From positions 28,292 to 92,291 of the forward strand of contig JACCVY010000006.1 of assembly GCA_013697915.1 (NCBI GenBank): a stretch of DNA of 64,000 nucleotides. The letters are read 5' to 3'. Shown piece after piece: positions 1 to 64,000 of the stretch; positions within the stretch are counted from its first letter, which is position 1, and each line of letters starts with the position of its first letter. This stretch comes from Blastocatellia bacterium (GTDB taxonomy: Bacteria; Acidobacteriota; Blastocatellia; Pyrinomonadales; Pyrinomonadaceae). Below the pieces are notes generated by a model. It saw only the letters and a list, made by a program, of their open reading frames with translations, made no database searches and was not told the origin of the DNA. The translations under genes were made by a program, and so were the position numbers.

Positions 1-1
1 T

Positions 2-559
2 ACCGGTCCGGCCGATTTCAATAACGCCGTCAAAGACCTGCAGTCGATTCCCTACATTCTATTTGTCGAAATCGGCGGAATCTTTATACCGCTCATCTAC
101 CACGCCGTCTACGGTCTGGTGATTACGATGGAAGCGAGGCCTAACAATCTTGCCTATCCGTACCCGCGCAACTGGTTTTATCTAATCCAGCGCATTACCG
201 GCATGATTTTGTTTTTCTTTATCACATTTCACGTGCTCAATTTCAGATTTGGTTTGATTCCGGGGTTGAACACGATCTCGGTTGCCCATAGTCCGCAAAT
301 GGCTTTCGATATTGTTTCGCGCGAGTTTCGCATTATTCCAATCTTTATCGTGTACATGATAGGCATCGCTGCAACCGTCTGGCATCTGGCAAATGGCATC
401 TGGCTGTTCATGGTCGATTGGGGCATCACTATCGGCGAGCGCGCGCAGCGATTGACCGGCTACGCTTGTATCGCGTTTGGAGTGGTACTGTTGCTGGTTG
501 GCATTAACGCCGCGATTGCATTCATTCGTCCGGGCGGTTTGTTGGGAGGAATTCTTTAA
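2..559 (+). CDS. sdhC: Succinate dehydrogenase cytochrome b subunit (b558 family), 5' truncated by window edge
   Basis: This is the membrane-anchor, heme-binding subunit of succinate dehydrogenase (complex II), which passes electrons from the iron-sulfur subunit to quinone. The frame is open from base 2, so the ORF-track start (GTG at 119) is internal and the true start lies left of the window. Visible hydrophobic segments include IGGIFIPLIYHAVYGLVI, the run containing the conserved FHVLNF, and two further helices. The histidines in YHAVYG and FHVLNF are candidate heme ligands, as in the di-heme B. subtilis-type SdhC family. The next gene is sdhA, starting 4 bases after the stop, and sdhB follows. 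Family and role are known from homologues; the missing N-terminus cannot be judged. Confidence 0.9.
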   Translation, partial: TGPADFNNAVKDLQSIPYILFVEIGGIFIPLIYHAVYGLVITMEARPNNLAYPYPRNWFYLIQRITGMILFFFITFHVLNFRFGLIPGLNTISVAHSPQMAFDIVSREFRIIPIFIVYMIGIAATVWHLANGIWLFMVDWGITIGERAQRLTGYACIAFGVVLLLVGINAAIAFIRPGGLLGGIL

Positions 560-563
560 AGGC

Positions 564-2408
564 ATGGCGGAAGGCATCAAGATCGCAATCGTAGGTGGCG
601 GCCTTGCCGGCCTGGCAGCAGCCATGCGCATTGCCGAAGCCGGACACTCCGTCGATCTTTTCTCTGTCGTCCCAGTGAAACGTTCGCATTCCGTTTGTGC
701 GCAGGGCGGAATCAACGGCGCGGTCAACACCAAAGGCGAAGGCGATTCGACCTGGGAACACTTTGACGACACCGTTTATGGCGGCGATTTTCTTGCAAAT
801 CAACCGCCCGCAAAAGCCATGTGCGAGATGGCGCCGTCGATCATCTATTTGTTCGATCGCATGGGGGTTCCTTTCTCCCGCACTCCCGAAGGCTTGCTCG
901 ATTTTCGTCGCTTTGGCGGAACTAAACATCACCGCACGGCATTCGCCGGAGCCTCAACCGGCCAGCAACTTCTTTATGCTCTTGACGAGCAGGTGCGCCG
1001 TTATGAAGTCAACGGCAAAGTGCGGAAGTTTGAGCATTGGGAGATGTTGTCCCTTGTGCTCGACGAAGCGCAGGTGTGTCGTGGCTTGATTGCGATGAAC
1101 CTGCAAACGCTCGAACTGAAGGCGTTTCCGGCAGACGCTGTGATTGCCGCGACTGGTGGTCCGGGATTGATCTTCGGCAAGTCCACCAATTCGATGGTTT
1201 GCACCGGCAGTGCGGTGGCTGCTTGTTATCAGCAGGGCGCGAAATACGCCAACGGCGAATTCATTCAGGTTCATCCCACGTCGATTCCCGGCGAAGATAA
1301 GTTGCGCCTAATGTCCGAATCAGCGCGCGGCGAAGGTGGCCGCGTTTGGGTGCCGCGCCAAGCTGGCGACACGCGCGCGCCTTCTTCAATTCCAGAAAAA
1401 GAGCGTTGGTATTTCCTCGAAGAAAAATATCCGGCTTACGGAAACCTGGTGCCGCGCGATATCGCGACGCGAGAAATTTTTCAGGTGTGCATCGAAGGCA
1501 AGGGCGTCGCGAGAGAAAACCAGGTCTATCTGGATGTAACTCACATCCCCGCCGAGACGCTCGATCGCAAGCTGGGCGCAATTCTCGAAATCTACGAGAT
1601 GTTTGTGGGCGACGATCCGCGCCACGTGCCAATGCGAATTTTTCCAGGCGTGCATTACTCGATGGGCGGGCTGTGGGTGGATTATGAGCAGCGCACCAAC
1701 ATTCTCGGTTTGCTCGCCGCGGGTGAATGCGACTATTCGATTCACGGAGCGAATCGTCTCGGCGCGAATTCGCTGGTGAGTTGCGTTTACGGCGGCTTTA
1801 TTGCTGCCCCGGCTGCGATCCAGTATGCGACCGGCGTCCAGCGCAACGGCTCGAATGGTTCGGGCGTTTACGATCAGGAGCTAAGAAAGCAACAGGAAAT
1901 CAACGACGCGTTGATTAAGCAAAGGGGCAAAGAAAATCAGTACGTGCTTCATCAGGAAATGGGCAAGTGGATGACGGACAACGTCACGGTTGTGCGCTAC
2001 AACGACAAGCTAAAGGAAACTGACAACAAGCTGCTGGAGTTGATGGATCGTTACAAACGCATTTCAATCAACGATTCAAATCTTTGGGCCACGATGGCTT
2101 TGCCGCATGCGCGACATCTCGACAACATGCTTGAACTGGCGCGCGTGATCACGCTTGGGGCGTTGAATCGCAACGAGTCGCGCGGCGCACACTACAAGCC
2201 CGACTTTCCCGAACGCGATGACGAGAACTTTTTGAAAACGACGATTGCCGAGTATTCAGGAGAAGGGCCGGTGCTTTCTTATGAAGCGGTTGACGTCTCG
2301 CTGATTCCGCCGCGCAAACGCGATTACAGCAAGGCGAAGCAGGAAAAGCAACCTGATCCGGCAGCGCCGCGGCCCAGCGCTCCAGCAGAAAAATCACGAG
2401 TTCAATGA
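564..2408 (+). CDS. sdhA: Succinate dehydrogenase flavoprotein subunit
   Basis: Catalytic flavoprotein of complex II, oxidising succinate to fumarate with covalently bound FAD at the cytoplasmic membrane. The 614-residue product opens with the dinucleotide-binding motif IVGGGLAGLAAA (about 9-20). RSHSVCAQGG follows, and its His42 matches the position of the FAD-linking histidine. Substrate-site motifs EFIQVHPTSIPG and HYSMGGLWVD and the arginine-containing RLGANSLVSC are all present. I start at ATG 564, not at the ORF-track start 477, because MAEGIKIAIVGGG begins exactly where the family begins and GGAGGA lies 13 bases upstream. The earlier start would overlap sdhC by 83 bases. The C-terminal 25 residues are Lys/Pro/Ala-rich and look non-conserved. 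A 34-base-arm hairpin separates it from sdhB. Confidence 0.95.
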   Translation: MAEGIKIAIVGGGLAGLAAAMRIAEAGHSVDLFSVVPVKRSHSVCAQGGINGAVNTKGEGDSTWEHFDDTVYGGDFLANQPPAKAMCEMAPSIIYLFDRMGVPFSRTPEGLLDFRRFGGTKHHRTAFAGASTGQQLLYALDEQVRRYEVNGKVRKFEHWEMLSLVLDEAQVCRGLIAMNLQTLELKAFPADAVIAATGGPGLIFGKSTNSMVCTGSAVAACYQQGAKYANGEFIQVHPTSIPGEDKLRLMSESARGEGGRVWVPRQAGDTRAPSSIPEKERWYFLEEKYPAYGNLVPRDIATREIFQVCIEGKGVARENQVYLDVTHIPAETLDRKLGAILEIYEMFVGDDPRHVPMRIFPGVHYSMGGLWVDYEQRTNILGLLAAGECDYSIHGANRLGANSLVSCVYGGFIAAPAAIQYATGVQRNGSNGSGVYDQELRKQQEINDALIKQRGKENQYVLHQEMGKWMTDNVTVVRYNDKLKETDNKLLELMDRYKRISINDSNLWATMALPHARHLDNMLELARVITLGALNRNESRGAHYKPDFPERDDENFLKTTIAEYSGEGPVLSYEAVDVSLIPPRKRDYSKAKQEKQPDPAAPRPSAPAEKSRVQ

Positions 2409-2461
2409 CGTGGACTGGCAGTGGCGTTGAGAGCTTTTAGAAAAATGTTTCAAGAATGAGG

Positions 2462-2550
2462 GTCTCATGGTTGGGAAGGGCGGCTTGCCCCCGCCAAGCT
2501 TGAGCGGCATTCCACGGGCGGGGGCAAGCCACCCTTCCCAACCATGAGAC
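2462..2550. repeat. Long inverted repeat (family A, copy 1) between sdhA and sdhB
   Basis: Two 34-base arms, 2462-2495 and 2517-2550, are complementary with one mismatch around a 21-base loop. Outer ends are GTCTCATGGTTGGGAAGG, inner ends CCCCCGCC. The same core (TTGGGAAGG-GGCTTGCCCCCGC) recurs at 11609-11689 and 40724-40880, so this is a dispersed element and not just a local hairpin. It lies in the 207-base gap of the sdhAB transcription unit. It could stabilise, process or attenuate the message; function is inference. Confidence 0.85.
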
Positions 2551-2615
2551 TTTGAATCTTGAGTTTTTCTTTGAAGCTTTGAAGCTTTTGTGGCCCAATT
2601 AGAACTGAGTTAATT

Positions 2616-3401
2616 ATGTCCGCACACGCCGTCAATCAGAAGAAGAGCAATCGCGTCCCCCCGAAGACTGTCGAGATTCACATTCGCCGGCGCGCGAATC
2701 CCGACTCGCCTCAGTACTGGGAAGTCTTTGAGCTTCCTTATCGTCCGAACCTCAACATCATCTCGTGCTTGATGGAGATTCAGAAGAACCCGGTCACCAA
2801 AGAGGGCAATCCAACCACGCCGCCTGTTTGGCAGATGAACTGTCTTGAGCAGGTTTGCGGAATTTGCACGATGGTCATCAATGGACGGGCGCGGCAATCC
2901 TGTTCTGCGCTGATCGACAATCTCGAACAACCGATCAAGCTTGAGCCCATGTCCAAGTTTCCCAACATTCGCGACCTGGTAGTCGATCGCTCGCAAATGT
3001 TTGATCATCTCAAGCAAGTTAATGCCTGGGTGGAACTCGACGGCACTCACGATCTCGGGCCGGGTCCGCGCATGGACCAGGAAGAAGTTCAAGAGCGTTA
3101 TTCGTATTCACGTTGCATGACGTGTGGCTGCTGTCTCGAAGCTTGTCCACAATATGAAGGCGACAATTATATTGGACCGCAGGCAATTGCCCAGGTTCGT
3201 CTATTCAACATGCATCCGAGCGGCAAGATGACCCGTGACGAGCGGCTGGAAGGAATCATGGGTGAAGACGGCATCACCAATTGCGGCAACGCACAAAACT
3301 GCGTCAAGGCTTGTCCCATGGGCATTCCGCTAACACGCGCGATTTACGAAGAGAACCGCGAGACGGTGGTGCACGGTTTGTTTGGCTGGCTAAAAAGTTA
3401 A
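2616..3401 (+). CDS. sdhB: Succinate dehydrogenase iron-sulfur subunit
   Basis: Electron-transfer subunit of complex II linking the FAD of SdhA to the quinone site of SdhC. All three cluster motifs are visible in the 261 residues: the [2Fe-2S] plant-ferredoxin motif CLEQVCGIC with a later Cys in RQSC (about 80-105), the [4Fe-4S] motif CMTCGCCLEACP (about 168-179), and the [3Fe-4S]/[4Fe-4S] motif CGNAQNCVKACPMG (about 228-241). Length is normal for the Bacillus/epsilon-proteobacterial type. The ATG at 2616 is the only sensible start; upstream is AT-rich with little Shine-Dalgarno match. It is the last gene of sdhCAB and no clear terminator follows. Confidence 0.96.
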   Translation: MSAHAVNQKKSNRVPPKTVEIHIRRRANPDSPQYWEVFELPYRPNLNIISCLMEIQKNPVTKEGNPTTPPVWQMNCLEQVCGICTMVINGRARQSCSALIDNLEQPIKLEPMSKFPNIRDLVVDRSQMFDHLKQVNAWVELDGTHDLGPGPRMDQEEVQERYSYSRCMTCGCCLEACPQYEGDNYIGPQAIAQVRLFNMHPSGKMTRDERLEGIMGEDGITNCGNAQNCVKACPMGIPLTRAIYEENRETVVHGLFGWLKS

Positions 3402-3446
3402 ATTCGACTAACATTTTATTGACTTCCTGCCGATAGGTGGACTATT

Positions 3447-3986
3447 GTGCCTCCACAATACAAGGTTTGTTCGCCGCGAACTTCCTGCCGATGGCCGCTC
3501 TTTTATCACGGGGGTTACTTGTTCACTCAATTTCTTCGGCCATACCTCGCAGCTATAACTGTCATTTTATTAGCTCTATTAGTGTCTCCGTCTCTGCTTG
3601 CGCAGCGTCAAACGCCCGACAAAATATATACCCTTGCTGACGAAAAGAGGGCCCGGACGCCCGCGCAAAAGAAAATTGATTCACAATTGCTCTATGCAAT
3701 TAAGCAACGGCGCGGCGAGACGCGAGGGGTACCCGAGTTGCGAATTGAACTCAAACTGGACGATCAAAAACGGGTTCTAGTGGACATCACCTCTTTGACG
3801 CCGTCAAAAGTGATTGCTCCAGTGAAGGAATTGGGTGGGTCAGTCATATCTGTTTCGCAACGATACCATACCCTCCGTGCGCTGTTGCCGCTCGATAAAT
3901 TGGAACTTCTCGCTAGTGCCAAACAGGTTAGGTTCATTTCTCTCCCCGCTGAACCTGCCACACACGGTGCTGTGATAACGCACTAA
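3447..3986 (+). CDS. Exported stand-alone protease-propeptide-like protein
   Basis: A 179-residue protein with an N-terminal hydrophobic export segment (LAAITVILLALLVSPSLLAQ, about 34-53) and no catalytic domain. Its mature part aligns by eye with the propeptide of the S8 protease encoded next door: RTPAQKKIDSQLLYAIK here against RTPEQNKIDSQLLYAIK there, followed by a similar RVLVDIT / RVVVDIT strand. It stops where the protease would continue into its catalytic domain. The GTG at 3447 has AGGTGG just upstream; a TTG at 3519 would give a shorter, more typical signal peptide. It may act as a free inhibitor or chaperone of the neighbouring protease, or be a decayed duplicate; the sequence cannot decide. 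Confidence 0.6.
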   Translation: MPPQYKVCSPRTSCRWPLFYHGGYLFTQFLRPYLAAITVILLALLVSPSLLAQRQTPDKIYTLADEKRARTPAQKKIDSQLLYAIKQRRGETRGVPELRIELKLDDQKRVLVDITSLTPSKVIAPVKELGGSVISVSQRYHTLRALLPLDKLELLASAKQVRFISLPAEPATHGAVITH

Positions 3987-4097
3987 AAGTACAGCAATGT
4001 TCTAGATTTTTACGGCATGCTCTTCGGCTTTGAGCACGGGCATGCTCATTACTGCTCGCCTGGTTACAAAAAAGAATTTTCCTAAGGAGCTCACAAC

Positions 4098-7000
4098 ATG
4101 AAGAAGTCTCATGCCAGACAGTCCCGATTTAGTCCCAACGGTAAACAGCGGCGCCTAAGCCCGAGGTGGCCGCTGGTGCTTTTCCTCCTAACTGCCGCCA
4201 CCCTGGTGACGCTAGCCACGGGTGTTTTTCCAAACGCGGCCTTTTATGTTTCCGCCGCGGGTGACGGCGATGCCATCAGCGCCAGCGCCGCTCAGCAGAT
4301 TCAAGCTCTGGTTGAAGAGAAGAGAAATCGCACGCCCGAGCAGAACAAGATTGATTCGCAACTCCTTTACGCGATCAAAATGCACCGCGGTCAACCTATA
4401 GCCACCGGAGTTCAATCACTTTCCGTGAACGTTGCTACGAACGACCAGGGCCGTGTGGTAGTCGACATCACCGGCAACATAAATCAGTCACTCCTACAAA
4501 CGCTCACTAGCTATGGGGCTAAAATTTTGGTTTCAACGCCAAACTACAACAGCATCCGCGTGGAAGTGGCGTTGGACAGTCTTGAATCCATAGCGGCCTC
4601 GCCTGATGTCAATTTCATACAGGCGAAACAAGAGGCGATGACGTCGCGGAGTAACGCCGCCGTTGTAAGTACTCCAGCGGCTGGAAGATCTATTCGAAGT
4701 GATTTCCCCATGCGGGCTGCACGCGTACGTGAGCGACTCACAAAAGCGCTGGCCCGTTATTCTCAGAAGGATTCTCCAATCGATCCCGGAGCGGGTACGA
4801 ATGTCGGTCAACGCCAATCCGAAGGCGATATCACTCACCGCGCCAACATAGCCCGATCCAGATATGGAATAGATGGCACAGGTGTCAAGATTGGCGTGCT
4901 TTCAAATGGCGTGGTCAGTTTGGCGCAGGCGCAATCCACGGGTGATTTGCCGCCTGATGTGACGGTTTTGCCTGGCCAGGCGGGGACCGGTGATGAAGGT
5001 ACAGCAATGCTCGAAATTGTTCATGACCTCGCTCCCGGTTCCAAGCTTTACTTTGCCACCGCTTTTTCCAGCATTACTAATTTCGCCGATAACATTAAAA
5101 AACTTCGCGCGGCGGGATGCGACATCATCGTCGACGACGTCTTCTACTTCGCTGAATCGGTGTTCCAGGACGGACAGGCGCCGGCCATAATATCGCCGAC
5201 GAACGGCGGGGTGGTGACACAGGCTGTCAACGACGTTACGGCCAGCGGCGGGATGTACTTCTCGTCAGCAGGTAACGAAGGCAACCTCAACGACGGCACG
5301 GCCGGAGTCTTCGAGGGGAACTTCACAAACGGAGGCACGCTCGCACTAATCGGGGGCGCAGGCGCCGGACCGGTCCACGACTTCGATTCCACCGCGGCTG
5401 TCGCGCAGTTCGACCGCATCACGCTTGGTTCGGCAAACCCCATCACGCTTTTCTGGTCTGACCCGCTTGGCGGGTCGGCCAACGACTATGACTTGTACAT
5501 TCTGAACAGCGCCGGCACCGCGGTTGTCGCGGCCTCGACGGGCACCCAGGACGGTAACGACGACCCCATCGAAATCGTGGGGGGCGGCGCCAACGTCACC
5601 AACAACCGCATCGTGGTGGCCAAGTTCAATGGCGCCGATCGCTTCCTGCACGTCAACACCTTCCGCGGTCGCCTGCTCTTCGCAACCTTCGGACAGACGC
5701 ACGGCCACTCGGCAGCGGCCGAGGCTTACAGCGTGGCGGCGACGCCTTCGGTCGGCCCGTTCCCAATGCCCTTCACTGCGGCGAACGTGGTCGAGACGTT
5801 CGAATCCGACGGCCCGCGCAAGCTCTACTTCCAGCCCGACGGGACGCCCTACACGCCCGGTAACTTCCTTGCGGCGGGCGGCATCACGCGCCAGAAGCCG
5901 GACATTACCGCGGCTGATGGTGGAGTGGTCTCTGGAGTGGGCGGCTTTTCCAGTCCGTTTTTCGGTACGTCTGCGGCTGCACCGCATGCCGGCGCAATTG
6001 CGGCCCTGGTCAAGTCAGCCAATCTGAGCCTGACGCCGGCTCAAATTCGAACGGCTCTGATCGCCTCGGCTATTGACATCGAAACGCCAGGCGTTGATCG
6101 CGACTCGGGCGCCGGAATCATCATGGCCGACACAGCCGTTGCCGCAGCCGGCGCGACTGCGGTGGACCTCGAACTCGGCACCGTTACAGTCACGGAAGCC
6201 GCCGGCAATGGCAATGTTTTTGTTGAGCCTGGCGAGAAGGGCTCGATCACGGTTCAGTTAAGAAACAACAGCGCCGTAACTCTTACGAACGTGACCGCGA
6301 CACTTACAACTACCACTCCCGGCGTGACGATTGTGCCGCCGGGCTCATCAGCCTATCCGGACATCGCACCCGGGGGCGGCACTGCGAACAACACCACTCC
6401 GTTTCAGTTCATCATCGGCAGCAGCGTTCCCTGTCCGACGACGATCCATTTCACTCTAACGGTTAGCCTGACAGGCACCTCGAGCCCGAGAGTGTTCAAC
6501 TTCGACTACGGGGTCCAGCGGAAGGCGACCATTAGCACCACGCTCGACACTGTAGCACCGGCAAACGGCGAGGGCTTCACGTCGACGACTGGACTTCAAA
6601 CCGGACGTTTGGTGCGCACCGGGAACACCTCCCTCTGCGGTATAACCAAACCTAATCCGGGGATCAATGGTGCGGATGCGGCCATCGCACACCGGTACGA
6701 CGCCTACAGGTTCCAAAATCCCAGCACGTCGCCTATCTGCATTACGGTCACGCTAACCACGTCGAACGCGGACGATCTAAAACTTCAGTCAGTCGCTTAT
6801 GCACCCACGTTCGATCCGGCCCACATAAGTGACAATTACATCGGGGACATTGCTGGGAATGACGGAAGAGATTCCCGGTTCTACTCATTCACCGTACCCG
6901 CGCTCACGACTTTCGTAGTGGTCGTAAACGAAATCACCGGAGGGGCCGGCGGCGGCACAGCTTACACGCTGGTAGTTGATGGGTTGCCTTGTGTAACTCC

Positions 7001-8138
7001 ACCGCCGGCGCTTGTCTCCTTGCAATTCGATCCTTCGGGAACTTCGGTTACCGAGGACAACACGTCCATTACCCTGACAGTCACGCGCACTGGTGATGCA
7101 AACTTCCCGGTCTCCGTCGACTACGCGACTGTCGATGGCAGCGCCTCTTCGCGTTCTGATTATGAGAAAGCGATCGGCACGCTGAAATTTGCGGTTGGCC
7201 AAACCAGTGCAACGATTACCCTGCTGCTCAACGAGGATTCCTTCGTTGAGGGCACGGAAACCTTCACTGTCTCGTTGAGCAATCCGCAAGGCGTTGAAAC
7301 CTTCGTCGGCGGAGCGCCCACGGCCACCATTACCATCAATGACGACGTATCGGAACCTTCAACGAATGCCATCGATAACACCGATATTTTCGTCCGGCAG
7401 CATTATCACGATTTCCTTAATCGTGAAGCCGACACGCCGGGTCTGGCGTTCTGGACCAACAACATCACAGTTTGTGGCGCCGATTCCGCCTGCATACAGG
7501 CGAAACGCATAGATACAAGCGCGTCCTTCTTCCTGTCCATAGAATTTCAGGAGACTGGCTTCTTTGCCTACCGTTTCTACCAAGCGTCATATGGACGACG
7601 CATTGGAGGCACTGTGCCTCTAACTTTCGACGAGTTCATTCGGGACGCGGCGAAAGTTGGCCGAGACGTAATCATCGGACAAGCGGGAGCACTTGCACAG
7701 TTGGAGTCCAACAAACAGGCTTATTCTCTCGAATTCGTGACTCGTCCCGAATTTCTGGCCGCATACCCAGCCAGTCTGACTCCGAACCAATTCGTGGACG
7801 CTCTGAACTTAAACACGGGTGGGTCTCTCTCCACGGCCGAGAGGAATGCATTGATCGTTGAGCTGGCAGGCAACAACACGAACCAGGGCCGCGCAAGCGT
7901 CCTGCGACAGGTCGCAGATGATGCTGATTTCAAAGCGCTTGAAACTAATCGAGCGTTCGTGCTGATGGAGTACTTCGGATACCTGCGCAGGAATCCGAAC
8001 GATGCGCCTGATGGCAATTTCAACGGGTTTAACTTCTGGTTGAATAAACTGAATGGCTTCAATGGAGATTTTAGGAAGGCAGACATGGCCAAGGCCTTTA
8101 TCGTCTCCACTGAATACAGGAGCCGGTTCGGCAATTAA
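4098..8138 (+). CDS. Secreted S8 (subtilisin-like) serine protease with Calx-beta and DUF4214 domains
   Basis: A 1346-residue exported protein. Order: basic N-terminus and signal/anchor helix (about 24-45); propeptide with RTPEQNKIDSQLLYAIK (about 72-170); S8 catalytic domain (about 245-680); beta-sandwich regions; Calx-beta domain (about 970-1082, ending TITINDD); C-terminal DUF4214 (about 1090-1346, with FLNREADTPGLAFW). The catalytic serine motif FFGTSAAAPHAG is intact near residue 622. The usual Asp motif reads IGVLSNGV (Asn/Ser where Asp is expected), and the His region reads DEGTAMLEIVHD with Glu in the HGT position, so the triad looks non-standard. TAAGGAG precedes ATG 4098. Codons between about 5150 and 5930 are much richer in third-position G/C than the flanks. 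A strong hairpin follows the stop. Confidence 0.88.
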   Translation: MKKSHARQSRFSPNGKQRRLSPRWPLVLFLLTAATLVTLATGVFPNAAFYVSAAGDGDAISASAAQQIQALVEEKRNRTPEQNKIDSQLLYAIKMHRGQPIATGVQSLSVNVATNDQGRVVVDITGNINQSLLQTLTSYGAKILVSTPNYNSIRVEVALDSLESIAASPDVNFIQAKQEAMTSRSNAAVVSTPAAGRSIRSDFPMRAARVRERLTKALARYSQKDSPIDPGAGTNVGQRQSEGDITHRANIARSRYGIDGTGVKIGVLSNGVVSLAQAQSTGDLPPDVTVLPGQAGTGDEGTAMLEIVHDLAPGSKLYFATAFSSITNFADNIKKLRAAGCDIIVDDVFYFAESVFQDGQAPAIISPTNGGVVTQAVNDVTASGGMYFSSAGNEGNLNDGTAGVFEGNFTNGGTLALIGGAGAGPVHDFDSTAAVAQFDRITLGSANPITLFWSDPLGGSANDYDLYILNSAGTAVVAASTGTQDGNDDPIEIVGGGANVTNNRIVVAKFNGADRFLHVNTFRGRLLFATFGQTHGHSAAAEAYSVAATPSVGPFPMPFTAANVVETFESDGPRKLYFQPDGTPYTPGNFLAAGGITRQKPDITAADGGVVSGVGGFSSPFFGTSAAAPHAGAIAALVKSANLSLTPAQIRTALIASAIDIETPGVDRDSGAGIIMADTAVAAAGATAVDLELGTVTVTEAAGNGNVFVEPGEKGSITVQLRNNSAVTLTNVTATLTTTTPGVTIVPPGSSAYPDIAPGGGTANNTTPFQFIIGSSVPCPTTIHFTLTVSLTGTSSPRVFNFDYGVQRKATISTTLDTVAPANGEGFTSTTGLQTGRLVRTGNTSLCGITKPNPGINGADAAIAHRYDAYRFQNPSTSPICITVTLTTSNADDLKLQSVAYAPTFDPAHISDNYIGDIAGNDGRDSRFYSFTVPALTTFVVVVNEITGGAGGGTAYTLVVDGLPCVTPPPALVSLQFDPSGTSVTEDNTSITLTVTRTGDANFPVSVDYATVDGSASSRSDYEKAIGTLKFAVGQTSATITLLLNEDSFVEGTETFTVSLSNPQGVETFVGGAPTATITINDDVSEPSTNAIDNTDIFVRQHYHDFLNREADTPGLAFWTNNITVCGADSACIQAKRIDTSASFFLSIEFQETGFFAYRFYQASYGRRIGGTVPLTFDEFIRDAAKVGRDVIIGQAGALAQLESNKQAYSLEFVTRPEFLAAYPASLTPNQFVDALNLNTGGSLSTAERNALIVELAGNNTNQGRASVLRQVADDADFKALETNRAFVLMEYFGYLRRNPNDAPDGNFNGFNFWLNKLNGFNGDFRKADMAKAFIVSTEYRSRFGN

Positions 8139-8175
8139 CTAACCTAACCAGACGGAGCGAGAGCCCCGCAAAACA

Positions 8176-8206
8176 AAACGGCGTAGCCTGGTTGGCTACG
8201 CCGTTT
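8176..8206. terminator. Bidirectional intrinsic terminator between the S8 protease and mdh
   Basis: A perfect 13-bp stem (AAACGGCGTAGCC, loop TGGTT, GGCTACGCCGTTT) with A residues on the left and T residues on the right. It sits between two convergent genes, so it can serve both. Confidence 0.85.
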
Positions 8207-8256
8207 CAATTGTAAGGACCACGGTGGCTTGCGGCCGTGATCAAGCGAGCATAAGC

Positions 8257-9225
<969 letters not shown>

Positions 9226-9379
9226 TTAAGCGAAATGTTCGTGCGCAATTTGTATATAAGAATGCTAGGATTTGAAAGAGCGCGAGTTTATCCGTCGCTA
9301 TGAGCAGTGTCAAGAAAGTGCCTGGCGAACGGTAAAAGTGAATACCTAATCACTAATAACTTCGCGGCGCAATAATCAA

Positions 9380-10006
9380 GTGTCCGACCAAGACCACCTT
9401 AAGAAACTAATTGCACTTTTGCGACTCGCGTACTCGGCCGAGTTGGCTGCGGCATGCGCCTATCGCGGTCACTGGCATTCTGTTTCGGACGCAAACGAAC
9501 GTGGGCGCATTCTGCAAATCGAAAATGAAGAATGGCATCATCGCAAGCTGGTAGGCGAGATGCTCAAAAAGTTGGGAACACTCCCAAGCCGCGCTCGTGA
9601 GTTGCGTGCAACTGTTGTCGGACGCGTGCTCGGTACCTTGTGCCACCTCACCGGCGGGCTCGCCCCAATGTATGGCGCTGGCCGACTTGAAAGTCGCAAT
9701 ATTCGCGAGTATGAAACTGCCGCGCGTTACGCGCGCGCTGCCGGCCACGATGAATTTGCGGATTGCTTGCTGATGATGGCCGAAGTGGATTGGGAGCACG
9801 AGAAATATTTTCGTTCGCGCGTTCTGTCTCACCTTTTAGGAAGGCGCCTGGCCATATGGTCGGAACCACCGCCCCGGGAAATGATTCGCAAATCATTTGC
9901 GAACTCTGCCGAATCTGCACTATTGGACCAGGAGGCCGCCTCATTGGCTGGGGACAGGGTAGAAGTGCCGCTTGATGCCGTGGTAATATCGCAACACGCT
10001 GAATAG
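9380..10006 (+). CDS. Ferritin-like (COQ7-type) di-iron domain protein
   Basis: A 208-residue, mostly helical cytoplasmic protein. The carboxylate/histidine pattern of a four-helix di-iron bundle is visible: Glu in YSAELAAACAYRGH (about 19-32), ENEEWHHRK (about 50-58), ESRNIREYE (about 100-108) and AEVDWEHEKYF (about 133-143). This resembles COQ7/DMQ hydroxylase-like and ferritin-like proteins, but I cannot assign a substrate. The start is a GTG at 9380 with no strong Shine-Dalgarno; MSDQDHLKKLIALLRLAYS is a plausible N-terminus. It stands alone between mdh (divergent) and the aminotransferase, with a structured leader after it. Confidence 0.7.
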   Translation: MSDQDHLKKLIALLRLAYSAELAAACAYRGHWHSVSDANERGRILQIENEEWHHRKLVGEMLKKLGTLPSRARELRATVVGRVLGTLCHLTGGLAPMYGAGRLESRNIREYETAARYARAAGHDEFADCLLMMAEVDWEHEKYFRSRVLSHLLGRRLAIWSEPPPREMIRKSFANSAESALLDQEAASLAGDRVEVPLDAVVISQHAE

Positions 10007-10169
10007 CAATTCCCCCTAATTAACAGGCAACGAGGTTTGCGCTATGTGTAATAAAACAAATCTGGATCATCGCCCCCTCGACAGCCGTTCCGACCTCTTC
10101 GCGGACTAGCAGTCTTTCCTTAGTGACTCGTCGCTGATTCGTTGACGACTCTAGTCTCGTTGACGCGCC

Positions 10170-10195
10170 GCATCGTCTTTAGACGACGCCTTTTT
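10170..10195 (+). promoter_or_regulatory. Terminator-like hairpin in the leader of the aminotransferase gene
   Basis: GCATCGTC-TTTA-GACGACGC (7 of 8 bp) followed by CTTTTTC lies only 20 bases before the aminotransferase ATG. AAGGAGAG sits between the two. Upstream there are repeated TCGTTGACG words. It may end the preceding transcript or act as an attenuator; no known riboswitch class is recognised. Confidence 0.45.
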
Positions 10196-10214
10196 CAAGC
10201 AAGGAGAGAACCAC

Positions 10215-11573
10215 ATGTCGACCACAGCTATCGCACCGAAGCGACCTGAAATTAAAACCGAACTGCCTGGTCCGAAAGGCAAAGAAATCATCGCGGCAGA
10301 CGCACAGTTTGTTACGCCTTCTTATCCGCGACCCTCATTCACACTGGTGGCCGAACGCGCACATGGTGTTTGGGTGGAAGACGTTGATGGAAATGTTTTT
10401 CTCGATTGCAACGCCGGCGTCGCCGTGTGTTCGACGGGCCATTGCCATCCGGAAGTTGTGCGCGCGATTCAGGAGCAGGCGGAACAACTCATCCACATGT
10501 GCGGCACCGACTACTACTATCGTCACATGCCGGCGCTGGCGCGTAAGCTCGATGAGATCGTTCCGGTTCCCTCGCCTACCAAAACCCACTTTGCAAACAG
10601 CGGCACCGAAGCTGTCGAGACTGCCTTGAAGCTGGCGATGCACGCAACTGGTCGCGAGAAATTCATCGCGTTCTTCAATAGCTTTCACGGCCGCACGTTG
10701 GGTTCGCTTTCGTTGACTTCATCAAGATCAGCTCAGCGCCTTGGTTTCAAACGCCAGGCGCTCGACGTCATTCACGTTCCCTTTCCAAATGAGTTTCGCA
10801 ATCCCTTTAATCCAGCGGACTGTGGCGATGGCGGCGCGGGCCAGGGCGCTCTTAATTGGATTACCGAGCGGTTATTTAAAACGACCACGCCGCCGGAAGA
10901 GGTTGCGGCCATCGTCGTGGAAGCAGTGCAAGGCGAGGGCGGATATGTGCCGGCGCCCCAGGGTTTCCTGAAAGGACTTCGCCGCATTTGTGACGAACAC
11001 GGCATTCTGTTGATTGTGGATGAAGTGCAATCGGGAATGGGACGCACCGGAAAGATGTTTGCTTGTGAGTACTACGATGTTCAACCCGACATAGTGACTA
11101 TCGCCAAGGGTATTGGTTCAGGTTTGCCAATTGGCGCCTGCGTCGCGCGCGCTGATTTGATGGATTGGAAACCCGGCGCGCATGCATCGACGTTTGGCGG
11201 CAATCCTGTCTGCATCGCTGCAGCGTTGAAGACGATCGAGTTGTTGCAGAACGGCTTGGTGCAGAACAGCGCTGAAGTTGGTGCTTACTTGAAAGCAGGC
11301 CTTGAGCGCTTGCAAAAGAAATACGACTGCATCGGTGACGTTCGCGGCATGGGTCTGATGCTGGGAGTGGAGTTCGTAACCGACACTACTTCAAACAGGC
11401 CCAATGCCGAGCTTCGAGATCGTATTGAGATCGCTTGCTTTGAAAGAGGAATGATCGTGCTGGGAGCTGGGGCAAACACGATCCGCTGGTCGCCGCCGTT
11501 AATAATCACCAAAGAGAATATTGACGTCGCTTTAGAGATATTCGACAAAGCAATCGCGGCTTCATTGGGCTAA
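10215..11573 (+). CDS. Class III PLP aminotransferase (acetylornithine/4-aminobutyrate type)
   Basis: A 452-residue fold-type I PLP enzyme that moves an amino group between an omega-amino compound and a 2-oxoacid. Signs: CSTGHCHPEVV near the N-terminus, the cofactor phosphate motif NSGTEAVETALKLA (about 136), FHGRTLGSLSLT, the PLP-ring Asp in LLIVDEVQSGMGRTG (about 265-279), and the Schiff-base lysine in VTIAKGIGSGLPIG (about 295-308). The AAGGAGAG Shine-Dalgarno at 10201 fixes the start. Relatives in archaea with the same HMCGTDYYY segment include broad-range aminotransferases and amino-acid racemases, so the exact substrate (acetylornithine, GABA or other) is open. No arginine-biosynthesis genes are nearby. 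Confidence 0.88.
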   Translation: MSTTAIAPKRPEIKTELPGPKGKEIIAADAQFVTPSYPRPSFTLVAERAHGVWVEDVDGNVFLDCNAGVAVCSTGHCHPEVVRAIQEQAEQLIHMCGTDYYYRHMPALARKLDEIVPVPSPTKTHFANSGTEAVETALKLAMHATGREKFIAFFNSFHGRTLGSLSLTSSRSAQRLGFKRQALDVIHVPFPNEFRNPFNPADCGDGGAGQGALNWITERLFKTTTPPEEVAAIVVEAVQGEGGYVPAPQGFLKGLRRICDEHGILLIVDEVQSGMGRTGKMFACEYYDVQPDIVTIAKGIGSGLPIGACVARADLMDWKPGAHASTFGGNPVCIAAALKTIELLQNGLVQNSAEVGAYLKAGLERLQKKYDCIGDVRGMGLMLGVEFVTDTTSNRPNAELRDRIEIACFERGMIVLGAGANTIRWSPPLIITKENIDVALEIFDKAIAASLG

Positions 11574-11608
11574 GCAAATATTCCATTTGAAGCATTCAGT
11601 TTGGCAGT

Positions 11609-11689
11609 CTCGAGGTAAGGAAGGGTGGCTTGCCCCCGCTGGTCGAATGCCACCAACTAGCGGGGGTACACCATCCTTCCAACCATGAG
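11609..11689. repeat. Decayed inverted repeat, family A copy 2, between convergent genes
   Basis: The left arm carries AAGGAAGGGTGGCTTGCCCCCGCT (to 11640); the right arm is AGCGGGGGTACACCATCCTTCCAACCATGAG (11659-11689). It is clearly related to the copy at 2462-2550, with several mismatches between arms. Lying between two converging genes it may also terminate transcription. Confidence 0.75.
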
Positions 11690-11741
11690 CTTTTAATTCT
11701 TGACCCTCACTCTCAATCTTTGCAGCCGGCCAATCCTTGGG

Positions 11742-13100
11742 TTACGCCTTTAGCTTTTCACCAATTTCTTTCATCCGCGCGCGCAGGCGACTCTCGTCAA
11801 CTGTCGTCACACGCCCATCGCGATAAACTTCCCTTCCCGCAACCACCGTCAATACCACATCACGCGCGCTCGAGCTGAAAATGAGAGCGCTGACCGGATC
11901 GTAAACGGGAATTTGCTGGGCACCATCCAGCGAAACGATCGCGAAATCTGCCTGCATCCCTGCCTGCAATGCGCCGAGTTGTTCGGACCTGCCGAGTGCC
12001 CGCGCGCCCCCGCGGGTAGCGAGTTGCAAAACATCCGCGGCGGATAGACCAGCGGCGAGATTCGTCTCAGTAACATCCGAACGCGCGAGCAGCAGAGCGT
12101 AACGCGCCTCCTCGAGCAAATCACAGACGTTATTGCTCGCCACCGAGTCGCTACCGAGTCCGGTTGTCATTCCCTGCTCGAGAAATCTCGTGAGCGGCGC
12201 TACTCCATGGCCAAGTTTTGCATTCGATTTGGGACAATGCGCGATCTTGCTTCCAGTTTCACCGAGTGTCTCAATGTCGGCTGCATCAACGTGGATGCAA
12301 TGCGCCAACAGCGGTTTCGTTTCAAGAATTCCGTGTTGCTTGAGATATTGAATCGGCGAAAGCGACGGTGGCTGCCAGTCAATGCTGCGGCTTCTGAGTC
12401 CATCCGCGAAAGCGCCACTTCCCTCGCTTAGCAGTGATACTTCCATCGATGTTTCCGCGGCATGCATCGTCAACGGCAATTCTTCAACAATCGCAAACTG
12501 CGCGATCATCTCCAACTGCGGGCCGCAAACTGTATAGGGCGCGTGGGGAGACACGCCGCATTTCACCAAAGCCGTCTCAAGTTCGCGCAGCCGAGAGATT
12601 TTTGTTTGCAGCTTTGCAAAGTTCTCCTGCGCCAAACGCGGATCTGGTCCAAACGATTCCTGGAAAACGATTCCCCGCAAACCGACGGCGCGCAACGCAT
12701 TCATGCTTTCAAATGCGGTATCGCTGGCGTCCGCGACGCAGGTGACGCCCGCGCGCGCCGCTTCGCACGCACCCCACTGCGCCGATACATTCAAATCATC
12801 TGCGGTCATGCGTTCCAGCCTGGCGATTGTCAGCTTTTTCAACCACGCGAAGAAATCACTTTCCTCGTTTTCCAGGAAGCCGCGCATAGCGGTTAGTTCC
12901 AAATGTGAATGGCTGTTGACGAGGCCGGGAATTATTGCGGCCGGTCCAAAGTTTCGAACTTCTGCTTGAGGAAATTGTTGGGCCAGTATTTGGCGCGTGC
13001 CGACGCCGACAATGCGATCGTCGCTGACGGCGATTCCGCCATCGGTGAAAGGCGGAGAAGAAAGCGGTACGGTCCATTGAGCGCTGTAAATTATCGTCAT
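11742..13100 (-). CDS. Amidohydrolase, TRZ/ATZ family (adenosine/MTA/SAH deaminase-like)
   Basis: A 452-residue metal-dependent deaminase or hydrolase of the amidohydrolase superfamily, cytoplasmic. The first metal ligands are in VNSHSHLELTAMRG (about 62-75). Others are SPHAPYTVCG (about 182), HAAETSMEVS (about 215), LAHCIHVD (about 268) and the catalytic Asp in GLGSDSVASNNVCDLLEEAR (about 318-337). The C-terminal strand returns to the small composite beta domain, as in the family. Closest-looking families are S-adenosylhomocysteine/5-methylthioadenosine deaminase and triazine hydrolases; substrate not assignable by eye. ATG 13100 fits the family start. The neighbouring transglycosylase lies upstream on the same strand with a 61-base gap. 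Confidence 0.85.
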   Translation of the reverse strand: MTIIYSAQWTVPLSSPPFTDGGIAVSDDRIVGVGTRQILAQQFPQAEVRNFGPAAIIPGLVNSHSHLELTAMRGFLENEESDFFAWLKKLTIARLERMTADDLNVSAQWGACEAARAGVTCVADASDTAFESMNALRAVGLRGIVFQESFGPDPRLAQENFAKLQTKISRLRELETALVKCGVSPHAPYTVCGPQLEMIAQFAIVEELPLTMHAAETSMEVSLLSEGSGAFADGLRSRSIDWQPPSLSPIQYLKQHGILETKPLLAHCIHVDAADIETLGETGSKIAHCPKSNAKLGHGVAPLTRFLEQGMTTGLGSDSVASNNVCDLLEEARYALLLARSDVTETNLAAGLSAADVLQLATRGGARALGRSEQLGALQAGMQADFAIVSLDGAQQIPVYDPVSALIFSSSARDVVLTVVAGREVYRDGRVTTVDESRLRARMKEIGEKLKA

Positions 13101-13161
13101 ACTTTTGCGATCCAGATGGAATCAGCAATATCGCCAGGGGTTTTAGCGCAAGCGTCGCAAA

Positions 13162-13770
13162 TCAACGCGCGGGTGATGCGGAGTTTTGCAAATTGACGTT
13201 ACCTGCGTGACCTTTCAATTTGCGATAACGTTCGAGTATGGAAACGACGTAGGCGCGCGTTGATGGGATATCGATGTTGTTGATGAATTGCTCGCCGGAA
13301 AGTTGGTCTTGTCCCGCCGGCACCTTATTCCATTCGGCGGCGCGGCTGGGACCGGCATTGTAAGCAGCAATCATGCGCGCCTCGGCATCCGGAGTGTCGC
13401 GATACTGCTGATAGAATTTTTCCAGATACCAGCAACCAATTTGGATGTTGCGCTCGGGATCGCGAAGTTGCGCGGCCGGATTATCAGCCATCTGCCGTTC
13501 GAGATCCTTCATTCCTGTTTCGGTGGCCCAATCGCGGCCCACTGCGGAGGTGATCTGCATCAGGCCAATCTCGCCGTCTTTGCCGTTCTTCCAGGGACTG
13601 AAATATGTCTCCTCGTAAATAACGCTCCAGACAAGATTAGGTTCGAGACGATAGATGGCGGCCTGCCGCGCAATCAGCGCATCGTAACGATGGATCCAGT
13701 ATTGGTTGAAAAAATAAGAACCGACAGCGACGGTGAGTACAATGAGGATTACGACAAGGACACGTTTCAT
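13162..13770 (-). CDS. Lytic transglycosylase (SLT domain), membrane-anchored
   Basis: Cleaves peptidoglycan glycan strands with 1,6-anhydro product formation. The 202-residue protein has an N-terminal membrane helix (VLVVILIVLTVAVGSYFF, about 4-21). The SLT/Slt70-type catalytic domain follows: the catalytic glutamate is in VIYEETYFSP (about 50-59), followed by GEIGLMQIT, then IQIGCWYLEKFYQQY and the AYNAGPSRAAEW motif typical of family 1. ATG 13770 is followed directly by the basic residues of the anchor. The short size suggests a minimal periplasm-facing enzyme. It could be co-transcribed with the amidohydrolase downstream. Confidence 0.9.
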   Translation of the reverse strand: MKRVLVVILIVLTVAVGSYFFNQYWIHRYDALIARQAAIYRLEPNLVWSVIYEETYFSPWKNGKDGEIGLMQITSAVGRDWATETGMKDLERQMADNPAAQLRDPERNIQIGCWYLEKFYQQYRDTPDAEARMIAAYNAGPSRAAEWNKVPAGQDQLSGEQFINNIDIPSTRAYVVSILERYRKLKGHAGNVNLQNSASPAR

Positions 13771-13833
13771 TTAGTCAGTCGATTGGTAACTTCTGATCTT
13801 TCGGAAAGGTAGCCTGTTAGTGGGCCACGCCAA

Positions 13834-14622
13834 TTAGTTTTTGCGGCGCAACCGCCTCCAGAAATCTGCGGTCGAATATGAAATGTCGACCCCTTCGTAA
13901 CGAGAACGCAGCGCCAGCTCGTCCAACACGTGGCCCTGCAACCAAATTTCCGCGTCCAACGTCGCGCCCGGCACTAATCTATCGCCACGCAGTGAACGTT
14001 CGTTGACCAAAATCTCGAGATTCATGCGCTCTAGATCCACATTAATCCAATAGAGATTGCTGCCCGAAAGCGGGTTCTTCAGCGGCTTGCAGGCCACCAC
14101 CCGACCCGACAAACTCCAGTCGTTTTCATGCGCAGCGCGGGAAGGCGCTGCTTTATCCAATGGCAGCCAGCGCGTTTTCGCCGGACCGGAACGAACGCGC
14201 GCGCGATAGGCCAACCCGCAAAGTCCCACATGCAACTCCTGCGCGCGAAAGCCGCCGGGACCGACTTCCGTCAGGTTTTGCAGTTCAAATAAAACTTCGC
14301 AATCCGTACCTTGGCGATAACCATGGACCACGGCTTCGCCTTCTTCGTCGTATTCGGTCAGTGCCCAGGGCGTAATTGTTTGAATGTAGCGAGCGCGAAA
14401 ACCAGGACGGCAGTCGGCATAGAACACGTCGCCGCTACCGGATTCGTAAAGTACGGTCCAGACTTCGAGGCCTTCACCGAGCTTCCAGCAACGTCCATGC
14501 AGGACCGCGCCGCGACGATTCAGTTGCGTGGCTTCACCCTGATCGCCGGCGCGTTCCGCGAGATAGTTAAAAGCTTTCTCGCTGGGAACTTCCAGTCCAA
14601 TGGTTTCAAACGTTGCGTTCAT
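13834..14622 (-). CDS. Conserved hypothetical protein
   Basis: A 262-residue soluble protein with no signal peptide or membrane helix that I can see. It is rich in beta-prone segments and acidic residues, with two tryptophan-containing strands (EVWTVLYES, DAEIWLQGHV) and a C-terminal basic tail (RRLRRKN). I do not recognise the family. It is the last gene of a minus-strand run: TPR/retropepsin-like protease, PIN protein, small antitoxin-like protein, then this gene 39 bases after the small ORF. Context suggests co-transcription but not a function. Confidence 0.6.
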   Translation of the reverse strand: MNATFETIGLEVPSEKAFNYLAERAGDQGEATQLNRRGAVLHGRCWKLGEGLEVWTVLYESGSGDVFYADCRPGFRARYIQTITPWALTEYDEEGEAVVHGYRQGTDCEVLFELQNLTEVGPGGFRAQELHVGLCGLAYRARVRSGPAKTRWLPLDKAAPSRAAHENDWSLSGRVVACKPLKNPLSGSNLYWINVDLERMNLEILVNERSLRGDRLVPGATLDAEIWLQGHVLDELALRSRYEGVDISYSTADFWRRLRRKN

Positions 14623-14661
14623 AAATTCGGGAAAGGGATTCTCGCCGGCACCATCCGGTTC

Positions 14662-14889
14662 TTACCGAGTTCTGCCGGCACGCTTTTTTGGTTGCTCGTC
14701 AATCTCAACTTCCAAATCCTGCGGCGGAACATGTGTCCGCCTACCGCGAATAATTCGTTCTGGACCGCGCGCGGGACGGATTCCGGATCGCACCAACTCT
14801 GCAAAAAGATCTACATCGTAGTCTACTTCACGAGACATCTCCTCGCGAATCGCATGCAGCACTTCCAGAAATTTTGGCCGTCGATACAT
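14662..14889 (-). CDS. Small antitoxin-like protein paired with the PIN protein
   Basis: A 75-residue charged protein starting at ATG 14889, 8 bases after the stop of the PIN-domain gene. Helix-forming FLEVLHAIREEMSREVDYD is followed by an Arg-rich C-terminus (KKRAGRTR), a composition common in small nucleic-acid-binding or antitoxin proteins. I recall similar small proteins encoded next to PIN toxins, but the family name is not certain. The order toxin-then-antitoxin is the reverse of classical vapBC. Function is inferred from position. Confidence 0.6.
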   Translation of the reverse strand: MYRRPKFLEVLHAIREEMSREVDYDVDLFAELVRSGIRPARGPERIIRGRRTHVPPQDLEVEIDEQPKKRAGRTR

Positions 14890-14897
14890 CTAGTAAT

Positions 14898-15386
14898 CTA
14901 TTTCCCAGTCTCGGTAGCTTCGGAAACAAGAAACTCAGGCGTAACAATCATCGGAACATAAAAACCTGCTGCTGTATTGAACAGGCGAATGCGAGCCTGC
15001 CGGCGCACGTTCGCCAAGTGACCAAAGTTCCACGTCAACAAGTAATCGATTTTGTGAACCGACGCAATGGCTACATGCATGGCGTCCGCAATGTACTTGC
15101 GATGAAATATTCCGCGCGAGATATAACCTTCGGCAAGTATCGATGCCTCCTCTGCCAGCTCGACCTGTTCGAGCTCGGCGATCAATTTGAGATATGAAGA
15201 GCGGTGCGGTTCCGCGACGCGCTCTAATTCCCGCGTGACCAATGGCGAGATTACGGCGCGATAATCCGGCATCTCGTGTTCCCACCAGCGAATAGTCAAG
15301 TCGCGCCGAAACGGCTCACCATTATCAAGGTAAGCTCCGATCACTGATGTTTCGAGATAAAGACTTTGCTTCATAACCAGGATCAC
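14898..15386 (-). CDS. PIN-domain protein (VapC-like ribonuclease toxin)
   Basis: About 160 residues with the PIN fold signature: LYLETSVIGAYLD with the first acidic cluster near the N-terminus, a central Glu (VTRELERV), and the late acidic cluster in RKYIADAMHVAIA followed by YLLTWNFGHL. These residues bind Mg2+ in VapC-type RNases. The GTG at 15386 overlaps the upstream stop (ATGTGA), allowing translational coupling; ATG 15374 (MKQSLYLETS) is the alternative start. Its partner is probably the 75-residue ORF directly downstream. Linkage to a protease-like gene upstream is unusual for a free toxin module. Confidence 0.8.
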   Translation of the reverse strand: MILVMKQSLYLETSVIGAYLDNGEPFRRDLTIRWWEHEMPDYRAVISPLVTRELERVAEPHRSSYLKLIAELEQVELAEEASILAEGYISRGIFHRKYIADAMHVAIASVHKIDYLLTWNFGHLANVRRQARIRLFNTAAGFYVPMIVTPEFLVSEATETGK

Positions 15387-16975
15387 ATTGGCTGCAAGTT
15401 GTTGCTCGTCTTTGCAGTTATTTTCAATGGTTCCAGTTTAATCAATCCACGTTTGAAATCGAAAGAAATACGATAGTGGCCGAGAAAGTTTCCGCCGAGA
15501 ATTCCGCTTTGCGTGAACCCCGCCGTCTCATTTACGGGCTCCATATCCAGAACGGCTGCAGTGATTTGTTCGCGCGCAGTGTTGCCGAGCATTACCTTTG
15601 GCAAAACAACAGTCTTTACGTCGTCGGCTATTCCGGCTGCCCCATAAACTCGCATGCGCACCGGAGCGATATAACTTGTGAGTTCTTCTTCAGCTACGAG
15701 TTTTTCCGAAACGACCGAGACGCTGGCGCCGGTGTCGACAATGAAGTTGAGAGGCTTGTCGATTCCTTCCAGCCGCACTTCACCGCTGAGAAATCCGCTT
15801 GAAGTTGTGCGCACCGGTATTTCCACGATACCTGAAGGAATCGTACCTGCAAGTGCGGACGCGAATGTCCTGGGCGCTTCGCTGTAATCCGCACTTGATT
15901 GCCGCTGCAATGTAAAAGTTCTTTCACCATAATCTACCGAAGCAATCAACTTTGAGATCACTGACAGACCGAGATAACCATCGACCGGCGTGCTACGGTC
16001 ATAAAAATGGCGAATGTAGACTGGCACGCTAGCGACTTTCATGTCACCCAATTCCAGGGACGAAAGAAAACCATAAACGATTTCAAACTTTCCCCCGCCT
16101 CCGACAGCACGCGCCAACCCGCCTCGCGCGACGGGATGCAGCCCCAGCTTCTTTGCTGTTTCCTCAGAGATAACAGACATTCCCGAGCCGGTATCGAGCA
16201 CAAACCGGAGAAATTCTTTACCACCGTTGACGCGCACCTTTAGCAGGGGCCGACCATCAGTCAACTCAAATGGCAGACTGGTTTTGGTTCCGGTCAACGA
16301 GTACAACTGTCCCTGATTGACCAGGTAGCGCAGAAAGTCGATCAGCCCGCGGATGCGCGCGCGACGTTCCGCATCCGTCTTCGGGGCGATCAACAAAAAC
16401 CTTTCATACGCATCCGCAGCCTCTTTATATCGTTCATTGCGCGCGCTTGCCTGCCCCAAATTAAAGAGGTAGTCCGGTTCGTCTGAATCCAAACTCGTCG
16501 CACGTCGCAGCCCCTTGACCGCTTCCTCCATACGGTTCTCATAAAAATCCACCATAGCGAGTCCGGCAATTGCCAGGGACTCGTTCTCGTGAAGACTGAG
16601 CGCCGTGCGGAACTCTTCAACTGAATTCTGAAAATCACCGGAAGCGAGGATTGTAGCGCCGAGCAAAGCATGAGCTCGCGCGGAAAGTGGGTCGGCGAAA
16701 ATCACTCTTGCAGCCTGATCGTAAGCATCTTGCAGATGCCGCTGTTTCAGGAGTGCAAAACTCAAGCCCAAACGAGCGTCCTTGTCGCGCGTATCTTTCG
16801 CGAGCAACTCGCGATACATTTTTTCCGCATTCTCAAAGTCGCCGTCGCGAAGGGCGCGATCGGCGCGCACGCGCGCTTTTTGCTCGCCACCGGCATTTAC
16901 TGGAGCAACAAAGGCAAGACAAATCACAATGGCCGCGAAAAATTCTGCGGCCAATCTGCGTCGCCTGTCTGTCAT
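15383..16975 (-). CDS. Exported TPR protein with two retropepsin-like aspartic protease domains
   Basis: A 530-residue protein: signal peptide (RRRRLAAEFFAAIVICLAFVAPVNA), a block of tetratricopeptide repeats (about 35-190, e.g. GDFENAEKMYRELLAKDTRD), then two retropepsin/gag-asp-type half domains, each with its own catalytic motif: LDTGSGMSVIS (about 265) and VDTGASVSVVS (about 415). The closing GGNFLGHYRISFDF segment is also typical. A single chain could form an intramolecular two-lobed protease. I start at ATG 16975, not 17032, because AAGGAG lies 9 bases upstream and a proper signal peptide follows. Its stop overlaps the PIN gene. Substrate unknown; an envelope location is inferred from the signal peptide. 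Confidence 0.82.
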   Translation of the reverse strand: MTDRRRRLAAEFFAAIVICLAFVAPVNAGGEQKARVRADRALRDGDFENAEKMYRELLAKDTRDKDARLGLSFALLKQRHLQDAYDQAARVIFADPLSARAHALLGATILASGDFQNSVEEFRTALSLHENESLAIAGLAMVDFYENRMEEAVKGLRRATSLDSDEPDYLFNLGQASARNERYKEAADAYERFLLIAPKTDAERRARIRGLIDFLRYLVNQGQLYSLTGTKTSLPFELTDGRPLLKVRVNGGKEFLRFVLDTGSGMSVISEETAKKLGLHPVARGGLARAVGGGGKFEIVYGFLSSLELGDMKVASVPVYIRHFYDRSTPVDGYLGLSVISKLIASVDYGERTFTLQRQSSADYSEAPRTFASALAGTIPSGIVEIPVRTTSSGFLSGEVRLEGIDKPLNFIVDTGASVSVVSEKLVAEEELTSYIAPVRMRVYGAAGIADDVKTVVLPKVMLGNTAREQITAAVLDMEPVNETAGFTQSGILGGNFLGHYRISFDFKRGLIKLEPLKITAKTSNNLQPM

Positions 16976-17048
16976 TTCACTAAACTCCTTGATCCATACC
17001 GCAATCATGGCTTTCGCCTTGGGGAGTAACAACTGCTGGAACGGCCGA

Positions 17049-17717
17049 TTATTTCAACACTTCGCCGGTCTTAATCGACCAAAGAACCAAATCAAGTTCT
17101 TCAAAATCTATCTTGATGTCGCGCGAAAAAAGTTTCAACTTTTCTTCGACTTCCAGATAGCGAGCTCGAGTAGCAGGCGGTTTCGCGGTCTCAACTATCT
17201 GCAAATCCTGAAGACAACTCATCACATGTTTGTCGAGAATCGCGTGGCCGCGCAGGCCAATATTTCTCAGGAAATGGCTCGACTCTTTGTAACCCAGTCC
17301 TTTGATGCGCTTTTCCTGGGCCAACCAGTCTCGGCGCTCGAGTGGATCACGAAAACCTTCAAGCTTTCCGCGCAATTTCAGATTGCAATGCTCGCGCAAG
17401 TAATCGCGGGTGACGACGATATAGCCGGGCCGCTCTACCGGAAAGCGATGTGCGCGCGCTTTTCGTAAAGCTCGCGTCATATCTCGTCGTCCGCCCTGGG
17501 CCAGCAATGGCCTGACCGCATCGACGGCAGTGAACCCCATGCGCGCCGATGCCCCGGCAGTGAAAATACAAAAGACGAGTTCTTCCCAAAGGCGCTCATC
17601 AGAACCGTGCCGCCAGACTTCACGGAACTCGTTGAGCCGCGCTTGAATCTCTCTCTTGCGCGCAGCGTGTGTGGCACGTATGTCCGCCGCAGTAACAGGC
17701 TGATGATTTCGTCTCAC
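17049..17717 (-). CDS. ogg: N-glycosylase/DNA lyase (Ogg2-type 8-oxoguanine glycosylase)
   Basis: A base-excision repair enzyme that removes 8-oxoguanine and nicks the abasic site. The 222-residue product has a helix-hairpin-helix/GPD core: KRIKGLGYKESSHFLRNIG (about 138-156) with the catalytic lysine of the hairpin region, followed by HAILDKHV with the conserved Asp. Size and motif spacing match the Ogg2 (MjaOgg) family, common in archaea and found in some bacteria. The start is a GTG at 17717. It is divergent from the dacB-like gene, with 213 bases between them. Confidence 0.85.
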   Translation of the reverse strand: MRRNHQPVTAADIRATHAARKREIQARLNEFREVWRHGSDERLWEELVFCIFTAGASARMGFTAVDAVRPLLAQGGRRDMTRALRKARAHRFPVERPGYIVVTRDYLREHCNLKLRGKLEGFRDPLERRDWLAQEKRIKGLGYKESSHFLRNIGLRGHAILDKHVMSCLQDLQIVETAKPPATRARYLEVEEKLKLFSRDIKIDFEELDLVLWSIKTGEVLK

Positions 17718-17907
17718 TGGATTGTCAATGTCCAGATTCTAGGTTTGCGGTTCTTTTATTGTCAACGCAATTACGATCTGACGGTTTGTGAATCCAGGCG
17801 CGAATTGTTTTTGGAGTTCAAGTGCGACATCCTCCTTGACGACGAGCGCATCGAAAGATCCTCTCCACTATTACTCCCCAGCTTCGTGTTATTATCGATC
17901 TGGCACT

Positions 17908-17921
17908 GCTCACTGGTGAGC
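17908..17921. promoter_or_regulatory. Palindrome upstream of the D,D-carboxypeptidase start
   Basis: GCTCACTGGTGAGC is a 6-bp perfect inverted repeat with a 2-base centre, 9 bases before ATG 17931. It could be an operator, or a hairpin that partly covers the ribosome site (GGTGAG). Nothing more can be shown. Confidence 0.3.
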
Positions 17922-17930
17922 AATGATGGT

Positions 17931-19286
17931 ATGAATAAAAAACTCGAGCAGGCAAAGATTTTTCTTTCAGTTCTTTTGTTGCTGGCTTGTGCAGCGTTGG
18001 GTAGCGCTCAGTCGCCTTTGCCGCAGCCAGCCCCTCCAGCGAAACCAGACGCGCTGCCGGCCGACGCCGTCACACAGCAAGCTGAAAGCAGTGATGAGCC
18101 ATCAGTCTACGGTTTCCAGGGAGTGCTGATCGAAACAGTCGATGGGAAAACTGTGTCGGCACAAGCAACTGACCAGGCATTCAATCCAGCGTCATCGGTC
18201 AAACTCGGCTTGGTTGTCGTAGCACTTCACACCTTTGGCCCGCAGTATAGATTCACAAACGGCTTCTGGACAGACGGAACCATAAATAAAGCGACCGGAG
18301 AGTTAACCGGTAACTTGTATGTAACCGGTCGGGATCCGTCTTTTCATTACGAGCACGGCGTAATGATCGCGCGGCTGTTAAATAATTTGGGTATACGGAG
18401 TGTGTCCGGCAATCTTATTGTCGCTCCCGGCTTCACGATGAATTTCAGTTCGTCTGCGCGCCGCTCCGGCGAAGTGTTATATGACACTCTGGATGCAGCG
18501 CGTCGATCCGGTGAGGCCACACGCTCGTGGGTGTACGAGCGCATGACGCTCGGCGACCAGGCAAGCTTACAAACTGTTCCCAGCGTTGCTGTCATGGGCG
18601 AAGTTATAGCCGGCGCCGCGGCGCCCGGAGCCAAACTCCTTCTAACTCACAACTCAAGTAAGTTGACAGACGTGCTCAAGGTTCTTCTCTGCTATTCAAA
18701 TAACTTTATGGCCGAGCGCATCGGCGATAGCCTCGGCGGTGCTCAATCGGTACAACGCCAACTCGTTACCTTGTTGGGAATCCCCGACAGTGAGATTCGA
18801 CTTTCGTCGGTCAGCGGGCTGGGGATTAATCGGGTAACGCCCCGCGCCATGATGAAAATTTTCAGAGGGCTACGCAACCAACTGCAGAAGGACAAGCTTA
18901 CGCCTGCCGACGTCATGCCGGTTGCGGGCATAGATCCCGGCACCTTGGAAGAGCGCTTTACCGGACCTGCGTGGCAAGGAAGCGTCATCGCCAAGACTGG
19001 CACGCTGGTACGCACGGATGGCGGCGCCAGCTCGTTGGTTGGTCAGATGAAGACAGCAAACGGGGACGTTCTTCTTTTTGTAATTATGAACCAGCGCGGC
19101 AGCGTGTTGAGGTTCAGGCAAAACCAGGACCGTCTGGTAATGCAAGTGCAGAACAGTCGTGGCGGGCCAAAGTCTTTCGGCTACACGCCTCGTGTGTTGG
19201 CAATGAAACTGGCGGACACACAAAGCATCTCGACATCAGCAAATGAGTTTGAGCCAAACTCCAAAACCGGCACCAGCCCACCCTAA
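17931..19286 (+). CDS. dacB: D-alanyl-D-alanine carboxypeptidase/endopeptidase (PBP4 type, S13)
   Basis: A periplasmic penicillin-binding protein that trims or cuts peptidoglycan stem peptides. The 451-residue product has a signal peptide (FLSVLLLLACAALGSAQ), a Pro-rich linker, and the three active-site motifs of serine D,D-peptidases: SxxK in NPASSVKLG, SxN in CYSNNFMAE, and KTG in VIAKTGTLVR. The order and spacing fit peptidase family S13. I use ATG 17931 (MNKKLEQAK) instead of the track start at 17607, since the longer version adds 108 residues ahead of the signal peptide and overlaps the ogg gene on the other strand. The C-terminal 35 residues are low-complexity. A hairpin terminator follows. 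Confidence 0.88.
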   Translation: MNKKLEQAKIFLSVLLLLACAALGSAQSPLPQPAPPAKPDALPADAVTQQAESSDEPSVYGFQGVLIETVDGKTVSAQATDQAFNPASSVKLGLVVVALHTFGPQYRFTNGFWTDGTINKATGELTGNLYVTGRDPSFHYEHGVMIARLLNNLGIRSVSGNLIVAPGFTMNFSSSARRSGEVLYDTLDAARRSGEATRSWVYERMTLGDQASLQTVPSVAVMGEVIAGAAAPGAKLLLTHNSSKLTDVLKVLLCYSNNFMAERIGDSLGGAQSVQRQLVTLLGIPDSEIRLSSVSGLGINRVTPRAMMKIFRGLRNQLQKDKLTPADVMPVAGIDPGTLEERFTGPAWQGSVIAKTGTLVRTDGGASSLVGQMKTANGDVLLFVIMNQRGSVLRFRQNQDRLVMQVQNSRGGPKSFGYTPRVLAMKLADTQSISTSANEFEPNSKTGTSPP

Positions 19287-19311
19287 GAAATAAGTCTTCC
19301 AGTGCAGCATT

Positions 19312-19346
19312 GCGCCCCGCCAATCAAAAGATCGACGGGGCGCTTT
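19312..19346 (+). terminator. Intrinsic terminator after dacB
   Basis: An 8-bp GC stem, GCGCCCCG / CGGGGCGC, with a 16-base loop followed by TTT. It ends 60 bases past the stop codon. Confidence 0.6.
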
Positions 19347-19682
19347 GCCGTCCAACCGCGAACCCGGCGTGCGGCACCATGGCCTGCGGCGGACGATCTT
19401 GTTACGGCTTTCCCCAAGCGGGCAGCCCGCGCGGGGTGGCACATCGCTCGAAGCACATTCCTGGCTTAAGCGAAGATTCTTCCTTAGTCTAAAGTTCGAA
19501 AGCTCCTCAGCTTTCCCGATCACACGGCAAATCAATTCTCCCACCGGCCAATGAAGAGTCATCGCTAAGCCCAATCGGCAAATAAGAAGGTCGCTTCCGT
19601 CGTAGTTACTAAAAGTGACGCGTTGCCTGTTGTGCTTGGCAAACAGCCAAGCAAAACGGTCGATTTCGTTGAGAGTTGGAGC
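19347..19682. other. Intergenic stretch with no recognised gene
   Basis: About 340 bases between the dacB terminator and the sigma-54 site. A small hairpin, GAAAGCT-CCTC-AGCTTTC, lies near 19500. The 150-residue minus-strand ORF across it has no recognisable motif and its ATG would sit inside the sigma-54 promoter, so I do not call it. No match to a c-di-GMP or other riboswitch could be made by eye. Confidence 0.5.
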
Positions 19683-19698
19683 TGGCACAGTCGTTGCT
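19683..19698 (+). promoter_or_regulatory. Sigma-54 (RpoN) promoter of the minor pilin operon
   Basis: TGGCACAGTCGTTGCT matches the consensus TGGCAC-N5-TTGCW completely, with GG and GC spaced as the -24/-12 elements require. It lies about 215 bases before the first pseudopilin ATG and on the right strand. NtrC-family activators that could use it are encoded at 25968 and 61894 (PilR). Confidence 0.8.
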
Positions 19699-19912
19699 AA
19701 AGGGATGCTGCCAAGGTCATTGACCTTTCCGTATCAGGCGTTCGAGGGAGTGAATACTGTGAGCAATGAATTGGCAGGAGCAGATACGAGACGATTGGAT
19801 TTGATGGATGATAGTAACGGGCCGAAATAAATGTGACAGCAATTGCTTGATGCCCTATCGCACAGGTCACACCGACCAGTTCGCTCTAGGACGATTTAAT
19901 GGGAGGAGAAGG

Positions 19913-20968
19913 ATGAAGAGGCGCCAGGCGAGCGAGATCTCGAACACCAGTTTACGCCAGCAGCAGTCACGTGGCTTCACGATGCTGCAATTAATAGTCA
20001 CCATCGCCCTGGTGGTCATTATCACGACATTTGGCGCTGTGACCATCACGAAGGCTCGAGCCGGAATTCGGCTCACGAACTCGGCACGCTTGCTAGCGGG
20101 TTATATCGAAAAAGCACGCTCTGACGCCGTTCGACGGCACGGGTTTTCGACGGTCGAGGTGCTCAACACCGCGTCACCGCAAACTACCTATCGCATAACG
20201 ATGGACTTCGATGGCAACGGAATTACAGAGAGCCGCGACTTCAGTCTGGAAGAAGGGGTTAGATTTATTACTCCCGGATCCATGACATTCGATTGGCGAG
20301 GACGAATTATCAGGGAAGTTTCAATCGGAATTTCCTTAATAAGCGATGAAAACCGAAACAGCAACATCGCCGTAACATCTTCAGGCGACGTTACGCTTGA
20401 CAGTATGGTTTTTCAGGATAAGGACATTCCCACAGTAGTGCTAAACAATGGATCTGTTGGGGGCGATGTTGTTCCCGATCCTTACCCAAGTTCGCAGCCG
20501 TCACCCAGCCCAACAAATTCGCCCAGTCCGACGCCTTCGCCCAACCCTTCGCAAAGCCCTACGCCCACGCCCAATCCTTCGACGTCGCCAACTCCTTCGC
20601 CAAGCCCGGGTGCTTCTCCCAGCCCTTCACCAACCCCCTCTCCATCGCCATCGAGTAGCCCCACTCCGTCGCCGACGCCAATCACAGGGCCATGCACAAT
20701 TTCCATCGCACCTAGTCCACTCGAGATCATTAGAAACGGCTCTGGCGGAGCTTACGTGACTATAGGGAATTTCTCGGGCAGCGTAACTATTACGGCAACG
20801 CCCGGCAACTCGGGCGTGATACAGGTATCGCCCACTTCCAAAACTGTTACTGCGACAAGTAATGGTACCGCACAAGCGATTTTTGTCGTCACCGTGAAGA
20901 GTAAGAATGAGAGTGTTCTTTTCAATTCGCCCTGCGGATCTAAAACGCTGAACATCGTCGTAAAGTAA
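19913..20968 (+). CDS. GspH/FimT-type minor pseudopilin with Pro/Ser/Thr-rich linker and C-terminal domain
   Basis: A 351-residue prepilin-like protein. Its leader ends in SRGFTMLQL and is followed by a hydrophobic helix ([19 protein letters not shown]), the class III signal cut by PilD. The mature N-terminus would be FTMLQ, so the near-universal Glu5 is Gln. Then come a FimT-like head (about 60-180, with [13 protein letters not shown]), a linker of about 70 residues made of PSPTPSP-type repeats, and a C-terminal Ig-like domain carrying two cysteines. GGAGGAGAAGG before ATG 19913 fixes the start; the longer track start has no ribosome site. It is the first gene of the four-gene cluster behind the sigma-54 promoter. 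Confidence 0.82.
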
Positions 20969-20974
20969 ATTCAA

Positions 20975-21472
20975 ATGAGACTGTCAGAACACGAGCAACA
21001 CGATCCGCTAACAAGGAATCACGCGGAACTTTCTTCTGCCACTGGTTTCACATTACTGGAAACGTGTATTGCGCTTTTGATCATGCTAATCGTATCTCTT
21101 GGCGTCGCATCTCTATTCGCGTTGTCCGTCGGCAACAATTCGGGCGCTGCTGACCGACAACTATCGATGGCGGTAGCACAGGACCGAATGGAACGACTCC
21201 GCAACGTGATCTTCTCCGATCCCAGTCTGGATGTGACGCCAACGAGTGGCACGACAGAAACAATCACAAACGCCAGACGGAGTTATAGAGTAACAACAGT
21301 TATCACCGCTTCTAACACCGTGAACGGTCAGCCAACGGTGAAGACAATCAGCATTCGTGTAAACCCCCTGGGTGCGGGCCCGTCATGGTCAGGCATAACT
21401 TCGATATTTGGTTCGGTTACGGTTGTGTCGCAACGTTCCAGTCTGTTAACTGGACCCCACCGTGAACTTTAA
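20975..21472 (+). CDS. pilV: PilV/GspI-type minor pilin
   Basis: A 165-residue prepilin with a leader ending in ATGFTLLET, the expected Gly-1/Phe+1/Glu+5 arrangement, and a hydrophobic N-terminal helix (CIALLIMLIVSLGVASLFAL). The rest is a beta-rich head with no cysteine pair. The gene starts 6 bases after the previous stop, so translation is probably coupled. Minor pilins of this type help prime type IV pilus assembly. The second cluster downstream has no counterpart of this gene. Confidence 0.82.
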   Translation: MRLSEHEQHDPLTRNHAELSSATGFTLLETCIALLIMLIVSLGVASLFALSVGNNSGAADRQLSMAVAQDRMERLRNVIFSDPSLDVTPTSGTTETITNARRSYRVTTVITASNTVNGQPTVKTISIRVNPLGAGPSWSGITSIFGSVTVVSQRSSLLTGPHREL

Positions 21473-21482
21473 TTCACTTCTT

Positions 21483-22217
21483 ATGAAGTACAACGACATG
21501 GACAACCGACACTCAGCGGCCAAAGAAGTCGCAGGCTTTTCGATCTTTGAGTTGCTCATCGCAATGACGATTACCTTGGTTCTTATGGGACTGGCGAGCG
21601 CGCTTATTGCTAGCGCCTTCTCAGTGCGCAGCCGCGAGGACCAGCATTCGGATGCGCTGGCTGATGTGCAGCGAGGGCTTAACATTATGTCACGCGAAAT
21701 TGCCAGCTCTGGATTCAATATGTCTAACAACGGAATCGTCACAGCTGATTCCGACGGAAGGTCCATTCGCATTCGCGCCAATTTGAACAAGTACGATACC
21801 AGCGTAAGCGATCTCGCGAGATCTGGCATAAGCGTAGCGGGTGAAGACAAGGGCGAGGACATCAAATACTTTCTCAATGATGGCGGTACTACCAAGTACC
21901 TGGTTCGTTACGATAGGTACGCTCAGCAGGTCCCGGACGATGAAAGAACAAGCGTTCTCGCCAATCGAATCGATTCACTTAAAATTCACTACTTCAATCA
22001 AAAAGTAACCTATACCACTGTGGACTGCGACATCTCCAATCCGTCCCAAACTGAGTTAACAACGACAAATCTCGCTCAGGCCAAATACATTGTTGTCGGC
22101 GCCTGCGTCAGGCTGGAAGCTATCGGCACTCCGGGCTCGACCGTATACCAGCCGGCGCAAAACGTGCTTCTGGTTTCGGATGTGGCGTTGCGCCGGGCCA
22201 ACCTGCGAACATATTGA
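21483..22217 (+). CDS. pilW: PilW-type minor pilin
   Basis: A 244-residue prepilin with leader cleavage site VAGFSIFELL (Glu+5 present), helix IAMTITLVLMGLASALIA, then SREIASSGF, a segment typical of PilW. The C-terminus VLLVSDVALRRANLRTY is shared with the fragment at 23859-24224, where VVRLVSDVAFRN appears. ATG 21483, 11 bases past the pilV stop, gives a normal-length leader; the track start (GTG 21462) overlaps pilV and is possible. It contains two cysteines (DCDIS, GACVR). It probably acts in the same minor-pilin complex as its neighbours. Confidence 0.8.
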   Translation: MKYNDMDNRHSAAKEVAGFSIFELLIAMTITLVLMGLASALIASAFSVRSREDQHSDALADVQRGLNIMSREIASSGFNMSNNGIVTADSDGRSIRIRANLNKYDTSVSDLARSGISVAGEDKGEDIKYFLNDGGTTKYLVRYDRYAQQVPDDERTSVLANRIDSLKIHYFNQKVTYTTVDCDISNPSQTELTTTNLAQAKYIVVGACVRLEAIGTPGSTVYQPAQNVLLVSDVALRRANLRTY

Positions 22218-22234
22218 GTAGTGGAGTAACACTA

Positions 22235-23500
22235 ATGGAATATCAAAACCCGGCGGCAGACGAAAAGAAAAGCGAAAAGGGAGCCGCGCTCATAACTGTC
22301 TTGCTAATGAGCACCATGCTATTGGCAGTTGGGGGCGTGTTAATCATTAGCAGCACAACGACGGCGACGACCGCTATAGATTCGACGGCCGAAATGCAGG
22401 CTTACTATGCGGCTGAGTCAGGATTGCAGGCAGCGACCACCGCATTACGGGGCAATACTACCGCGAGGCCTCCTCTAGATCCCGCCACCACCAAGATCAA
22501 CTTTGCCAAGGCTGTTGATGCTGCGACCTCAAACCTGGCTTCCGACACCTCTGGCTCGGCGAGGCTTTCTGCGTGGCTGCCTTATTCCTACGCGAATGGG
22601 GCTAGTGATTGGCGTGTACCTCTCACTCCCGCCGATCCCACCGCCTACAATCCCCAGGCCGACATCGCTTACAGCGTCTCAATAGCCCGCCTTCCCGGGG
22701 ACACGACGACTGTTCCTATTCGCTTGCTTATCCGGTCCCGGGGCTACGGACCTAAGGGAGCCATTAAACAACTTGAGGCGGTAGTAATGGATCCCGCCTT
22801 TGATTTTCGTGTCCCCGCCTCGGTTCTGCTTAGGGGTGCAACCAACAATCTGCTCGCAAACTTTGTGTTGGGCCCGAGCAATGCAAAAACTCTAACCGGT
22901 CATGACAATGCTCCCACTGGCACGATCGTGTCGGTCTTCGGGGTAACCAAAGAAGAGGATCAAATCCTTGTAGATTCGGCAATCTCCAGCGATGGCACCG
23001 TTGCTAGCCCGAAGACTCAGTTGTTAACTGCCTCAGACCTACCCTGGTGGCTGAATTCACCCGCCGATACGGTTTCATTACTTGACGAGCTTCAAAGCAT
23101 GGCGGAGGACAGATCACGATACTTCGCTGCCACAACAACGGATGTCGGAACTGCGACGAATCCGAAGTTTACCTTCATCAACGGCAATGCTTCGATTGGT
23201 CCCAATGCCGATGGCGCGGGCTTGCTTGTCGTGAAGGGCACGCTAACGCTGAACGGCAATTTCAATTTCTTTGGACTCATCCTGGTCCTTGGCAACGGCA
23301 ACGTTCAACGCACCGGTGGAGGTAGTGGCTTAGTCAAAGGTGCGATGGTGGTTGCCAATGTAACGTCCGGGCAACCCTTCCTGGCTCCGACCTACGACTC
23401 CACCGGTGGTGGCAATCTCAGTGTGATTTACGATTCAGACTGGGTGCGCAAGGCGCTGGATTCGGGTGGTCCGCGCATTGTCAATGTGCGCGAATTTTAG
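22235..23500 (+). CDS. pilX: PilX-type minor pilin-associated protein, copy 1
   Basis: A 421-residue protein with a short basic N-terminus, SEKGAALITVLLMSTMLLAVGG and the AYYAAESGLQAA segment characteristic of PilX N-terminal domains. The large C-terminal part is Ser/Thr/Gly-rich and ends in a beta-solenoid-like region (GLILVLGNGNVQRTGGG). ATG 22235 has GGAG nearby; the track start 22214 overlaps pilW. A close paralogue follows at 24241 (both have TAEMQAYY, FTFVNG/FTFING and GLILVLG motifs). Role: minor component of the pilus tip or assembly complex, by family. Confidence 0.82.
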   Translation: MEYQNPAADEKKSEKGAALITVLLMSTMLLAVGGVLIISSTTTATTAIDSTAEMQAYYAAESGLQAATTALRGNTTARPPLDPATTKINFAKAVDAATSNLASDTSGSARLSAWLPYSYANGASDWRVPLTPADPTAYNPQADIAYSVSIARLPGDTTTVPIRLLIRSRGYGPKGAIKQLEAVVMDPAFDFRVPASVLLRGATNNLLANFVLGPSNAKTLTGHDNAPTGTIVSVFGVTKEEDQILVDSAISSDGTVASPKTQLLTASDLPWWLNSPADTVSLLDELQSMAEDRSRYFAATTTDVGTATNPKFTFINGNASIGPNADGAGLLVVKGTLTLNGNFNFFGLILVLGNGNVQRTGGGSGLVKGAMVVANVTSGQPFLAPTYDSTGGGNLSVIYDSDWVRKALDSGGPRIVNVREF

Positions 23501-23547
23501 CGCCTGGGTAGTTACGTCTGGTGCGATACGCAGTTGCAAGTTCAATT

Positions 23548-23862
23548 ATGAAAGCCCCTCTCACAATTAAGCGATCAGATGGCTCGGCCGGTTTTAGTGT
23601 AATTGAGCTGCTCATCGTGATGAGCATCATCTCGGTGGTTAGCGGTTTCGCATTTATGCAGATCACACGCGCGCACCAGGTGATGGTCAGAGAAAATGCG
23701 GCGCGTGAGTTAGCTAGTAATCTGGAAAAGGCGCGGGTTGATTCTTTGCGACGCCACCCGACGGCTTCAGCGCAGATGGCCCAGGTGGTGCTCATCAATG
23801 CCACCTTCTACTCGGTGGCTGATGCCGACGGGAACGGCGCGCTTGATGCTCCAAAAGTTTAA
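23548..23862 (+). CDS. FimT/GspH-type pseudopilin, N-terminal part only (second cluster)
   Basis: A 104-residue reading frame with prepilin site SAGFSVIELLIVMSII, Glu+5 intact, and a FimT-like stretch (ARELASNLEKARVDSLRRH) ending DADGNGALDAPKV. It stops where the first cluster's GspH homologue continues for another domain. Immediately after the stop, one frame over, the sequence becomes the C-terminal half of a PilW. Adding a single base in the AAAA run at 23853-23856 would join both into one chimeric pilin of about 225 residues. The ATG at 23548 is chosen because the resulting leader is short. Likely non-functional unless frameshifting occurs. Confidence 0.7.
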   Translation: MKAPLTIKRSDGSAGFSVIELLIVMSIISVVSGFAFMQITRAHQVMVRENAARELASNLEKARVDSLRRHPTASAQMAQVVLINATFYSVADADGNGALDAPKV

Positions 23863-24224
23863 TCGTTACTGCTGACTCAGCCGCCAACTCTATTCGCGTA
23901 CGTGCCAATCTAAACAATGACACGGATCTGTCCGACTCAGACGAGGACGTGCGCTTCGTTTTTCAAGGTGCAAATGGGGCAAGCGGGCCCATCGTTCGTG
24001 TTGATAACGCCGCCGGTTCGGTGGTCCTGGCGACAAATATCAATGGTCTGACGATTAGCTATCTGGATATGTCTGGTAACGCCGCCACTGCGGCTACAGC
24101 CGAGCGGGTAAACATTGATGTGCGCGTTGACTTGCCTGCCGAGCCGGGCCAACCAGCTTCAGTAGTGCGCCTCGTCTCCGATGTAGCTTTCAGAAATGGC
24201 CCAATCACATTAAAGCAGTTCTAA
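23859..24224 (+). pseudogene. C-terminal fragment of a PilW-type minor pilin fused out of frame to the FimT fragment
   Basis: The frame reads LIVTADSAANSIRVRANLN, aligning with GIVTADSDGRSIRIRANLN inside the intact PilW at 21483-22217, and continues to VVRLVSDVAFRNGPITLKQF, matching the PilW C-terminus. There is no prepilin leader and no start codon at the join; the track ORF begins at an internal ATG (23949). About 84 N-terminal residues of PilW, all of pilV and the FimT C-terminus are missing relative to cluster 1. This is what an internal deletion in a duplicated operon would leave. Confidence 0.75.
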
Positions 24225-24240
24225 AGTAGCAGGTGATAAA

Positions 24241-25575
24241 ATGAATCCTATTGAACTTAGGGATCGAACAAGTCTGCGAAAGAGCAAGAGTCAGCGAGGG
24301 GCAGCCCTGATCACGGTCTTGATGATATCTGCGCTGCTGCTAACTGCGGGCGGGGCCTTAATACTCACGACGTCACTTGCGGGAACAAACAGTGTAGACG
24401 CGACGGCGGAGATGCAAGCGTATTACGGCGCGGAAGCAGGGATTCAATCTACCCTCAATGTGCTTCGTGGAAACGTGATGCCGAATCCGTTATTCGTCTC
24501 AAATCCGAGCGGCTCTGTCGCGCCACAAAACAAGATCGACTTTACCAAGGCTCTGACATCAACGACGTCTAATCTGGCTTCTGACCCCACAACAGCCGGC
24601 TTTCCCAAGCGGCTTTCCCGCTGGCTTACATATAACTACACTCCGTCGGGAGTCGCTTATCCTGACCGGGTGGCAATCAGCGCCGGTTACAATCCCCTTA
24701 GCGGCATCGCATACAGTATTTCCGTAACTGATCCAGACAACACGCCCCTCGCCAGCCAGGTACCGCTTCGCTTGATCGTAACTTCCACCGGATATGGACC
24801 ACGGGGCACAAGGAAGACTCTATCAACGTTGATGACCGCAAACGGTCTGGACATCAGCGTCCCTGCAGCGCTCGTTCTGCGTGGGCACGATGATGCTGCA
24901 ACAGACGCCACCATAGATTTGGGAAACAGTAACGCCAAGACCTACTCAGGTGTGGACAACGCTGGCGTGGAAGCTACAAAACCATCGTTAGCGGTCAGCG
25001 GACACGATGTAACCACCGTCCAGGCCGCCTACGCCAGCAGACCTGGAACGGTCGCTGATCCCAAGTTCAAAGTTCTGGAGTTACCAAATGATCCGGCTCC
25101 TGCCGGAACTACAACTGTACCAACGCCCTGGTTTCTCAAAACGGCAAATGACGCCCGCGCGTTCCTGGCCGAAGCGGAGACTTTCGCTACAAAGCACGGC
25201 GTCGTAGTCTCATCGCTCAACGGAGCAGCCGGGACAGCCGCAGCGCCACAATTCACCTTTGTAAACGGTGATTGTCACTTGGATAGTGGAGCCGGGCTAC
25301 TGATCGTCCCCGGAACACTGACGACGAGTGGAAACCCGAGTTTTAGCGGATTAATTCTGGTGCTTGGTCAAGGAAGGGTGGTCAAGAGCGGCGGCGGGAA
25401 TGGAGATACTTTGGGCGCAATGATGATTGCAAGATTCGGCAGTACTGGCGGTTTTCTGAACCCAACATTTCAAGTAAGCGGAGGCGGGAACTCTACACTC
25501 CAATACGATTCCACGGCCTACCGGAATTCGGTGGTCCTCTCCGGGCCTGTGGTGTTAGGGGTGGTTGAGAAATAA
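24241..25575 (+). CDS. PilX-type minor pilin-associated protein, copy 2
   Basis: A 444-residue paralogue of the protein at 22235. The N-terminus SQRGAALITVLMISALLLTAGGALIL is followed by AEMQAYYGAEAGIQSTLNVLRGN, the PilX N-terminal signature. The C-terminus again ends in a repetitive glycine-rich region (GLILVLGQGRVVKSGGG). It starts 16 bases after the PilW fragment, with CAGGTGA before the ATG. Although its neighbours are broken, this gene is intact, so the second cluster may still supply one functional protein. No terminator with a clear T tract follows. Confidence 0.82.
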   Translation: MNPIELRDRTSLRKSKSQRGAALITVLMISALLLTAGGALILTTSLAGTNSVDATAEMQAYYGAEAGIQSTLNVLRGNVMPNPLFVSNPSGSVAPQNKIDFTKALTSTTSNLASDPTTAGFPKRLSRWLTYNYTPSGVAYPDRVAISAGYNPLSGIAYSISVTDPDNTPLASQVPLRLIVTSTGYGPRGTRKTLSTLMTANGLDISVPAALVLRGHDDAATDATIDLGNSNAKTYSGVDNAGVEATKPSLAVSGHDVTTVQAAYASRPGTVADPKFKVLELPNDPAPAGTTTVPTPWFLKTANDARAFLAEAETFATKHGVVVSSLNGAAGTAAAPQFTFVNGDCHLDSGAGLLIVPGTLTTSGNPSFSGLILVLGQGRVVKSGGGNGDTLGAMMIARFGSTGGFLNPTFQVSGGGNSTLQYDSTAYRNSVVLSGPVVLGVVEK

Positions 25576-25967
25576 GCTTGAGACCAGCTACGAAGCCCAT
25601 GTCTTTCAATCTTCATAGGCTAAATCCTTAAGGCTGTTTGCGCCGCCATCGACTCGAGGGATGGCTTTGGGCGCCGGGTGATGCGAGCCCCGTTTGTCTC
25701 AATTTGTCTTTGCTGAGTCGCAAGCGCAATGGGAAAATGGGGCGACGCTCACAGCCCGCAACAAACAGTTGTGGGGTATTCTAAAAGGCTTCGTGAATAT
25801 TTAAAGCGATAGTCCGCGTTGACAAGGGGATCGCCGGGGTTGTCGGTTTAGTCGTGAGTGGCTATCCAATAACCCCGGTTTTTTTGTTTGACCCGCACCG
25901 GATACAAACAGCTATTGCCCGCACCTGTTGTACAATTCCGTGGCCGCCACTTCGCGTCCACGAACCA
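25576..25967 (+). other. Intergenic region before the NtrC-type regulator
   Basis: About 390 bases without a gene. A weak hairpin, GCCATC-N9-GATGGC followed by TTTG, at 25645-25668 may end the pilin transcript. A TTGACA at 25819 has no convincing -10 partner. The track ORF extends from 25854 but the extra 38 residues carry no domain. I see no sigma-54 site or recognised riboswitch here. Confidence 0.4.
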
Positions 25968-27332
25968 ATGCCTGACATCCTTCTTGTTGAAGACAAAGAC
26001 AGCCTGCGCCGCGTTTTGCGTTTGACTCTGGAAAACGCCGGCTACTCAGTCAACGAAGCCGTCGACGCGCGCGCTGCTCTCAACGAAATCGCGAGTGCTC
26101 CACATAAGTTGGTTCTAACCGACCTGCGCATGCCCAACGGTTCCGGTCTTGACGTGCTGCGCGCAGCGCGGGCAGCGGATAACGGCACGCCGGTAATCGT
26201 GATGACTGCATTCGGCTCGATTGATGAAGCAGTTCAGGCGATGAAAGACGGCGCCCACGATTTTCTGCAAAAGCCGGTTGACTCAAATCATCTGCTTCTC
26301 ATTGTCGAGCGTGCTCTTGAACAGGCGCGGCTAAGAACTGAAAACATTCTGTTGCGCGAAGAGTGGTCGCGCCGCTATGGCTTTCCGCGCATCATCGGCG
26401 AATCGGATGCAATCAAGCGCGCCGTTGCTGAAACCCAACGTGTGGCCCAGACTGAAGCCAACGTCTTATTTCTGGGTGAATCGGGTACCGGCAAAGAACT
26501 TTTCGCGCGAGCCGTCCATCATCTTTCTCCCCGCCGCCAAAAGCCTTTCGTTGCCATTAACTGTGCTGCCATTCCGGAAACGTTAATCGAAAACGAGTTG
26601 TTTGGACACGAACGTGGAGCCTTCACGGGCGCCGGGGATCGGCGCCTGGGAAAGTTTGAGCTCGCTTCCGGTGGCACTGTTTTTCTCGACGAGATTGGCG
26701 AACTGCCGTTAGCGGTGCAGGGCAAACTGCTGCGGGTGATCGAGGAGAAAACGGTCGATCGCATCGGTGGACGCGCGCCTGTTCCGGTGGATGTTCGCGT
26801 GGTAGCGGCGACTAACAAAGACTTGAAGTCAGCGGTGGACCACGGTGAGTTTCGCGGCGATCTATTTTTCCGTTTGGCTGTTTTCCCGGTCGAGATTCCA
26901 CCGCTGCGTGAACGTGACGACGATGTCCTCATGCTGGCAAAACATTTTGCCGCCCAACTCGGGAAAGAATTGCGCGGCCGCGAAGCGACTCTCAGCCTGG
27001 ATTCCGCGGCCGCGTTGCGCACGCATCGCTGGCCCGGCAACGTTCGAGAGCTGGAAAACGCGATTGAGCGCGCTTGTATTCTTTCGGATACTTTGGTGTT
27101 GGAGCCAGTTGATCTTGGGCTAGTGCCCCGCAGCGGCGGCGATCAGACGCCTGCTTCCTTTGATCTCAGCGGCACGTTGTCTGAAGTGGCGCAGCGTGCT
27201 TTGCGTTTTGTCGAGCAACGCAAAATAGCGGGGGCGCTGAAAAACCACGGCGGCAACAAAAATGAAGCCGCTGAAGAGCTGGGCGTCAGCTACAAGACGT
27301 TGCTAACAAAAATAAAAGACTACAATCTCTGA
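25968..27332 (+). CDS. Sigma-54-dependent response regulator (NtrC family)
   Basis: A 454-residue transcription activator in three parts. A receiver domain (about 1-120) has phospho-acceptor Asp in VLTDLRMPNG and Lys in FLQKPV. An AAA+ sigma-54 activation domain (about 145-375) has Walker A GESGTGKE, the sigma-54 contact loop GAFTGA, and DEIGELPL. A C-terminal Fis-type helix-turn-helix is NEAAEELGVSYKTLLTKI. The start is set at ATG 25968, directly before PDILLVEDK. No cognate kinase lies alongside, unlike pilSR at 60-63 kb. murJ follows after 7 bases, suggesting one transcript. It could act on the sigma-54 site at 19683; that is inference. Confidence 0.9.
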   Translation: MPDILLVEDKDSLRRVLRLTLENAGYSVNEAVDARAALNEIASAPHKLVLTDLRMPNGSGLDVLRAARAADNGTPVIVMTAFGSIDEAVQAMKDGAHDFLQKPVDSNHLLLIVERALEQARLRTENILLREEWSRRYGFPRIIGESDAIKRAVAETQRVAQTEANVLFLGESGTGKELFARAVHHLSPRRQKPFVAINCAAIPETLIENELFGHERGAFTGAGDRRLGKFELASGGTVFLDEIGELPLAVQGKLLRVIEEKTVDRIGGRAPVPVDVRVVAATNKDLKSAVDHGEFRGDLFFRLAVFPVEIPPLRERDDDVLMLAKHFAAQLGKELRGREATLSLDSAAALRTHRWPGNVRELENAIERACILSDTLVLEPVDLGLVPRSGGDQTPASFDLSGTLSEVAQRALRFVEQRKIAGALKNHGGNKNEAAEELGVSYKTLLTKIKDYNL

Positions 27333-27339
27333 ACCCGAG

Positions 27340-29067
27340 ATGCACGAATCTCCCAACCCCGTCGCTTCTCCTCCAGTTAAGGATGGTGAGGCCGACGAAA
27401 ATCACGCTGAAGCAAGTTCGATCGCCGGCGAGACGATCGAACAGGTCGGCGACGCCGGCATTGACAGCCCCGTTGGCGAAACAGCGAAGCCAGAACGCAG
27501 CAGTGGCAAATCCGCATTTCTTGTCGGCGCCGGAATCCTCATCAGTCGCATCGTTGGCTTAGTTCGACAACGCGTTTTCGCGCATTACTTTGGAACTTCA
27601 GCCGCGGGCGATGCCTTTAGCGCGGCGTTTCGCATTCCTAATTTCCTGCAGAACATTTTTGGGGAAGGCGCACTCTCGGCTTCCTTCATTCCGGTTTATG
27701 CCAAGCTGCTGGCCCACGACGATGAAGAGGAAGCCGCACAAGTCGCCAACGCGGTGCTGGGAATACTCGCGCTGGTGGTTTCGATAATCGTACTTGCCGG
27801 CGTTCTTACCACGCCCTACATCATTTCTGCCATCGCTCCCGGATTCAAAGGCGAGACACGCGAGTTGACGATTCGCCTGGTGCGAATTCTCTTCCCGGGC
27901 GCTGGTCTACTAGTGCTCTCCGCCTGGTGTCTCGGCGTTCTCAACAGCCATCATCGCTTTTTTATTTCCTATACTGCGCCGGTCGCGTGGAATCTGGCGA
28001 TGATCGCGTCGCTGGTCATCTTCGGCCGCAAGGTGGGTCAGTTTCCTCTCGCCGAATACGTCGCCTGGGGTTCGGTTATTGGCAGCGCGTTGCAGTTTAG
28101 CGTGCAATTGCCCGTCGTGTTCCGGCTGGTGCAGCGTCTTCGTCCGGCATTTGATTTGGCGAGCGTTCATGTCAGGACTGTCGTTAGAAATTTTTTTCCT
28201 GTCTTCATGAGCCGTGGTGTGGTCCAGATCAGCGCTTTTGTCGATGCAGTGCTCGCCAGCTTTCTGCCGGAAGGTTCGGTCGTCGCGTTGACTTACGCGC
28301 AAAGTCTATACACGTTGCCGGTAAGTTTATTTGGGATGTCAGTATCGGCAGCCGAACTGCCGGCGATGTCGAGAGCAATCGGCAACACTGAGCAGGTCGC
28401 CGAAGTACTAAGAAAGCGGCTGGACAATGGACTGCAACGCATTGCCTTTTTCATTGTTCCGTCCTCGATGGCTTTCCTGGCGCTGGGCGATGTGATTGCC
28501 GCAGTGCTTTATCAGACCGGGCAGTTTAAGCACGACGCTTCAATTTTCGTCTGGGGCATTCTGGCCGGCTCGACAGTTGGCCTGCTCGCTTCCACTTTGG
28601 GTCGTCTCTATTCCTCCACTTACTACGCTCTTCATGACACTCGTACGCCGTTGCGGTACGCGATCATTCGCGTCACGTTAACTACCTTGCTGGGTTACCT
28701 GTTCGCACTGCCGTTACCAATTGCCCTGGGCATCAATCCAAAATGGGGCGTGGCAGGATTGACCGCGTCCGCAGGCATTGCCGGCTGGATTGAGTTTGCG
28801 TTGCTGCGTCGCACCTTGAACCGGCGTATCGGCAAGACTGGGCTGGCGGCTGGCTATGTGATCAAGCTTTGGTTGGCTGCTTTTGTTGCAGCGGGCATTG
28901 GTTGGGGACTTAAGTTGCTGGTTGGTAACCTTCACCCCATTCCGTTGGCGGGGATAGTTCTCGGCGGTTACGGAATTTCATACTTCGCAATAACCTTAGC
29001 GCTCGGTATTTCCGCCTCGCAAGCTGTTGTCGGCAGGCTCCTGCGACTGGCCCGGCTTAGGAAATAG
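27340..29067 (+). CDS. murJ: Lipid II flippase MurJ (MviN)
   Basis: Moves lipid II across the cytoplasmic membrane for peptidoglycan synthesis. The 575-residue product has about 14 hydrophobic segments beginning with SAFLVGAGILISRIVGLVR, and the MurJ-typical AFRIPNFLQNIFGEGALSASFIPVY (two adjacent motifs, about 100-125). An acidic N-terminal extension of about 50 residues precedes the first helix; this is longer than usual and looks disordered. ATG 27340 lies 7 bases past the preceding regulator stop. The pairing of a sigma-54 activator with murJ is not a standard arrangement. A 150-base gap follows before the PEP-CTERM gene. Confidence 0.93.
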   Translation: MHESPNPVASPPVKDGEADENHAEASSIAGETIEQVGDAGIDSPVGETAKPERSSGKSAFLVGAGILISRIVGLVRQRVFAHYFGTSAAGDAFSAAFRIPNFLQNIFGEGALSASFIPVYAKLLAHDDEEEAAQVANAVLGILALVVSIIVLAGVLTTPYIISAIAPGFKGETRELTIRLVRILFPGAGLLVLSAWCLGVLNSHHRFFISYTAPVAWNLAMIASLVIFGRKVGQFPLAEYVAWGSVIGSALQFSVQLPVVFRLVQRLRPAFDLASVHVRTVVRNFFPVFMSRGVVQISAFVDAVLASFLPEGSVVALTYAQSLYTLPVSLFGMSVSAAELPAMSRAIGNTEQVAEVLRKRLDNGLQRIAFFIVPSSMAFLALGDVIAAVLYQTGQFKHDASIFVWGILAGSTVGLLASTLGRLYSSTYYALHDTRTPLRYAIIRVTLTTLLGYLFALPLPIALGINPKWGVAGLTASAGIAGWIEFALLRRTLNRRIGKTGLAAGYVIKLWLAAFVAAGIGWGLKLLVGNLHPIPLAGIVLGGYGISYFAITLALGISASQAVVGRLLRLARLRK

Positions 29068-29223
29068 GCCCTTTGCTCCGCACTTTAAGTCTCTTCCAGA
29101 AAAACTTGAAAGCCCTTGTTTATTGGTTCTTCTCCCAAGAGTAAGGAAATTCAATTAGTCACTGTGCCACCGGGCGAACCCTCAGGATCACACAGAGACT
29201 TTACTCGAGGAGGAGATCGATAA

Positions 29224-29995
29224 ATGAACAAGCTTTTCACGAAGAGCATTTTTGCTCCTGGCGCGCTATTAACTCTTTCGCTGGCGGGCACCAGTGCGCG
29301 AGCCGACAACTTTCTGATTGTTCCCGTGGGGCCAACAATCGTGCAACCAGCCGGGCTGGGAACAGTTAATACTGTTCTGGTTCTGCAGACCAAGGGTTCC
29401 GCGACATCTGGGTATGGCTCGGTCGCTTATGATCCAAACAATACCCTGTCGAACCGCAAAGGCGATCTCGTCAGCGGCAACCAAACCGTAGCCGGCGCCA
29501 ACAATCAAACATATTCAGTCAACTGATTTGGGCATTACCAACGGGAATCTCTGCATAAACATGAACATCAACGACCCGAATAAGGGCGGTAGCAATACCG
29601 GACCCGTCGGGCCAATCGTGCTCAACACGCTTATCCTGACTGCATACGACCAATCTGGCACGGCTGTTTTCAGCGCGCATCTCGCTGATGCCCTGACCCT
29701 CCGCGAAGCTACCTTGAACGGTACCGGCACCGGCAAATCGGATTTCACTTTCGCGCTTAACGCTGATGCTGCTGCAGCCTTGGCGGCGGCGATTGCAACC
29801 AACCCAAACCTGAGATTGGGGCTGGCGGCGAGTGTCTCCGATGCATCAGGCGGCCACGAAAGCTTCTTTTTCTGCAAGGGTTGCGATCCTGGTCGAGAAG
29901 TTCCCGAGCCGGCCACCATGTTGTTGCTCGGCACCGGTCTCGCAGGTACGGTGGGCGCAATTCGCAGACGACGCAACGCAGCCAAACCTGAATAA
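29224..29995 (+). pseudogene. PEP-CTERM exported protein interrupted by a one-base frameshift
   Basis: Frame 1 (29224-29526) encodes a signal peptide (FAPGALLTLSLAGTSARA) and the first part of a beta-rich domain. Frame 2 (from about 29519 to 29995) continues it and ends in a textbook PEP-CTERM tail: VPEPATMLLLGTGLAGTVGA then RRRR. Removing one A from GTCAACTGAT at 29518-29527 would give TYSVTDLGITNG and a single protein of about 256 residues. GAGGAGGAG precedes ATG 29224. PEP-CTERM proteins are sorted by exosortase to the outer envelope or matrix; no exosortase gene is in this window. The shift may be a real mutation or a sequence error. Confidence 0.8.
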
Positions 29996-30026
29996 GTTCG
30001 ATTCTCCTTCCTCCTTGGGTACAAAA

Positions 30027-30059
30027 AGCCTGAGCGTGCCAACAAAACCTGCTCAGGCT
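30027..30059 (+). terminator. Terminator after the PEP-CTERM gene
   Basis: A perfect 9-bp stem, AGCCTGAGC / GCTCAGGCT, with a 15-base loop, preceded by AAAAA and followed by ATTTCT. Confidence 0.65.
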
Positions 30060-30153
30060 ATTTCTATGAAGATTTTTCTGGAGAGTACGAGGCATTCATT
30101 CTTTAGTTAGGTATCCTGGAAAAACGGACGGACTGGTGCAGCGGCAGAGGCGA

Positions 30154-30179
30154 GGCGGCCTCGGGCCGCCATTTTTTTT
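30154..30179 (+). terminator. Strong intrinsic terminator just before nnr
   Basis: GGCGGCC-TCG-GGCCGCC followed by A and eight T. It stands about 95 bases beyond the previous terminator, so it may end a separate short transcript (candidate small RNA, roughly 30060-30179) or act as an attenuator of nnr. Confidence 0.75.
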
Positions 30180-30254
30180 GTGTTCCAGGAAAGCTTTAGA
30201 AGCCTTTCCAGCTTTCGATTGACCGCCTCACGAACTCATCCTTATCATCAAGCC

Positions 30255-31919
30255 GTGCAGCCTGTAATCTCAGCTCAACAAATGCGCGAAGTCGATCGCC
30301 TCACCGTACAAAATCATCAAGTCTCGTCACTAGAGCTAATGGATTCAGCCGCAGCCGCCTGTCTTCAAGCCGTGACAACTCACTTTGGTGGCGATCTTAG
30401 TGCCAGGAAAATCCAAATACTTTGTGGCCCTGGAAATAATGGCGGCGATGGCGCTGCTCTCGCTCGCCAACTATCCTTGCTCGATGTTCAAATCGACGTA
30501 ATACTTTTCGGGAAAGTTGATGACACGCACGGCGACGCGCGCCACAACTTCGAAGCTCTCGCCAATCTCAACTCATCGGACCGAGTTGCTGACTTAAATT
30601 TCATCGAATGCCCCAACTCAAAACAATGGCGAGAGATCGCAGCCGGTGCGTCTTCTTACGACGTGATCGTCGACGCTCTTTTCGGCACCGGACTGAAGCG
30701 ACCGTTGACGGGCGTCTTCGTCGAAGTCGTGAATTATCTAGGGTCGTCAAAGAATGGGCAATCCTCTTCGCCGGGGCCATTGATTATTTCGGTGGACATA
30801 CCTTCAGGTCTCGATGCTGACGAGGCGCAACCGATTGGTCCAGCGGTGACCGCTGATCTCACGGTGACATTCACCGCCCCAAAACTCGCAAACGTCTTGC
30901 CCCCCGCTTCGAATTTGAATGGCAAGTTGGTAATTGCAGATATCGGTTCTCCAGCGGCGCTCATTGATAAGGCGCAGTCAGAACTTTTCCTGACGGAAGA
31001 AAAAGACGCACGAGAATTTCTAATCAGCACACGCTATCTGCCGGACTCGTTCAAGAATACTCATGGCCATGTGTTGGTGCTGGCCGGTTCGCGTGGTTAC
31101 ACCGGCGCTGCCGTGCTTTGCGCAAACGCGGCAATGCGATCCGGCGCGGGTTTGGTTACTGTTGCCACCCCGGTGTCTTCCCAAAATGCAGCCGCCGCAG
31201 CCGTGATGCCGGAAGTAATGACGACCGCGCTGGCCGAAACGGATCGTGGCGCAATCAGTGACGAAGCAATCGATCATGTGACGGCATTGATGGCAAATGT
31301 TAATGCGGTGGCGATTGGACCAGGCATTTCGGCTACAGATGAGCGCACCCGTCGTTTTGTTCACGCCGTCGTTACGCAACGCCAGACTGTGCTGGTGATC
31401 GATGCCGATGCTCTAAACTGTCTGTCTCCGTGGCCGGCTGATTTGCAGGGTCCCGAAGAAGCGCCGCTTATTCTGACGCCGCACGCGGGCGAGATGTTGC
31501 GCTTGATGGGGACCACTGACAAATCCGCACTCGACGATCGCGTTGCGGTGGCGCGCGCTTTTGCCACTCGGCACAAGCTGATTCTTGTTTTGAAGGGCTC
31601 GCGCTCGTTGATTGCTGCGCCCGATGGGCGCGTTTTTATCAACCCAACCGGCAACGCCGGGCTGGGTACCGCCGGCGCCGGAGACACTTTGACCGGCGTC
31701 ATTGCCGGGTTTATCGCGCAATCGGCGGGCACATTGAAAGAGAAAGCCAATCCGTTAGCAGCGACGATTGCCGCGCTTTACGTCGGCGGACTTGCAGGCG
31801 ATTTCGCAGCGCAAAAACTGGGAATGCGCACCATGGTGGCTTCGGATATTCGCGAACATTTGAGCGAGGCTATTCGCTCGCTTGATCCAAAAGGCGAACG
31901 ACCCAACTCCAATCAATGA
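30255..31919 (+). CDS. nnr: Bifunctional NAD(P)H-hydrate epimerase / ADP-dependent dehydratase
   Basis: Repairs hydrated NADH/NADPH: the N-terminal NnrE domain (about 1-210) interconverts the R and S hydrates and the C-terminal NnrD domain (about 235-550) dehydrates the S form with ADP. NnrE motifs include CGPGNNGGDGAALARQL and VDALFGTGL. NnrD carries HVLVLAGSRGYTGAAVL, AIGPGI and NAGLGTAGAGDTLTGVIAGF, the last being the nucleotide/active-site loop. I start at GTG 30255 (MQPVISAQQMREVD), where the family begins; the track start at 30180 lies directly on the preceding terminator T tract. The stop overlaps the tsaE ATG by 4 bases (ATGA), so these two are translationally coupled, a common bacterial pairing. 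Confidence 0.93.
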   Translation: MQPVISAQQMREVDRLTVQNHQVSSLELMDSAAAACLQAVTTHFGGDLSARKIQILCGPGNNGGDGAALARQLSLLDVQIDVILFGKVDDTHGDARHNFEALANLNSSDRVADLNFIECPNSKQWREIAAGASSYDVIVDALFGTGLKRPLTGVFVEVVNYLGSSKNGQSSSPGPLIISVDIPSGLDADEAQPIGPAVTADLTVTFTAPKLANVLPPASNLNGKLVIADIGSPAALIDKAQSELFLTEEKDAREFLISTRYLPDSFKNTHGHVLVLAGSRGYTGAAVLCANAAMRSGAGLVTVATPVSSQNAAAAAVMPEVMTTALAETDRGAISDEAIDHVTALMANVNAVAIGPGISATDERTRRFVHAVVTQRQTVLVIDADALNCLSPWPADLQGPEEAPLILTPHAGEMLRLMGTTDKSALDDRVAVARAFATRHKLILVLKGSRSLIAAPDGRVFINPTGNAGLGTAGAGDTLTGVIAGFIAQSAGTLKEKANPLAATIAALYVGGLAGDFAAQKLGMRTMVASDIREHLSEAIRSLDPKGERPNSNQ

Positions 31920-32371
31920 TTCCGGCTACAGAACAATACATCTCTACCGGTGAATGGACTGCTCGCCATGCGGGTGAAACTTTTGATCTCGGCCAACAAA
32001 TTGGCACACAACTGCGCGGCGGCGAGATTCTGTTGCTCGATGGACCACTGGGCGCGGGCAAGACTATTTTTGTAAAGGGAGTTGCCGCTGGTCTCGATGT
32101 TGACGCTGACGAGGTAACCAGCCCCTCGTTTACGCTGGTCAATCCCTACCAGGGACGCCTGCCGCTGTTTCACATCGATCTTTATCGTCTGGACGCCGGG
32201 GCCCCTGCGGCTCATGCGGTCGATCTTGAAGAGCTGCTTACCAATGAAGAGGCAGTTGTTGTGATTGAGTGGGCGGAACGTCTCGGCAAATATCCGCTGC
32301 CGCCCTGTGTCTGGCACGTCAAGATTCAAGGCGACGGCGATGCAGCGCGAAGCATTACGATTTCGCGCTGA
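31916..32371 (+). CDS. tsaE: tRNA threonylcarbamoyladenosine biosynthesis ATPase TsaE
   Basis: Part of the TsaB-TsaD-TsaE complex that installs t6A37 on ANN-decoding tRNAs. The 151-residue product has Walker A DGPLGAGKTIFVKG (about 39-52), the switch-like SPSFTLVNPY and the FHIDLYRLD motif with the catalytic Asp. Its length is normal. The ATGA overlap with nnr sets the start. tsaB and tsaD are not in the window. Confidence 0.95.
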   Translation: MIPATEQYISTGEWTARHAGETFDLGQQIGTQLRGGEILLLDGPLGAGKTIFVKGVAAGLDVDADEVTSPSFTLVNPYQGRLPLFHIDLYRLDAGAPAAHAVDLEELLTNEEAVVVIEWAERLGKYPLPPCVWHVKIQGDGDAARSITISR

Positions 32372-32460
32372 AGTTGAAATGGAAGATTAACTGCCAGATG
32401 GCTTGACCGGAACACTGCGCAAAGAATATAAGGGCATTTGAGATTCAGGGAGGCAAACCG

Positions 32461-33039
32461 TTGTCCACGCACGTCGAAACTGAACGCGATCTACAAAGCG
32501 AAAAAATTGTCAGCAATGATTTTTCGCTGCCGGCTTTGGTAAAAGCACTGGAATCGCAAACGAGCGTTCCTGCGCTCGAACAGATCTACGATTGGCTTGA
32601 AACTGCGAGCATCTCCAGCGAGGAGTTGCAGCCTTACATTGGTTTTAAGGAGGGCAACTACTGGCGTCATCGCGTTTGCCGCAACGAGTTTGTCGAGATG
32701 CTGGTGCTCTGCTGGCGTCCCGGCCATCGCACTCCCATTCACGATCATAACGGCTCGCACGGTGGCGTTAAGGTTCAGGAAGGAAGATTGTGGGAAACGC
32801 TCTTCAACTACGACGCGGAGAAAGGGCTGGAGTACAAGTCAGCCCGGGACTACGCTCCAGGATCAGTTACCGGTTCAGACATTCCCGACATTCATCAGCT
32901 TGGCAATCCTGATGTGAGCGAACAAGACCTCATCACCATTCACGTCTACGCACCGCCACTCGGCGTCCTTCATACATACAAACCCGGCAGCACAACGATC
33001 GATCTGTACACTCCCGACGACACCGAACAATTTTTGTAG
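32461..33039 (+). CDS. Cysteine dioxygenase family protein (thiol dioxygenase)
   Basis: A mononuclear non-heme iron cupin that oxidises cysteine or a related thiol to the sulfinate. The 192-residue product shows the first cupin motif, RPGHRTPIHDHNGSHGGVKV, with two of the iron-binding histidines, and the second, GSVTGSDIPDIHQLGN (His-x3-Asn), with the third. The residue at the cross-link cysteine position is not obvious, as in many bacterial enzymes. The start is TTG 32461 with GGGAGG 9 bases upstream. 3-mercaptopropionate dioxygenase activity cannot be excluded. It converges on comEC with only 15 bases between. Confidence 0.87.
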   Translation: MSTHVETERDLQSEKIVSNDFSLPALVKALESQTSVPALEQIYDWLETASISSEELQPYIGFKEGNYWRHRVCRNEFVEMLVLCWRPGHRTPIHDHNGSHGGVKVQEGRLWETLFNYDAEKGLEYKSARDYAPGSVTGSDIPDIHQLGNPDVSEQDLITIHVYAPPLGVLHTYKPGSTTIDLYTPDDTEQFL

Positions 33040-33054
33040 ATTTCACCGGGCGGT

Positions 33055-35814
33055 TCACTTCTGCTTCACGAAAGTTTCCAATTTTAGGTCCGTCCCATTT
33101 GTCGTGAACGTGATGGTACCGCTGTTGCCTGTTCTCAACACTTCCGCGCCCGCCTGCTCCCATCGTTTGACGACATCCGGACTGGGATGACCAAACATTG
33201 AGGTTTGCCCCACTGAGATCACTGCGTAACGGGGCTGGGCGGCAGCAATGAATCTCGGGGTTGATGAGGTCTTGCTGCCATGATGTGCGACCTTGACGAC
33301 GTCCGCGCGGATTTCCCCTAACGGCGCCAGGGCTTCTTCGGCGCGCGCCTCGATATCTCCGGTTAGTAAAAATGATCGCCGGCCACAGATTATGCGTAGA
33401 ACGATCGAGTCATTGTTTTGCGACGGCAGATCATTACTCTGCACCGGCGGAGGCCAAAGAACATTTATGCTCACGTCGCCAAAACGTAACTGGTCGCCAC
33501 CGGCGATTGTCTGGATGGGAATTCGTTGGGCCAGCGCAGTCGCTGAAAAACGTGCGAACTCTGGATCGTTTTTTGGCGTCCGTGCCACTAGCGCAGCGCG
33601 CACACGGAAATTTCGGGAGATGTCATTCAAGCCATCAATGTGATCTGCGTCGGCGTGCGTTGCCAAAATGTAATCCACATGATCGAGACCGCGTTGCCAG
33701 AGAAACTCTGAAACAACTGCTTCACCGATGCTGCGCGTGTCGCGCTCAAAACTCTCTTCGCCGTCCGAGTCTGCATCTCTCTGAAAAGGACCAGGTCGGC
33801 CGCCGCCATCAACCAGCAGGGTGGCGCCGTCCGGAAACGTGACTAGTGCTGAATCACCCTGGCCCACATCGAGAAAATCAACATGAAGATTTCCGTCAGG
33901 CCGCGGCGCACTCCATGGATGAAAGACAACTACAGCAACCGCCAACAGCTGAGCGATAAAAGCAGGAGACAAGTGCAATCGAACAGATCGCTTCTTAGAA
34001 CTTGAAAGGCGTAGGGGTTGCCAGCGCCAGAGGAGGTGAACCAAACCAACCAGTGGCAAGTAATACAAAGCGTAAATCATCGCGGCCCAGCCGCTGTATT
34101 CGGGCAAACGAATTGAGGCAATGCCGGCTCTCGCGAACGGATCGACGCTGTGAACGGTTAACCAATTCAGGCCATTTGTTAAGCTGATAAATGGACCAGC
34201 AAGGAGCGCGCTGACTTGCGCCACCAGCAAAGCAACCACGGCAGCAATTGCCATCGCCGCCATCATCAAGCTCACACCGATATTCAATATCAATGAAGCA
34301 AATGACAGGCGATGAAAATAAACAATGAGCAGCGGCAGCAAGACAATCTGCACGCTGGCCGAGACAACAATCGTCGAAAACGCGTAACGCAATGGCCGTT
34401 GCAAATGCAATCGTTCCAGAACTTTTGCTGCCGACGTTTTAAGAAGTTTATAGCTGTAGTTGTTTTGCTCCAGTTCAGCCCGCCATTGCAGTTCACTCCA
34501 AAAAACACTTTCGCACAAACTTCTCAACCACAGCGCGCATGACGGCGGATAAGGAGTCTCGCGGGTTGGTCGCCAAGCGCCAATGGCCGAGAGTTTTTGC
34601 AGAAGCGGCCACGACAACAAAACAATTGCCGCCACTGACGCGAACGTTAACTGAAAAGAGGGATCGAGCAGATCGCTCGGCCGCCAGGCGAGCAGCGCCA
34701 GCGCCGAGCCGCCTAGCGCGTTCAATGAAGATGCGTGCCGCGAAACTAACGGCGCGAGCACGATGACCGTAAACATCAACGCCGCGCGCACGACAGACGC
34801 TTCAGCGCCGACCGCTAGCGCATATGACCACAAGACAGCCGCCGACAAAGCGAACTGCACTGCGCGATTCCGGGTGAAGCGTCTCGCAATCAGGAAAACG
34901 ATCCCGCCCAAGAAAGTTATGTGCAGTCCACTGATCACGAGTACGTGGAACGTGCCGCCCTCGCGGAAGCGCGCGGAAGTTGATTGCGACAGGAAATAAC
35001 GGTTGCCCAGTATGGCCGCATCCAGCACGCCCGCGGTTTCTTTTGAAAAGTGAGAATCGATTGCGAGTTGAACTTTGCGGCGCCATTCGTACAGCCAAGC
35101 TAAAGGCAGAAACACCCGTTCATTCTCCTGGCGCTCGATCAAAAGCGGACTCTTCACCAGAGCCGTTGCGTCGTAGCCCTGTCGATCCAAATATTCGGTG
35201 AACGAGGCCACGCCGGGATTGCGAAAGGTATCGGCGCGCTCCAACCTCGTCATCAAGCGCAACGACGCTCCATAGTGCAGGTCGAGTGCGGCGAAATTCT
35301 GTTCACTGTTTTTTTGCGCCACGCGCGCCGATAACATGACCACGCCTGACGCTTGCGTCTCGGTGTTTCTCACTCGAAGTCGTCTTACTTTTAGACGAAG
35401 GAACAAACGTTCCGGCGCCAGTTCCGGCTCTTGTTCCAACACTCCCGTTAATTCAACCGGCTCGCCAACCTTGATCACTCCTTCTTCTAACAAGCGCCGA
35501 ATTTGATGAGGAGGGATGCTGCTTTGCTCAACGATTGCGAAGGCCGAACCGAGGAACGCGGTGACGAATAATACAAGCGTGGTCGCCAATCGCAGTTTGT
35601 GTTTAAGCAAAGCCGCAAGCGCACCTGAGACCAACGCGCCGCAGAAGATAAGCAACCAAACCAAATTGGTCCGGGGTAACCAAATGGAATTGGTTTGGGA
35701 TGACCAGGTTGAGTTGGTCAGGCTGGTGGCTGCGAGAATGCCGAGCGCGAAAGCACAGGCGAGCTGCGCCAAAGGAAAGGCCGCCACCGCAACCGCAGGA
35801 CTGCGAGTAGACAT
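33055..35814 (-). CDS. comEC: DNA internalization competence protein ComEC/Rec2
   Basis: Inner-membrane channel that admits single-stranded DNA during natural transformation. The 919-residue product has N-terminal membrane helices and a soluble OB-like region (about 90-230), the central Competence domain with many helices (about 260-600), and a C-terminal metallo-beta-lactamase-like domain starting VDFLDVGQGDSALVTFPDG (about 668) with the metal motif THADADHIDG. Length is typical. ATG 35814 is followed by a hydrophobic N-terminus. With the type IV pilus genes in the same window it suggests a capacity for DNA uptake, though comEA-like genes are not here. A short tandem/inverted AATTGGTTTGG word lies in the N-terminal coding region. 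Confidence 0.93.
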   Translation of the reverse strand: MSTRSPAVAVAAFPLAQLACAFALGILAATSLTNSTWSSQTNSIWLPRTNLVWLLIFCGALVSGALAALLKHKLRLATTLVLFVTAFLGSAFAIVEQSSIPPHQIRRLLEEGVIKVGEPVELTGVLEQEPELAPERLFLRLKVRRLRVRNTETQASGVVMLSARVAQKNSEQNFAALDLHYGASLRLMTRLERADTFRNPGVASFTEYLDRQGYDATALVKSPLLIERQENERVFLPLAWLYEWRRKVQLAIDSHFSKETAGVLDAAILGNRYFLSQSTSARFREGGTFHVLVISGLHITFLGGIVFLIARRFTRNRAVQFALSAAVLWSYALAVGAEASVVRAALMFTVIVLAPLVSRHASSLNALGGSALALLAWRPSDLLDPSFQLTFASVAAIVLLSWPLLQKLSAIGAWRPTRETPYPPSCALWLRSLCESVFWSELQWRAELEQNNYSYKLLKTSAAKVLERLHLQRPLRYAFSTIVVSASVQIVLLPLLIVYFHRLSFASLILNIGVSLMMAAMAIAAVVALLVAQVSALLAGPFISLTNGLNWLTVHSVDPFARAGIASIRLPEYSGWAAMIYALYYLPLVGLVHLLWRWQPLRLSSSKKRSVRLHLSPAFIAQLLAVAVVVFHPWSAPRPDGNLHVDFLDVGQGDSALVTFPDGATLLVDGGGRPGPFQRDADSDGEESFERDTRSIGEAVVSEFLWQRGLDHVDYILATHADADHIDGLNDISRNFRVRAALVARTPKNDPEFARFSATALAQRIPIQTIAGGDQLRFGDVSINVLWPPPVQSNDLPSQNNDSIVLRIICGRRSFLLTGDIEARAEEALAPLGEIRADVVKVAHHGSKTSSTPRFIAAAQPRYAVISVGQTSMFGHPSPDVVKRWEQAGAEVLRTGNSGTITFTTNGTDLKLETFVKQK

Positions 35815-35850
35815 TGTCTGATTTGATTAAAAGCGGCAGGGTGATTGCCG

Positions 35851-35882
35851 GATCTGAGATTTCAAATCTAAAATTTGAGATC
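35851..35882. repeat. Short inverted repeat between rlmD and comEC
   Basis: GATCTGAGATTT and AAATTTGAGATC pair around an 8-base centre (11 of 12 positions). The word-like ATTTCAAATCT composition resembles dispersed non-coding repeats seen in other bacteria. Only one copy is in this window. Confidence 0.5.
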
Positions 35883-35888
35883 CTCAAC

Positions 35889-37079
35889 CTAGAACTCGCT
35901 GTGCGACAAACGAGCTACTGTCTCCACGTGATGTGTCTGCGGGAACATATCAAAACCAACGATTGAGTCAAGCGAATAACCGCCTTCCAGCAGCTTGTTG
36001 AGATCGCGCGCGAGTGTGGCCGGGTCGCACGACACATAACAAATCTTTTGCGGAGCGACCTTCAAAATTCCTTCAATCACGCCGCCTTCGGCGCCGCTGC
36101 GCGGCGGATCGAGCAACAAGAACTCAGGCCGCTCAAAACCAAGCCAGTGTTTCAACCACTCGGCCACACTCATGTTGGCAATCTCGACGTTATCGAGTTC
36201 GGCCGCATCCAGGTTGCGCTGCGCGTAATCAACTGCGCGCGAGTTCGCCTCCACCGCCGTGACTTGATTAAATCGCCGCGCGAGTGGCAATGTGAACAAC
36301 CCAACGCCTGAATAAAGATCAATCGCCGTCTTCCCATGCTCTTCTCCGACCGCTTCGCCCAACAACAATTCGAGCAGCTCGTGATTGATTTGAAAGAATG
36401 CCTCAGCGCCAAAGTAATAAGTCTCGTTGCCGATGTGGCGGCTGACTTCTTTCGAGCGAAAGTGCGTGGTGGCTGAGGCGAGTGAAACGTCCTCGTCGCC
36501 GGCAACTGCTTCGATGTCGGTCAACTTTTTCGAAAGCGTTCCTTCGCGCATCTGCTCGCGCAAACGCTCCAGCGTCTGCTGCAACTCCGGCCTCAGCACT
36601 GCGCAAACCTCAACGTCGCAAACGTCATGAGAGCCCCGGGCAAAATAGCCAAGCCGTTTGGCTTTGGGATCAAATTGCCAGTTTGCACGCGAGCGATATT
36701 GCCATTGTGCGGGAGAAGGAACCATCACAATGTCCGGCAGCGTTTCAATGCGTGCAATGCGATGAAGGCAGTCCCGAATGATCTCAACTTTCGCCGCAAG
36801 CTGTGCTTCGTAGTCAAGCTGTTGAAAATCGCAGCCACCGCACAAGCCAAAATAGGGACATGGCGGCTCGACGCGGACGGTTGAAGGCTTAACAACTTCA
36901 ATGATCGATGCGAAGCCGACCGAGCCGCGCTTGCGCTCAATTTTTACGCGCAGTATGTCACCCGGCGCGGCAAGCGCCACGAACAGCGTCAAGCCCTCAG
37001 CATGCGCCAGGCCGAATCCGCCCGGCAGCAGCCGTTCAATCTCAACGAGATTTTTGTCTTGGACGTCGGTAGGGCCCAT
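35889..37079 (-). CDS. rlmD: 23S rRNA (uracil-5-)-methyltransferase, RlmD/TrmA family
   Basis: A SAM-dependent RNA m5U methyltransferase, 396 residues. It has an N-terminal TRAM domain (about 8-65), an iron-sulfur motif CPYFGLCGGC (about 74-83) with a fourth Cys further on, SAM-binding IDLYSGVGLFTLPLA (about 255), LDPPRSGAEG (about 325) and the catalytic cysteine in YVSCDPATLARDL (about 349-361). The Fe-S motif favours RlmD/RlmCD over TrmA. ATG 37079 fits. It is on the same strand as comEC, 74 bases upstream of it. Confidence 0.9.
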   Translation of the reverse strand: MGPTDVQDKNLVEIERLLPGGFGLAHAEGLTLFVALAAPGDILRVKIERKRGSVGFASIIEVVKPSTVRVEPPCPYFGLCGGCDFQQLDYEAQLAAKVEIIRDCLHRIARIETLPDIVMVPSPAQWQYRSRANWQFDPKAKRLGYFARGSHDVCDVEVCAVLRPELQQTLERLREQMREGTLSKKLTDIEAVAGDEDVSLASATTHFRSKEVSRHIGNETYYFGAEAFFQINHELLELLLGEAVGEEHGKTAIDLYSGVGLFTLPLARRFNQVTAVEANSRAVDYAQRNLDAAELDNVEIANMSVAEWLKHWLGFERPEFLLLDPPRSGAEGGVIEGILKVAPQKICYVSCDPATLARDLNKLLEGGYSLDSIVGFDMFPQTHHVETVARLSHSEF

Positions 37080-37118
37080 CAGTGTTGCGACGCTGTCCTG
37101 ATTTCAGAACTTCATGAA

Positions 37119-37850
37119 CTAGATATAAAACAAACTCAGCCGCGGAACGCCAAAAGTTTCTCGCAGACGTTTCAGCAGCAGATTGTCTCTTGTCTGTAAG
37201 TAAACTGCCGGCTCCATTTGTTTACGGTAAGGCTTCAACTGTTTTTCCACTTCTTTCGTCAGCGCGTCAAGTTCCTCAGAACCAGCGACGGAAAGAATTG
37301 CGTCGCTCAGCATGCGTTCTACGCCGGTCAGCGATTGTTCCAGCTTCTGCGCGTTAGGCAAAGTCGCGGCCGCGAAATCAGTTTGCAGATCCGCCAGTTG
37401 TGCCGCCGCTCGTTGCAAAGCATCAACCAGATCATCGGCAGTAGTTTGGCTTCGCTTCACTGCGGTCGCAGACAAACCAGATCGACAGCGCTCGAGATGT
37501 TCAAGAATATCTGCGCGCGGAAATGGTAAGCCCGCCGTATCTCGTTCGCCCGCAACGCCGCCGTCGCTTTCGCTTTCGGCAGCGGTCCCAACGTGCGCAT
37601 CCAGCCATTCGGCGTATTGAGCTTCAACCTCTTCCTGACAATAAAGCAAGCTCTTTATCGTGCGCTGGCGCGGCCTTGATTCCCACGAGTCGAAAGACTT
37701 TTCAATGCCGCGCAACGCAACGTGGAGCGGCACCTTCATCTCTTTCCAGCTTTCGATCAGGGCCCAGTCCATTGGGCTGAGAAGCAGATGCTTACCCCGG
37801 CGACGGACAAACGCATCTTCAATTTCTGTGAAGTAATTAAAATAATTCAA
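37119..37850 (-). CDS. Conserved hypothetical protein downstream of coaX
   Basis: A 243-residue soluble protein. The N-terminal half (about 1-85) has aromatic and charged motifs such as RRRGKHLLLSPMDWALIESW and VALRGIEKSFDSW. The second half is helical and Ala/Leu/Glu-rich with coiled-coil character (about 110-200). I do not recognise the family. Its TTG start overlaps the coaX stop (TTGA), so expression is probably coupled to pantothenate kinase. A role in coenzyme A metabolism is possible only by position. Confidence 0.6.
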   Translation of the reverse strand: MNYFNYFTEIEDAFVRRRGKHLLLSPMDWALIESWKEMKVPLHVALRGIEKSFDSWESRPRQRTIKSLLYCQEEVEAQYAEWLDAHVGTAAESESDGGVAGERDTAGLPFPRADILEHLERCRSGLSATAVKRSQTTADDLVDALQRAAAQLADLQTDFAAATLPNAQKLEQSLTGVERMLSDAILSVAGSEELDALTKEVEKQLKPYRKQMEPAVYLQTRDNLLLKRLRETFGVPRLSLFYI

Positions 37851-38635
37851 TTAGTGATAGCCGGATGGGTTCGTTCGTAGATCAAGCGCAAACCTTCCAA
37901 GGTCAAGGTCTCGTCAACCAATTCAATAAACTCGGACCCGGTGGCGATCAGGGATGCCAGACCGCCGGTTGCAATTACTCGGGGGGCTCGCGGCGTGTTA
38001 CCAATCTCTTCAATCATTTTTTTGAGCACGCCATCTACCAGACCAACGAAGCCGTGATACAGACCAGACTGCATCGCCGCGATTGTTGACGAACCAATGA
38101 CGGTGCCCGGCCGTCTGATGTCCACTCGCGGCAGTTTTGCAGTGCGTTCAAACAGCGCATCAGAAGAAATCATGATGCCGGGCGTGATGACACCGCCCAT
38201 GTACTCGCCCCGTTCATTGATTGCATTGAACGTCGTCGCGGTTCCGAAATCAACAACGATGCATGGTGCGCCATATTTCGTAACCGCTGCTACCGCATCG
38301 ACAATTCGATCGGCGCCGACATCGGCGGCTGGTTCATAAAGAATGCGCAGGCCCGTGTCTACGGAGTGATCTATAAAAAACGGAGTCAGGTGAAAATAAG
38401 TCTCCGCCATTGTCTTCAGGGTGTAGTTCAGGGGCGGGACAACTGAAGCAATAGCAATCGCATTGATCGCCTTGACGTCCAGGCCCGCAAGCTCAAACAA
38501 ATTCCGAGCGTGCACGCCATACTCGTCCACCGTCCGCGAACGCGCCGTGGTCAAGCGCCAGTGGGCCACGAGTTCTGTTTGATTGAACACTCCCAGCGAA
38601 GTGTTCGTGTTTCCGGCGTCAATCACCAGAAGCAT
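37847..38635 (-). CDS. coaX: Type III pantothenate kinase
   Basis: First step of coenzyme A synthesis, phosphorylating pantothenate. The 262-residue product has the ASKHA phosphate motifs: VIDAGNTNTSLGVF at the N-terminus, the GADRIVDAVAA motif (about 100), VVDFGTATTFN (about 123-133) and GGVITPGIMIS (about 143). I use ATG 38635 (MLLVIDAGNTN); the longer track start at 38695 adds residues not found in the family. The gene overlaps the upstream glycosyltransferase by 17 bases and the downstream hypothetical gene by 4, so three genes are tightly packed. Confidence 0.93.
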   Translation of the reverse strand: MLLVIDAGNTNTSLGVFNQTELVAHWRLTTARSRTVDEYGVHARNLFELAGLDVKAINAIAIASVVPPLNYTLKTMAETYFHLTPFFIDHSVDTGLRILYEPAADVGADRIVDAVAAVTKYGAPCIVVDFGTATTFNAINERGEYMGGVITPGIMISSDALFERTAKLPRVDIRRPGTVIGSSTIAAMQSGLYHGFVGLVDGVLKKMIEEIGNTPRAPRVIATGGLASLIATGSEFIELVDETLTLEGLRLIYERTHPAITN

Positions 38636-39941
38636 AAGCGGGTTCCTCAAGCTGCGGGACCAAGACGTCCTGTTCTTCGCATAAGAACTCTTCAATGAGA
38701 TCGCAAGCGGCGGCGGCGCCGTTTTCCTGTCGCAGCAATCGACCGATCTCGTGCGCCCTGTTTTTATAGTCAGCTTTGGTTAAAAGAATGTCGAGTTCCC
38801 TGGCAACGCGCGCGGCCCGATATTTTGTGCGCGGCAAGGTGCGGCTGACACCAAGCCGCGCGGCATGAGCCGCATTATCGGGTTGATCAAACGCGAATGG
38901 CACGATCAGCGTGGGAATGCCGGCACGCAAGCCTTCCGAAGTCGTACCCACGCCACCGTGATGCACCATCGCGCAGGCGCGTGGAAGCAACTCTTCGAAA
39001 GGCGCGTAATTGACCGCGATCATTCCTGGCGGCAAGGTCTCTACTCGGTTGCGCTCGTCGCCGGTCAGTAACACGGCGCGACGGCCAAGCAGTTTTGCAG
39101 CTGCGATGCTTTCACGATAAAAGTCCTGCGCAACCCAGACTGCCGAGGTGCCAAGCGTGAAAACAATCGGAGCCGCACCGTCGTCGAGAAAACTCGTCAA
39201 CTCCGCGGGCATCTCGCGTTCGTGGTCGCCGCCGTAGAATGCGAATCCAGTAACGCGGGCCTGCGGTGGCCAATCCGGTTGCGGCTGCGCGAACAGCCGC
39301 GAAAAGAGCGCAAGCACCAGCGAAGGCGAATGTGCTCCTTCAAATATCGGACTGCCGCGATCAGGTAAACCAAGCTCCTTGCGAAACTGCTCGTACTCTT
39401 CGTTCTTGTAGAAGTTTTTAAACTGATTGAGGAACGCAGCCATAAAGCGCGGGCCGAGAATGTTCATATGCCGCATCCATTGCCAGAACGGAGGCCTTGG
39501 CGGATCGTAAGCGGAGAAAAAGGATACCGGTGCCAACACACTCGAAACCCAGGGAATGCCAGTCGTCTGAGCAATGAGGGGGCCGGCAAACGAAATCGGG
39601 TGCGTTAACAAAAGATCGGCGCCGTCAACCGCTGCTAACAAATCTTCATAGCCTTCCCGCACAAAGGGGAAAAGCATTTCGTTTAAGAGGAAGCCACTTC
39701 CCGATCGCGGATTCATGACCTTGGCCATCATCTCCGCGTCCTGTGCCTGCGGCGGTGCGATATGGGGCCGCACAGGGACGAATTCAAAACCTGCTGTCCG
39801 TATTTTCTCGCGGTACAGTTCGCTGCTGGCGATAACCGGCTGGTGACCGCGCGCGCGTAACTCGGCGGCGATCGCCATGTAAGGATGCATGTCGCCATAG
39901 GAGCCAAACGTAGTTATTAAAATGCGTTTGCGCTTGATCAT
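38619..39941 (-). CDS. Glycosyltransferase, UGT/GT1-type (GT-B fold)
   Basis: A 440-residue nucleotide-sugar-dependent transferase. The N-terminal acceptor domain begins ILITTFGSYGDMHPYMAIAAEL. The C-terminal donor-binding domain has FTLGTSAVW (about 262) and the signature AMVHHGGVGTTSEGLRAGIPTL (two adjacent motifs, about 332-353), as in sterol/flavonoid/macrolide glycosyltransferases. Acceptor and sugar are unknown. It lies between birA (6 bases upstream) and coaX (overlapping), probably in one transcript. Confidence 0.88.
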   Translation of the reverse strand: MIKRKRILITTFGSYGDMHPYMAIAAELRARGHQPVIASSELYREKIRTAGFEFVPVRPHIAPPQAQDAEMMAKVMNPRSGSGFLLNEMLFPFVREGYEDLLAAVDGADLLLTHPISFAGPLIAQTTGIPWVSSVLAPVSFFSAYDPPRPPFWQWMRHMNILGPRFMAAFLNQFKNFYKNEEYEQFRKELGLPDRGSPIFEGAHSPSLVLALFSRLFAQPQPDWPPQARVTGFAFYGGDHEREMPAELTSFLDDGAAPIVFTLGTSAVWVAQDFYRESIAAAKLLGRRAVLLTGDERNRVETLPPGMIAVNYAPFEELLPRACAMVHHGGVGTTSEGLRAGIPTLIVPFAFDQPDNAAHAARLGVSRTLPRTKYRAARVARELDILLTKADYKNRAHEIGRLLRQENGAAAACDLIEEFLCEEQDVLVPQLEEPAYASGD

Positions 39942-39947
39942 CGAGTG

Positions 39948-40694
39948 TTACCGCGGCCGTACGCTGGATACATCACCTGCCCGCAAGACTTTAATTTCCG
40001 CGTCATCAGTTTCTACACGTAATGCGCCATCGCGTTCAAGTCCACGAGTTGTGCCAACCAAAGTTTCACTTCCATCAGTGACGCGGATCAGTTTGCCCTC
40101 GCAATAAGATGAGTGCATACACCACCTGCGAATAATCTCCGCGTTTCCACCCGGTCCATTCAGGACATCGTAATGTGTTGCCAGCTCGCGAACCAATGCT
40201 TCCAGAAGATTTGCCAACTCCGGCCTTGCGCTGGTCGCAGCCTCAACGGACGTGGCCATCGTTTCGAGTTCGGGTGGAAAGGCATTCTGCGTCAGGTTGA
40301 TCCCAATGCCAACGATAACCGCTCGGCCGGATGGTGTGTCTACCGTTTCCGCCAAAATGCCGCAGAGTTTTTTCTCGTCAACCAAAATGTCATTGGGCCA
40401 CTTGATGTCCGTCTCCAGAGAACACGCTGCCAGCAAAGCATCATGCGCAGCAAGCGCCGCCATCAGAGTCAGCAGCGGCCACAAGCTCTGATCAAGTTGT
40501 GGACGCAGAATGATACTGAAATACAAACCGGCTCCGAGTGGCGAGACCCACTGGCGCTGCCTGCGTCCCCGCCCGGCGGTCTGTTCGCCGGCCACCACAC
40601 ATAACCCTTCAGCCGCACCGTCAGCGGCGCGTTTTGCGGCCTCGAGATTTGTCGACGGCAGCGAATCGAAGTGCAAGATCTGGGGTCTAAGCAT
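39948..40694 (-). CDS. birA: Biotin-[acetyl-CoA-carboxylase] ligase, monofunctional
   Basis: Activates biotin to biotinyl-AMP and attaches it to the carboxylase carrier protein. In 248 residues the catalytic domain is complete: FDSLPSTNLEAAKRA, AGEQTAGRGRRQRQWVSP (biotinyl-AMP loop, about 36-53), GAGLYFSIILRP, and DIKWPNDILVDEKKLCGIL (about 97-115). There is no N-terminal winged-helix repressor domain, so it is not expected to regulate transcription. ATG 40694 fits. It leads the birA-glycosyltransferase-coaX run. Confidence 0.93.
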   Translation of the reverse strand: MLRPQILHFDSLPSTNLEAAKRAADGAAEGLCVVAGEQTAGRGRRQRQWVSPLGAGLYFSIILRPQLDQSLWPLLTLMAALAAHDALLAACSLETDIKWPNDILVDEKKLCGILAETVDTPSGRAVIVGIGINLTQNAFPPELETMATSVEAATSARPELANLLEALVRELATHYDVLNGPGGNAEIIRRWCMHSSYCEGKLIRVTDGSETLVGTTRGLERDGALRVETDDAEIKVLRAGDVSSVRPR

Positions 40695-40723
40695 ACTGAT
40701 TTTTTTTGGCAGCCTAATTCAAA

Positions 40724-40880
40724 GTAACAAAGAGCGGGGGTAAACCCACCTTCCCAACCAAGAGCTGATTGAACGTCAACTCTGATTCATTATGTGGAAA
40801 GACTTTCAATCAGAGATCTGTGTAGTTAGTTATACCGTCTCTCAGGTTGGGAAGGTGGGCTTGCCCCCGCTCTTCGTTAC
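40724..40880. repeat. Inverted repeat, family A copy 3, opposite arm order
   Basis: Left arm GTAACAAAGAGCGGGGGTAAACCCACCTTCCCAAC pairs with the right arm ending CCCCCGCTCTTCGTTAC at 40880 (3 mismatches in 35). An inner stem CTGATTGAA / TTCAATCAG also forms. The CCCCCGC block is outermost here but innermost in copy 1, so the unit occurs in both relative orientations. The right arm runs into the 3' end of the neighbouring kinase gene. Confidence 0.8.
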
Positions 40881-41987
40881 GCCGCCACTATGTTCATTCA
40901 AATTTTCTGAGCGTTCTGCCAACTCTAGCGCCTCGTGGGCCAACTCGCGCACCAAGCCGTCGAAATTACGAAAGCGTTCGTCGCGCGTCTGCCCTTGCAC
41001 GTAGCGAAAATAGATTTGCTGGATGATAACCGCAACCTTGAACCGGGCAAACGTTTCGTAAAACATGATGCGCGTAAGATCGCGCCCGGTCCTGGCCGCA
41101 TATCGTTCGATTATTTCCTCTCGCGTCAGCCAGCCCGGTCCATTGGTTACCGCCCACAAAGAACTGTTTCGAGCCGCAGGCCCGCTTTCGCCATTTCTTC
41201 CGCGCATTGTCCAATAAGTAAGAAGCAATCCCACATCAATTAGTGGGTCGCCGACCGTACACATCTCCCAATCAAGCAGCGCAACTACCCGCGCCGGATC
41301 GTCGGCGTCAAGCATCAGATTGTCGAGTTTGAAATCGTTGTGAACTATCGTCGCGCCCACAGACTCGGGCGGAATTCTATCTACCAGCCATTGAATCACC
41401 TGGTCCATCTCAGCGAGTTCGCCGGTCCGGGAACCGTGCCATCGTTTTGCCCAACCGTGGACCTGGCGGGCCACCAGCCCTTCCGGCTTGCCGATGTTCA
41501 CTATGCCCGTCGCGTGGATATCAACGGCGTGAAGCGCAACCAGAGTGTCAACCACGGCCTCGCTGAGATGCTTGCGCAATTCCAGGTTATCGCCAATTTG
41601 TTCTGGCACTTTGAAACGCACAATGAAACCGCGGCGACGTTCCATTAAGTAGAAAGGTACGCCAATGACCGACGCCTCTTCGCAAAGCAAAACCGGTTTC
41701 GGAGCGAGCGGAAAATGGGGATTGATGACTGACAGTAGCTTGTATTCGCGCGGCATGTCATGGGCCGTCGGAGCAACTGGGCCAACTGGCGGACGACGCA
41801 GCACGAATTCCTGCTCGCCATAACGAATTAGATAAGTGAGATTTGAGTGTCCGCCCGGGAATTGTTCGATCTTTATCGGCCCGGCCGGATCGATCCCAAT
41901 CAAATGCTCACGCAAATAGGCGCCAAGCGCCGCCAGGTCCAACTCCTCCCCGGCTCTTACCGCAGTGCTGTCTTTGCTCGCTGCCAT
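40842..41987 (-). CDS. APH-like phosphotransferase (ACAD10/11 kinase-domain type)
   Basis: A 381-residue protein kinase-fold small-molecule kinase. Motifs: [15 protein letters not shown] (glycine-rich loop, about 44-58), EFVLRRPP, the catalytic [11 protein letters not shown] (about 215-225) and the metal-binding [17 protein letters not shown] (about 238-254). Bacterial homologues are usually encoded beside acyl-CoA dehydrogenases, as here (ACAD lies upstream on the same strand). In animals the two are fused as ACAD10/ACAD11, where the kinase phosphorylates 4-hydroxyacyl-CoA; a similar role is inferred. The last 15 or so residues ([14 protein letters not shown]) are encoded by the family A repeat, so the C-terminus was probably altered by the repeat. 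Confidence 0.85.
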
Positions 41988-42016
41988 AACGTCTAGTTGA
42001 ATGAATCAATCTCTTA

Positions 42017-42136
42017 ACTGGGACCGCGGGCGTCTCGCCCGCCTCAAGCAACCCGTTCACTCAAGTCAAGGTTGAGTTTGTCAACCTGGAGTTAGTGGTA
42101 TTCGACGGAAGCGGGCGAGACGCCTGCGGTCCCAGT
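42017..42136. repeat. Inverted repeat, family B, between ACAD and the kinase
   Basis: 26-base arms ACTGGGACCGCGGGCGTCTC...(to 42042) and its complement at 42111-42136 differ at one position. The inner 68 bases are unrelated. The GGCGTCTCGCCCGC word makes a GC-rich snap-back in the gap of an apparent two-gene operon. Confidence 0.82.
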
Positions 42137-42163
42137 GAAAACGTTGAACAACTCGCGATGCGT

Positions 42164-43366
42164 TCAGTCTTTCAAGTCTTTGGAACTCTCGCGCGCGAAA
42201 GTTTTGAGTATTCGTTGCGCCACCACCTGCCGGTGCACCTCGTCAGGCCCGTCGTAAATTCGCGCCGCGCGCGCATCGCGGTAGAACATTTCCAGCGGCG
42301 TGTCTTTGGAATAACCGAGCGCGCCGTGGACCTGGATCGCGCGGTCAACCACATCATGCAAAACGCGCGCGCCGAAAAATTTGATTAGCGAGATCTCGAT
42401 CCGCGCGTCGTCACCGCGATCCAGTTTCCACGCAGCATGGAGTGTCATCAGCCGGGCTGCGTTGAGTTCGGCAGCCGAGTCGGCAATCCAGTTTTGCACT
42501 GTTTGCTTTTTCGCCAGTGGCTCGCCAAACGATTGCCGCCGGAGCGCGTAAGCGCACATCATGTCGAAACTTCGTTGCGCTGCGCCGATCCAGCGCATGC
42601 AGTGCTGTATGCGACCTGGTCCAAGTCGCGCCTGGGCCAACTTAAAACCCTGGCCTGTTTCACCGAGCAAATTGGTAACAGGCACGCGGCAGTTTTCGAA
42701 GCGGACTTCGCAATGGCCGCCCACGCCACCTGAGCCCATCACCGGTACGGAGCGCACGATATTGAAACCCGGTGTGTCCGTCGGAACCAGAATCATGCTG
42801 GCGCGGTGATGTGCGTCGGCGGACGGATCAGTGACCGCCATCGCAATTGCGAACGCTGAACCGATCGCGCCGCTGGTAAACCATTTATGGCCGTTGATAA
42901 CCCAATCATCTCCGTCTCGAGTGGCGGTTGTGCGCAGGCCCGTTGGATCAGAGCCGGAAACTTCCGGTTCGGTCATCGCGAAACATGAACGCATTTCGCC
43001 GGTTGCAAGCGGGCGCAAGTATTTCTCCTTCTGTTCGGGCGTGGCTGCGATCAGCAACAGCTCGGCGTTGCCCGCATCGGGCGCGGCGTTACCAAACAAG
43101 CGCGGCGCGATCACCGATCGGCCCGCAATCTCGTTGACTAGCGCCTGACCGATGAAACCGATTCCCATGCCACCCCACTCGCGCGGCAGATGCGGCGCCC
43201 AAAGTTCAAGTGCCTTTACTTTCTCTTGCAGTTCTCTTTCGAGATCGGCTGGCAGGCCTTCATCCTCGATCAGCTTGTTTTCGTTTGGATAAACAAACTC
43301 GTCCATGAAGGCGATGGCCCGTTTCTGGACGGCTGCGAGTTCGGGAGAAATGCTGAAGTCAATCAT
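42164..43366 (-). CDS. Acyl-CoA dehydrogenase (ACAD10/11-like)
   Basis: A 400-residue FAD enzyme of fatty-acid breakdown. The flavin-contact strand CFAMTEPEVSGSDPTGL (about 130-146), RMIQ-equivalent RIQHCMRWIGAAQRSFDMM (about 245-263), RQSFGEPLAKKQTVQNWIAD, and the C-terminal VHGALGYSKDTPLEMFYRDARAARIYDGPDEVHR region are all present. The YDGPDEVHR form and an adjacent APH-like kinase resemble ACAD10/11. Substrate is inferred from that, possibly 4-hydroxyacyl-CoA derivatives. ATG 43366 fits the family start. A hairpin repeat separates it from the kinase. Confidence 0.9.
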   Translation of the reverse strand: MIDFSISPELAAVQKRAIAFMDEFVYPNENKLIEDEGLPADLERELQEKVKALELWAPHLPREWGGMGIGFIGQALVNEIAGRSVIAPRLFGNAAPDAGNAELLLIAATPEQKEKYLRPLATGEMRSCFAMTEPEVSGSDPTGLRTTATRDGDDWVINGHKWFTSGAIGSAFAIAMAVTDPSADAHHRASMILVPTDTPGFNIVRSVPVMGSGGVGGHCEVRFENCRVPVTNLLGETGQGFKLAQARLGPGRIQHCMRWIGAAQRSFDMMCAYALRRQSFGEPLAKKQTVQNWIADSAAELNAARLMTLHAAWKLDRGDDARIEISLIKFFGARVLHDVVDRAIQVHGALGYSKDTPLEMFYRDARAARIYDGPDEVHRQVVAQRILKTFARESSKDLKD

Positions 43367-43491
43367 TGGGATAGCCTTCCGGCGCGAGTGTTGAATTAGG
43401 GATGTCGGCAGTGCAGCGGGATTGTAACGTTAAGATGAGGATGTTAACCAGACCACCATTCTCATGGTGCCAGGTCAGTTCGCGGCACATG

Positions 43492-43542
43492 TCCGATAAA
43501 CTTTAGTTTGTGGCGGCGTTACGACAAGCTAAAGTTATCGGA
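43492..43542. repeat. Inverted repeat upstream of modB
   Basis: TCCGATAAACTTTAGTTTGT (43492-43511) pairs with ACAAGCTAAAGTTATCGGA (43524-43542) with one bulge and one mismatch around GGCGGCGTTACG. It ends 50 bases before the modB ATG and could fold in the leader. Confidence 0.7.
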
Positions 43543-43591
43543 GATCAAACTGATCCACTAGCATTCTCTTGCACCGACACTCTGGGCTAAC

Positions 43592-44308
43592 ATGACGCCT
43601 CTTGATCTTATCTTTGCTGTCTTTGGGGTTTCCGAGGTTTATTCTCCCGTGATTGATTGGTTCCCCATCAAGTTGTCGTTTGCCGTTGCCAGCGCGGCGA
43701 CGTTGATTGCGCTGGTTGCCGGCTCCGCGCTCGCCTGGCTGCTGGCGCGCAAACGGTTTCCCGGACGTAACCTAATCGACTCGCTGATCACGTTGCCGCT
43801 GGTGTTGCCGCCGACAGTGCTTGGTTATTACCTGCTGGTGCTGCTGGGGACACGCTCGGCAGTGGGCGGGTTTCTTTATCACCGCCTCGGCATCCGTCTT
43901 ACATTCACTGTCACCGCGGCGATCATTGCCGCGACGATTCATGCTTTGCCGTTGGTCACAAAAAGTCTGCGCGCTGCATTTGAAAGCGTGAACCTGGAGC
44001 TGGAAGCGGCAGCGCGAACGCTGGGACTTAACAGCCGCAGGATCTTCTTTCGGGTAACCGTGCCGCTCGCAGCGCGGGGCGTGCTAGCCGCCACTGCGCT
44101 CGCATTTGCGCGCGCGCTGGGCGACTTTGGCGTAACGATTATGATTGCGGGAAATATTCCGGGGCGCACGCAAACAGCTTCAGTGGCCATCTACGACGCG
44201 GTCCAGGCTGGGCGCGACAACGAAGCTTTCACACTCGCGGTGATCGTTTCACTGATCGCGGTGGTAATGCTTTACATCATTAATCGCTTTGGCAGGCTGC
44301 GATGGTAG
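43592..44308 (+). CDS. modB: Molybdate ABC transporter permease
   Basis: A 238-residue integral membrane permease with about five or six helices (FAVASAATLIALVAGSALAWLLA; LITLPLVLPPTVLGYYLLVLL). The ABC-permease EAA loop is present: ELEAAARTLGLNSRRIFFRVTVP (about 130-152), followed by GDFGVTIMIAGNIPG, typical of ModB. Neither the binding protein ModA nor the ATPase ModC is adjacent: the upstream neighbour is a divergent acyl-CoA dehydrogenase and the downstream neighbour a convergent DUF1501 gene. It must use components encoded elsewhere, or be a relic. Tungstate or sulfate permeases are alternatives. Confidence 0.87.
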   Translation: MTPLDLIFAVFGVSEVYSPVIDWFPIKLSFAVASAATLIALVAGSALAWLLARKRFPGRNLIDSLITLPLVLPPTVLGYYLLVLLGTRSAVGGFLYHRLGIRLTFTVTAAIIAATIHALPLVTKSLRAAFESVNLELEAAARTLGLNSRRIFFRVTVPLAARGVLAATALAFARALGDFGVTIMIAGNIPGRTQTASVAIYDAVQAGRDNEAFTLAVIVSLIAVVMLYIINRFGRLRW

Positions 44309-44316
44309 GACCGAGG

Positions 44317-44420
44317 AAGTGCTGAGTGCTGAGTACTGAGATAGGGGCTAGGTACTGAGTCTCGTGTTGGTCAACTTCAGAAATCACAACTCAGTACTCA
44401 GCACTCAGCACTCAGCACTT
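44317..44420. repeat. Inverted repeat of GTGCTGA units between modB and the DUF1501 gene
   Basis: AAGTGCTGAGTGCTGAGTACTGAG (44317-44340) and CTCAGTACTCAGCACTCAGCA...CTT (44390-44420) are complementary, the right arm having one extra 7-base unit. It lies between convergent genes and would form a stable hairpin usable as a terminator. Confidence 0.82.
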
Positions 44421-44424
44421 GTTT

Positions 44425-45693
44425 CTACGCAAGAAACCCCTTGAACTTCGCTTCGTTCACAGCATAACCGGGAAACACTTGCTGCACGTTTGGGGTGCCG
44501 AGGTGTTTCCTTGCAACCTCCGCAAAAACGTCGCGAAAGTCTGTGGTCAAAGCTAAATCTCGTCCTTCATAAAGCTGATCGTTCTTCAGTCCCGGCCACT
44601 GCCCGTAAACTTTGCCGCCGCGCACACTGTTGCCGACAACGAACATCGCGTTCGCGTGGCCGTGGTCCGTGCCACGGTTTCCATTCTCTTTTACGGTGCG
44701 GCCAAATTCCGACATCGTCAGAATCACAACATCGTCCATGCGCTGGCCCAGATCCGTGTACAGCGCGTTGATGCCATTGCTGAACTGTTGCAGCAGATTT
44801 CCCAACTGGCCACGCGCGCTGCCTTCGTTGACGTGGGTATCCCAACCACCAATGTCGGTGAACGCGATTTCCAAACCAACGCCCGCCTTAATCAACTGCG
44901 CAATCTGTAACAACGAATTGCCAAACGGCGTGCGCGGATACTGCGCGCCATTCTGCGGTTGATACTGACTGGGATTAACTTTCTTCAGATAGTTGACTGC
45001 TTCAAAAGTCTCTTTGCCGGTGCCGCCCAACACGTCGTTGACAGTCTGATCGTAAATCGCTTCAAAGCCGCCTTGCACATTCGCTGAGTTCTGCCCCGCA
45101 CGTATGGTGAAATCCGCGAGATTGGAAATCGCCAGCGTCGGGGCTTTTCCCTGCATCACCCGCGGTGTCGTTTGCGTCATTGAGACGGCGCGGAAAAGAC
45201 TGTTGTCCGGATCGCGTTTGCTTTGCAGGTAACGATTCAGCCAGCCGTCGGGCGTTGACTTCACGCCGGGCGTGGCTGACTCCATATAGTCCTGCGCGTC
45301 GAAGTGTGAACGAGTGTTGTCCGGCGACCCGGCCGCGTGGACGATCGCCAAACGCTTTGAATCCCACAGCGATTTGAAAGGCATGAGCGACGGATGAAGG
45401 CCAAAAAAGCCGTCGAGGTTAATCGCCGCCTCAGCATTGCCGGCTGCAGGTTTCGGAATCGCAATCGAAGGTCGCAGATCGTAGTACGAGCTTTCGCCAT
45501 ACGGAACGACCATGTTCAAACCATCAACCGCGCCGCGCTGAAAAATCGCGATCAGCGTCTTGCGCCGGCCCCCGGTTAATCGCTCCCTCGTTTGCCCAAA
45601 GACGGTGCGTTGCAAAAACGACGGAGCTGCATTCATCAAGCCAAAACTTGCCAGCGCCACGCCACTTGATTTGATAAAGAATCTTCTGTCCAT
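44425..45693 (-). CDS. DUF1501 domain protein with Tat-type signal
   Basis: A 422-residue exported protein. The N-terminus MDRRFFIKSSGVALASFGL has a twin-arginine motif. Sulfatase/alkaline-phosphatase-like features follow: GAVDGLNMVVPYGE, FFGLHPSLMPFK, GSPDNTRSHFDAQDYMES and near the end EFGRTVKENGNRGTDHGHAN, the DUF1501 signature with likely metal ligands. Function is unknown. DUF1501 and DUF1800 genes occur together in Planctomycetes, Acidobacteria and proteobacteria, and here DUF1800 lies directly upstream on the same strand. A hairpin repeat separates the two. Confidence 0.9.
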   Translation of the reverse strand: MDRRFFIKSSGVALASFGLMNAAPSFLQRTVFGQTRERLTGGRRKTLIAIFQRGAVDGLNMVVPYGESSYYDLRPSIAIPKPAAGNAEAAINLDGFFGLHPSLMPFKSLWDSKRLAIVHAAGSPDNTRSHFDAQDYMESATPGVKSTPDGWLNRYLQSKRDPDNSLFRAVSMTQTTPRVMQGKAPTLAISNLADFTIRAGQNSANVQGGFEAIYDQTVNDVLGGTGKETFEAVNYLKKVNPSQYQPQNGAQYPRTPFGNSLLQIAQLIKAGVGLEIAFTDIGGWDTHVNEGSARGQLGNLLQQFSNGINALYTDLGQRMDDVVILTMSEFGRTVKENGNRGTDHGHANAMFVVGNSVRGGKVYGQWPGLKNDQLYEGRDLALTTDFRDVFAEVARKHLGTPNVQQVFPGYAVNEAKFKGFLA

Positions 45694-45704
45694 AACTCAA
45701 CTCC

Positions 45705-45773
45705 AGGTTTCAGGTGCCGGGTGTCAGGTGCCGGTTGTCCTTTTCCGACACCTGATACCTGACACCTGACACC
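45705..45773. repeat. Inverted repeat of CAGGTGTC-type units between DUF1800 and DUF1501 genes
   Basis: CAGGTTTCAGGTGCCGGGTG...(to 45734) pairs imperfectly with CCGACACCTGATACCTGACA...CC (45745-45773) around TTGTCCTTTT. The arms are themselves tandem repeats of about 8 bases. Confidence 0.78.
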
Positions 45774-45778
45774 TTCTT

Positions 45779-47890
45779 TTACTGTCTCTGAAACTCCGGC
45801 GAACCCAGGATCAAGCCAACCATTCTGGTCACTGGATCCGTGATGTTCGCATCCACACGCGCCAACTGCTGCTGTCGCCCTGGACGCTGAGCCATCATTT
45901 CGCCTTGCGCCGGATCATTCATGTTCGGCCTGGCCGGCAACGCCGCCGGCACAACCAGCGCCGTCTGATCGTCCATCTGCTTTAGCAGAGTCGCTTTAGT
46001 CCTGGACGACATATCGCCCGCGACAATCAAACTAAGAAAGCGCTCCATCATTTTCGACTTGTCAGGCACAGCGGAATTGTTGCTATCCAAATAGCGTTTG
46101 AGATCGACGCGCGTGCCGGGAATGCGATTGCTGGCCAGCGTCAAACCAAAATTCAAACGCTCGAGCAGCCCGCCTGTGTTCACCCAACTTTCAGCCGCGT
46201 CTGAATAGCCATTCGGGGTTTGAAATCCGTAGAGCGGCTCGCCCATGCGCGCAATCCATTGATGCAAACCTGGTCCACCGTTGGTTTCGCCCCCAAGCGT
46301 GCGGATCGCGCTAATCGCCAATTCAAAAGGCCGCTTAACTTTTGCGCGGTAAGCCTCCGGCGCATTGAACTCAGGCGAAAAGAAAATGGCACGCAAGGTT
46401 TCGCGAATATCGCCATTGCTTTTCAGAAACGTTGCGGCTACGCGATCGACAAGCTGCGGCGGCGGAGTATCAGAAACGAAATGGCGTACAAGTTTTGTAG
46501 CTATGAATTTCGCCGTTGCCGGCTGGTGCGACAGAATGTCGAGCACCAGCAGGCCATCTTTGAAGCCGCCGCCCGCGGGAATCTTGTGACCCAGCACGAT
46601 CTTTTCACCATCGTCGTGCACGCGCGGATTGAAGAAAAATCTGCCGGCGTTTTCGCGCAGCATATCGGCGCGCGGGCTGTTCGCCATGGCCTGCGCGGCT
46701 GCGGCGCCGCCCCGTGGTGCAAAGATGGTCCAACCCGTAAAGCAGCGTGCTACCTCCTGCACGTCTTTCTGCGTGTAACCGCCATCGACACCCAGCGTAT
46801 GCAGCTCCATTAACTCGCGCGCGTAGTTTTCGTTAATGCCGCGACGGGCTTGCTGCTGCGGCCGCTGTTGCCGCGGATCGTTTGTCATCCTCGGTGATGG
46901 CCGATTCTGCGCGCCGCCGTGCAGCAGTTGAGCCAGCGGATTACGTTGCGCTCCCGGGCGCTGATTTCCGAAATAACCTGGACCAGTCGGCGCGTTAGGA
47001 TTAACGCTTTGGAAGTTATCAAGATAGAAAAGCATCGCCGGACTTTGCGCGGTCGCCAGCAACAAGTCAGAAAACTTGCCCATCGCGTTGGGACGAATCG
47101 TATCGCGGTCGTAGGCAGTCAATAACCAGCGATCGGCGCCCTTTCCGGCAAAGACGTTAAAATGGTTGGTCCAAAAATCGTCCATCACTTCCTGCAACTG
47201 GCGTTCGCTGTAAACAGCGCGCAGAATTCTCGACGCCTGCAATTCGGCCGTGATCCGTTGCGGCAGTTGCAATCCGTTCTGGGCATAGTATTCGCGCAAA
47301 GCCTGGCGATACTTTTCGTTGTCCATCGGATTACCGTTGGCTGCTGGATTGTTTGCGGCTGCGGCATCCACCTGCCTTGTCGTCGCGCTGTTTGGGTTGC
47401 CATTCATCGCGGATGCGTTGCCGGTTTTCGCATCCCCCGCTAGGGCCGGTGCTGCCGCCTGCACCTGCGTGCGGTTGTCGCGTGCGGCCGCAAGTCCCGC
47501 CGGCAACTCGCCACGCCGCTCGAGCTGTCTCAGTAATTGACCTGGCTGCGGAAACTTTTCGTAAAGTTCCGCGGTCGACATATTCAGCGTCGAAAGATTT
47601 TTGAGCTTCGCGTTGGCAACTTCATCGTTAATCTTGTCCGGCGACAGCTGCTGGTTGATGTATTGCTCGAGTCCTATCGCTTTGACACGCTCTATATCAC
47701 CCGGCCGGGCGCCAAAGCCCAGCCGGTTCAGAACGTGAAGAACGCGCTGATCTTCATTCAGCCGTGCTGTAGTCGTTCGTTGCGCTTCTGTAACGGGCAA
47801 ACTGCCACTAACAATCGCGGTCGTAATTAGAAGTGCAAGCGTGACTCGCTTTCGCCAGTGCGTGTCGGATTTAGAGTTTAGAAAATTCAT
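45779..47890 (-). CDS. DUF1800 domain protein, exported
   Basis: A 703-residue protein with a signal peptide (RVTLALLITTAIVSGSLPVTEA). The DUF1800 fold is recognisable from VLHVLNRLGFGARPGDIERV (about 48-67), the QEVMDDFWTNHFNVFAGKG segment (about 230), NYARELMELHTLGVDGGYTQKD (two adjacent motifs, about 350) and VARCFTGWTI. An Asn/Ala/Gln-rich insertion sits at about 130-195 and a Gln/Arg-rich stretch at about 320-345; these are probably disordered. It precedes the DUF1501 gene, the usual partner; the biochemical role of the pair is not established. ATG 47890 gives the signal peptide. Confidence 0.9.
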   Translation of the reverse strand: MNFLNSKSDTHWRKRVTLALLITTAIVSGSLPVTEAQRTTTARLNEDQRVLHVLNRLGFGARPGDIERVKAIGLEQYINQQLSPDKINDEVANAKLKNLSTLNMSTAELYEKFPQPGQLLRQLERRGELPAGLAAARDNRTQVQAAAPALAGDAKTGNASAMNGNPNSATTRQVDAAAANNPAANGNPMDNEKYRQALREYYAQNGLQLPQRITAELQASRILRAVYSERQLQEVMDDFWTNHFNVFAGKGADRWLLTAYDRDTIRPNAMGKFSDLLLATAQSPAMLFYLDNFQSVNPNAPTGPGYFGNQRPGAQRNPLAQLLHGGAQNRPSPRMTNDPRQQRPQQQARRGINENYARELMELHTLGVDGGYTQKDVQEVARCFTGWTIFAPRGGAAAAQAMANSPRADMLRENAGRFFFNPRVHDDGEKIVLGHKIPAGGGFKDGLLVLDILSHQPATAKFIATKLVRHFVSDTPPPQLVDRVAATFLKSNGDIRETLRAIFFSPEFNAPEAYRAKVKRPFELAISAIRTLGGETNGGPGLHQWIARMGEPLYGFQTPNGYSDAAESWVNTGGLLERLNFGLTLASNRIPGTRVDLKRYLDSNNSAVPDKSKMMERFLSLIVAGDMSSRTKATLLKQMDDQTALVVPAALPARPNMNDPAQGEMMAQRPGRQQQLARVDANITDPVTRMVGLILGSPEFQRQ

Positions 47891-47994
47891 AGGTTCACCG
47901 CCGGGCAGGCATTTTCTCCAACTAATTGAGGCTTATTAGCGCATCCGGTCTTTAGACGCTTGACCCCGGTCTGCGGTTGAGTAAATCGTCTTGA

Positions 47995-49401
47995 CTAACG
48001 AACAGGTTTCGGAAAGCTAACTGGACTGCGATTCCCCGCTCTGTCCACAGCCCGCACGGCAAAGAAGAAGTTGTCCTTGGACATTCTCTTCATTGTGTAA
48101 CTTGTGACGTTGCCGACTGAACGCGCGTTGGTCCAAACGGGCGACGTCGTCTCGCGCCAAACAATCTCGTAACCAGCCAGGTCGGGTTCTTTGTTAGCTT
48201 CCCACTTCAAATCGGTATCGTTGGTCAACCGCGTCGTTACCACAGCGGCATTTTTTGGACGGGCCGGCGCCAGTGCCAGCGCGGCCAGCGCTGCTGCATT
48301 CACGCGCGCAACATTTGCGATGTAGTTAAAGTCGTCATACTGCGGCAAGTCGCCATATTGCACGGCGTTTTCGATCCGCACGTTCTGGTGTTGATGTCGA
48401 TAATCTTCATTCGGCTCAGTGAAACGAACTGCCGCAAAGCCGCGTTCGAGAAACGGAATGTGATCGCCGCCACGCAGGTAACGATCGCGGCGATAGACCA
48501 TCATCACGCGCATGCCGGGCACATAACGCTGGCCCGTCTCCTTAATGAAGCGGGCCAACTGCCGCGCCGCTGAATCATTTTCACCGCCAACGCCGCGGCG
48601 CGTAGTCGCCTCTTCGGGGCTTTCGTTGGAGGGAACGCCTTCGGAAAAAACTCGCACCGTCATGGGATCGTGGACGCCGTTACCGCCAAGCGAACTACCG
48701 ATAATGTCGTTAGTAAACATCGCTTCTACATCGACGTGTTTTTGTTTTGCCTGCTCGGCGAAATAGGTCGAACCCAACAATCCTTGTTCTTCGCCGGCAA
48801 CGGCCATGAAGATAATCGTCGCGTCAAATTTGTATTTCGCCATGACGCGTGCCATCTCCAGAACTGCGGCTGTGCCCGAGGCATCGTCGTTTGCGCCGGG
48901 CGCGTCGCATTTCGCGTCGGTCGGACTGGTACACATTGAATCGTAGTGTCCGCTGACGACGTAGGTTCGTGCTTCGGATTCAGGCTGGGTCCCCTTCAGG
49001 GTTGCTACGATGTTCGTGATCGTCGTTGGTTCTGGAACGCGCGCCGCTTGTAGTTGCAGGAACGCTTGCTTCTCCACCGTCATTCGCCCACCCGATTGCT
49101 CCGCCACTTTTGAAAACTCGGCAAACAACCAATCGCGCGCGGCGCCGACACCGCGATTGGGATCGCTTTGTTCGGAGAGCGTGTTGCGCGTGCCAAACGA
49201 GACGAGCTTGCGGATAGTTCTTTCAATATTTCGCGCATCAACCTCACGAACAATTTGCGCGATCTGACGGTTGTCGGTTCTCGCAGATTTTGCTCGAGCG
49301 GCGCGCGATTGTTTGGTTTGCGCCTCGACTGAATTTGCAGCGAGCAGAAAACAGGAAAGAAACAACGAAATGATTGTGCTTACAAGCAGACGACTTGGCA
49401 T
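47995..49401 (-). CDS. Secreted M28 family zinc metallopeptidase with C-terminal FN3-like domain
   Basis: A 468-residue exo- or aminopeptidase. Signal peptide LLVSTIISLFLSCFLLAANSVEA. The zinc ligands of M28 are visible: His-Asp in VVSGHYDSM (about 147), Asp in PGANDDASGTAAVLE (about 168), Glu-Glu in AVAGEEQGLLGS (about 202), Asp in FTNDIIGS and His in YRHQHQN (about 345). The last 95 residues form a fibronectin-III-like domain ending near FFFAVRAVDRAGNRSP. ATG 49401 is set by the signal peptide. It is on the same strand as DUF1800/DUF1501, 104 bases upstream of them. Specific substrate unknown. Confidence 0.9.
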   Translation of the reverse strand: MPSRLLVSTIISLFLSCFLLAANSVEAQTKQSRAARAKSARTDNRQIAQIVREVDARNIERTIRKLVSFGTRNTLSEQSDPNRGVGAARDWLFAEFSKVAEQSGGRMTVEKQAFLQLQAARVPEPTTITNIVATLKGTQPESEARTYVVSGHYDSMCTSPTDAKCDAPGANDDASGTAAVLEMARVMAKYKFDATIIFMAVAGEEQGLLGSTYFAEQAKQKHVDVEAMFTNDIIGSSLGGNGVHDPMTVRVFSEGVPSNESPEEATTRRGVGGENDSAARQLARFIKETGQRYVPGMRVMMVYRRDRYLRGGDHIPFLERGFAAVRFTEPNEDYRHQHQNVRIENAVQYGDLPQYDDFNYIANVARVNAAALAALALAPARPKNAAVVTTRLTNDTDLKWEANKEPDLAGYEIVWRETTSPVWTNARSVGNVTSYTMKRMSKDNFFFAVRAVDRAGNRSPVSFPKPVR

Positions 49402-49538
49402 TAGTTCTCGCTCCTGGTGACAGACAATTAGGCGGCCAATTTACCACCTTGTGCGCAGTGGAATGAAGTTGCCGTGCTGTTCGAAGCTTTCAGGGAAGTT
49501 TTCTGCGGAGACAAAAAAAGGTCGTCATACTTGCAGTG

Positions 49539-50720
49539 TCAGTGAATGCGATAGGTAGTGCCCTTCCAAACAACGATCACCTCGCCACCCAGTTGTTCAG
49601 CGATCGAACCAAGTGCCGGCTCGTCCGCAATCAAGGCGCGAAACTGTTCCGAGTCGCGTTTGACATTCACTCTCGCTCTACCTGCAGCGTAGTCTGAATC
49701 AATCCAGGCGTTTCCTTCCCGACGAAACAGCCGTCCGGAAACTCTGCGGGTCTCAACCGCGTTGCCTGCGGCTTTCTGATCTTTGTTTGCTGTGCGAGAC
49801 ATCCCCGAAGAAAGCCCGCCGACGTTCTGCGAATTATTGCGTGAAGGACCACCCTTCGCAGGCCCAGCACGTGCTACCTCATTTTCGTCACGCGCTCGAG
49901 AATAGTTGAGGTCGCGACGCCGCTTTTCCATGTCAGCATCTTCCTCTTGCTTGCGCGCTTCCGCAGTTTTGCTGGCATCAGCTAATGCAGGACGCGGCGG
50001 CGGCGGTGGGGCAGCGGCCTCAGTAGGTTCCGTAGCAAACGGTTTTGATTCTGCCACGCCGGTAGCCTGGCCGGGTTTCACGAGACCTTTCGCCGCCCGA
50101 TCCGTGGTCGAGCTCGTGCTTGGCGCAACCGCCGGCGGTTGGATGGTGCCGGCTGACCGCGAAAGATTTTTTTCTTTTGACTCGGCCGACGACGGCTGTG
50201 CCGGCGACATGGCAGATTGGGGAACGTTCTCAGTCGTTGAGTTCTGATTCTCGCCACCACCGGAAATCGCGGGCGACGTCTGCGTTTGATTTTGTGCTAC
50301 AAAGTTCGTCTGCTCTTGCCGGCGCAAGGCAACGATAGCAATGGCGATGATTGCAGTCAGCGCCAGGGCCGGCACCGCGAATCGCAGCACTGAAGGAGCC
50401 AACAGTGCGGCTAGTTTCTCGCGCAAGTTCCATCCCAGGTTCTGCTCCGCCACCTCCCGGCGACGAGTGACAGCCGCCGCCGGAACCAGCCCAGTCACAA
50501 TTCGACGACAAATATCGCAATCGGCGAGATGCTTGTTGTATCGCGCTCGCTCAGCACCAGACACAATGCCTTCGGCGTAGCAGTTCAGTTCATCCGCATC
50601 GAGATGCGCGCCAATCTCCTGCCCGGACTGCGGCGGCGATGCGAGTGGCGAACGCGCTGAAGCGTCGCGACCCAGCGCGCGCAACAACAGGTCCATCTGG
50701 TTTTGGTCAGTCGTCTTCAT
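49539..50720 (-). CDS. Anti-sigma-factor-like membrane protein with HC2 zinc finger
   Basis: A 393-residue protein. The N-terminal zinc-finger domain of the ZAS/HC2 type is ADELNCYAEGIVSGAERARYN followed by KHLADCDICRRI (His-x3-Cys-x2-Cys). One transmembrane helix follows (FAVPALALTAIIAIAIVAL, about 120-138), then a long low-complexity Ala/Pro/Ser/Arg-rich periplasmic region and a short folded tail (about 330-393). ATG 50720 is preferred over TTG 50723. The sigma factor gene lies 58 bases upstream on the same strand, so a sigma/anti-sigma pair is likely; direct inhibition is inferred. Confidence 0.8.
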   Translation of the reverse strand: MKTTDQNQMDLLLRALGRDASARSPLASPPQSGQEIGAHLDADELNCYAEGIVSGAERARYNKHLADCDICRRIVTGLVPAAAVTRRREVAEQNLGWNLREKLAALLAPSVLRFAVPALALTAIIAIAIVALRRQEQTNFVAQNQTQTSPAISGGGENQNSTTENVPQSAMSPAQPSSAESKEKNLSRSAGTIQPPAVAPSTSSTTDRAAKGLVKPGQATGVAESKPFATEPTEAAAPPPPPRPALADASKTAEARKQEEDADMEKRRRDLNYSRARDENEVARAGPAKGGPSRNNSQNVGGLSSGMSRTANKDQKAAGNAVETRRVSGRLFRREGNAWIDSDYAAGRARVNVKRDSEQFRALIADEPALGSIAEQLGGEVIVVWKGTTYRIH

Positions 50721-50778
50721 CAAACTATGCCGTTGGTAGAACGTCGTAAGTAGTAACTACTTGCGCTGTGCTCTGCAC

Positions 50779-51723
50779 CTACCCCGTCATCTCCCTTTCA
50801 CTTTCAACCATTGTTTCGCTCACCAGCATGGGCTCAATATCTGCCTCTAAATGCAACGCAATGTCGGAAAAGGCCCGCTCAGTTTCCGGGCGTGTCCAAC
50901 CATGTTCTTCCTTTAGCGAGTCTTCAACATTAGTGCGCAAATCCGCATGGATTCTCGTCAGGCGACGGCTGGCGGTGGCTTCATGCACGCCAAGAATGGC
51001 ACCGGCTTCGCGCAACTTAAGTCCATCAAAATAGTAAAGCTTTACTAATAATCGGTCCTCATCCGAGAGGTGGCCGATCGAAGCCGCTAACGCTTTTTGT
51101 AAATCAGCACTGGCGCGTTTTTCAGAAACTTCTACCTCCGGGTTAAACCTTTCGGCATGACCACTCCAGGAAGGACCTTCCTTCTGCAGCAAACGATCGA
51201 AATCAGCATCATCCTCAGTTTGCACCAGGCGCGATTGCTTTCGATGCTGGTCGACGGCTAGTTGTCCGACTACCGCGCGCAGCCAGCCAGCCAATGAGCC
51301 GCGGCCGGAATAGTAGGTCAGCTTGCTTGCCGGCTTGCCATCTTCGCGAATTCTCAGTCCGTGAAGTTCGGCCCAAATCGATTGTGCCAAATCTTCGGCA
51401 CCTTCCTCGTTGGCACTAACTGAACGGGCCGCCGAGCGCACAGTCGATCCGAAACGTGCGACCAGATCGGTCCAGGCTTTTTCGTTGCCTTGTTCGCAAG
51501 CCACAATCAGGCAAAGATCGTCCGCCTGGAGTTTGTCAACGAACTCATTAACCTCGGCAAGCGATGAGTCGGCGTTGTCCCGCAAAAGATATTTCTCAAG
51601 CGCCGCGCGAATCCTTGGTACCAGCGTCTCCCCAGAAATCGCATAGGTATCGCTGGCGCGCGCTAAGAGGCGCGCCGCGTTGGCCGCTAAAGTCTTCTCG
51701 ATTTCTTCAACTTTTCGATTCAC
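50779..51723 (-). CDS. ECF-like RNA polymerase sigma factor
   Basis: A 314-residue sigma-70-family protein. An N-terminal extension (about 1-70) precedes region 2 (GNEKAWTDLVARFG ... EEGAEDLAQSIWAEL, about 80-125), a linker rich in charged residues, and region 4 with helix-turn-helix LKLREAGAILGVHEATASRR (about 245-264). A C-terminal extension of about 45 residues follows. It is longer than a classical ECF factor. It is paired with the HC2 zinc-finger membrane protein downstream. The start is GTG 51723. The target promoters are unknown. Confidence 0.85.
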   Translation of the reverse strand: MNRKVEEIEKTLAANAARLLARASDTYAISGETLVPRIRAALEKYLLRDNADSSLAEVNEFVDKLQADDLCLIVACEQGNEKAWTDLVARFGSTVRSAARSVSANEEGAEDLAQSIWAELHGLRIREDGKPASKLTYYSGRGSLAGWLRAVVGQLAVDQHRKQSRLVQTEDDADFDRLLQKEGPSWSGHAERFNPEVEVSEKRASADLQKALAASIGHLSDEDRLLVKLYYFDGLKLREAGAILGVHEATASRRLTRIHADLRTNVEDSLKEEHGWTRPETERAFSDIALHLEADIEPMLVSETMVESEREMTG

Positions 51724-51918
51724 GGGGGGACCTGACCAGGTTTTGCCAATGCTAACACGTTGTACTCGACGCGGCGCGCCAAAAGGTTGGATGACTTCAA
51801 GCCCTGCGCGTTGCCGACGACCGCATTTTAAGTTATCAACTTTGACACCGTTTAGAGCCTGCGCTAGATTGAATTTCGCAAGTTAAGCCGTGCAATAATC
51901 CCGCAAATTGATTTTTCA

Positions 51919-52563
51919 ATGTTAAGAGTCACCGAAATATTTCGTTCAATCCAGGGCGAATCTACTTACGCCGGCCGCCCCTGCACCTTCATCAGACTAA
52001 CCGGTTGCCCGATGCGTTGTGTGTGGTGTGACAGTGAATACACCTTCAGTGGAGGCGAACACATCTCGCTGGCTCAAGTGATGGACCAGGTCAAGCTGTT
52101 CGGTTGTAGTCTGGTCGAAGTAACCGGCGGCGAACCATTGGCACAGCAGCCGGGCCTGGAATTAATTGAAGCGTTGTGTGCGGCAGATTATGAAGTGCTG
52201 GTGGAGACCGGCGGATACTTTTCAACCGAGAGCGTGGACCCAAGAGCCAAAATCATTCTCGACGTGAAGTGTCCGGCGTCAGGCGAAGCAGAGCGAAACC
52301 ACTGGCCCAACCTTGAGCGGTTACGAGCAGACAAAGACGAGGTTAAGTTTGTGATTGCTGATTTTGAAGACTGGGTGTACGCGCAAGAGATCATCAAAGA
52401 GCACAACCTGATCCAACGGACTAAGGCTGTGCTGATCTCGCCGGCGTGGGGTCTGATCGATTTGCAGGAGTTGGCTGAATCAGTGGCTGGCAGCGGACTG
52501 GAAGTTCGTATGCAACTGCAGTTGCACAAATACATCTGGGGACCTGAGGCCCGAAGCGTTTAA
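51919..52563 (+). CDS. queE: 7-carboxy-7-deazaguanine synthase
   Basis: A radical-SAM enzyme converting 6-carboxytetrahydropterin to CDG in queuosine/deazaguanine synthesis. The 214-residue product begins VTEIFRSIQGESTYAGRPC and has the cluster motif CPMRCVWC (Cys-x3-Cys-x2-Cys, about 31-38), then EVTGGEPLAQQPG (about 71) as SAM-contact motif. ATG 51919 fits the family start. queC begins on the last base of the stop codon, so the two are coupled. No preQ1 riboswitch could be made out upstream. Confidence 0.94.
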   Translation: MLRVTEIFRSIQGESTYAGRPCTFIRLTGCPMRCVWCDSEYTFSGGEHISLAQVMDQVKLFGCSLVEVTGGEPLAQQPGLELIEALCAADYEVLVETGGYFSTESVDPRAKIILDVKCPASGEAERNHWPNLERLRADKDEVKFVIADFEDWVYAQEIIKEHNLIQRTKAVLISPAWGLIDLQELAESVAGSGLEVRMQLQLHKYIWGPEARSV

Positions 52564-53309
52564 TGGGTGGACACGACGACATCGCTTACCGCGGCCCAGC
52601 CGAATCCAATGATGAGCAAGCCGAGTTGGCGGTTTGTCTTGTGTCGGGTGGCATGGATTCGTGCGTAACGGCGGCCATTGCTCATCGCGATGTTCCGCGG
52701 CTTGCATTTCTTCACATTTCGTATGGGCAGCGAACTGAGGCCCGGGAGCTACAAGCCTTTGAAGCGCTGGCCGAATACTATGGAATTAATGAGCGTCTCG
52801 TTGTTTCATTGGTCCATCTCGCTCAAATTGGTGGCTCCTCGTTAACTGACATTGGTCTTGCGATCGCTCCGGCAAATCTTCAAAGCCAGTCGATTCCCAC
52901 CAGCTATGTGCCGTTTCGCAATGCTCACCTGCTGTCCGTGGCTACCAGTTGGGCGGAAGTAATCGGTGGCCGCTATATCTACATCGGCGCTGTCGCCGAA
53001 GATTCTTCCGGTTACCCGGACTGTCGCCCGGAATTTTACGAAGCATTCCAAAGAACAATTGAAATAGGGACAAAGCCTTTGACGAAGGTCGAAATCAGAA
53101 CTCCAGTGATTGCCATGAATAAATCCGAGATTGTGCGACTTGGACAAGAGTTAAACGCGCCGCTCGAGCTTACCTGGTCGTGTTATGCACGTTCGGATAG
53201 AGCTTGCGGTGAGTGTGATTCCTGTGCTTTGCGCCTGCGGGCATTTCGTGCCGCCGGCGTTTCTGACCCGATTCCATATGTGCTTGACAGCGCGAGGTTT
53301 GCTTATTAA
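52563..53309 (+). CDS. queC: 7-cyano-7-deazaguanine synthase
   Basis: An ATP-dependent ligase making preQ0 from CDG and ammonia. The 248-residue product has the PP-loop CLVSGGMDSCVTAAIA (about 26-41), the substrate region TSYVPFRNAHLLSVA (about 112) and the zinc-binding cysteines in SCYARSDRACGECDSCALR (about 215-233). The first 20 residues are an unconserved extension. It overlaps queE by one base. queD and the later tgt/queA genes are not in the window. Confidence 0.94.
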   Translation: MGGHDDIAYRGPAESNDEQAELAVCLVSGGMDSCVTAAIAHRDVPRLAFLHISYGQRTEARELQAFEALAEYYGINERLVVSLVHLAQIGGSSLTDIGLAIAPANLQSQSIPTSYVPFRNAHLLSVATSWAEVIGGRYIYIGAVAEDSSGYPDCRPEFYEAFQRTIEIGTKPLTKVEIRTPVIAMNKSEIVRLGQELNAPLELTWSCYARSDRACGECDSCALRLRAFRAAGVSDPIPYVLDSARFAY

Positions 53310-53421
53310 CTTTAGGCCGCTCGTTTCAGTTTCAATGTTACAACCGGGAGTTGGTTCCGAGCATCCTATGGACTCTCCCGATATCTCAAAATTCTTAGTA
53401 AACTTTTTGGAGGAAGCCTTA

Positions 53422-54714
53422 ATGTTTCGCAGATATCTATTCGCCTCGGTCGCCCTTGTGGTGCTTTTTGTTGCGACTGCGGTTTTAGCAGCAGCACAGG
53501 CTGGCCAACTTCGCGGCCATGTGGCCATGAAGCAAGCTGACGGAACGACAGTGCCCGCCGCCGGCGCTCAGATTGATGTTTTCCGAACAGACATTCCCGG
53601 AAAATACGAAACTAAGACAGATAAGAAAGGTGAATTTGTATTCGCCGGATTGCCTTTCCAGGGAACCTACATAGTGGCAGCTAGTCTAGCGGGAGCGAGC
53701 CCGGATTGGATCCCAAACGTTAAAGCGGGTCGCGAGATTGATTACCCGTTCACCTTAACGCCTGGTGACGGCGCCCGATTGACTCTGGAGCAGATGAAGG
53801 CAGCGATGGCGCAAAAGTCCGGGAGTGGTGGTGGCGCTGCCCAACCGAGTGCGGTGGACAAGGCCAAGCAAGCGGAAATCGCGCGCGAGGTTGCGGAAAT
53901 TGCTGCTTCCAACGAGAAGGCTAAGAATGCCAACGTAATCATCGACCGAACGTTCAAAGCGGGAAACGCGGCGCTGTTGGCAAAAAACTACGATGAAGCG
54001 ATTAAACAATATCAGGAAGGTCTTGCAGCCGATGCAGGGCAGTCCGCGCTTTTGACGAACGAAGCCGCAGCGTACAAAGCGCGTGGTGTGGAAAAGTACA
54101 ACGCGGGCATTTCCGCAACAGACGATGCCGCAAAAAACTCCAGCCTTGAGGCCGCAAAAAGCGATTTTAAAGCTGCCGCCGAGGCCAGCGCGAAAGCTGC
54201 GACATTGATCAAAGCGCTGCCGGTTCCTGCCGAGCCCGCAGAGTTGGCACGTTACAATGGAAATAAAATTGCCGCGTTCAGCACGAATGCGGAAGCAATG
54301 CGTCTTCTGGTCACAAAAGTTGATTCAACTCAAGCCGATGCCGGTTTAGCAGCTTTCAAGGATTACATCGCAGCGGAGCCTGATCCGGTGAAGAAAGCTA
54401 AGGCACAACTGGATGCTGCGCAGATGCTTTTGGACGCAGGAGCCGTCGATAAGTCATATGCTGAGTTTCACACGATTCTCGAAGCGCAGCCCGACAACCC
54501 TGATGCGAATTTGGGCGCCGGACTATCGCTGTTCGCCAGTGGCGACAAAGCAAAATATCAGAACGCAGCAAACTACCTTCAGCACTACGTGGACGTTGCT
54601 CCGGACACGCACAAATTCAAGGCTGATGCCAAAGCAATTCTGGCTGAGCTGAAGAACACCGAAAAGGTTGTGCCGGACAAAACTACGAGTCCTACCCGCC
54701 GTCGTCGTCCCTGA
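53422..54714 (+). CDS. Exported TPR protein with carboxypeptidase-regulatory-like domain
   Basis: A 430-residue protein. Signal peptide YLFASVALVVLFVATAVLAAAQ; then a beta-sandwich regulatory-like domain (about 28-112, AAGAQIDVFRTDIPGKYETK ... KGEFVFAGLPFQGTYIV); a helical region; tetratricopeptide repeats (about 175-230 and 320-415, e.g. ALLAKNYDEAIKQYQEGLAA); and a basic C-terminus. TTGGAGGAAG before ATG 53422 fixes the start; the track start at 53185 overlaps queC. It sits upstream of the pilus cluster but is separated by a strong terminator and a new promoter, so it is an independent unit. Partner unknown. Confidence 0.8.
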   Translation: MFRRYLFASVALVVLFVATAVLAAAQAGQLRGHVAMKQADGTTVPAAGAQIDVFRTDIPGKYETKTDKKGEFVFAGLPFQGTYIVAASLAGASPDWIPNVKAGREIDYPFTLTPGDGARLTLEQMKAAMAQKSGSGGGAAQPSAVDKAKQAEIAREVAEIAASNEKAKNANVIIDRTFKAGNAALLAKNYDEAIKQYQEGLAADAGQSALLTNEAAAYKARGVEKYNAGISATDDAAKNSSLEAAKSDFKAAAEASAKAATLIKALPVPAEPAELARYNGNKIAAFSTNAEAMRLLVTKVDSTQADAGLAAFKDYIAAEPDPVKKAKAQLDAAQMLLDAGAVDKSYAEFHTILEAQPDNPDANLGAGLSLFASGDKAKYQNAANYLQHYVDVAPDTHKFKADAKAILAELKNTEKVVPDKTTSPTRRRRP

Positions 54715-54734
54715 TAACTGTCCGACGCTTAGAT

Positions 54735-54773
54735 AAAAGCCGTGACCGGGACCTTCAACCCCTCACGGCTTTT
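54735..54773 (+). terminator. Intrinsic terminator after the TPR gene
   Basis: A perfect 11-bp stem, AAAAGCCGTGA / TCACGGCTTTT, with a 17-base loop, followed by a T run. Confidence 0.88.
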
Positions 54774-54854
54774 TGCTGCTCGTTTCGGCTGCACGCCTTC
54801 ACTCCGAACCAACTGAAGGGCGCAATTTGAGCTTATTTCTTGAAAATTTCGGTC

Positions 54855-54883
54855 TTGACAGTGCAGGAGTCAACTTGTACTAT
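54855..54883 (+). promoter_or_regulatory. Sigma-70-type promoter of the pilB operon
   Basis: A perfect -35 TTGACA, a 17-base spacer and -10 TACTAT, lying 130 bases before the pilB start and after the upstream terminator. It suggests constitutive supply of the pilus motor genes, in contrast to the sigma-54 sites for the pilins. Confidence 0.65.
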
Positions 54884-55012
54884 CTTTGACCAACGGTGTT
54901 TAGCGCCGTCCGCTGTCAGTCCCAACCCCAGCCCTGCACTAGACTTTTTGAGCAGAATTCGGCGGCCCGTCCCGTCAAACCATTTCTTGGATATCTCAGC
55001 ATCGGGGTACAA

Positions 55013-56812
55013 ATGTCCGCTAAACTAGGCGAAATTCTCGTTCGGGAGAATCTCATCAGCCCGCAGCATCTGCGTGAAGCACTGGACTACCAACGCGAGC
55101 ACGGCGGTCGTTTGGGCTATAATCTTGTCAAACTCGGCCTCGTCTCTGACGACATGATCACGGCTGTTCTGTCGCGGCAGTACGGCATTCCTTCCGTCAA
55201 CCTGGAACTCTTCCAAATCGACGAACAGGTCCTGCACCTCATACCGCAGGAAGTGGCGCAGAAGTATTCTGTGCTACCTCTATCTCGCGTAGGCGCCAGC
55301 CTAACGCTGGCTATGGTGGATCCCACCAACGTGTTTGCCATGGATGACGTCAAGTTCATGACCGGGCTTAACGTCGAGCCAGTGGTAGTCGCGGAAGCAA
55401 GTATCCAACACGCAATCGCCCGTTACTACGGCACCTCCAAAGAAATTGAATTGTCGGCTATCGGCGTCGATGAAGTAGTGTTCGAAGGGGCAAGTGCTAA
55501 AAGCGCCAACGGCGGCATCACTCACGCCGACCTCGTTTCTCTGGACACCATCGACTTTGATACTGATCGCACCGAGGACGTCGAAGTACTCGAAGACAAC
55601 GAAGAGATCGATCTCTCTACACTCTCTCGGATCAGCGAGGACGCTCCGGTTGTCAGATTAGTAAATGTGCTGCTGGTCGATGCGCTTCGTCGCGGAGCAT
55701 CAGACATCCACGTCGAACCTTACGAAAAGGAACTGCGCATCCGCTTCCGTATTGACGGTGTTCTTTACGATGTAATGCGTCCACCACTGAAGATGCGTGA
55801 TGCTCTGATTTCGCGCGTCAAGATCATGGCGAAACTGGACATCTCTGAAAAGCGTCTACCTCAGGATGGTCGCATCAAAATCAAAGTGAAGGTTGATGCG
55901 CGTTCGCGCGAACTCGACTTTCGCGTTTCCACACTGCCCACCTTGTTTGGCGAAAAAGTTGTGCTTCGTCTGTTGGATAAAGAAAACCTGATGCTTGACA
56001 TGACCAAGCTGGGTTTCGAGCCTGGATCGCTGGTGAAATTTCAGCGCAACATATCCAAGCCTTACGGTATGGTGCTGGTAACCGGGCCGACAGGCAGTGG
56101 TAAGACAAATACGCTTTATTCCGCACTGCAATCCCTCAACACGGTTCAGACGAACATTATGACGGCCGAGGATCCTGTCGAATTCAATTTGATGGGAATA
56201 AACCAGGTGCAAATGAAAGAGCAGATCGGTCTGAACTTTGCGGCCGCTCTTCGTTCTTTCCTGCGTCAGGATCCCAACATCATCCTGGTCGGAGAAATTC
56301 GCGACTTTGAAACCGCAGAAATTGCTATCAAAGCAGCATTGACCGGCCATCTAGTGCTTTCCACACTGCACACGAATGATGCTCCCTCCACCATTTCCCG
56401 GCTGATGAACATGGGTATCGAGCCTTTCCTCGTCGCCACCAGCGTCAACCTCATACAAGCCCAACGCCTTATTCGCCGCGTTTGTAAGGACTGCAAGCGT
56501 GAGCACCCCACCCCGCCGGAAGCCCTCATGGAAGTTGGTTTCTCCGCCGAAGATGCCAAGAACCTCAAGACGTATAAAGGCAAGGGTTGTTCGACTTGCA
56601 ACAACACGGGTTACAAAGGTCGCATTGGTCTTTATGAAGTAATGGAAGTTAATGATGACATACGCGAGCTGATCCTAATCGGCGCTTCCTCGCTCGAATT
56701 GAGAAAGAAAGCGATTGAAGACGGAATGATCACCTTGCGCGAATCCGGACTGACTAAGGTTCGTGCCGGCTTAACCACGCTCGACGAAGTTGTTCGCGAG
56801 ACAGTGGCCTAG
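55013..56812 (+). CDS. pilB: Type IV pilus extension ATPase PilB
   Basis: A hexameric cytoplasmic ATPase that drives pilin polymerisation. The 599-residue product has a GspE N-terminal domain (about 1-150; MSAKLGEILVRENLISP) and a catalytic domain with Walker A VTGPTGSGKTNTLYS (about 358), Asp box AEDPVEFNLMG, Walker B ILVGEIRDFETAEIA and His box LSTLHTNDAPSTISRL. The zinc-binding pairs are CKDC and CSTC (about 490-525). I start at ATG 55013, where the family begins; the 39 extra residues of the track ORF have no match to the fold. First gene of pilB-hyp-pilT-pilC. Confidence 0.95.
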   Translation: MSAKLGEILVRENLISPQHLREALDYQREHGGRLGYNLVKLGLVSDDMITAVLSRQYGIPSVNLELFQIDEQVLHLIPQEVAQKYSVLPLSRVGASLTLAMVDPTNVFAMDDVKFMTGLNVEPVVVAEASIQHAIARYYGTSKEIELSAIGVDEVVFEGASAKSANGGITHADLVSLDTIDFDTDRTEDVEVLEDNEEIDLSTLSRISEDAPVVRLVNVLLVDALRRGASDIHVEPYEKELRIRFRIDGVLYDVMRPPLKMRDALISRVKIMAKLDISEKRLPQDGRIKIKVKVDARSRELDFRVSTLPTLFGEKVVLRLLDKENLMLDMTKLGFEPGSLVKFQRNISKPYGMVLVTGPTGSGKTNTLYSALQSLNTVQTNIMTAEDPVEFNLMGINQVQMKEQIGLNFAAALRSFLRQDPNIILVGEIRDFETAEIAIKAALTGHLVLSTLHTNDAPSTISRLMNMGIEPFLVATSVNLIQAQRLIRRVCKDCKREHPTPPEALMEVGFSAEDAKNLKTYKGKGCSTCNNTGYKGRIGLYEVMEVNDDIRELILIGASSLELRKKAIEDGMITLRESGLTKVRAGLTTLDEVVRETVA

Positions 56813-56827
56813 AAAGAAGGAAGAATT

Positions 56828-57565
56828 ATGTTGCGAACAGTAGCGCTCTCACTTCTGATGCTGATTTCAGTAGGCGTAATGCTGCCTTTTGCCAGTTCGA
56901 CGGCGCACGGCATTCGCCAGAGTTCCGTGTCAAATCATCACCGGCGCTATCGACGCCATTCGCGCGCATGGTGGCGACGTCATCGCGCCCGTTTGCGGAT
57001 GCGCCGCGCCGCGGCAATGGCCCACCGCAATGCCCCGCTTGGCCCGGTTCTGATGCTGCCAACAAATAGTCTGCTGCCGACCGCCGCGCTGCCAAAGCTA
57101 CCTGCCGGCTGGGATAAACCTGCCGTCGCCAACAACGGGGAAATCAAATTCAAGAGCGAAAGCACTGCGCCGGCTCCGAGCCAGGCCACACTTTCTGTTA
57201 TTGCTCGCAGCCGCCCAAATCCTGCTTACCTTACGCAACGAGAAGAGCGAAGCATGCTCGCGGGTGTAACCTTCGCTGATTTGCGCCGCACGGTGATCGA
57301 AAAAATGATCAAAGCTGGTGGCTGGGTAGTAAACGATTACCAGCGCCAGGTTAATGGCGCGCGCGTTTTCGTAGTTATCGCACAAACTCCCAGCGACGGA
57401 CGTTCGCCGGAGAAAGCGTGGAACTTCTACTTCGCCGAGATCGACGGAAAAATTTACAGCCTGAGCCTGAATACGCCAGTGCAGTATTCAGATCGATTGG
57501 CTGCCGAAGGTGAAAAGTTCCTTTCCTCGTTGCGCGAAAAAGCTAACGCAACGGACAAACGGTAA
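56828..57565 (+). CDS. Exported Arg-rich hypothetical protein between pilB and pilT
   Basis: A 245-residue protein with a signal peptide (LSLLMLISVGVMLPFASSTAHG). A strikingly basic block of about 35 residues follows (HHRRYRRHSRAWWRRHRARL and onward). Then come a linker and a C-terminal folded domain (about 125-240) with FADLRRTVIEKMIKAGGWVV and NFYFAEIDGKIYSLSL. The start ATG 56828 has GAAGGAAG upstream, 15 bases after the pilB stop. I do not recognise the family. Its place inside the motor operon suggests a pilus-related envelope role, perhaps binding an anionic partner; this is inference. Confidence 0.75.
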   Translation: MLRTVALSLLMLISVGVMLPFASSTAHGIRQSSVSNHHRRYRRHSRAWWRRHRARLRMRRAAAMAHRNAPLGPVLMLPTNSLLPTAALPKLPAGWDKPAVANNGEIKFKSESTAPAPSQATLSVIARSRPNPAYLTQREERSMLAGVTFADLRRTVIEKMIKAGGWVVNDYQRQVNGARVFVVIAQTPSDGRSPEKAWNFYFAEIDGKIYSLSLNTPVQYSDRLAAEGEKFLSSLREKANATDKR

Positions 57566-57621
57566 GTCTGCCAGGGCTGCTGCAACTAACTACACCGACT
57601 TCACTTCAGGAGCTGCCGCTA

Positions 57622-58800
57622 ATGCCATTGAACGATTCAACCCCGCAAATCACCCTCTCGGAACTGCTGCGCAAGCTGTCGGAACTGGGCGGTTCGGATT
57701 TGCACATCACCACAGGCTCGGCGCCTCAAGTCCGCGTTGATGGACATCTTCGATCGCTGGAAGGCTATCGCGAGATGACTGCCGCCGATACTAAGCAGCT
57801 CGCCTACTCGGTGCTCACCGACGCCCAGAAACATCGTTTTGAAGAGAACCTCGAGCTCGATTTTTCTTTTGGTGTGAAGGGCCTCTCTCGCTTTCGCGCC
57901 AACCTCTTCAATCAGAGAGGCGCGGTCGGCGCCGTGTTCCGAGCCATTCCTTACGAAATCAAAGCATTCGAAGACCTTGGCCTGCCGCCTGTCGTCAAAC
58001 AGCTTTGCGATAAACCGCGCGGTTTGATTCTGGTCACGGGACCGACCGGCTCCGGTAAATCAACCACGTTGGCTTCAATGATCGACAAGATCAATCGCGA
58101 TCGACACGAGCATATTTTGACGATCGAAGACCCAATCGAGTTTCTGCATAACCACAAGAATTGTCTGGTGAACCAGAGGGAAGTCAACGCCGATACTCAT
58201 GGGTTTGCAGCCGCACTGCGCACTGCTTTGCGTCAGGATCCGGATATTGTCCTGGTCGGTGAAATGCGCGACTTGGAAACGATTGAGTCGGCGCTGCGCA
58301 TCGCAGAAACTGGACATCTCACACTGGCTACCTTGCACACTAATTCGGCTGCATCCACCATCAACCGCATCATCGATGTTTTCCCGTCGGATCAGCAATC
58401 ACAGATTCGCGCCCAGCTTTCGCTCGTGCTTGAAGGCATTCTTTGCCAAGCGCTGCTGCCGCGCGCCGAAGGGACCGGCCGAGCCATGGCGCTTGAGATA
58501 TTGGTTCCCAACACCGCCATCCGAAACCTGATTCGCGAAGACAAAGTCCATCAAATCTATTCGATGATGCAAACCGGTCAGGACAAGTATGGTATGCAGA
58601 CCTTTAATCAAGCGCTCGCGACTCTCTATCACAAGCGCTCAATCAGCATGGATACAGCCTTGCAACGATCGTCAAACGTCGATGAGTTGAAAGAGCTGAT
58701 CGAACGCGGGTCGGGACTTAATACCGGCAATGGAAATAAACTACATCCGAGTCCCTACGCGCAGGGTCGACCAATCGGAACTAGACCAGCGGTTAGATAA
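57622..58800 (+). CDS. pilT: Type IV pilus retraction ATPase PilT
   Basis: Depolymerises pili for twitching motility and DNA uptake. The 392-residue product shows GGSDLHITTGSAPQVRVDG near the N-terminus, Walker A VTGPTGSGKSTTLAS (about 135), LTIEDPIEFLH, Walker B VLVGEMRDLETIESAL, LATLHTNSAASTINRI and the PilT-specific C-terminal AIRNLIRE motif (about 295). AGGAG precedes ATG 57622. The C-terminal 30 residues are extra and low-complexity. Confidence 0.95.
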   Translation: MPLNDSTPQITLSELLRKLSELGGSDLHITTGSAPQVRVDGHLRSLEGYREMTAADTKQLAYSVLTDAQKHRFEENLELDFSFGVKGLSRFRANLFNQRGAVGAVFRAIPYEIKAFEDLGLPPVVKQLCDKPRGLILVTGPTGSGKSTTLASMIDKINRDRHEHILTIEDPIEFLHNHKNCLVNQREVNADTHGFAAALRTALRQDPDIVLVGEMRDLETIESALRIAETGHLTLATLHTNSAASTINRIIDVFPSDQQSQIRAQLSLVLEGILCQALLPRAEGTGRAMALEILVPNTAIRNLIREDKVHQIYSMMQTGQDKYGMQTFNQALATLYHKRSISMDTALQRSSNVDELKELIERGSGLNTGNGNKLHPSPYAQGRPIGTRPAVR

Positions 58801-58826
58801 ACTGCCTTTCCTGGAGCTTCAACGCT

Positions 58827-60056
58827 ATGCCTACTTACGTATTCAAAGGCCGCAACAAACTAAATGAGACTATTGTCGGTGAACGAGTTGCCGACAACCG
58901 CGATGCGCTGCGACAGATCCTGCGTCGCGAGCAGGTGACGCTCACGTCCGTCAAGGAAAAAGGCCGCGAGATAGGAATTCCGAAGATCGGCGGCCGAAAG
59001 AAAGTTAAGGCCAAGGATCTTTCTATCTTCACGCGTCAGTTTTCAGTGATGATCGACGCCGGTTTGCCGCTGGTCCAGTGTCTGGAGATTCTGGCCCAAC
59101 AGCAGGACAACAAATACTTTCAGCAGATCCTTCTGCAAGTGCGCCAGGATGTTGAGGAAGGCTCGACTCTGTCAGGAGCGATGGCGCGCCACCCGCGCGT
59201 TTTCGATCAACTCTACTCCAACATGGTCGAAGCAGGTGAAACAGGCGGTATTCTCGACTTGATTTTGCAGCGCCTTTCGACCTTCATCGAAAAGATTGTC
59301 AAACTGAAACGCGACGTGATTTCCGCGATGATCTATCCGGCGGCGGTCATACTGTTGGCGGTCGCTGCAGTGGCCGTAATCATGGTCGTCGTAATTCCAC
59401 AGTTTCAGAATATTTTTCTAGGCTTGCTGGGACCAGGCGAACAACTTCCCCTGCCCACACGAATCGTGGTCGGCATCAGTAGTTTTCTTGCCGGCTGGGG
59501 TGGACTCGCCATCCTGGTTGGCATTATCGCGTTTGTGATCGCGTTTCGTTCTTATTATAAAACCGACAACGGACGCAAGATCATTGATCGCCTGACTCTA
59601 AAGCTGCCAATTCTGGGAGACATCATGCGCAAAATCGCAGTTGCGCGATTCTCTCGAACCCTGTCGACGTTGCTCTCTTCCGGAGTGCCCATTCTTCAGT
59701 CGCTTGATATTACCGCTCGCACTGCTGGAAACGTAATCATCGAGGAGGCCATCCACAGCGTGCGCATGGGCGTGGAACGCGGTGAAAATTTTGTGGACCC
59801 GCTCAAGGCCACCGATGTCTTTCCGCACATGGTGGCCCAGATGGTAGGCATTGGTGAGCAGACAGGCGCACTCGATGCGATGCTCGGCAAGATCGCGGAC
59901 TTTTACGAACAGGAAGTTGATGCCGCCATCGCAAACCTGCTGACGCTAATGGAACCTCTCCTGATTGGTTTCCTGGGCGTCACCATCGGTTCAATCGTGA
60001 TTGCGATGTACCTGCCACTATTCACGCTGATCGGAAAGCTTGCCACGGCTCACTAA
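58827..60056 (+). CDS. pilC: Type IV pilus inner-membrane platform protein PilC
   Basis: A polytopic platform coupling PilB/PilT to the fibre. The 409-residue product has two T2SSF domains: FTRQFSVMIDAGLPLVQCLEI (about 70) and FSRTLSTLLSSGVPILQSLDI (about 275), each followed by the EAG/GEQTG motif (NMVEAGETGGILD; MVGIGEQTGALD). Three transmembrane segments are at about 170-195, 215-240 and 375-400. The ATG has GGAG nearby, 26 bases past pilT. A terminator follows. Confidence 0.95.
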   Translation: MPTYVFKGRNKLNETIVGERVADNRDALRQILRREQVTLTSVKEKGREIGIPKIGGRKKVKAKDLSIFTRQFSVMIDAGLPLVQCLEILAQQQDNKYFQQILLQVRQDVEEGSTLSGAMARHPRVFDQLYSNMVEAGETGGILDLILQRLSTFIEKIVKLKRDVISAMIYPAAVILLAVAAVAVIMVVVIPQFQNIFLGLLGPGEQLPLPTRIVVGISSFLAGWGGLAILVGIIAFVIAFRSYYKTDNGRKIIDRLTLKLPILGDIMRKIAVARFSRTLSTLLSSGVPILQSLDITARTAGNVIIEEAIHSVRMGVERGENFVDPLKATDVFPHMVAQMVGIGEQTGALDAMLGKIADFYEQEVDAAIANLLTLMEPLLIGFLGVTIGSIVIAMYLPLFTLIGKLATAH

Positions 60057-60081
60057 ACCGTTCAGCAGCTCGTGATTACTT

Positions 60082-60109
60082 GGGGAGGCTCGATCGAGTC
60101 TCCCCTTTT
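60082..60109 (+). terminator. Intrinsic terminator after pilC
   Basis: GGGGAGGCTC-GATC-GAGTCTCCCC (10 pairs, one G-T wobble) followed by TTTTC. It separates the motor operon from pilSR. Confidence 0.82.
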
Positions 60110-60123
60110 CTTTGGTGAGATGC

Positions 60124-60135
60124 GGAAGCGCTTCC
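60124..60135. promoter_or_regulatory. Perfect palindrome GGAAGCGCTTCC upstream of pilS
   Basis: A 12-bp perfect palindrome with a central CG, resembling LacI/CcpA-type operators, 53 bases before the pilS start. Regulation by such a protein is speculative. Confidence 0.3.
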
Positions 60136-60187
60136 AAGGAAAAACGTTGTCCGTTCGTTCAGCGCTCTGTGGTAGGCTTTCCGCCCA

Positions 60188-61840
60188 GTGGGAAACCCGG
60201 AAGAGGCAACAGCAGGGAAGTCTTCGTTGGGCCGCAAATTATGGTGGCTGATTTTTGGCCGTCTGGCCGTCGCGATACTTCTGGTACTGGCGCGGATAAT
60301 TTGGATTTCCGGACGCACTGACGCAGCCTGGACACAGATACTGCCGGCGCTGTTGACCGTGTGCGGTCTTACCGTAGTCTACTCCCTAGCGCATCGAATT
60401 TCGCGCACCCTTTCCTTCCAGGCCCGCCTGCAATTTGCGCTGGACATCATTCTGGTAAGCTGGCTCAACTGGACCACAGACGTTATTCATTCTCCTTATA
60501 TCGCGCTCTACATCGTCATCATCGCGGCTTCGAGTTTGTTTCTTGGGCCACGCGGGGCCATTGTCACCTCGCTTGGTTGCGCAGTCGCTTTTACCTCCAG
60601 CGCACTGGCCGTACTCGCCGGCTATGGCACACATTCCGCACGCATGGTGCTGGAGGTCGGGAGTTCACAAACAGCCCAGACGGTAGGGCTGTTTGATTTG
60701 GCGTTCCTGGTGGTCGGCTTGTTGTCGGCACGCTTGGCTGAACGTCAGTCGCGTTCAGATGTGCGCTTGATTGCCGCAACCCAGTCGCTTGCGAATCTGC
60801 GCGCGCTGCACGAAAGAATTGTGGAGTCGATTCGGTCCGGCGTCGTCACGACCGATCTTGAAGGGCGTATTTACACCTTCAATGCGGCGGCCGAGGAGAT
60901 CACCGGCTACAAGCAACTGGACGTACGCGGTCAGGATGCGTCCATCTTCTTTGGAGAGATTAAGAAAATCATTGCCAGCTCGCTCGAAATTCACAGCACG
61001 CAGGCCAGCCCTCGGTTTGAAGCAGACTGCCTGACGGCTGACGGCCTGAGGTTGCGCCTGGGCTTTACGATCTCGCCGCTCTTTTCCGAGGCGGGCGATA
61101 CGACTGGCACAGTTATTACGTTTCAGGATCTCACGCAAATTCGCGCGCTTGAAGAGACCTCTCGGCGTCAGGACCGCTTGGCTGCGATTGGTCGCATGGC
61201 GGCGTCGATAGCTCACGAGATCCGGAACCCATTAGCGGCAATGCGCGGTTCAATTCAGATGTTGCGCGCAGACATGTCCAGCGACTCCTCGCAAACAGAG
61301 TTAATGGAAATTATCTTGCGCGAGTCTGATCGGCTCAACCGGATCATCAGCGATTTTTTGAGCTATGCGCGGCCGCGTTCAATAATTCAAACCAGGGTCA
61401 ATGTAGGCGAACTGTTGCAACAAACATTCATGCTGTTGCGTCACAGTGCCGAGATCAATCAGGGCCATTTGATCGAAGAACAAGTTCCAGCAGACCCGGC
61501 TTTGGTAAATGCCGATTCCGAACAGCTGCAACAGGTCTTCTGGAATCTTTCTCGCAACGCGCTTCAGGCAATGCCGGCGGGCGGCATCTTACGCGCAACT
61601 GTGCACGAAAATTCCAACGACCGGTTGCGGATTACTTTTTCCGATACCGGACGCGGCATGGCCCCAGAACAGGTCGAACATCTTTTTGAGCCGTTTTCTT
61701 CAACTACCGGAGGCACCGGGCTCGGTCTTTCAATCGTTTATCAAATCATTCGCGATCATGGTGGTACAATCAATGTACGTAGTCGCGAGGGACACGGGAC
61801 GACAATAACGATTGAACTCCCGGCAAGCGAAGGCGACTGA
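60188..61840 (+). CDS. pilS: Sensor histidine kinase PilS (two-component, PAS-containing)
   Basis: A membrane kinase that phosphorylates PilR. The 550-residue product has about six N-terminal transmembrane helices (about 15-185), a PAS domain (about 205-310, with VESIRSGVVTTDLEGRIYTF), a HisKA domain with the phospho-acceptor in ASIAHEIRNPLAAMRGSIQ (about 340) and an HATPase domain with FWNLSRNALQAMP, DTGRGMAPEQVEHLFEPF and GGTGLGLSIVYQI. The start is GTG 60188, followed shortly by the first helix. PilS normally senses pilin level in the membrane. pilR follows after 53 bases. Confidence 0.9.
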   Translation: MGNPEEATAGKSSLGRKLWWLIFGRLAVAILLVLARIIWISGRTDAAWTQILPALLTVCGLTVVYSLAHRISRTLSFQARLQFALDIILVSWLNWTTDVIHSPYIALYIVIIAASSLFLGPRGAIVTSLGCAVAFTSSALAVLAGYGTHSARMVLEVGSSQTAQTVGLFDLAFLVVGLLSARLAERQSRSDVRLIAATQSLANLRALHERIVESIRSGVVTTDLEGRIYTFNAAAEEITGYKQLDVRGQDASIFFGEIKKIIASSLEIHSTQASPRFEADCLTADGLRLRLGFTISPLFSEAGDTTGTVITFQDLTQIRALEETSRRQDRLAAIGRMAASIAHEIRNPLAAMRGSIQMLRADMSSDSSQTELMEIILRESDRLNRIISDFLSYARPRSIIQTRVNVGELLQQTFMLLRHSAEINQGHLIEEQVPADPALVNADSEQLQQVFWNLSRNALQAMPAGGILRATVHENSNDRLRITFSDTGRGMAPEQVEHLFEPFSSTTGGTGLGLSIVYQIIRDHGGTINVRSREGHGTTITIELPASEGD

Positions 61841-61893
61841 AGGCGGGACTTTCGCCCTGGTTTTTTCTGACTTCTGACTTCTATCTTTTCAGC

Positions 61894-63408
61894 ATGGCTA
61901 ACCTGCTAATCGTCGATGATGAACTGGGCATGCGGCAATTCTTGACGCATCTCTTCCAGCGTGAAGGCCATCTCGTTCGAGCCGCTGAAAACGGGCGGCA
62001 GGCGATGGAGCTCCTGCGCACAACGCCGTCTGATCTGGTTATTTCTGACGTGCGCATGCCGGACATGAACGGCATTGAGTTGCTGCGATCAGCCCGTGAG
62101 CTTTTTCCGAATATTGAAGTGGTTCTAATGACGGCTTTTGCCAACGTCGACACTGCAAGGGAAGCCTTCCTGCTTGGTGCCTACGACTTTGTGCAGAAAC
62201 CTTTTGACAACGAGGTGTTGAAGGAAACAGTTACGCGCGCCCTGCAGAAAGTTTCGCTGGTTAAAGAGAAAGAAGCGCTGCTTGAAGAGAACAAAGTTCT
62301 GATTCAGGGACAGCGCACGCGTGGCAAGCTCAACAACATCATTGGCAGTTCTCCGAAAATGCAGGCGCTCTACCAGATGATTGAGACGGTTGCGCAGGTG
62401 CCTTCGACCGTTCTGGTCACCGGCGAATCGGGGACCGGAAAAGAACTGGTTGCTCGCGCAATTCATGACCTCAGCCCGCGGGCCGAGAAGCCCTTCGTTT
62501 CAATTAACTGCGGCGCCTTTACCGAGACCCTGCTCGAGTCGGAATTGTTCGGTTATGTAAAAGGCTCGTTCACCGGCGCAAACACTAATCGGAAAGGGCT
62601 TTTTGAGGCAGCCAACACCGGCACTATTTTCCTCGACGAGATTGGCGAGATGTCTCCGGCGATGCAGGTGAAATTGCTGCGCGTGCTGCAAGAAAGAAAG
62701 CTGCGGCCGGTGGGCGCGACTGATGAAACCACGGTTGACACACGAGTCATCGCTGCCACTAATCGCGATCTTGGCAGCATGGTCAAGGATGGAACTTTTC
62801 GCGAAGACCTCTTTTACCGGATCTCAGTTATTCCAATTGAGCTTCCCTCCTTACGCGAAAGAACGGAAGACATTCGCGGCTTGGCAGAGCATTTTATCGG
62901 GAAGTTTTGCACCGACACAGGACGGGAATTATCGATAAGCGAGAATGCCGTGCGTTTGCTCGAGAGTTATATTTGGCCGGGCAACGTCCGCGAACTGGAG
63001 CACGCAATCGAACGGGCGGTGGCGCTTGAGACAACCGACGCTATTCAATCAGAGCGGCTGCCGGAAAAAATTTCGAACTACAATCCTTATCGCATCGCTG
63101 AAAGTTTTGAATTTCCCGAAGAGGGTGTAAACCTCACTGCCCATTTGGACCAGCTCGAGAAGACCTATGTGCTCGAAGCACTGCGCCGCAAAGTTGGGAA
63201 TCAAACTAACGCCGCCGAACTGCTCGGCCTTTCGGTTCGGTCGCTGCGGCATTTACTCGACAAGCACGGCGTCCGCGGGTTGACGGCGCAGATGCGCGAC
63301 GAGCGTCGTAATTCTGATTCAACGCCGCGGCGCCGCTCTTCCGATCCGGAGCCGCGTCGTCGTGAAGATGACGAATCCGAATTTGCCGCAAGCGCCGGCG
63401 AACCCTGA
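61894..63408 (+). CDS. pilR: Sigma-54-dependent response regulator PilR
   Basis: Activates RpoN-dependent pilin promoters. The 504-residue product has a receiver domain (about 1-120, SDVRMPDMNG), an AAA+ domain (about 145-380) with Walker A GESGTGKELV, the loop GSFTGA in place of the commoner GAFTGA, and DEIGEMSPAMQ. A Fis-type helix-turn-helix (NAAELLGLSVRSLRHLL, about 440) follows. The C-terminal 40 residues are a highly charged Arg/Asp/Glu tail. The gene is followed by a sigma-54-like site. ATG 61894 fits the family. The pairing with pilS is the basis for the name. Confidence 0.9.
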   Translation: MANLLIVDDELGMRQFLTHLFQREGHLVRAAENGRQAMELLRTTPSDLVISDVRMPDMNGIELLRSARELFPNIEVVLMTAFANVDTAREAFLLGAYDFVQKPFDNEVLKETVTRALQKVSLVKEKEALLEENKVLIQGQRTRGKLNNIIGSSPKMQALYQMIETVAQVPSTVLVTGESGTGKELVARAIHDLSPRAEKPFVSINCGAFTETLLESELFGYVKGSFTGANTNRKGLFEAANTGTIFLDEIGEMSPAMQVKLLRVLQERKLRPVGATDETTVDTRVIAATNRDLGSMVKDGTFREDLFYRISVIPIELPSLRERTEDIRGLAEHFIGKFCTDTGRELSISENAVRLLESYIWPGNVRELEHAIERAVALETTDAIQSERLPEKISNYNPYRIAESFEFPEEGVNLTAHLDQLEKTYVLEALRRKVGNQTNAAELLGLSVRSLRHLLDKHGVRGLTAQMRDERRNSDSTPRRRSSDPEPRRREDDESEFAASAGEP

Positions 63409-63567
63409 TATCAGTTAGCCAATCCTTCCAAACCATTCGTCCAATATTGCCCGAAAGCGTCATCATGTTGCTGCCGAAAATTGTCAGCAACGAGAATCCC
63501 AACCGCTAAACCGAAGTCCTTACGCAAAATGAGAGCAATCTTCGAGGGTTCTTTCGAAGTATGTACG

Positions 63568-63583
63568 TGGCACGATCATTGTA
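63568..63583 (+). promoter_or_regulatory. Candidate sigma-54 promoter downstream of pilR
   Basis: TGGCACGATCATTGTA matches TGGCACG-N4-TTGCW except that the -12 GC reads GT. Its position, right after pilSR, is where pilA and its RpoN promoter are found in many type IV pilus loci. The expected gene downstream is interrupted by an IS. Confidence 0.55.
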
Positions 63584-63694
63584 TTTGCGCTATCGGACAT
63601 ATCGCGCTCTTTTGGGACGTGCAACTATATGACAAAGTCCTTTGACGCGAGAAAGCTTAAAAGCTTTAGGTCTTAATGGAGCAAGGATAAAAGA

Positions 63695-63699
63695 AATGG
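63695..63699 (+). other. Start codon of a gene apparently interrupted by the IS
   Basis: ATGGA at 63695 is preceded by AAGGAT at a workable ribosome-site distance, and the IS terminus TGAACTGCACCC begins at the next base. Read through the IS this ORF ends after six codons. The host gene may be the major pilin; the remainder lies outside the window. Confidence 0.35.
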
Positions 63700-64000
63700 A
63701 TGAACTGCACCCTTGACTGACACAAAAAGTTAAGCACATATCCCTACGGGGAAGGGGGCTTAACAATGACCAAGAAGGGGGCAGTGGCCGCCAAGACGGC
63801 GGTGCTCAAACGGCGCACATTCACGCGCGAGTTCAAACTCCAAGTCATTCGCGAGATCGAGGCCGGCAAGACTCAGGCGCAAGTAGCCCGCGAATATCAA
63901 ATCAGCGACAACACGATCTCGAAATGGCGCCGCGAGCTGCGACAATATAAAGAGCGCGCCTTCGCCGGGCGCGGTCACGCTTACACCGATGAAGCCCGCG
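63700..64000 (+). mobile_element. IS3-family insertion sequence, left end; truncated by window edge
   Basis: The terminus TGAACTGCACCC at 63700 has the TGA-rich form of IS3-family ends and lies 66 bases before the OrfA start. The right end, the OrfB reading frame and the target-site duplication are beyond the window. Confidence 0.7.
63766..64000 (+). CDS. IS3-type transposase OrfA (helix-turn-helix protein), 3' truncated
   Basis: Absent from the ORF track because it runs off the window. It reads from ATG 63766 through 78 codons without a stop. It encodes RRTFTREFKLQVIREIEAGK followed by TQAQVAREYQISDNTISKWR, the helix-turn-helix of IS3/IS911 OrfA proteins that binds the IS ends. GGGGAAGGGGG lies upstream. 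OrfB, the DDE catalytic part, is expected beyond base 64000 and is usually made by programmed frameshifting. Confidence 0.85.
   Translation, partial: MTKKGAVAAKTAVLKRRTFTREFKLQVIREIEAGKTQAQVAREYQISDNTISKWRRELRQYKERAFAGRGHAYTDEAR

Follow-up and report, generated by a model that had tools for sequence, protein, structure and literature searches.

A sigma-54 promoter that directly follows pilR, and a gene behind it that gives way to an insertion sequence (IS) almost at its start codon, raise the question of which gene was struck and whether the bacterium has lost its major pilin. The window (the whole 64-kb stretch analysed) is the terminal part of contig C137, positions 28292-92291 of 92291, in a 4.5-Mb draft genome of 271 contigs that is 97.4% complete and may represent a mixed population, its nearest relatives being Pyrinomonadaceae-type acidobacterial genomes, for the most part MAGs. 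The genes run in the order pilB, pilT, pilC, pilS and pilR, followed by the sigma-54 site, a leader, an ATG and the IS (Table 1), with pilS and pilR forming a two-component system (60188..63408) directly upstream of the sigma-54 site. An IS3-type element at the start of a sigma-54-driven gene had been noted in a preliminary description of this DNA, and this is confirmed. Our main reading, to which we give a probability of roughly 85%, is a recent IS3-family insertion two bases past the start of pilA in a conserved pilB-T-C-S-R-pilA locus, and it rests on the left junction, the other copies of the IS and the empty site in relatives.

Table 1 Features of the pil locus and the IS junction in the window.
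Feature	Position	Strand	Basis
pilB	54896-56812	+	Pfam T2SSE, MshEN
Small ORF	between pilB and pilT	+	in the row 54896..60056
pilT	57622-58800	+	Pfam T2SSE
pilC	58827-60056	+	Pfam T2SSF
pilS	60188-61840	+	Pfam 6TM_PilS, HisKA, HATPase
pilR, sigma-54 activator	61894-63408	+	Pfam Response_reg, Sigma54_activat, HTH_8
Putative PilR upstream activating box, CGTCATCATGTTGCTGCCGAAAATTGTCA	63458-63486	+	same motif at same distance in relatives
Sigma-54 promoter, TGGCACGATCATTGT	63568-63582	+	kept before pilA in relatives
Conserved pilA 5' leader	63591-63697	+	match to covariance model R1
Leader outer helix	63602-63606/63646-63650	+	
Leader inner helix	63614-63618/63637-63641	+	
Start codon and two bases (ATG GA) remaining of the pilA coding sequence	63696-63700	+	empty site in relatives
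IS3-family element, left 300 bp of 1,327 bp	63701-64000	+	left end common to C23 and C204

The promoter is present where it was originally placed, its -24/-12 elements are correctly spaced (TGGCAC-N5-TTGT) and relatives keep it ahead of pilA. By number, TGGCAY-N5-TTGY sites in the window (two, vs. 0.64 expected by chance) are not significant, whilst the position and conservation of this one are. The other such site, at 19683-19697, lies ~110 nt upstream of a minor-pilin-like operon (19808-25575), and inside this minor pilin cluster two similar PilX-like open-reading frames (22214-23500 and 24241-25575) suggest a duplication. Some 109-112 nt before the -24 box, a pattern common to the window and several members of its genus, CGTCA(T)...TGCCG.AA.TTGTCA, recurs upstream of pilA in L045, L046, L047, L049, L051 and L102, and its position and content make it a plausible candidate PilR site.

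A 113-nt leader separates the sigma-54 site from the ATG at 63696-63698, which is preceded by two Shine-Dalgarno candidates, GGAGC (63678-63682) and AAGGA (63683-63687); the preliminary description had placed a Shine-Dalgarno sequence and the ATG at 63695, off by one. The left end of the IS (TGAACTGCACCCTTGACTGACAC) does begin two bases past the ATG, as first described, and the split gene together with the IS now reads MDELHP-stop (63696-63716).

Contig and window end together 300 bp into the element, the right part of this copy and any target-site duplication lying beyond the contig, and the full length of 1,327 bp was obtained by joining C204, which carries 1,239 bp, with C19. The element has the two-ORF layout of the IS3 family, an HTH-containing orfA and a DDE integrase-core orfB present as separate open-reading frames (Pfam: OrfA, HTH_Tnp_1, 1e-13; OrfB, rve, 9e-28, and rve/HTH_21), with orfA starting at 63766 and reading the same way as pilA and the pilin promoter. 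Its terminal inverted repeats are imperfect (TGAACTGCACCC / GGGGTTCACTACA) and its length falls within the ~1.2-1.6 kb of the family, so that its designation as IS3-type is borne out and nothing notable sets it apart from other IS3-family elements; we take its ends to be IS150-like. The assembly contains three near-identical left ends vs. two right ends, the same left end occurring on C23 and C204 behind differing upstream flanks, whilst C19 and C95 each begin with the right end. With no more than 4-8 differences between copies over the first 300 bp, the insertion seems recent.

What relatives carry at the empty site identifies the target. In close relatives pilR is followed by a TGGCA(C/T)-N5-TTGT site, a leader of ~100-115 nt and pilA with the prepilin motif GFSLIELLIVVAIIGIIAAIAIPNLLAS, and prepilin coding sequence continues past the start codon in those whose sequence extends far enough; a wider set from a second collection showed the combination of sigma-54 site and prepilin start, no more than 2.5 kb after pilR, at 27 of 34 further loci. 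The closest relative, G004, whose PilR is 95% identical to that of the window, has two tandem pilA genes after pilR and no copy of the IS in its genome. Given that relatives carry pilR, the same promoter and leader, and then intact pilA, frequently as a tandem pair, the gene struck by the IS was pilA, as the preliminary description had supposed from the usual place of this gene after pilSR. Members of the genus commonly carry pilA in tandem, every copy having a sigma-54 promoter and leader to itself (L045:8838-10218, L046:4791-6130, L052:2508-4590), and within a single genome the copies are almost the same at the N-terminus but diverge towards the C-terminus. In Pseudomonas and Geobacter, pilA is under PilSR/RpoN control, and the locus resembles these systems in the adjoining pilS-pilR pair, the -24/-12 promoter, the upstream box and the prepilin with GFSLIELLIVVAIIGIIAAIAIPNLL, here seen in relatives; it differs in that pilA is frequently repeated in tandem, every copy having a separate promoter and a conserved leader, and in that an IS splits one copy in this genome.

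An assembly artefact at the junction, or a junction carried by part of the population only, is conceivable in a draft of 271 contigs in which C137 ends inside a repeated IS, yet the join coincides exactly with the IS end as it occurs on C23 and C204, and over its 300 bases the IS shows copy-specific differences (4 and 6) from these two other copies, which makes an artefact very unlikely. That the IS itself brought the promoter and leader can practically be dismissed, since C23 and C204 carry different, unrelated sequence before the same IS end and the leader precedes intact pilA in genomes without the IS; nothing was found in its favour. An alternative of low probability, somewhat more credible than an artefact, is that IS-IS recombination or an IS-borne deletion parted the pilR side from pilA, the IS copy of C137 then joining C19 or C95 and not C253, the contig that carries a pilA 3' end. 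The right ends on C19 and C95 cannot both pair with known left ends, no pilA sequence adjoins either of these two, the sole right ends in the assembly, and the region preceding the C19 homologue in G004 corresponds here to C31, with no IS there. Synteny with G004 gave no overlap by which C19 could be paired with C23 or C204, and C19 having no matching left partner by synteny, such a rearrangement remains a candidate. However, drafts often lose the right ends of repeated elements, and C23 could pair with either right end (flank bases TCT). As a separate observation, the C19 flank used as query contains a short dispersed repeat (approximately bases 30-140) that occurs in dozens of places in G004, and at L044:246-360.

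The most probable of the rival readings, though itself less likely than not, is that the only pilA copy was split and the major pilin lost, pilin-like genes elsewhere being no replacement. In its favour, an intact close PilA and a second leader are both absent from the 97.4% complete assembly, in which the search for another full-length PilA returned a best match of 34%, on C185; this pilin has a 96% identical orthologue at a separate locus of G004 and was rejected as a displaced pilA. A pilA 3' end is nevertheless assembled: C253 opens 57 nt ahead of a pilA stop codon (C-terminus AMTAASGTAIGN-stop) and continues through the pilA terminator into an ABC permease syntenic with the gene downstream of pilA in G004. 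Its closest counterparts are the G006 pilA genes (87% over ~130 nt), and it occurs once in the assembly. The assembled pilA of this genome consists of the ATG side on C137 and a C-terminus on C253, with an unassembled gap adjoining both pieces. Because C253 begins inside pilA, more pilA, possibly an intact copy, should lie in the gap, and because a single split pilA would break at the IS, whereas C253 breaks inside the gene with no IS sequence, as a collapsed tandem repeat would, tandem near-identical copies are suggested, in keeping with the two pilA copies of each of the sister genomes G004 and G006. At least one further pilA copy, probably in tandem, thus probably lies between the IS and C253, which renders complete loss of the major pilin possible but less probable than not. 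Of the original proposal that the major pilin may be knocked out or displaced, the IS at the start of pilA therefore stands, whilst loss of the pilin is not established.

On the favoured reading, a 1,327-bp orfA/orfB element would recently have transposed into pilA two bases past its start codon, leaving the promoter and leader in place, and the split copy can no longer give pilin from its own start codon, MDELHP being all that it encodes. PilR and sigma-54 would presumably still drive the leader, the transcript now entering the transposase genes, whilst the further pilA copy would occupy the gap before C253. The leader of the window is 69.5-75% identical to those of G004, compared with 87% for the neighbouring pilR DNA, and the first G004 leader shares 69-86% identity with those of more distant members of the genus. 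Given how little the IS copies differ, the leader probably diverged for the most part before the insertion, and the greater divergence of the leader than of pilR from G004 suggests that the pilA hit by the IS may be an unusual copy, already divergent beforehand.

As an IS event the disruption is ordinary, though it struck the start of a main surface-fibre gene in a lineage with few cultured members and possibly placed transposase genes behind a PilR-controlled promoter. By inserting here, the IS exposed a conserved leader of the family's pilin genes, a more novel lead than the disruption and a directly testable one, the covariation behind it being weak. The stretch from promoter to ATG is strongly conserved within the genus, and a covariance model (R1) based on 13 leaders, searched in 162 genomes of the class, gave 29 matches in 26 genomes, all within the family of the window; 27 stand directly before a pilin gene (14 of 16 outside the genus), and the two that do not are the weakest. 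Its outer UCGCGC/GCGCGA and inner CGGC/GCCG helices are kept in 96-98% of cells, and RNAalifold recovered the same helices from a separate alignment of 14 leaders. In the window's copy, two inner pairs have both partners replaced (C-G to G-U and C-G to A-U) and an outer pair is lost (C-A); beyond this there is little covariation, as the helix arms hardly vary, and an RNA role for the leader is therefore plausible only.

Within the window's genus, the Shine-Dalgarno sequence has a complement in the 5' arm (GCUCU/GGAGC). Of 31 leaders, 14 contain the full 5-nt complement, 13 of these belonging to this genus, and the pairing showed no covariation beyond shuffles, so that sequestration of the Shine-Dalgarno sequence across the family was rejected. 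No Rfam covariance model, GEMM included, matched the leaders at the gathering score, and assignment to a known Rfam family was likewise rejected. The cyclic-dinucleotide (GEMM) riboswitches of Geobacter are RNA leaders upstream of extracellular-structure genes, and the pilA leader shares this placement, whilst differing in having no match to GEMM or any other Rfam family. Searches of titles and abstracts in the open-access literature brought up no description of the locus or of an acidobacterial pilA leader, and a conserved RNA leader before the pilin genes of this family is apparently undescribed. We tentatively propose, as a possibility that falls short of an even chance, that it is an undescribed cis-acting RNA controlling the stability or translation of pilin mRNA through the UCGCGC/GCGCGA helix, which in the window's genus might act as a two-state switch via GCUCU/GGAGC. 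Leaders of this kind precede pilA in several of the family's genera, for example at L045, L046 and L081-L093.
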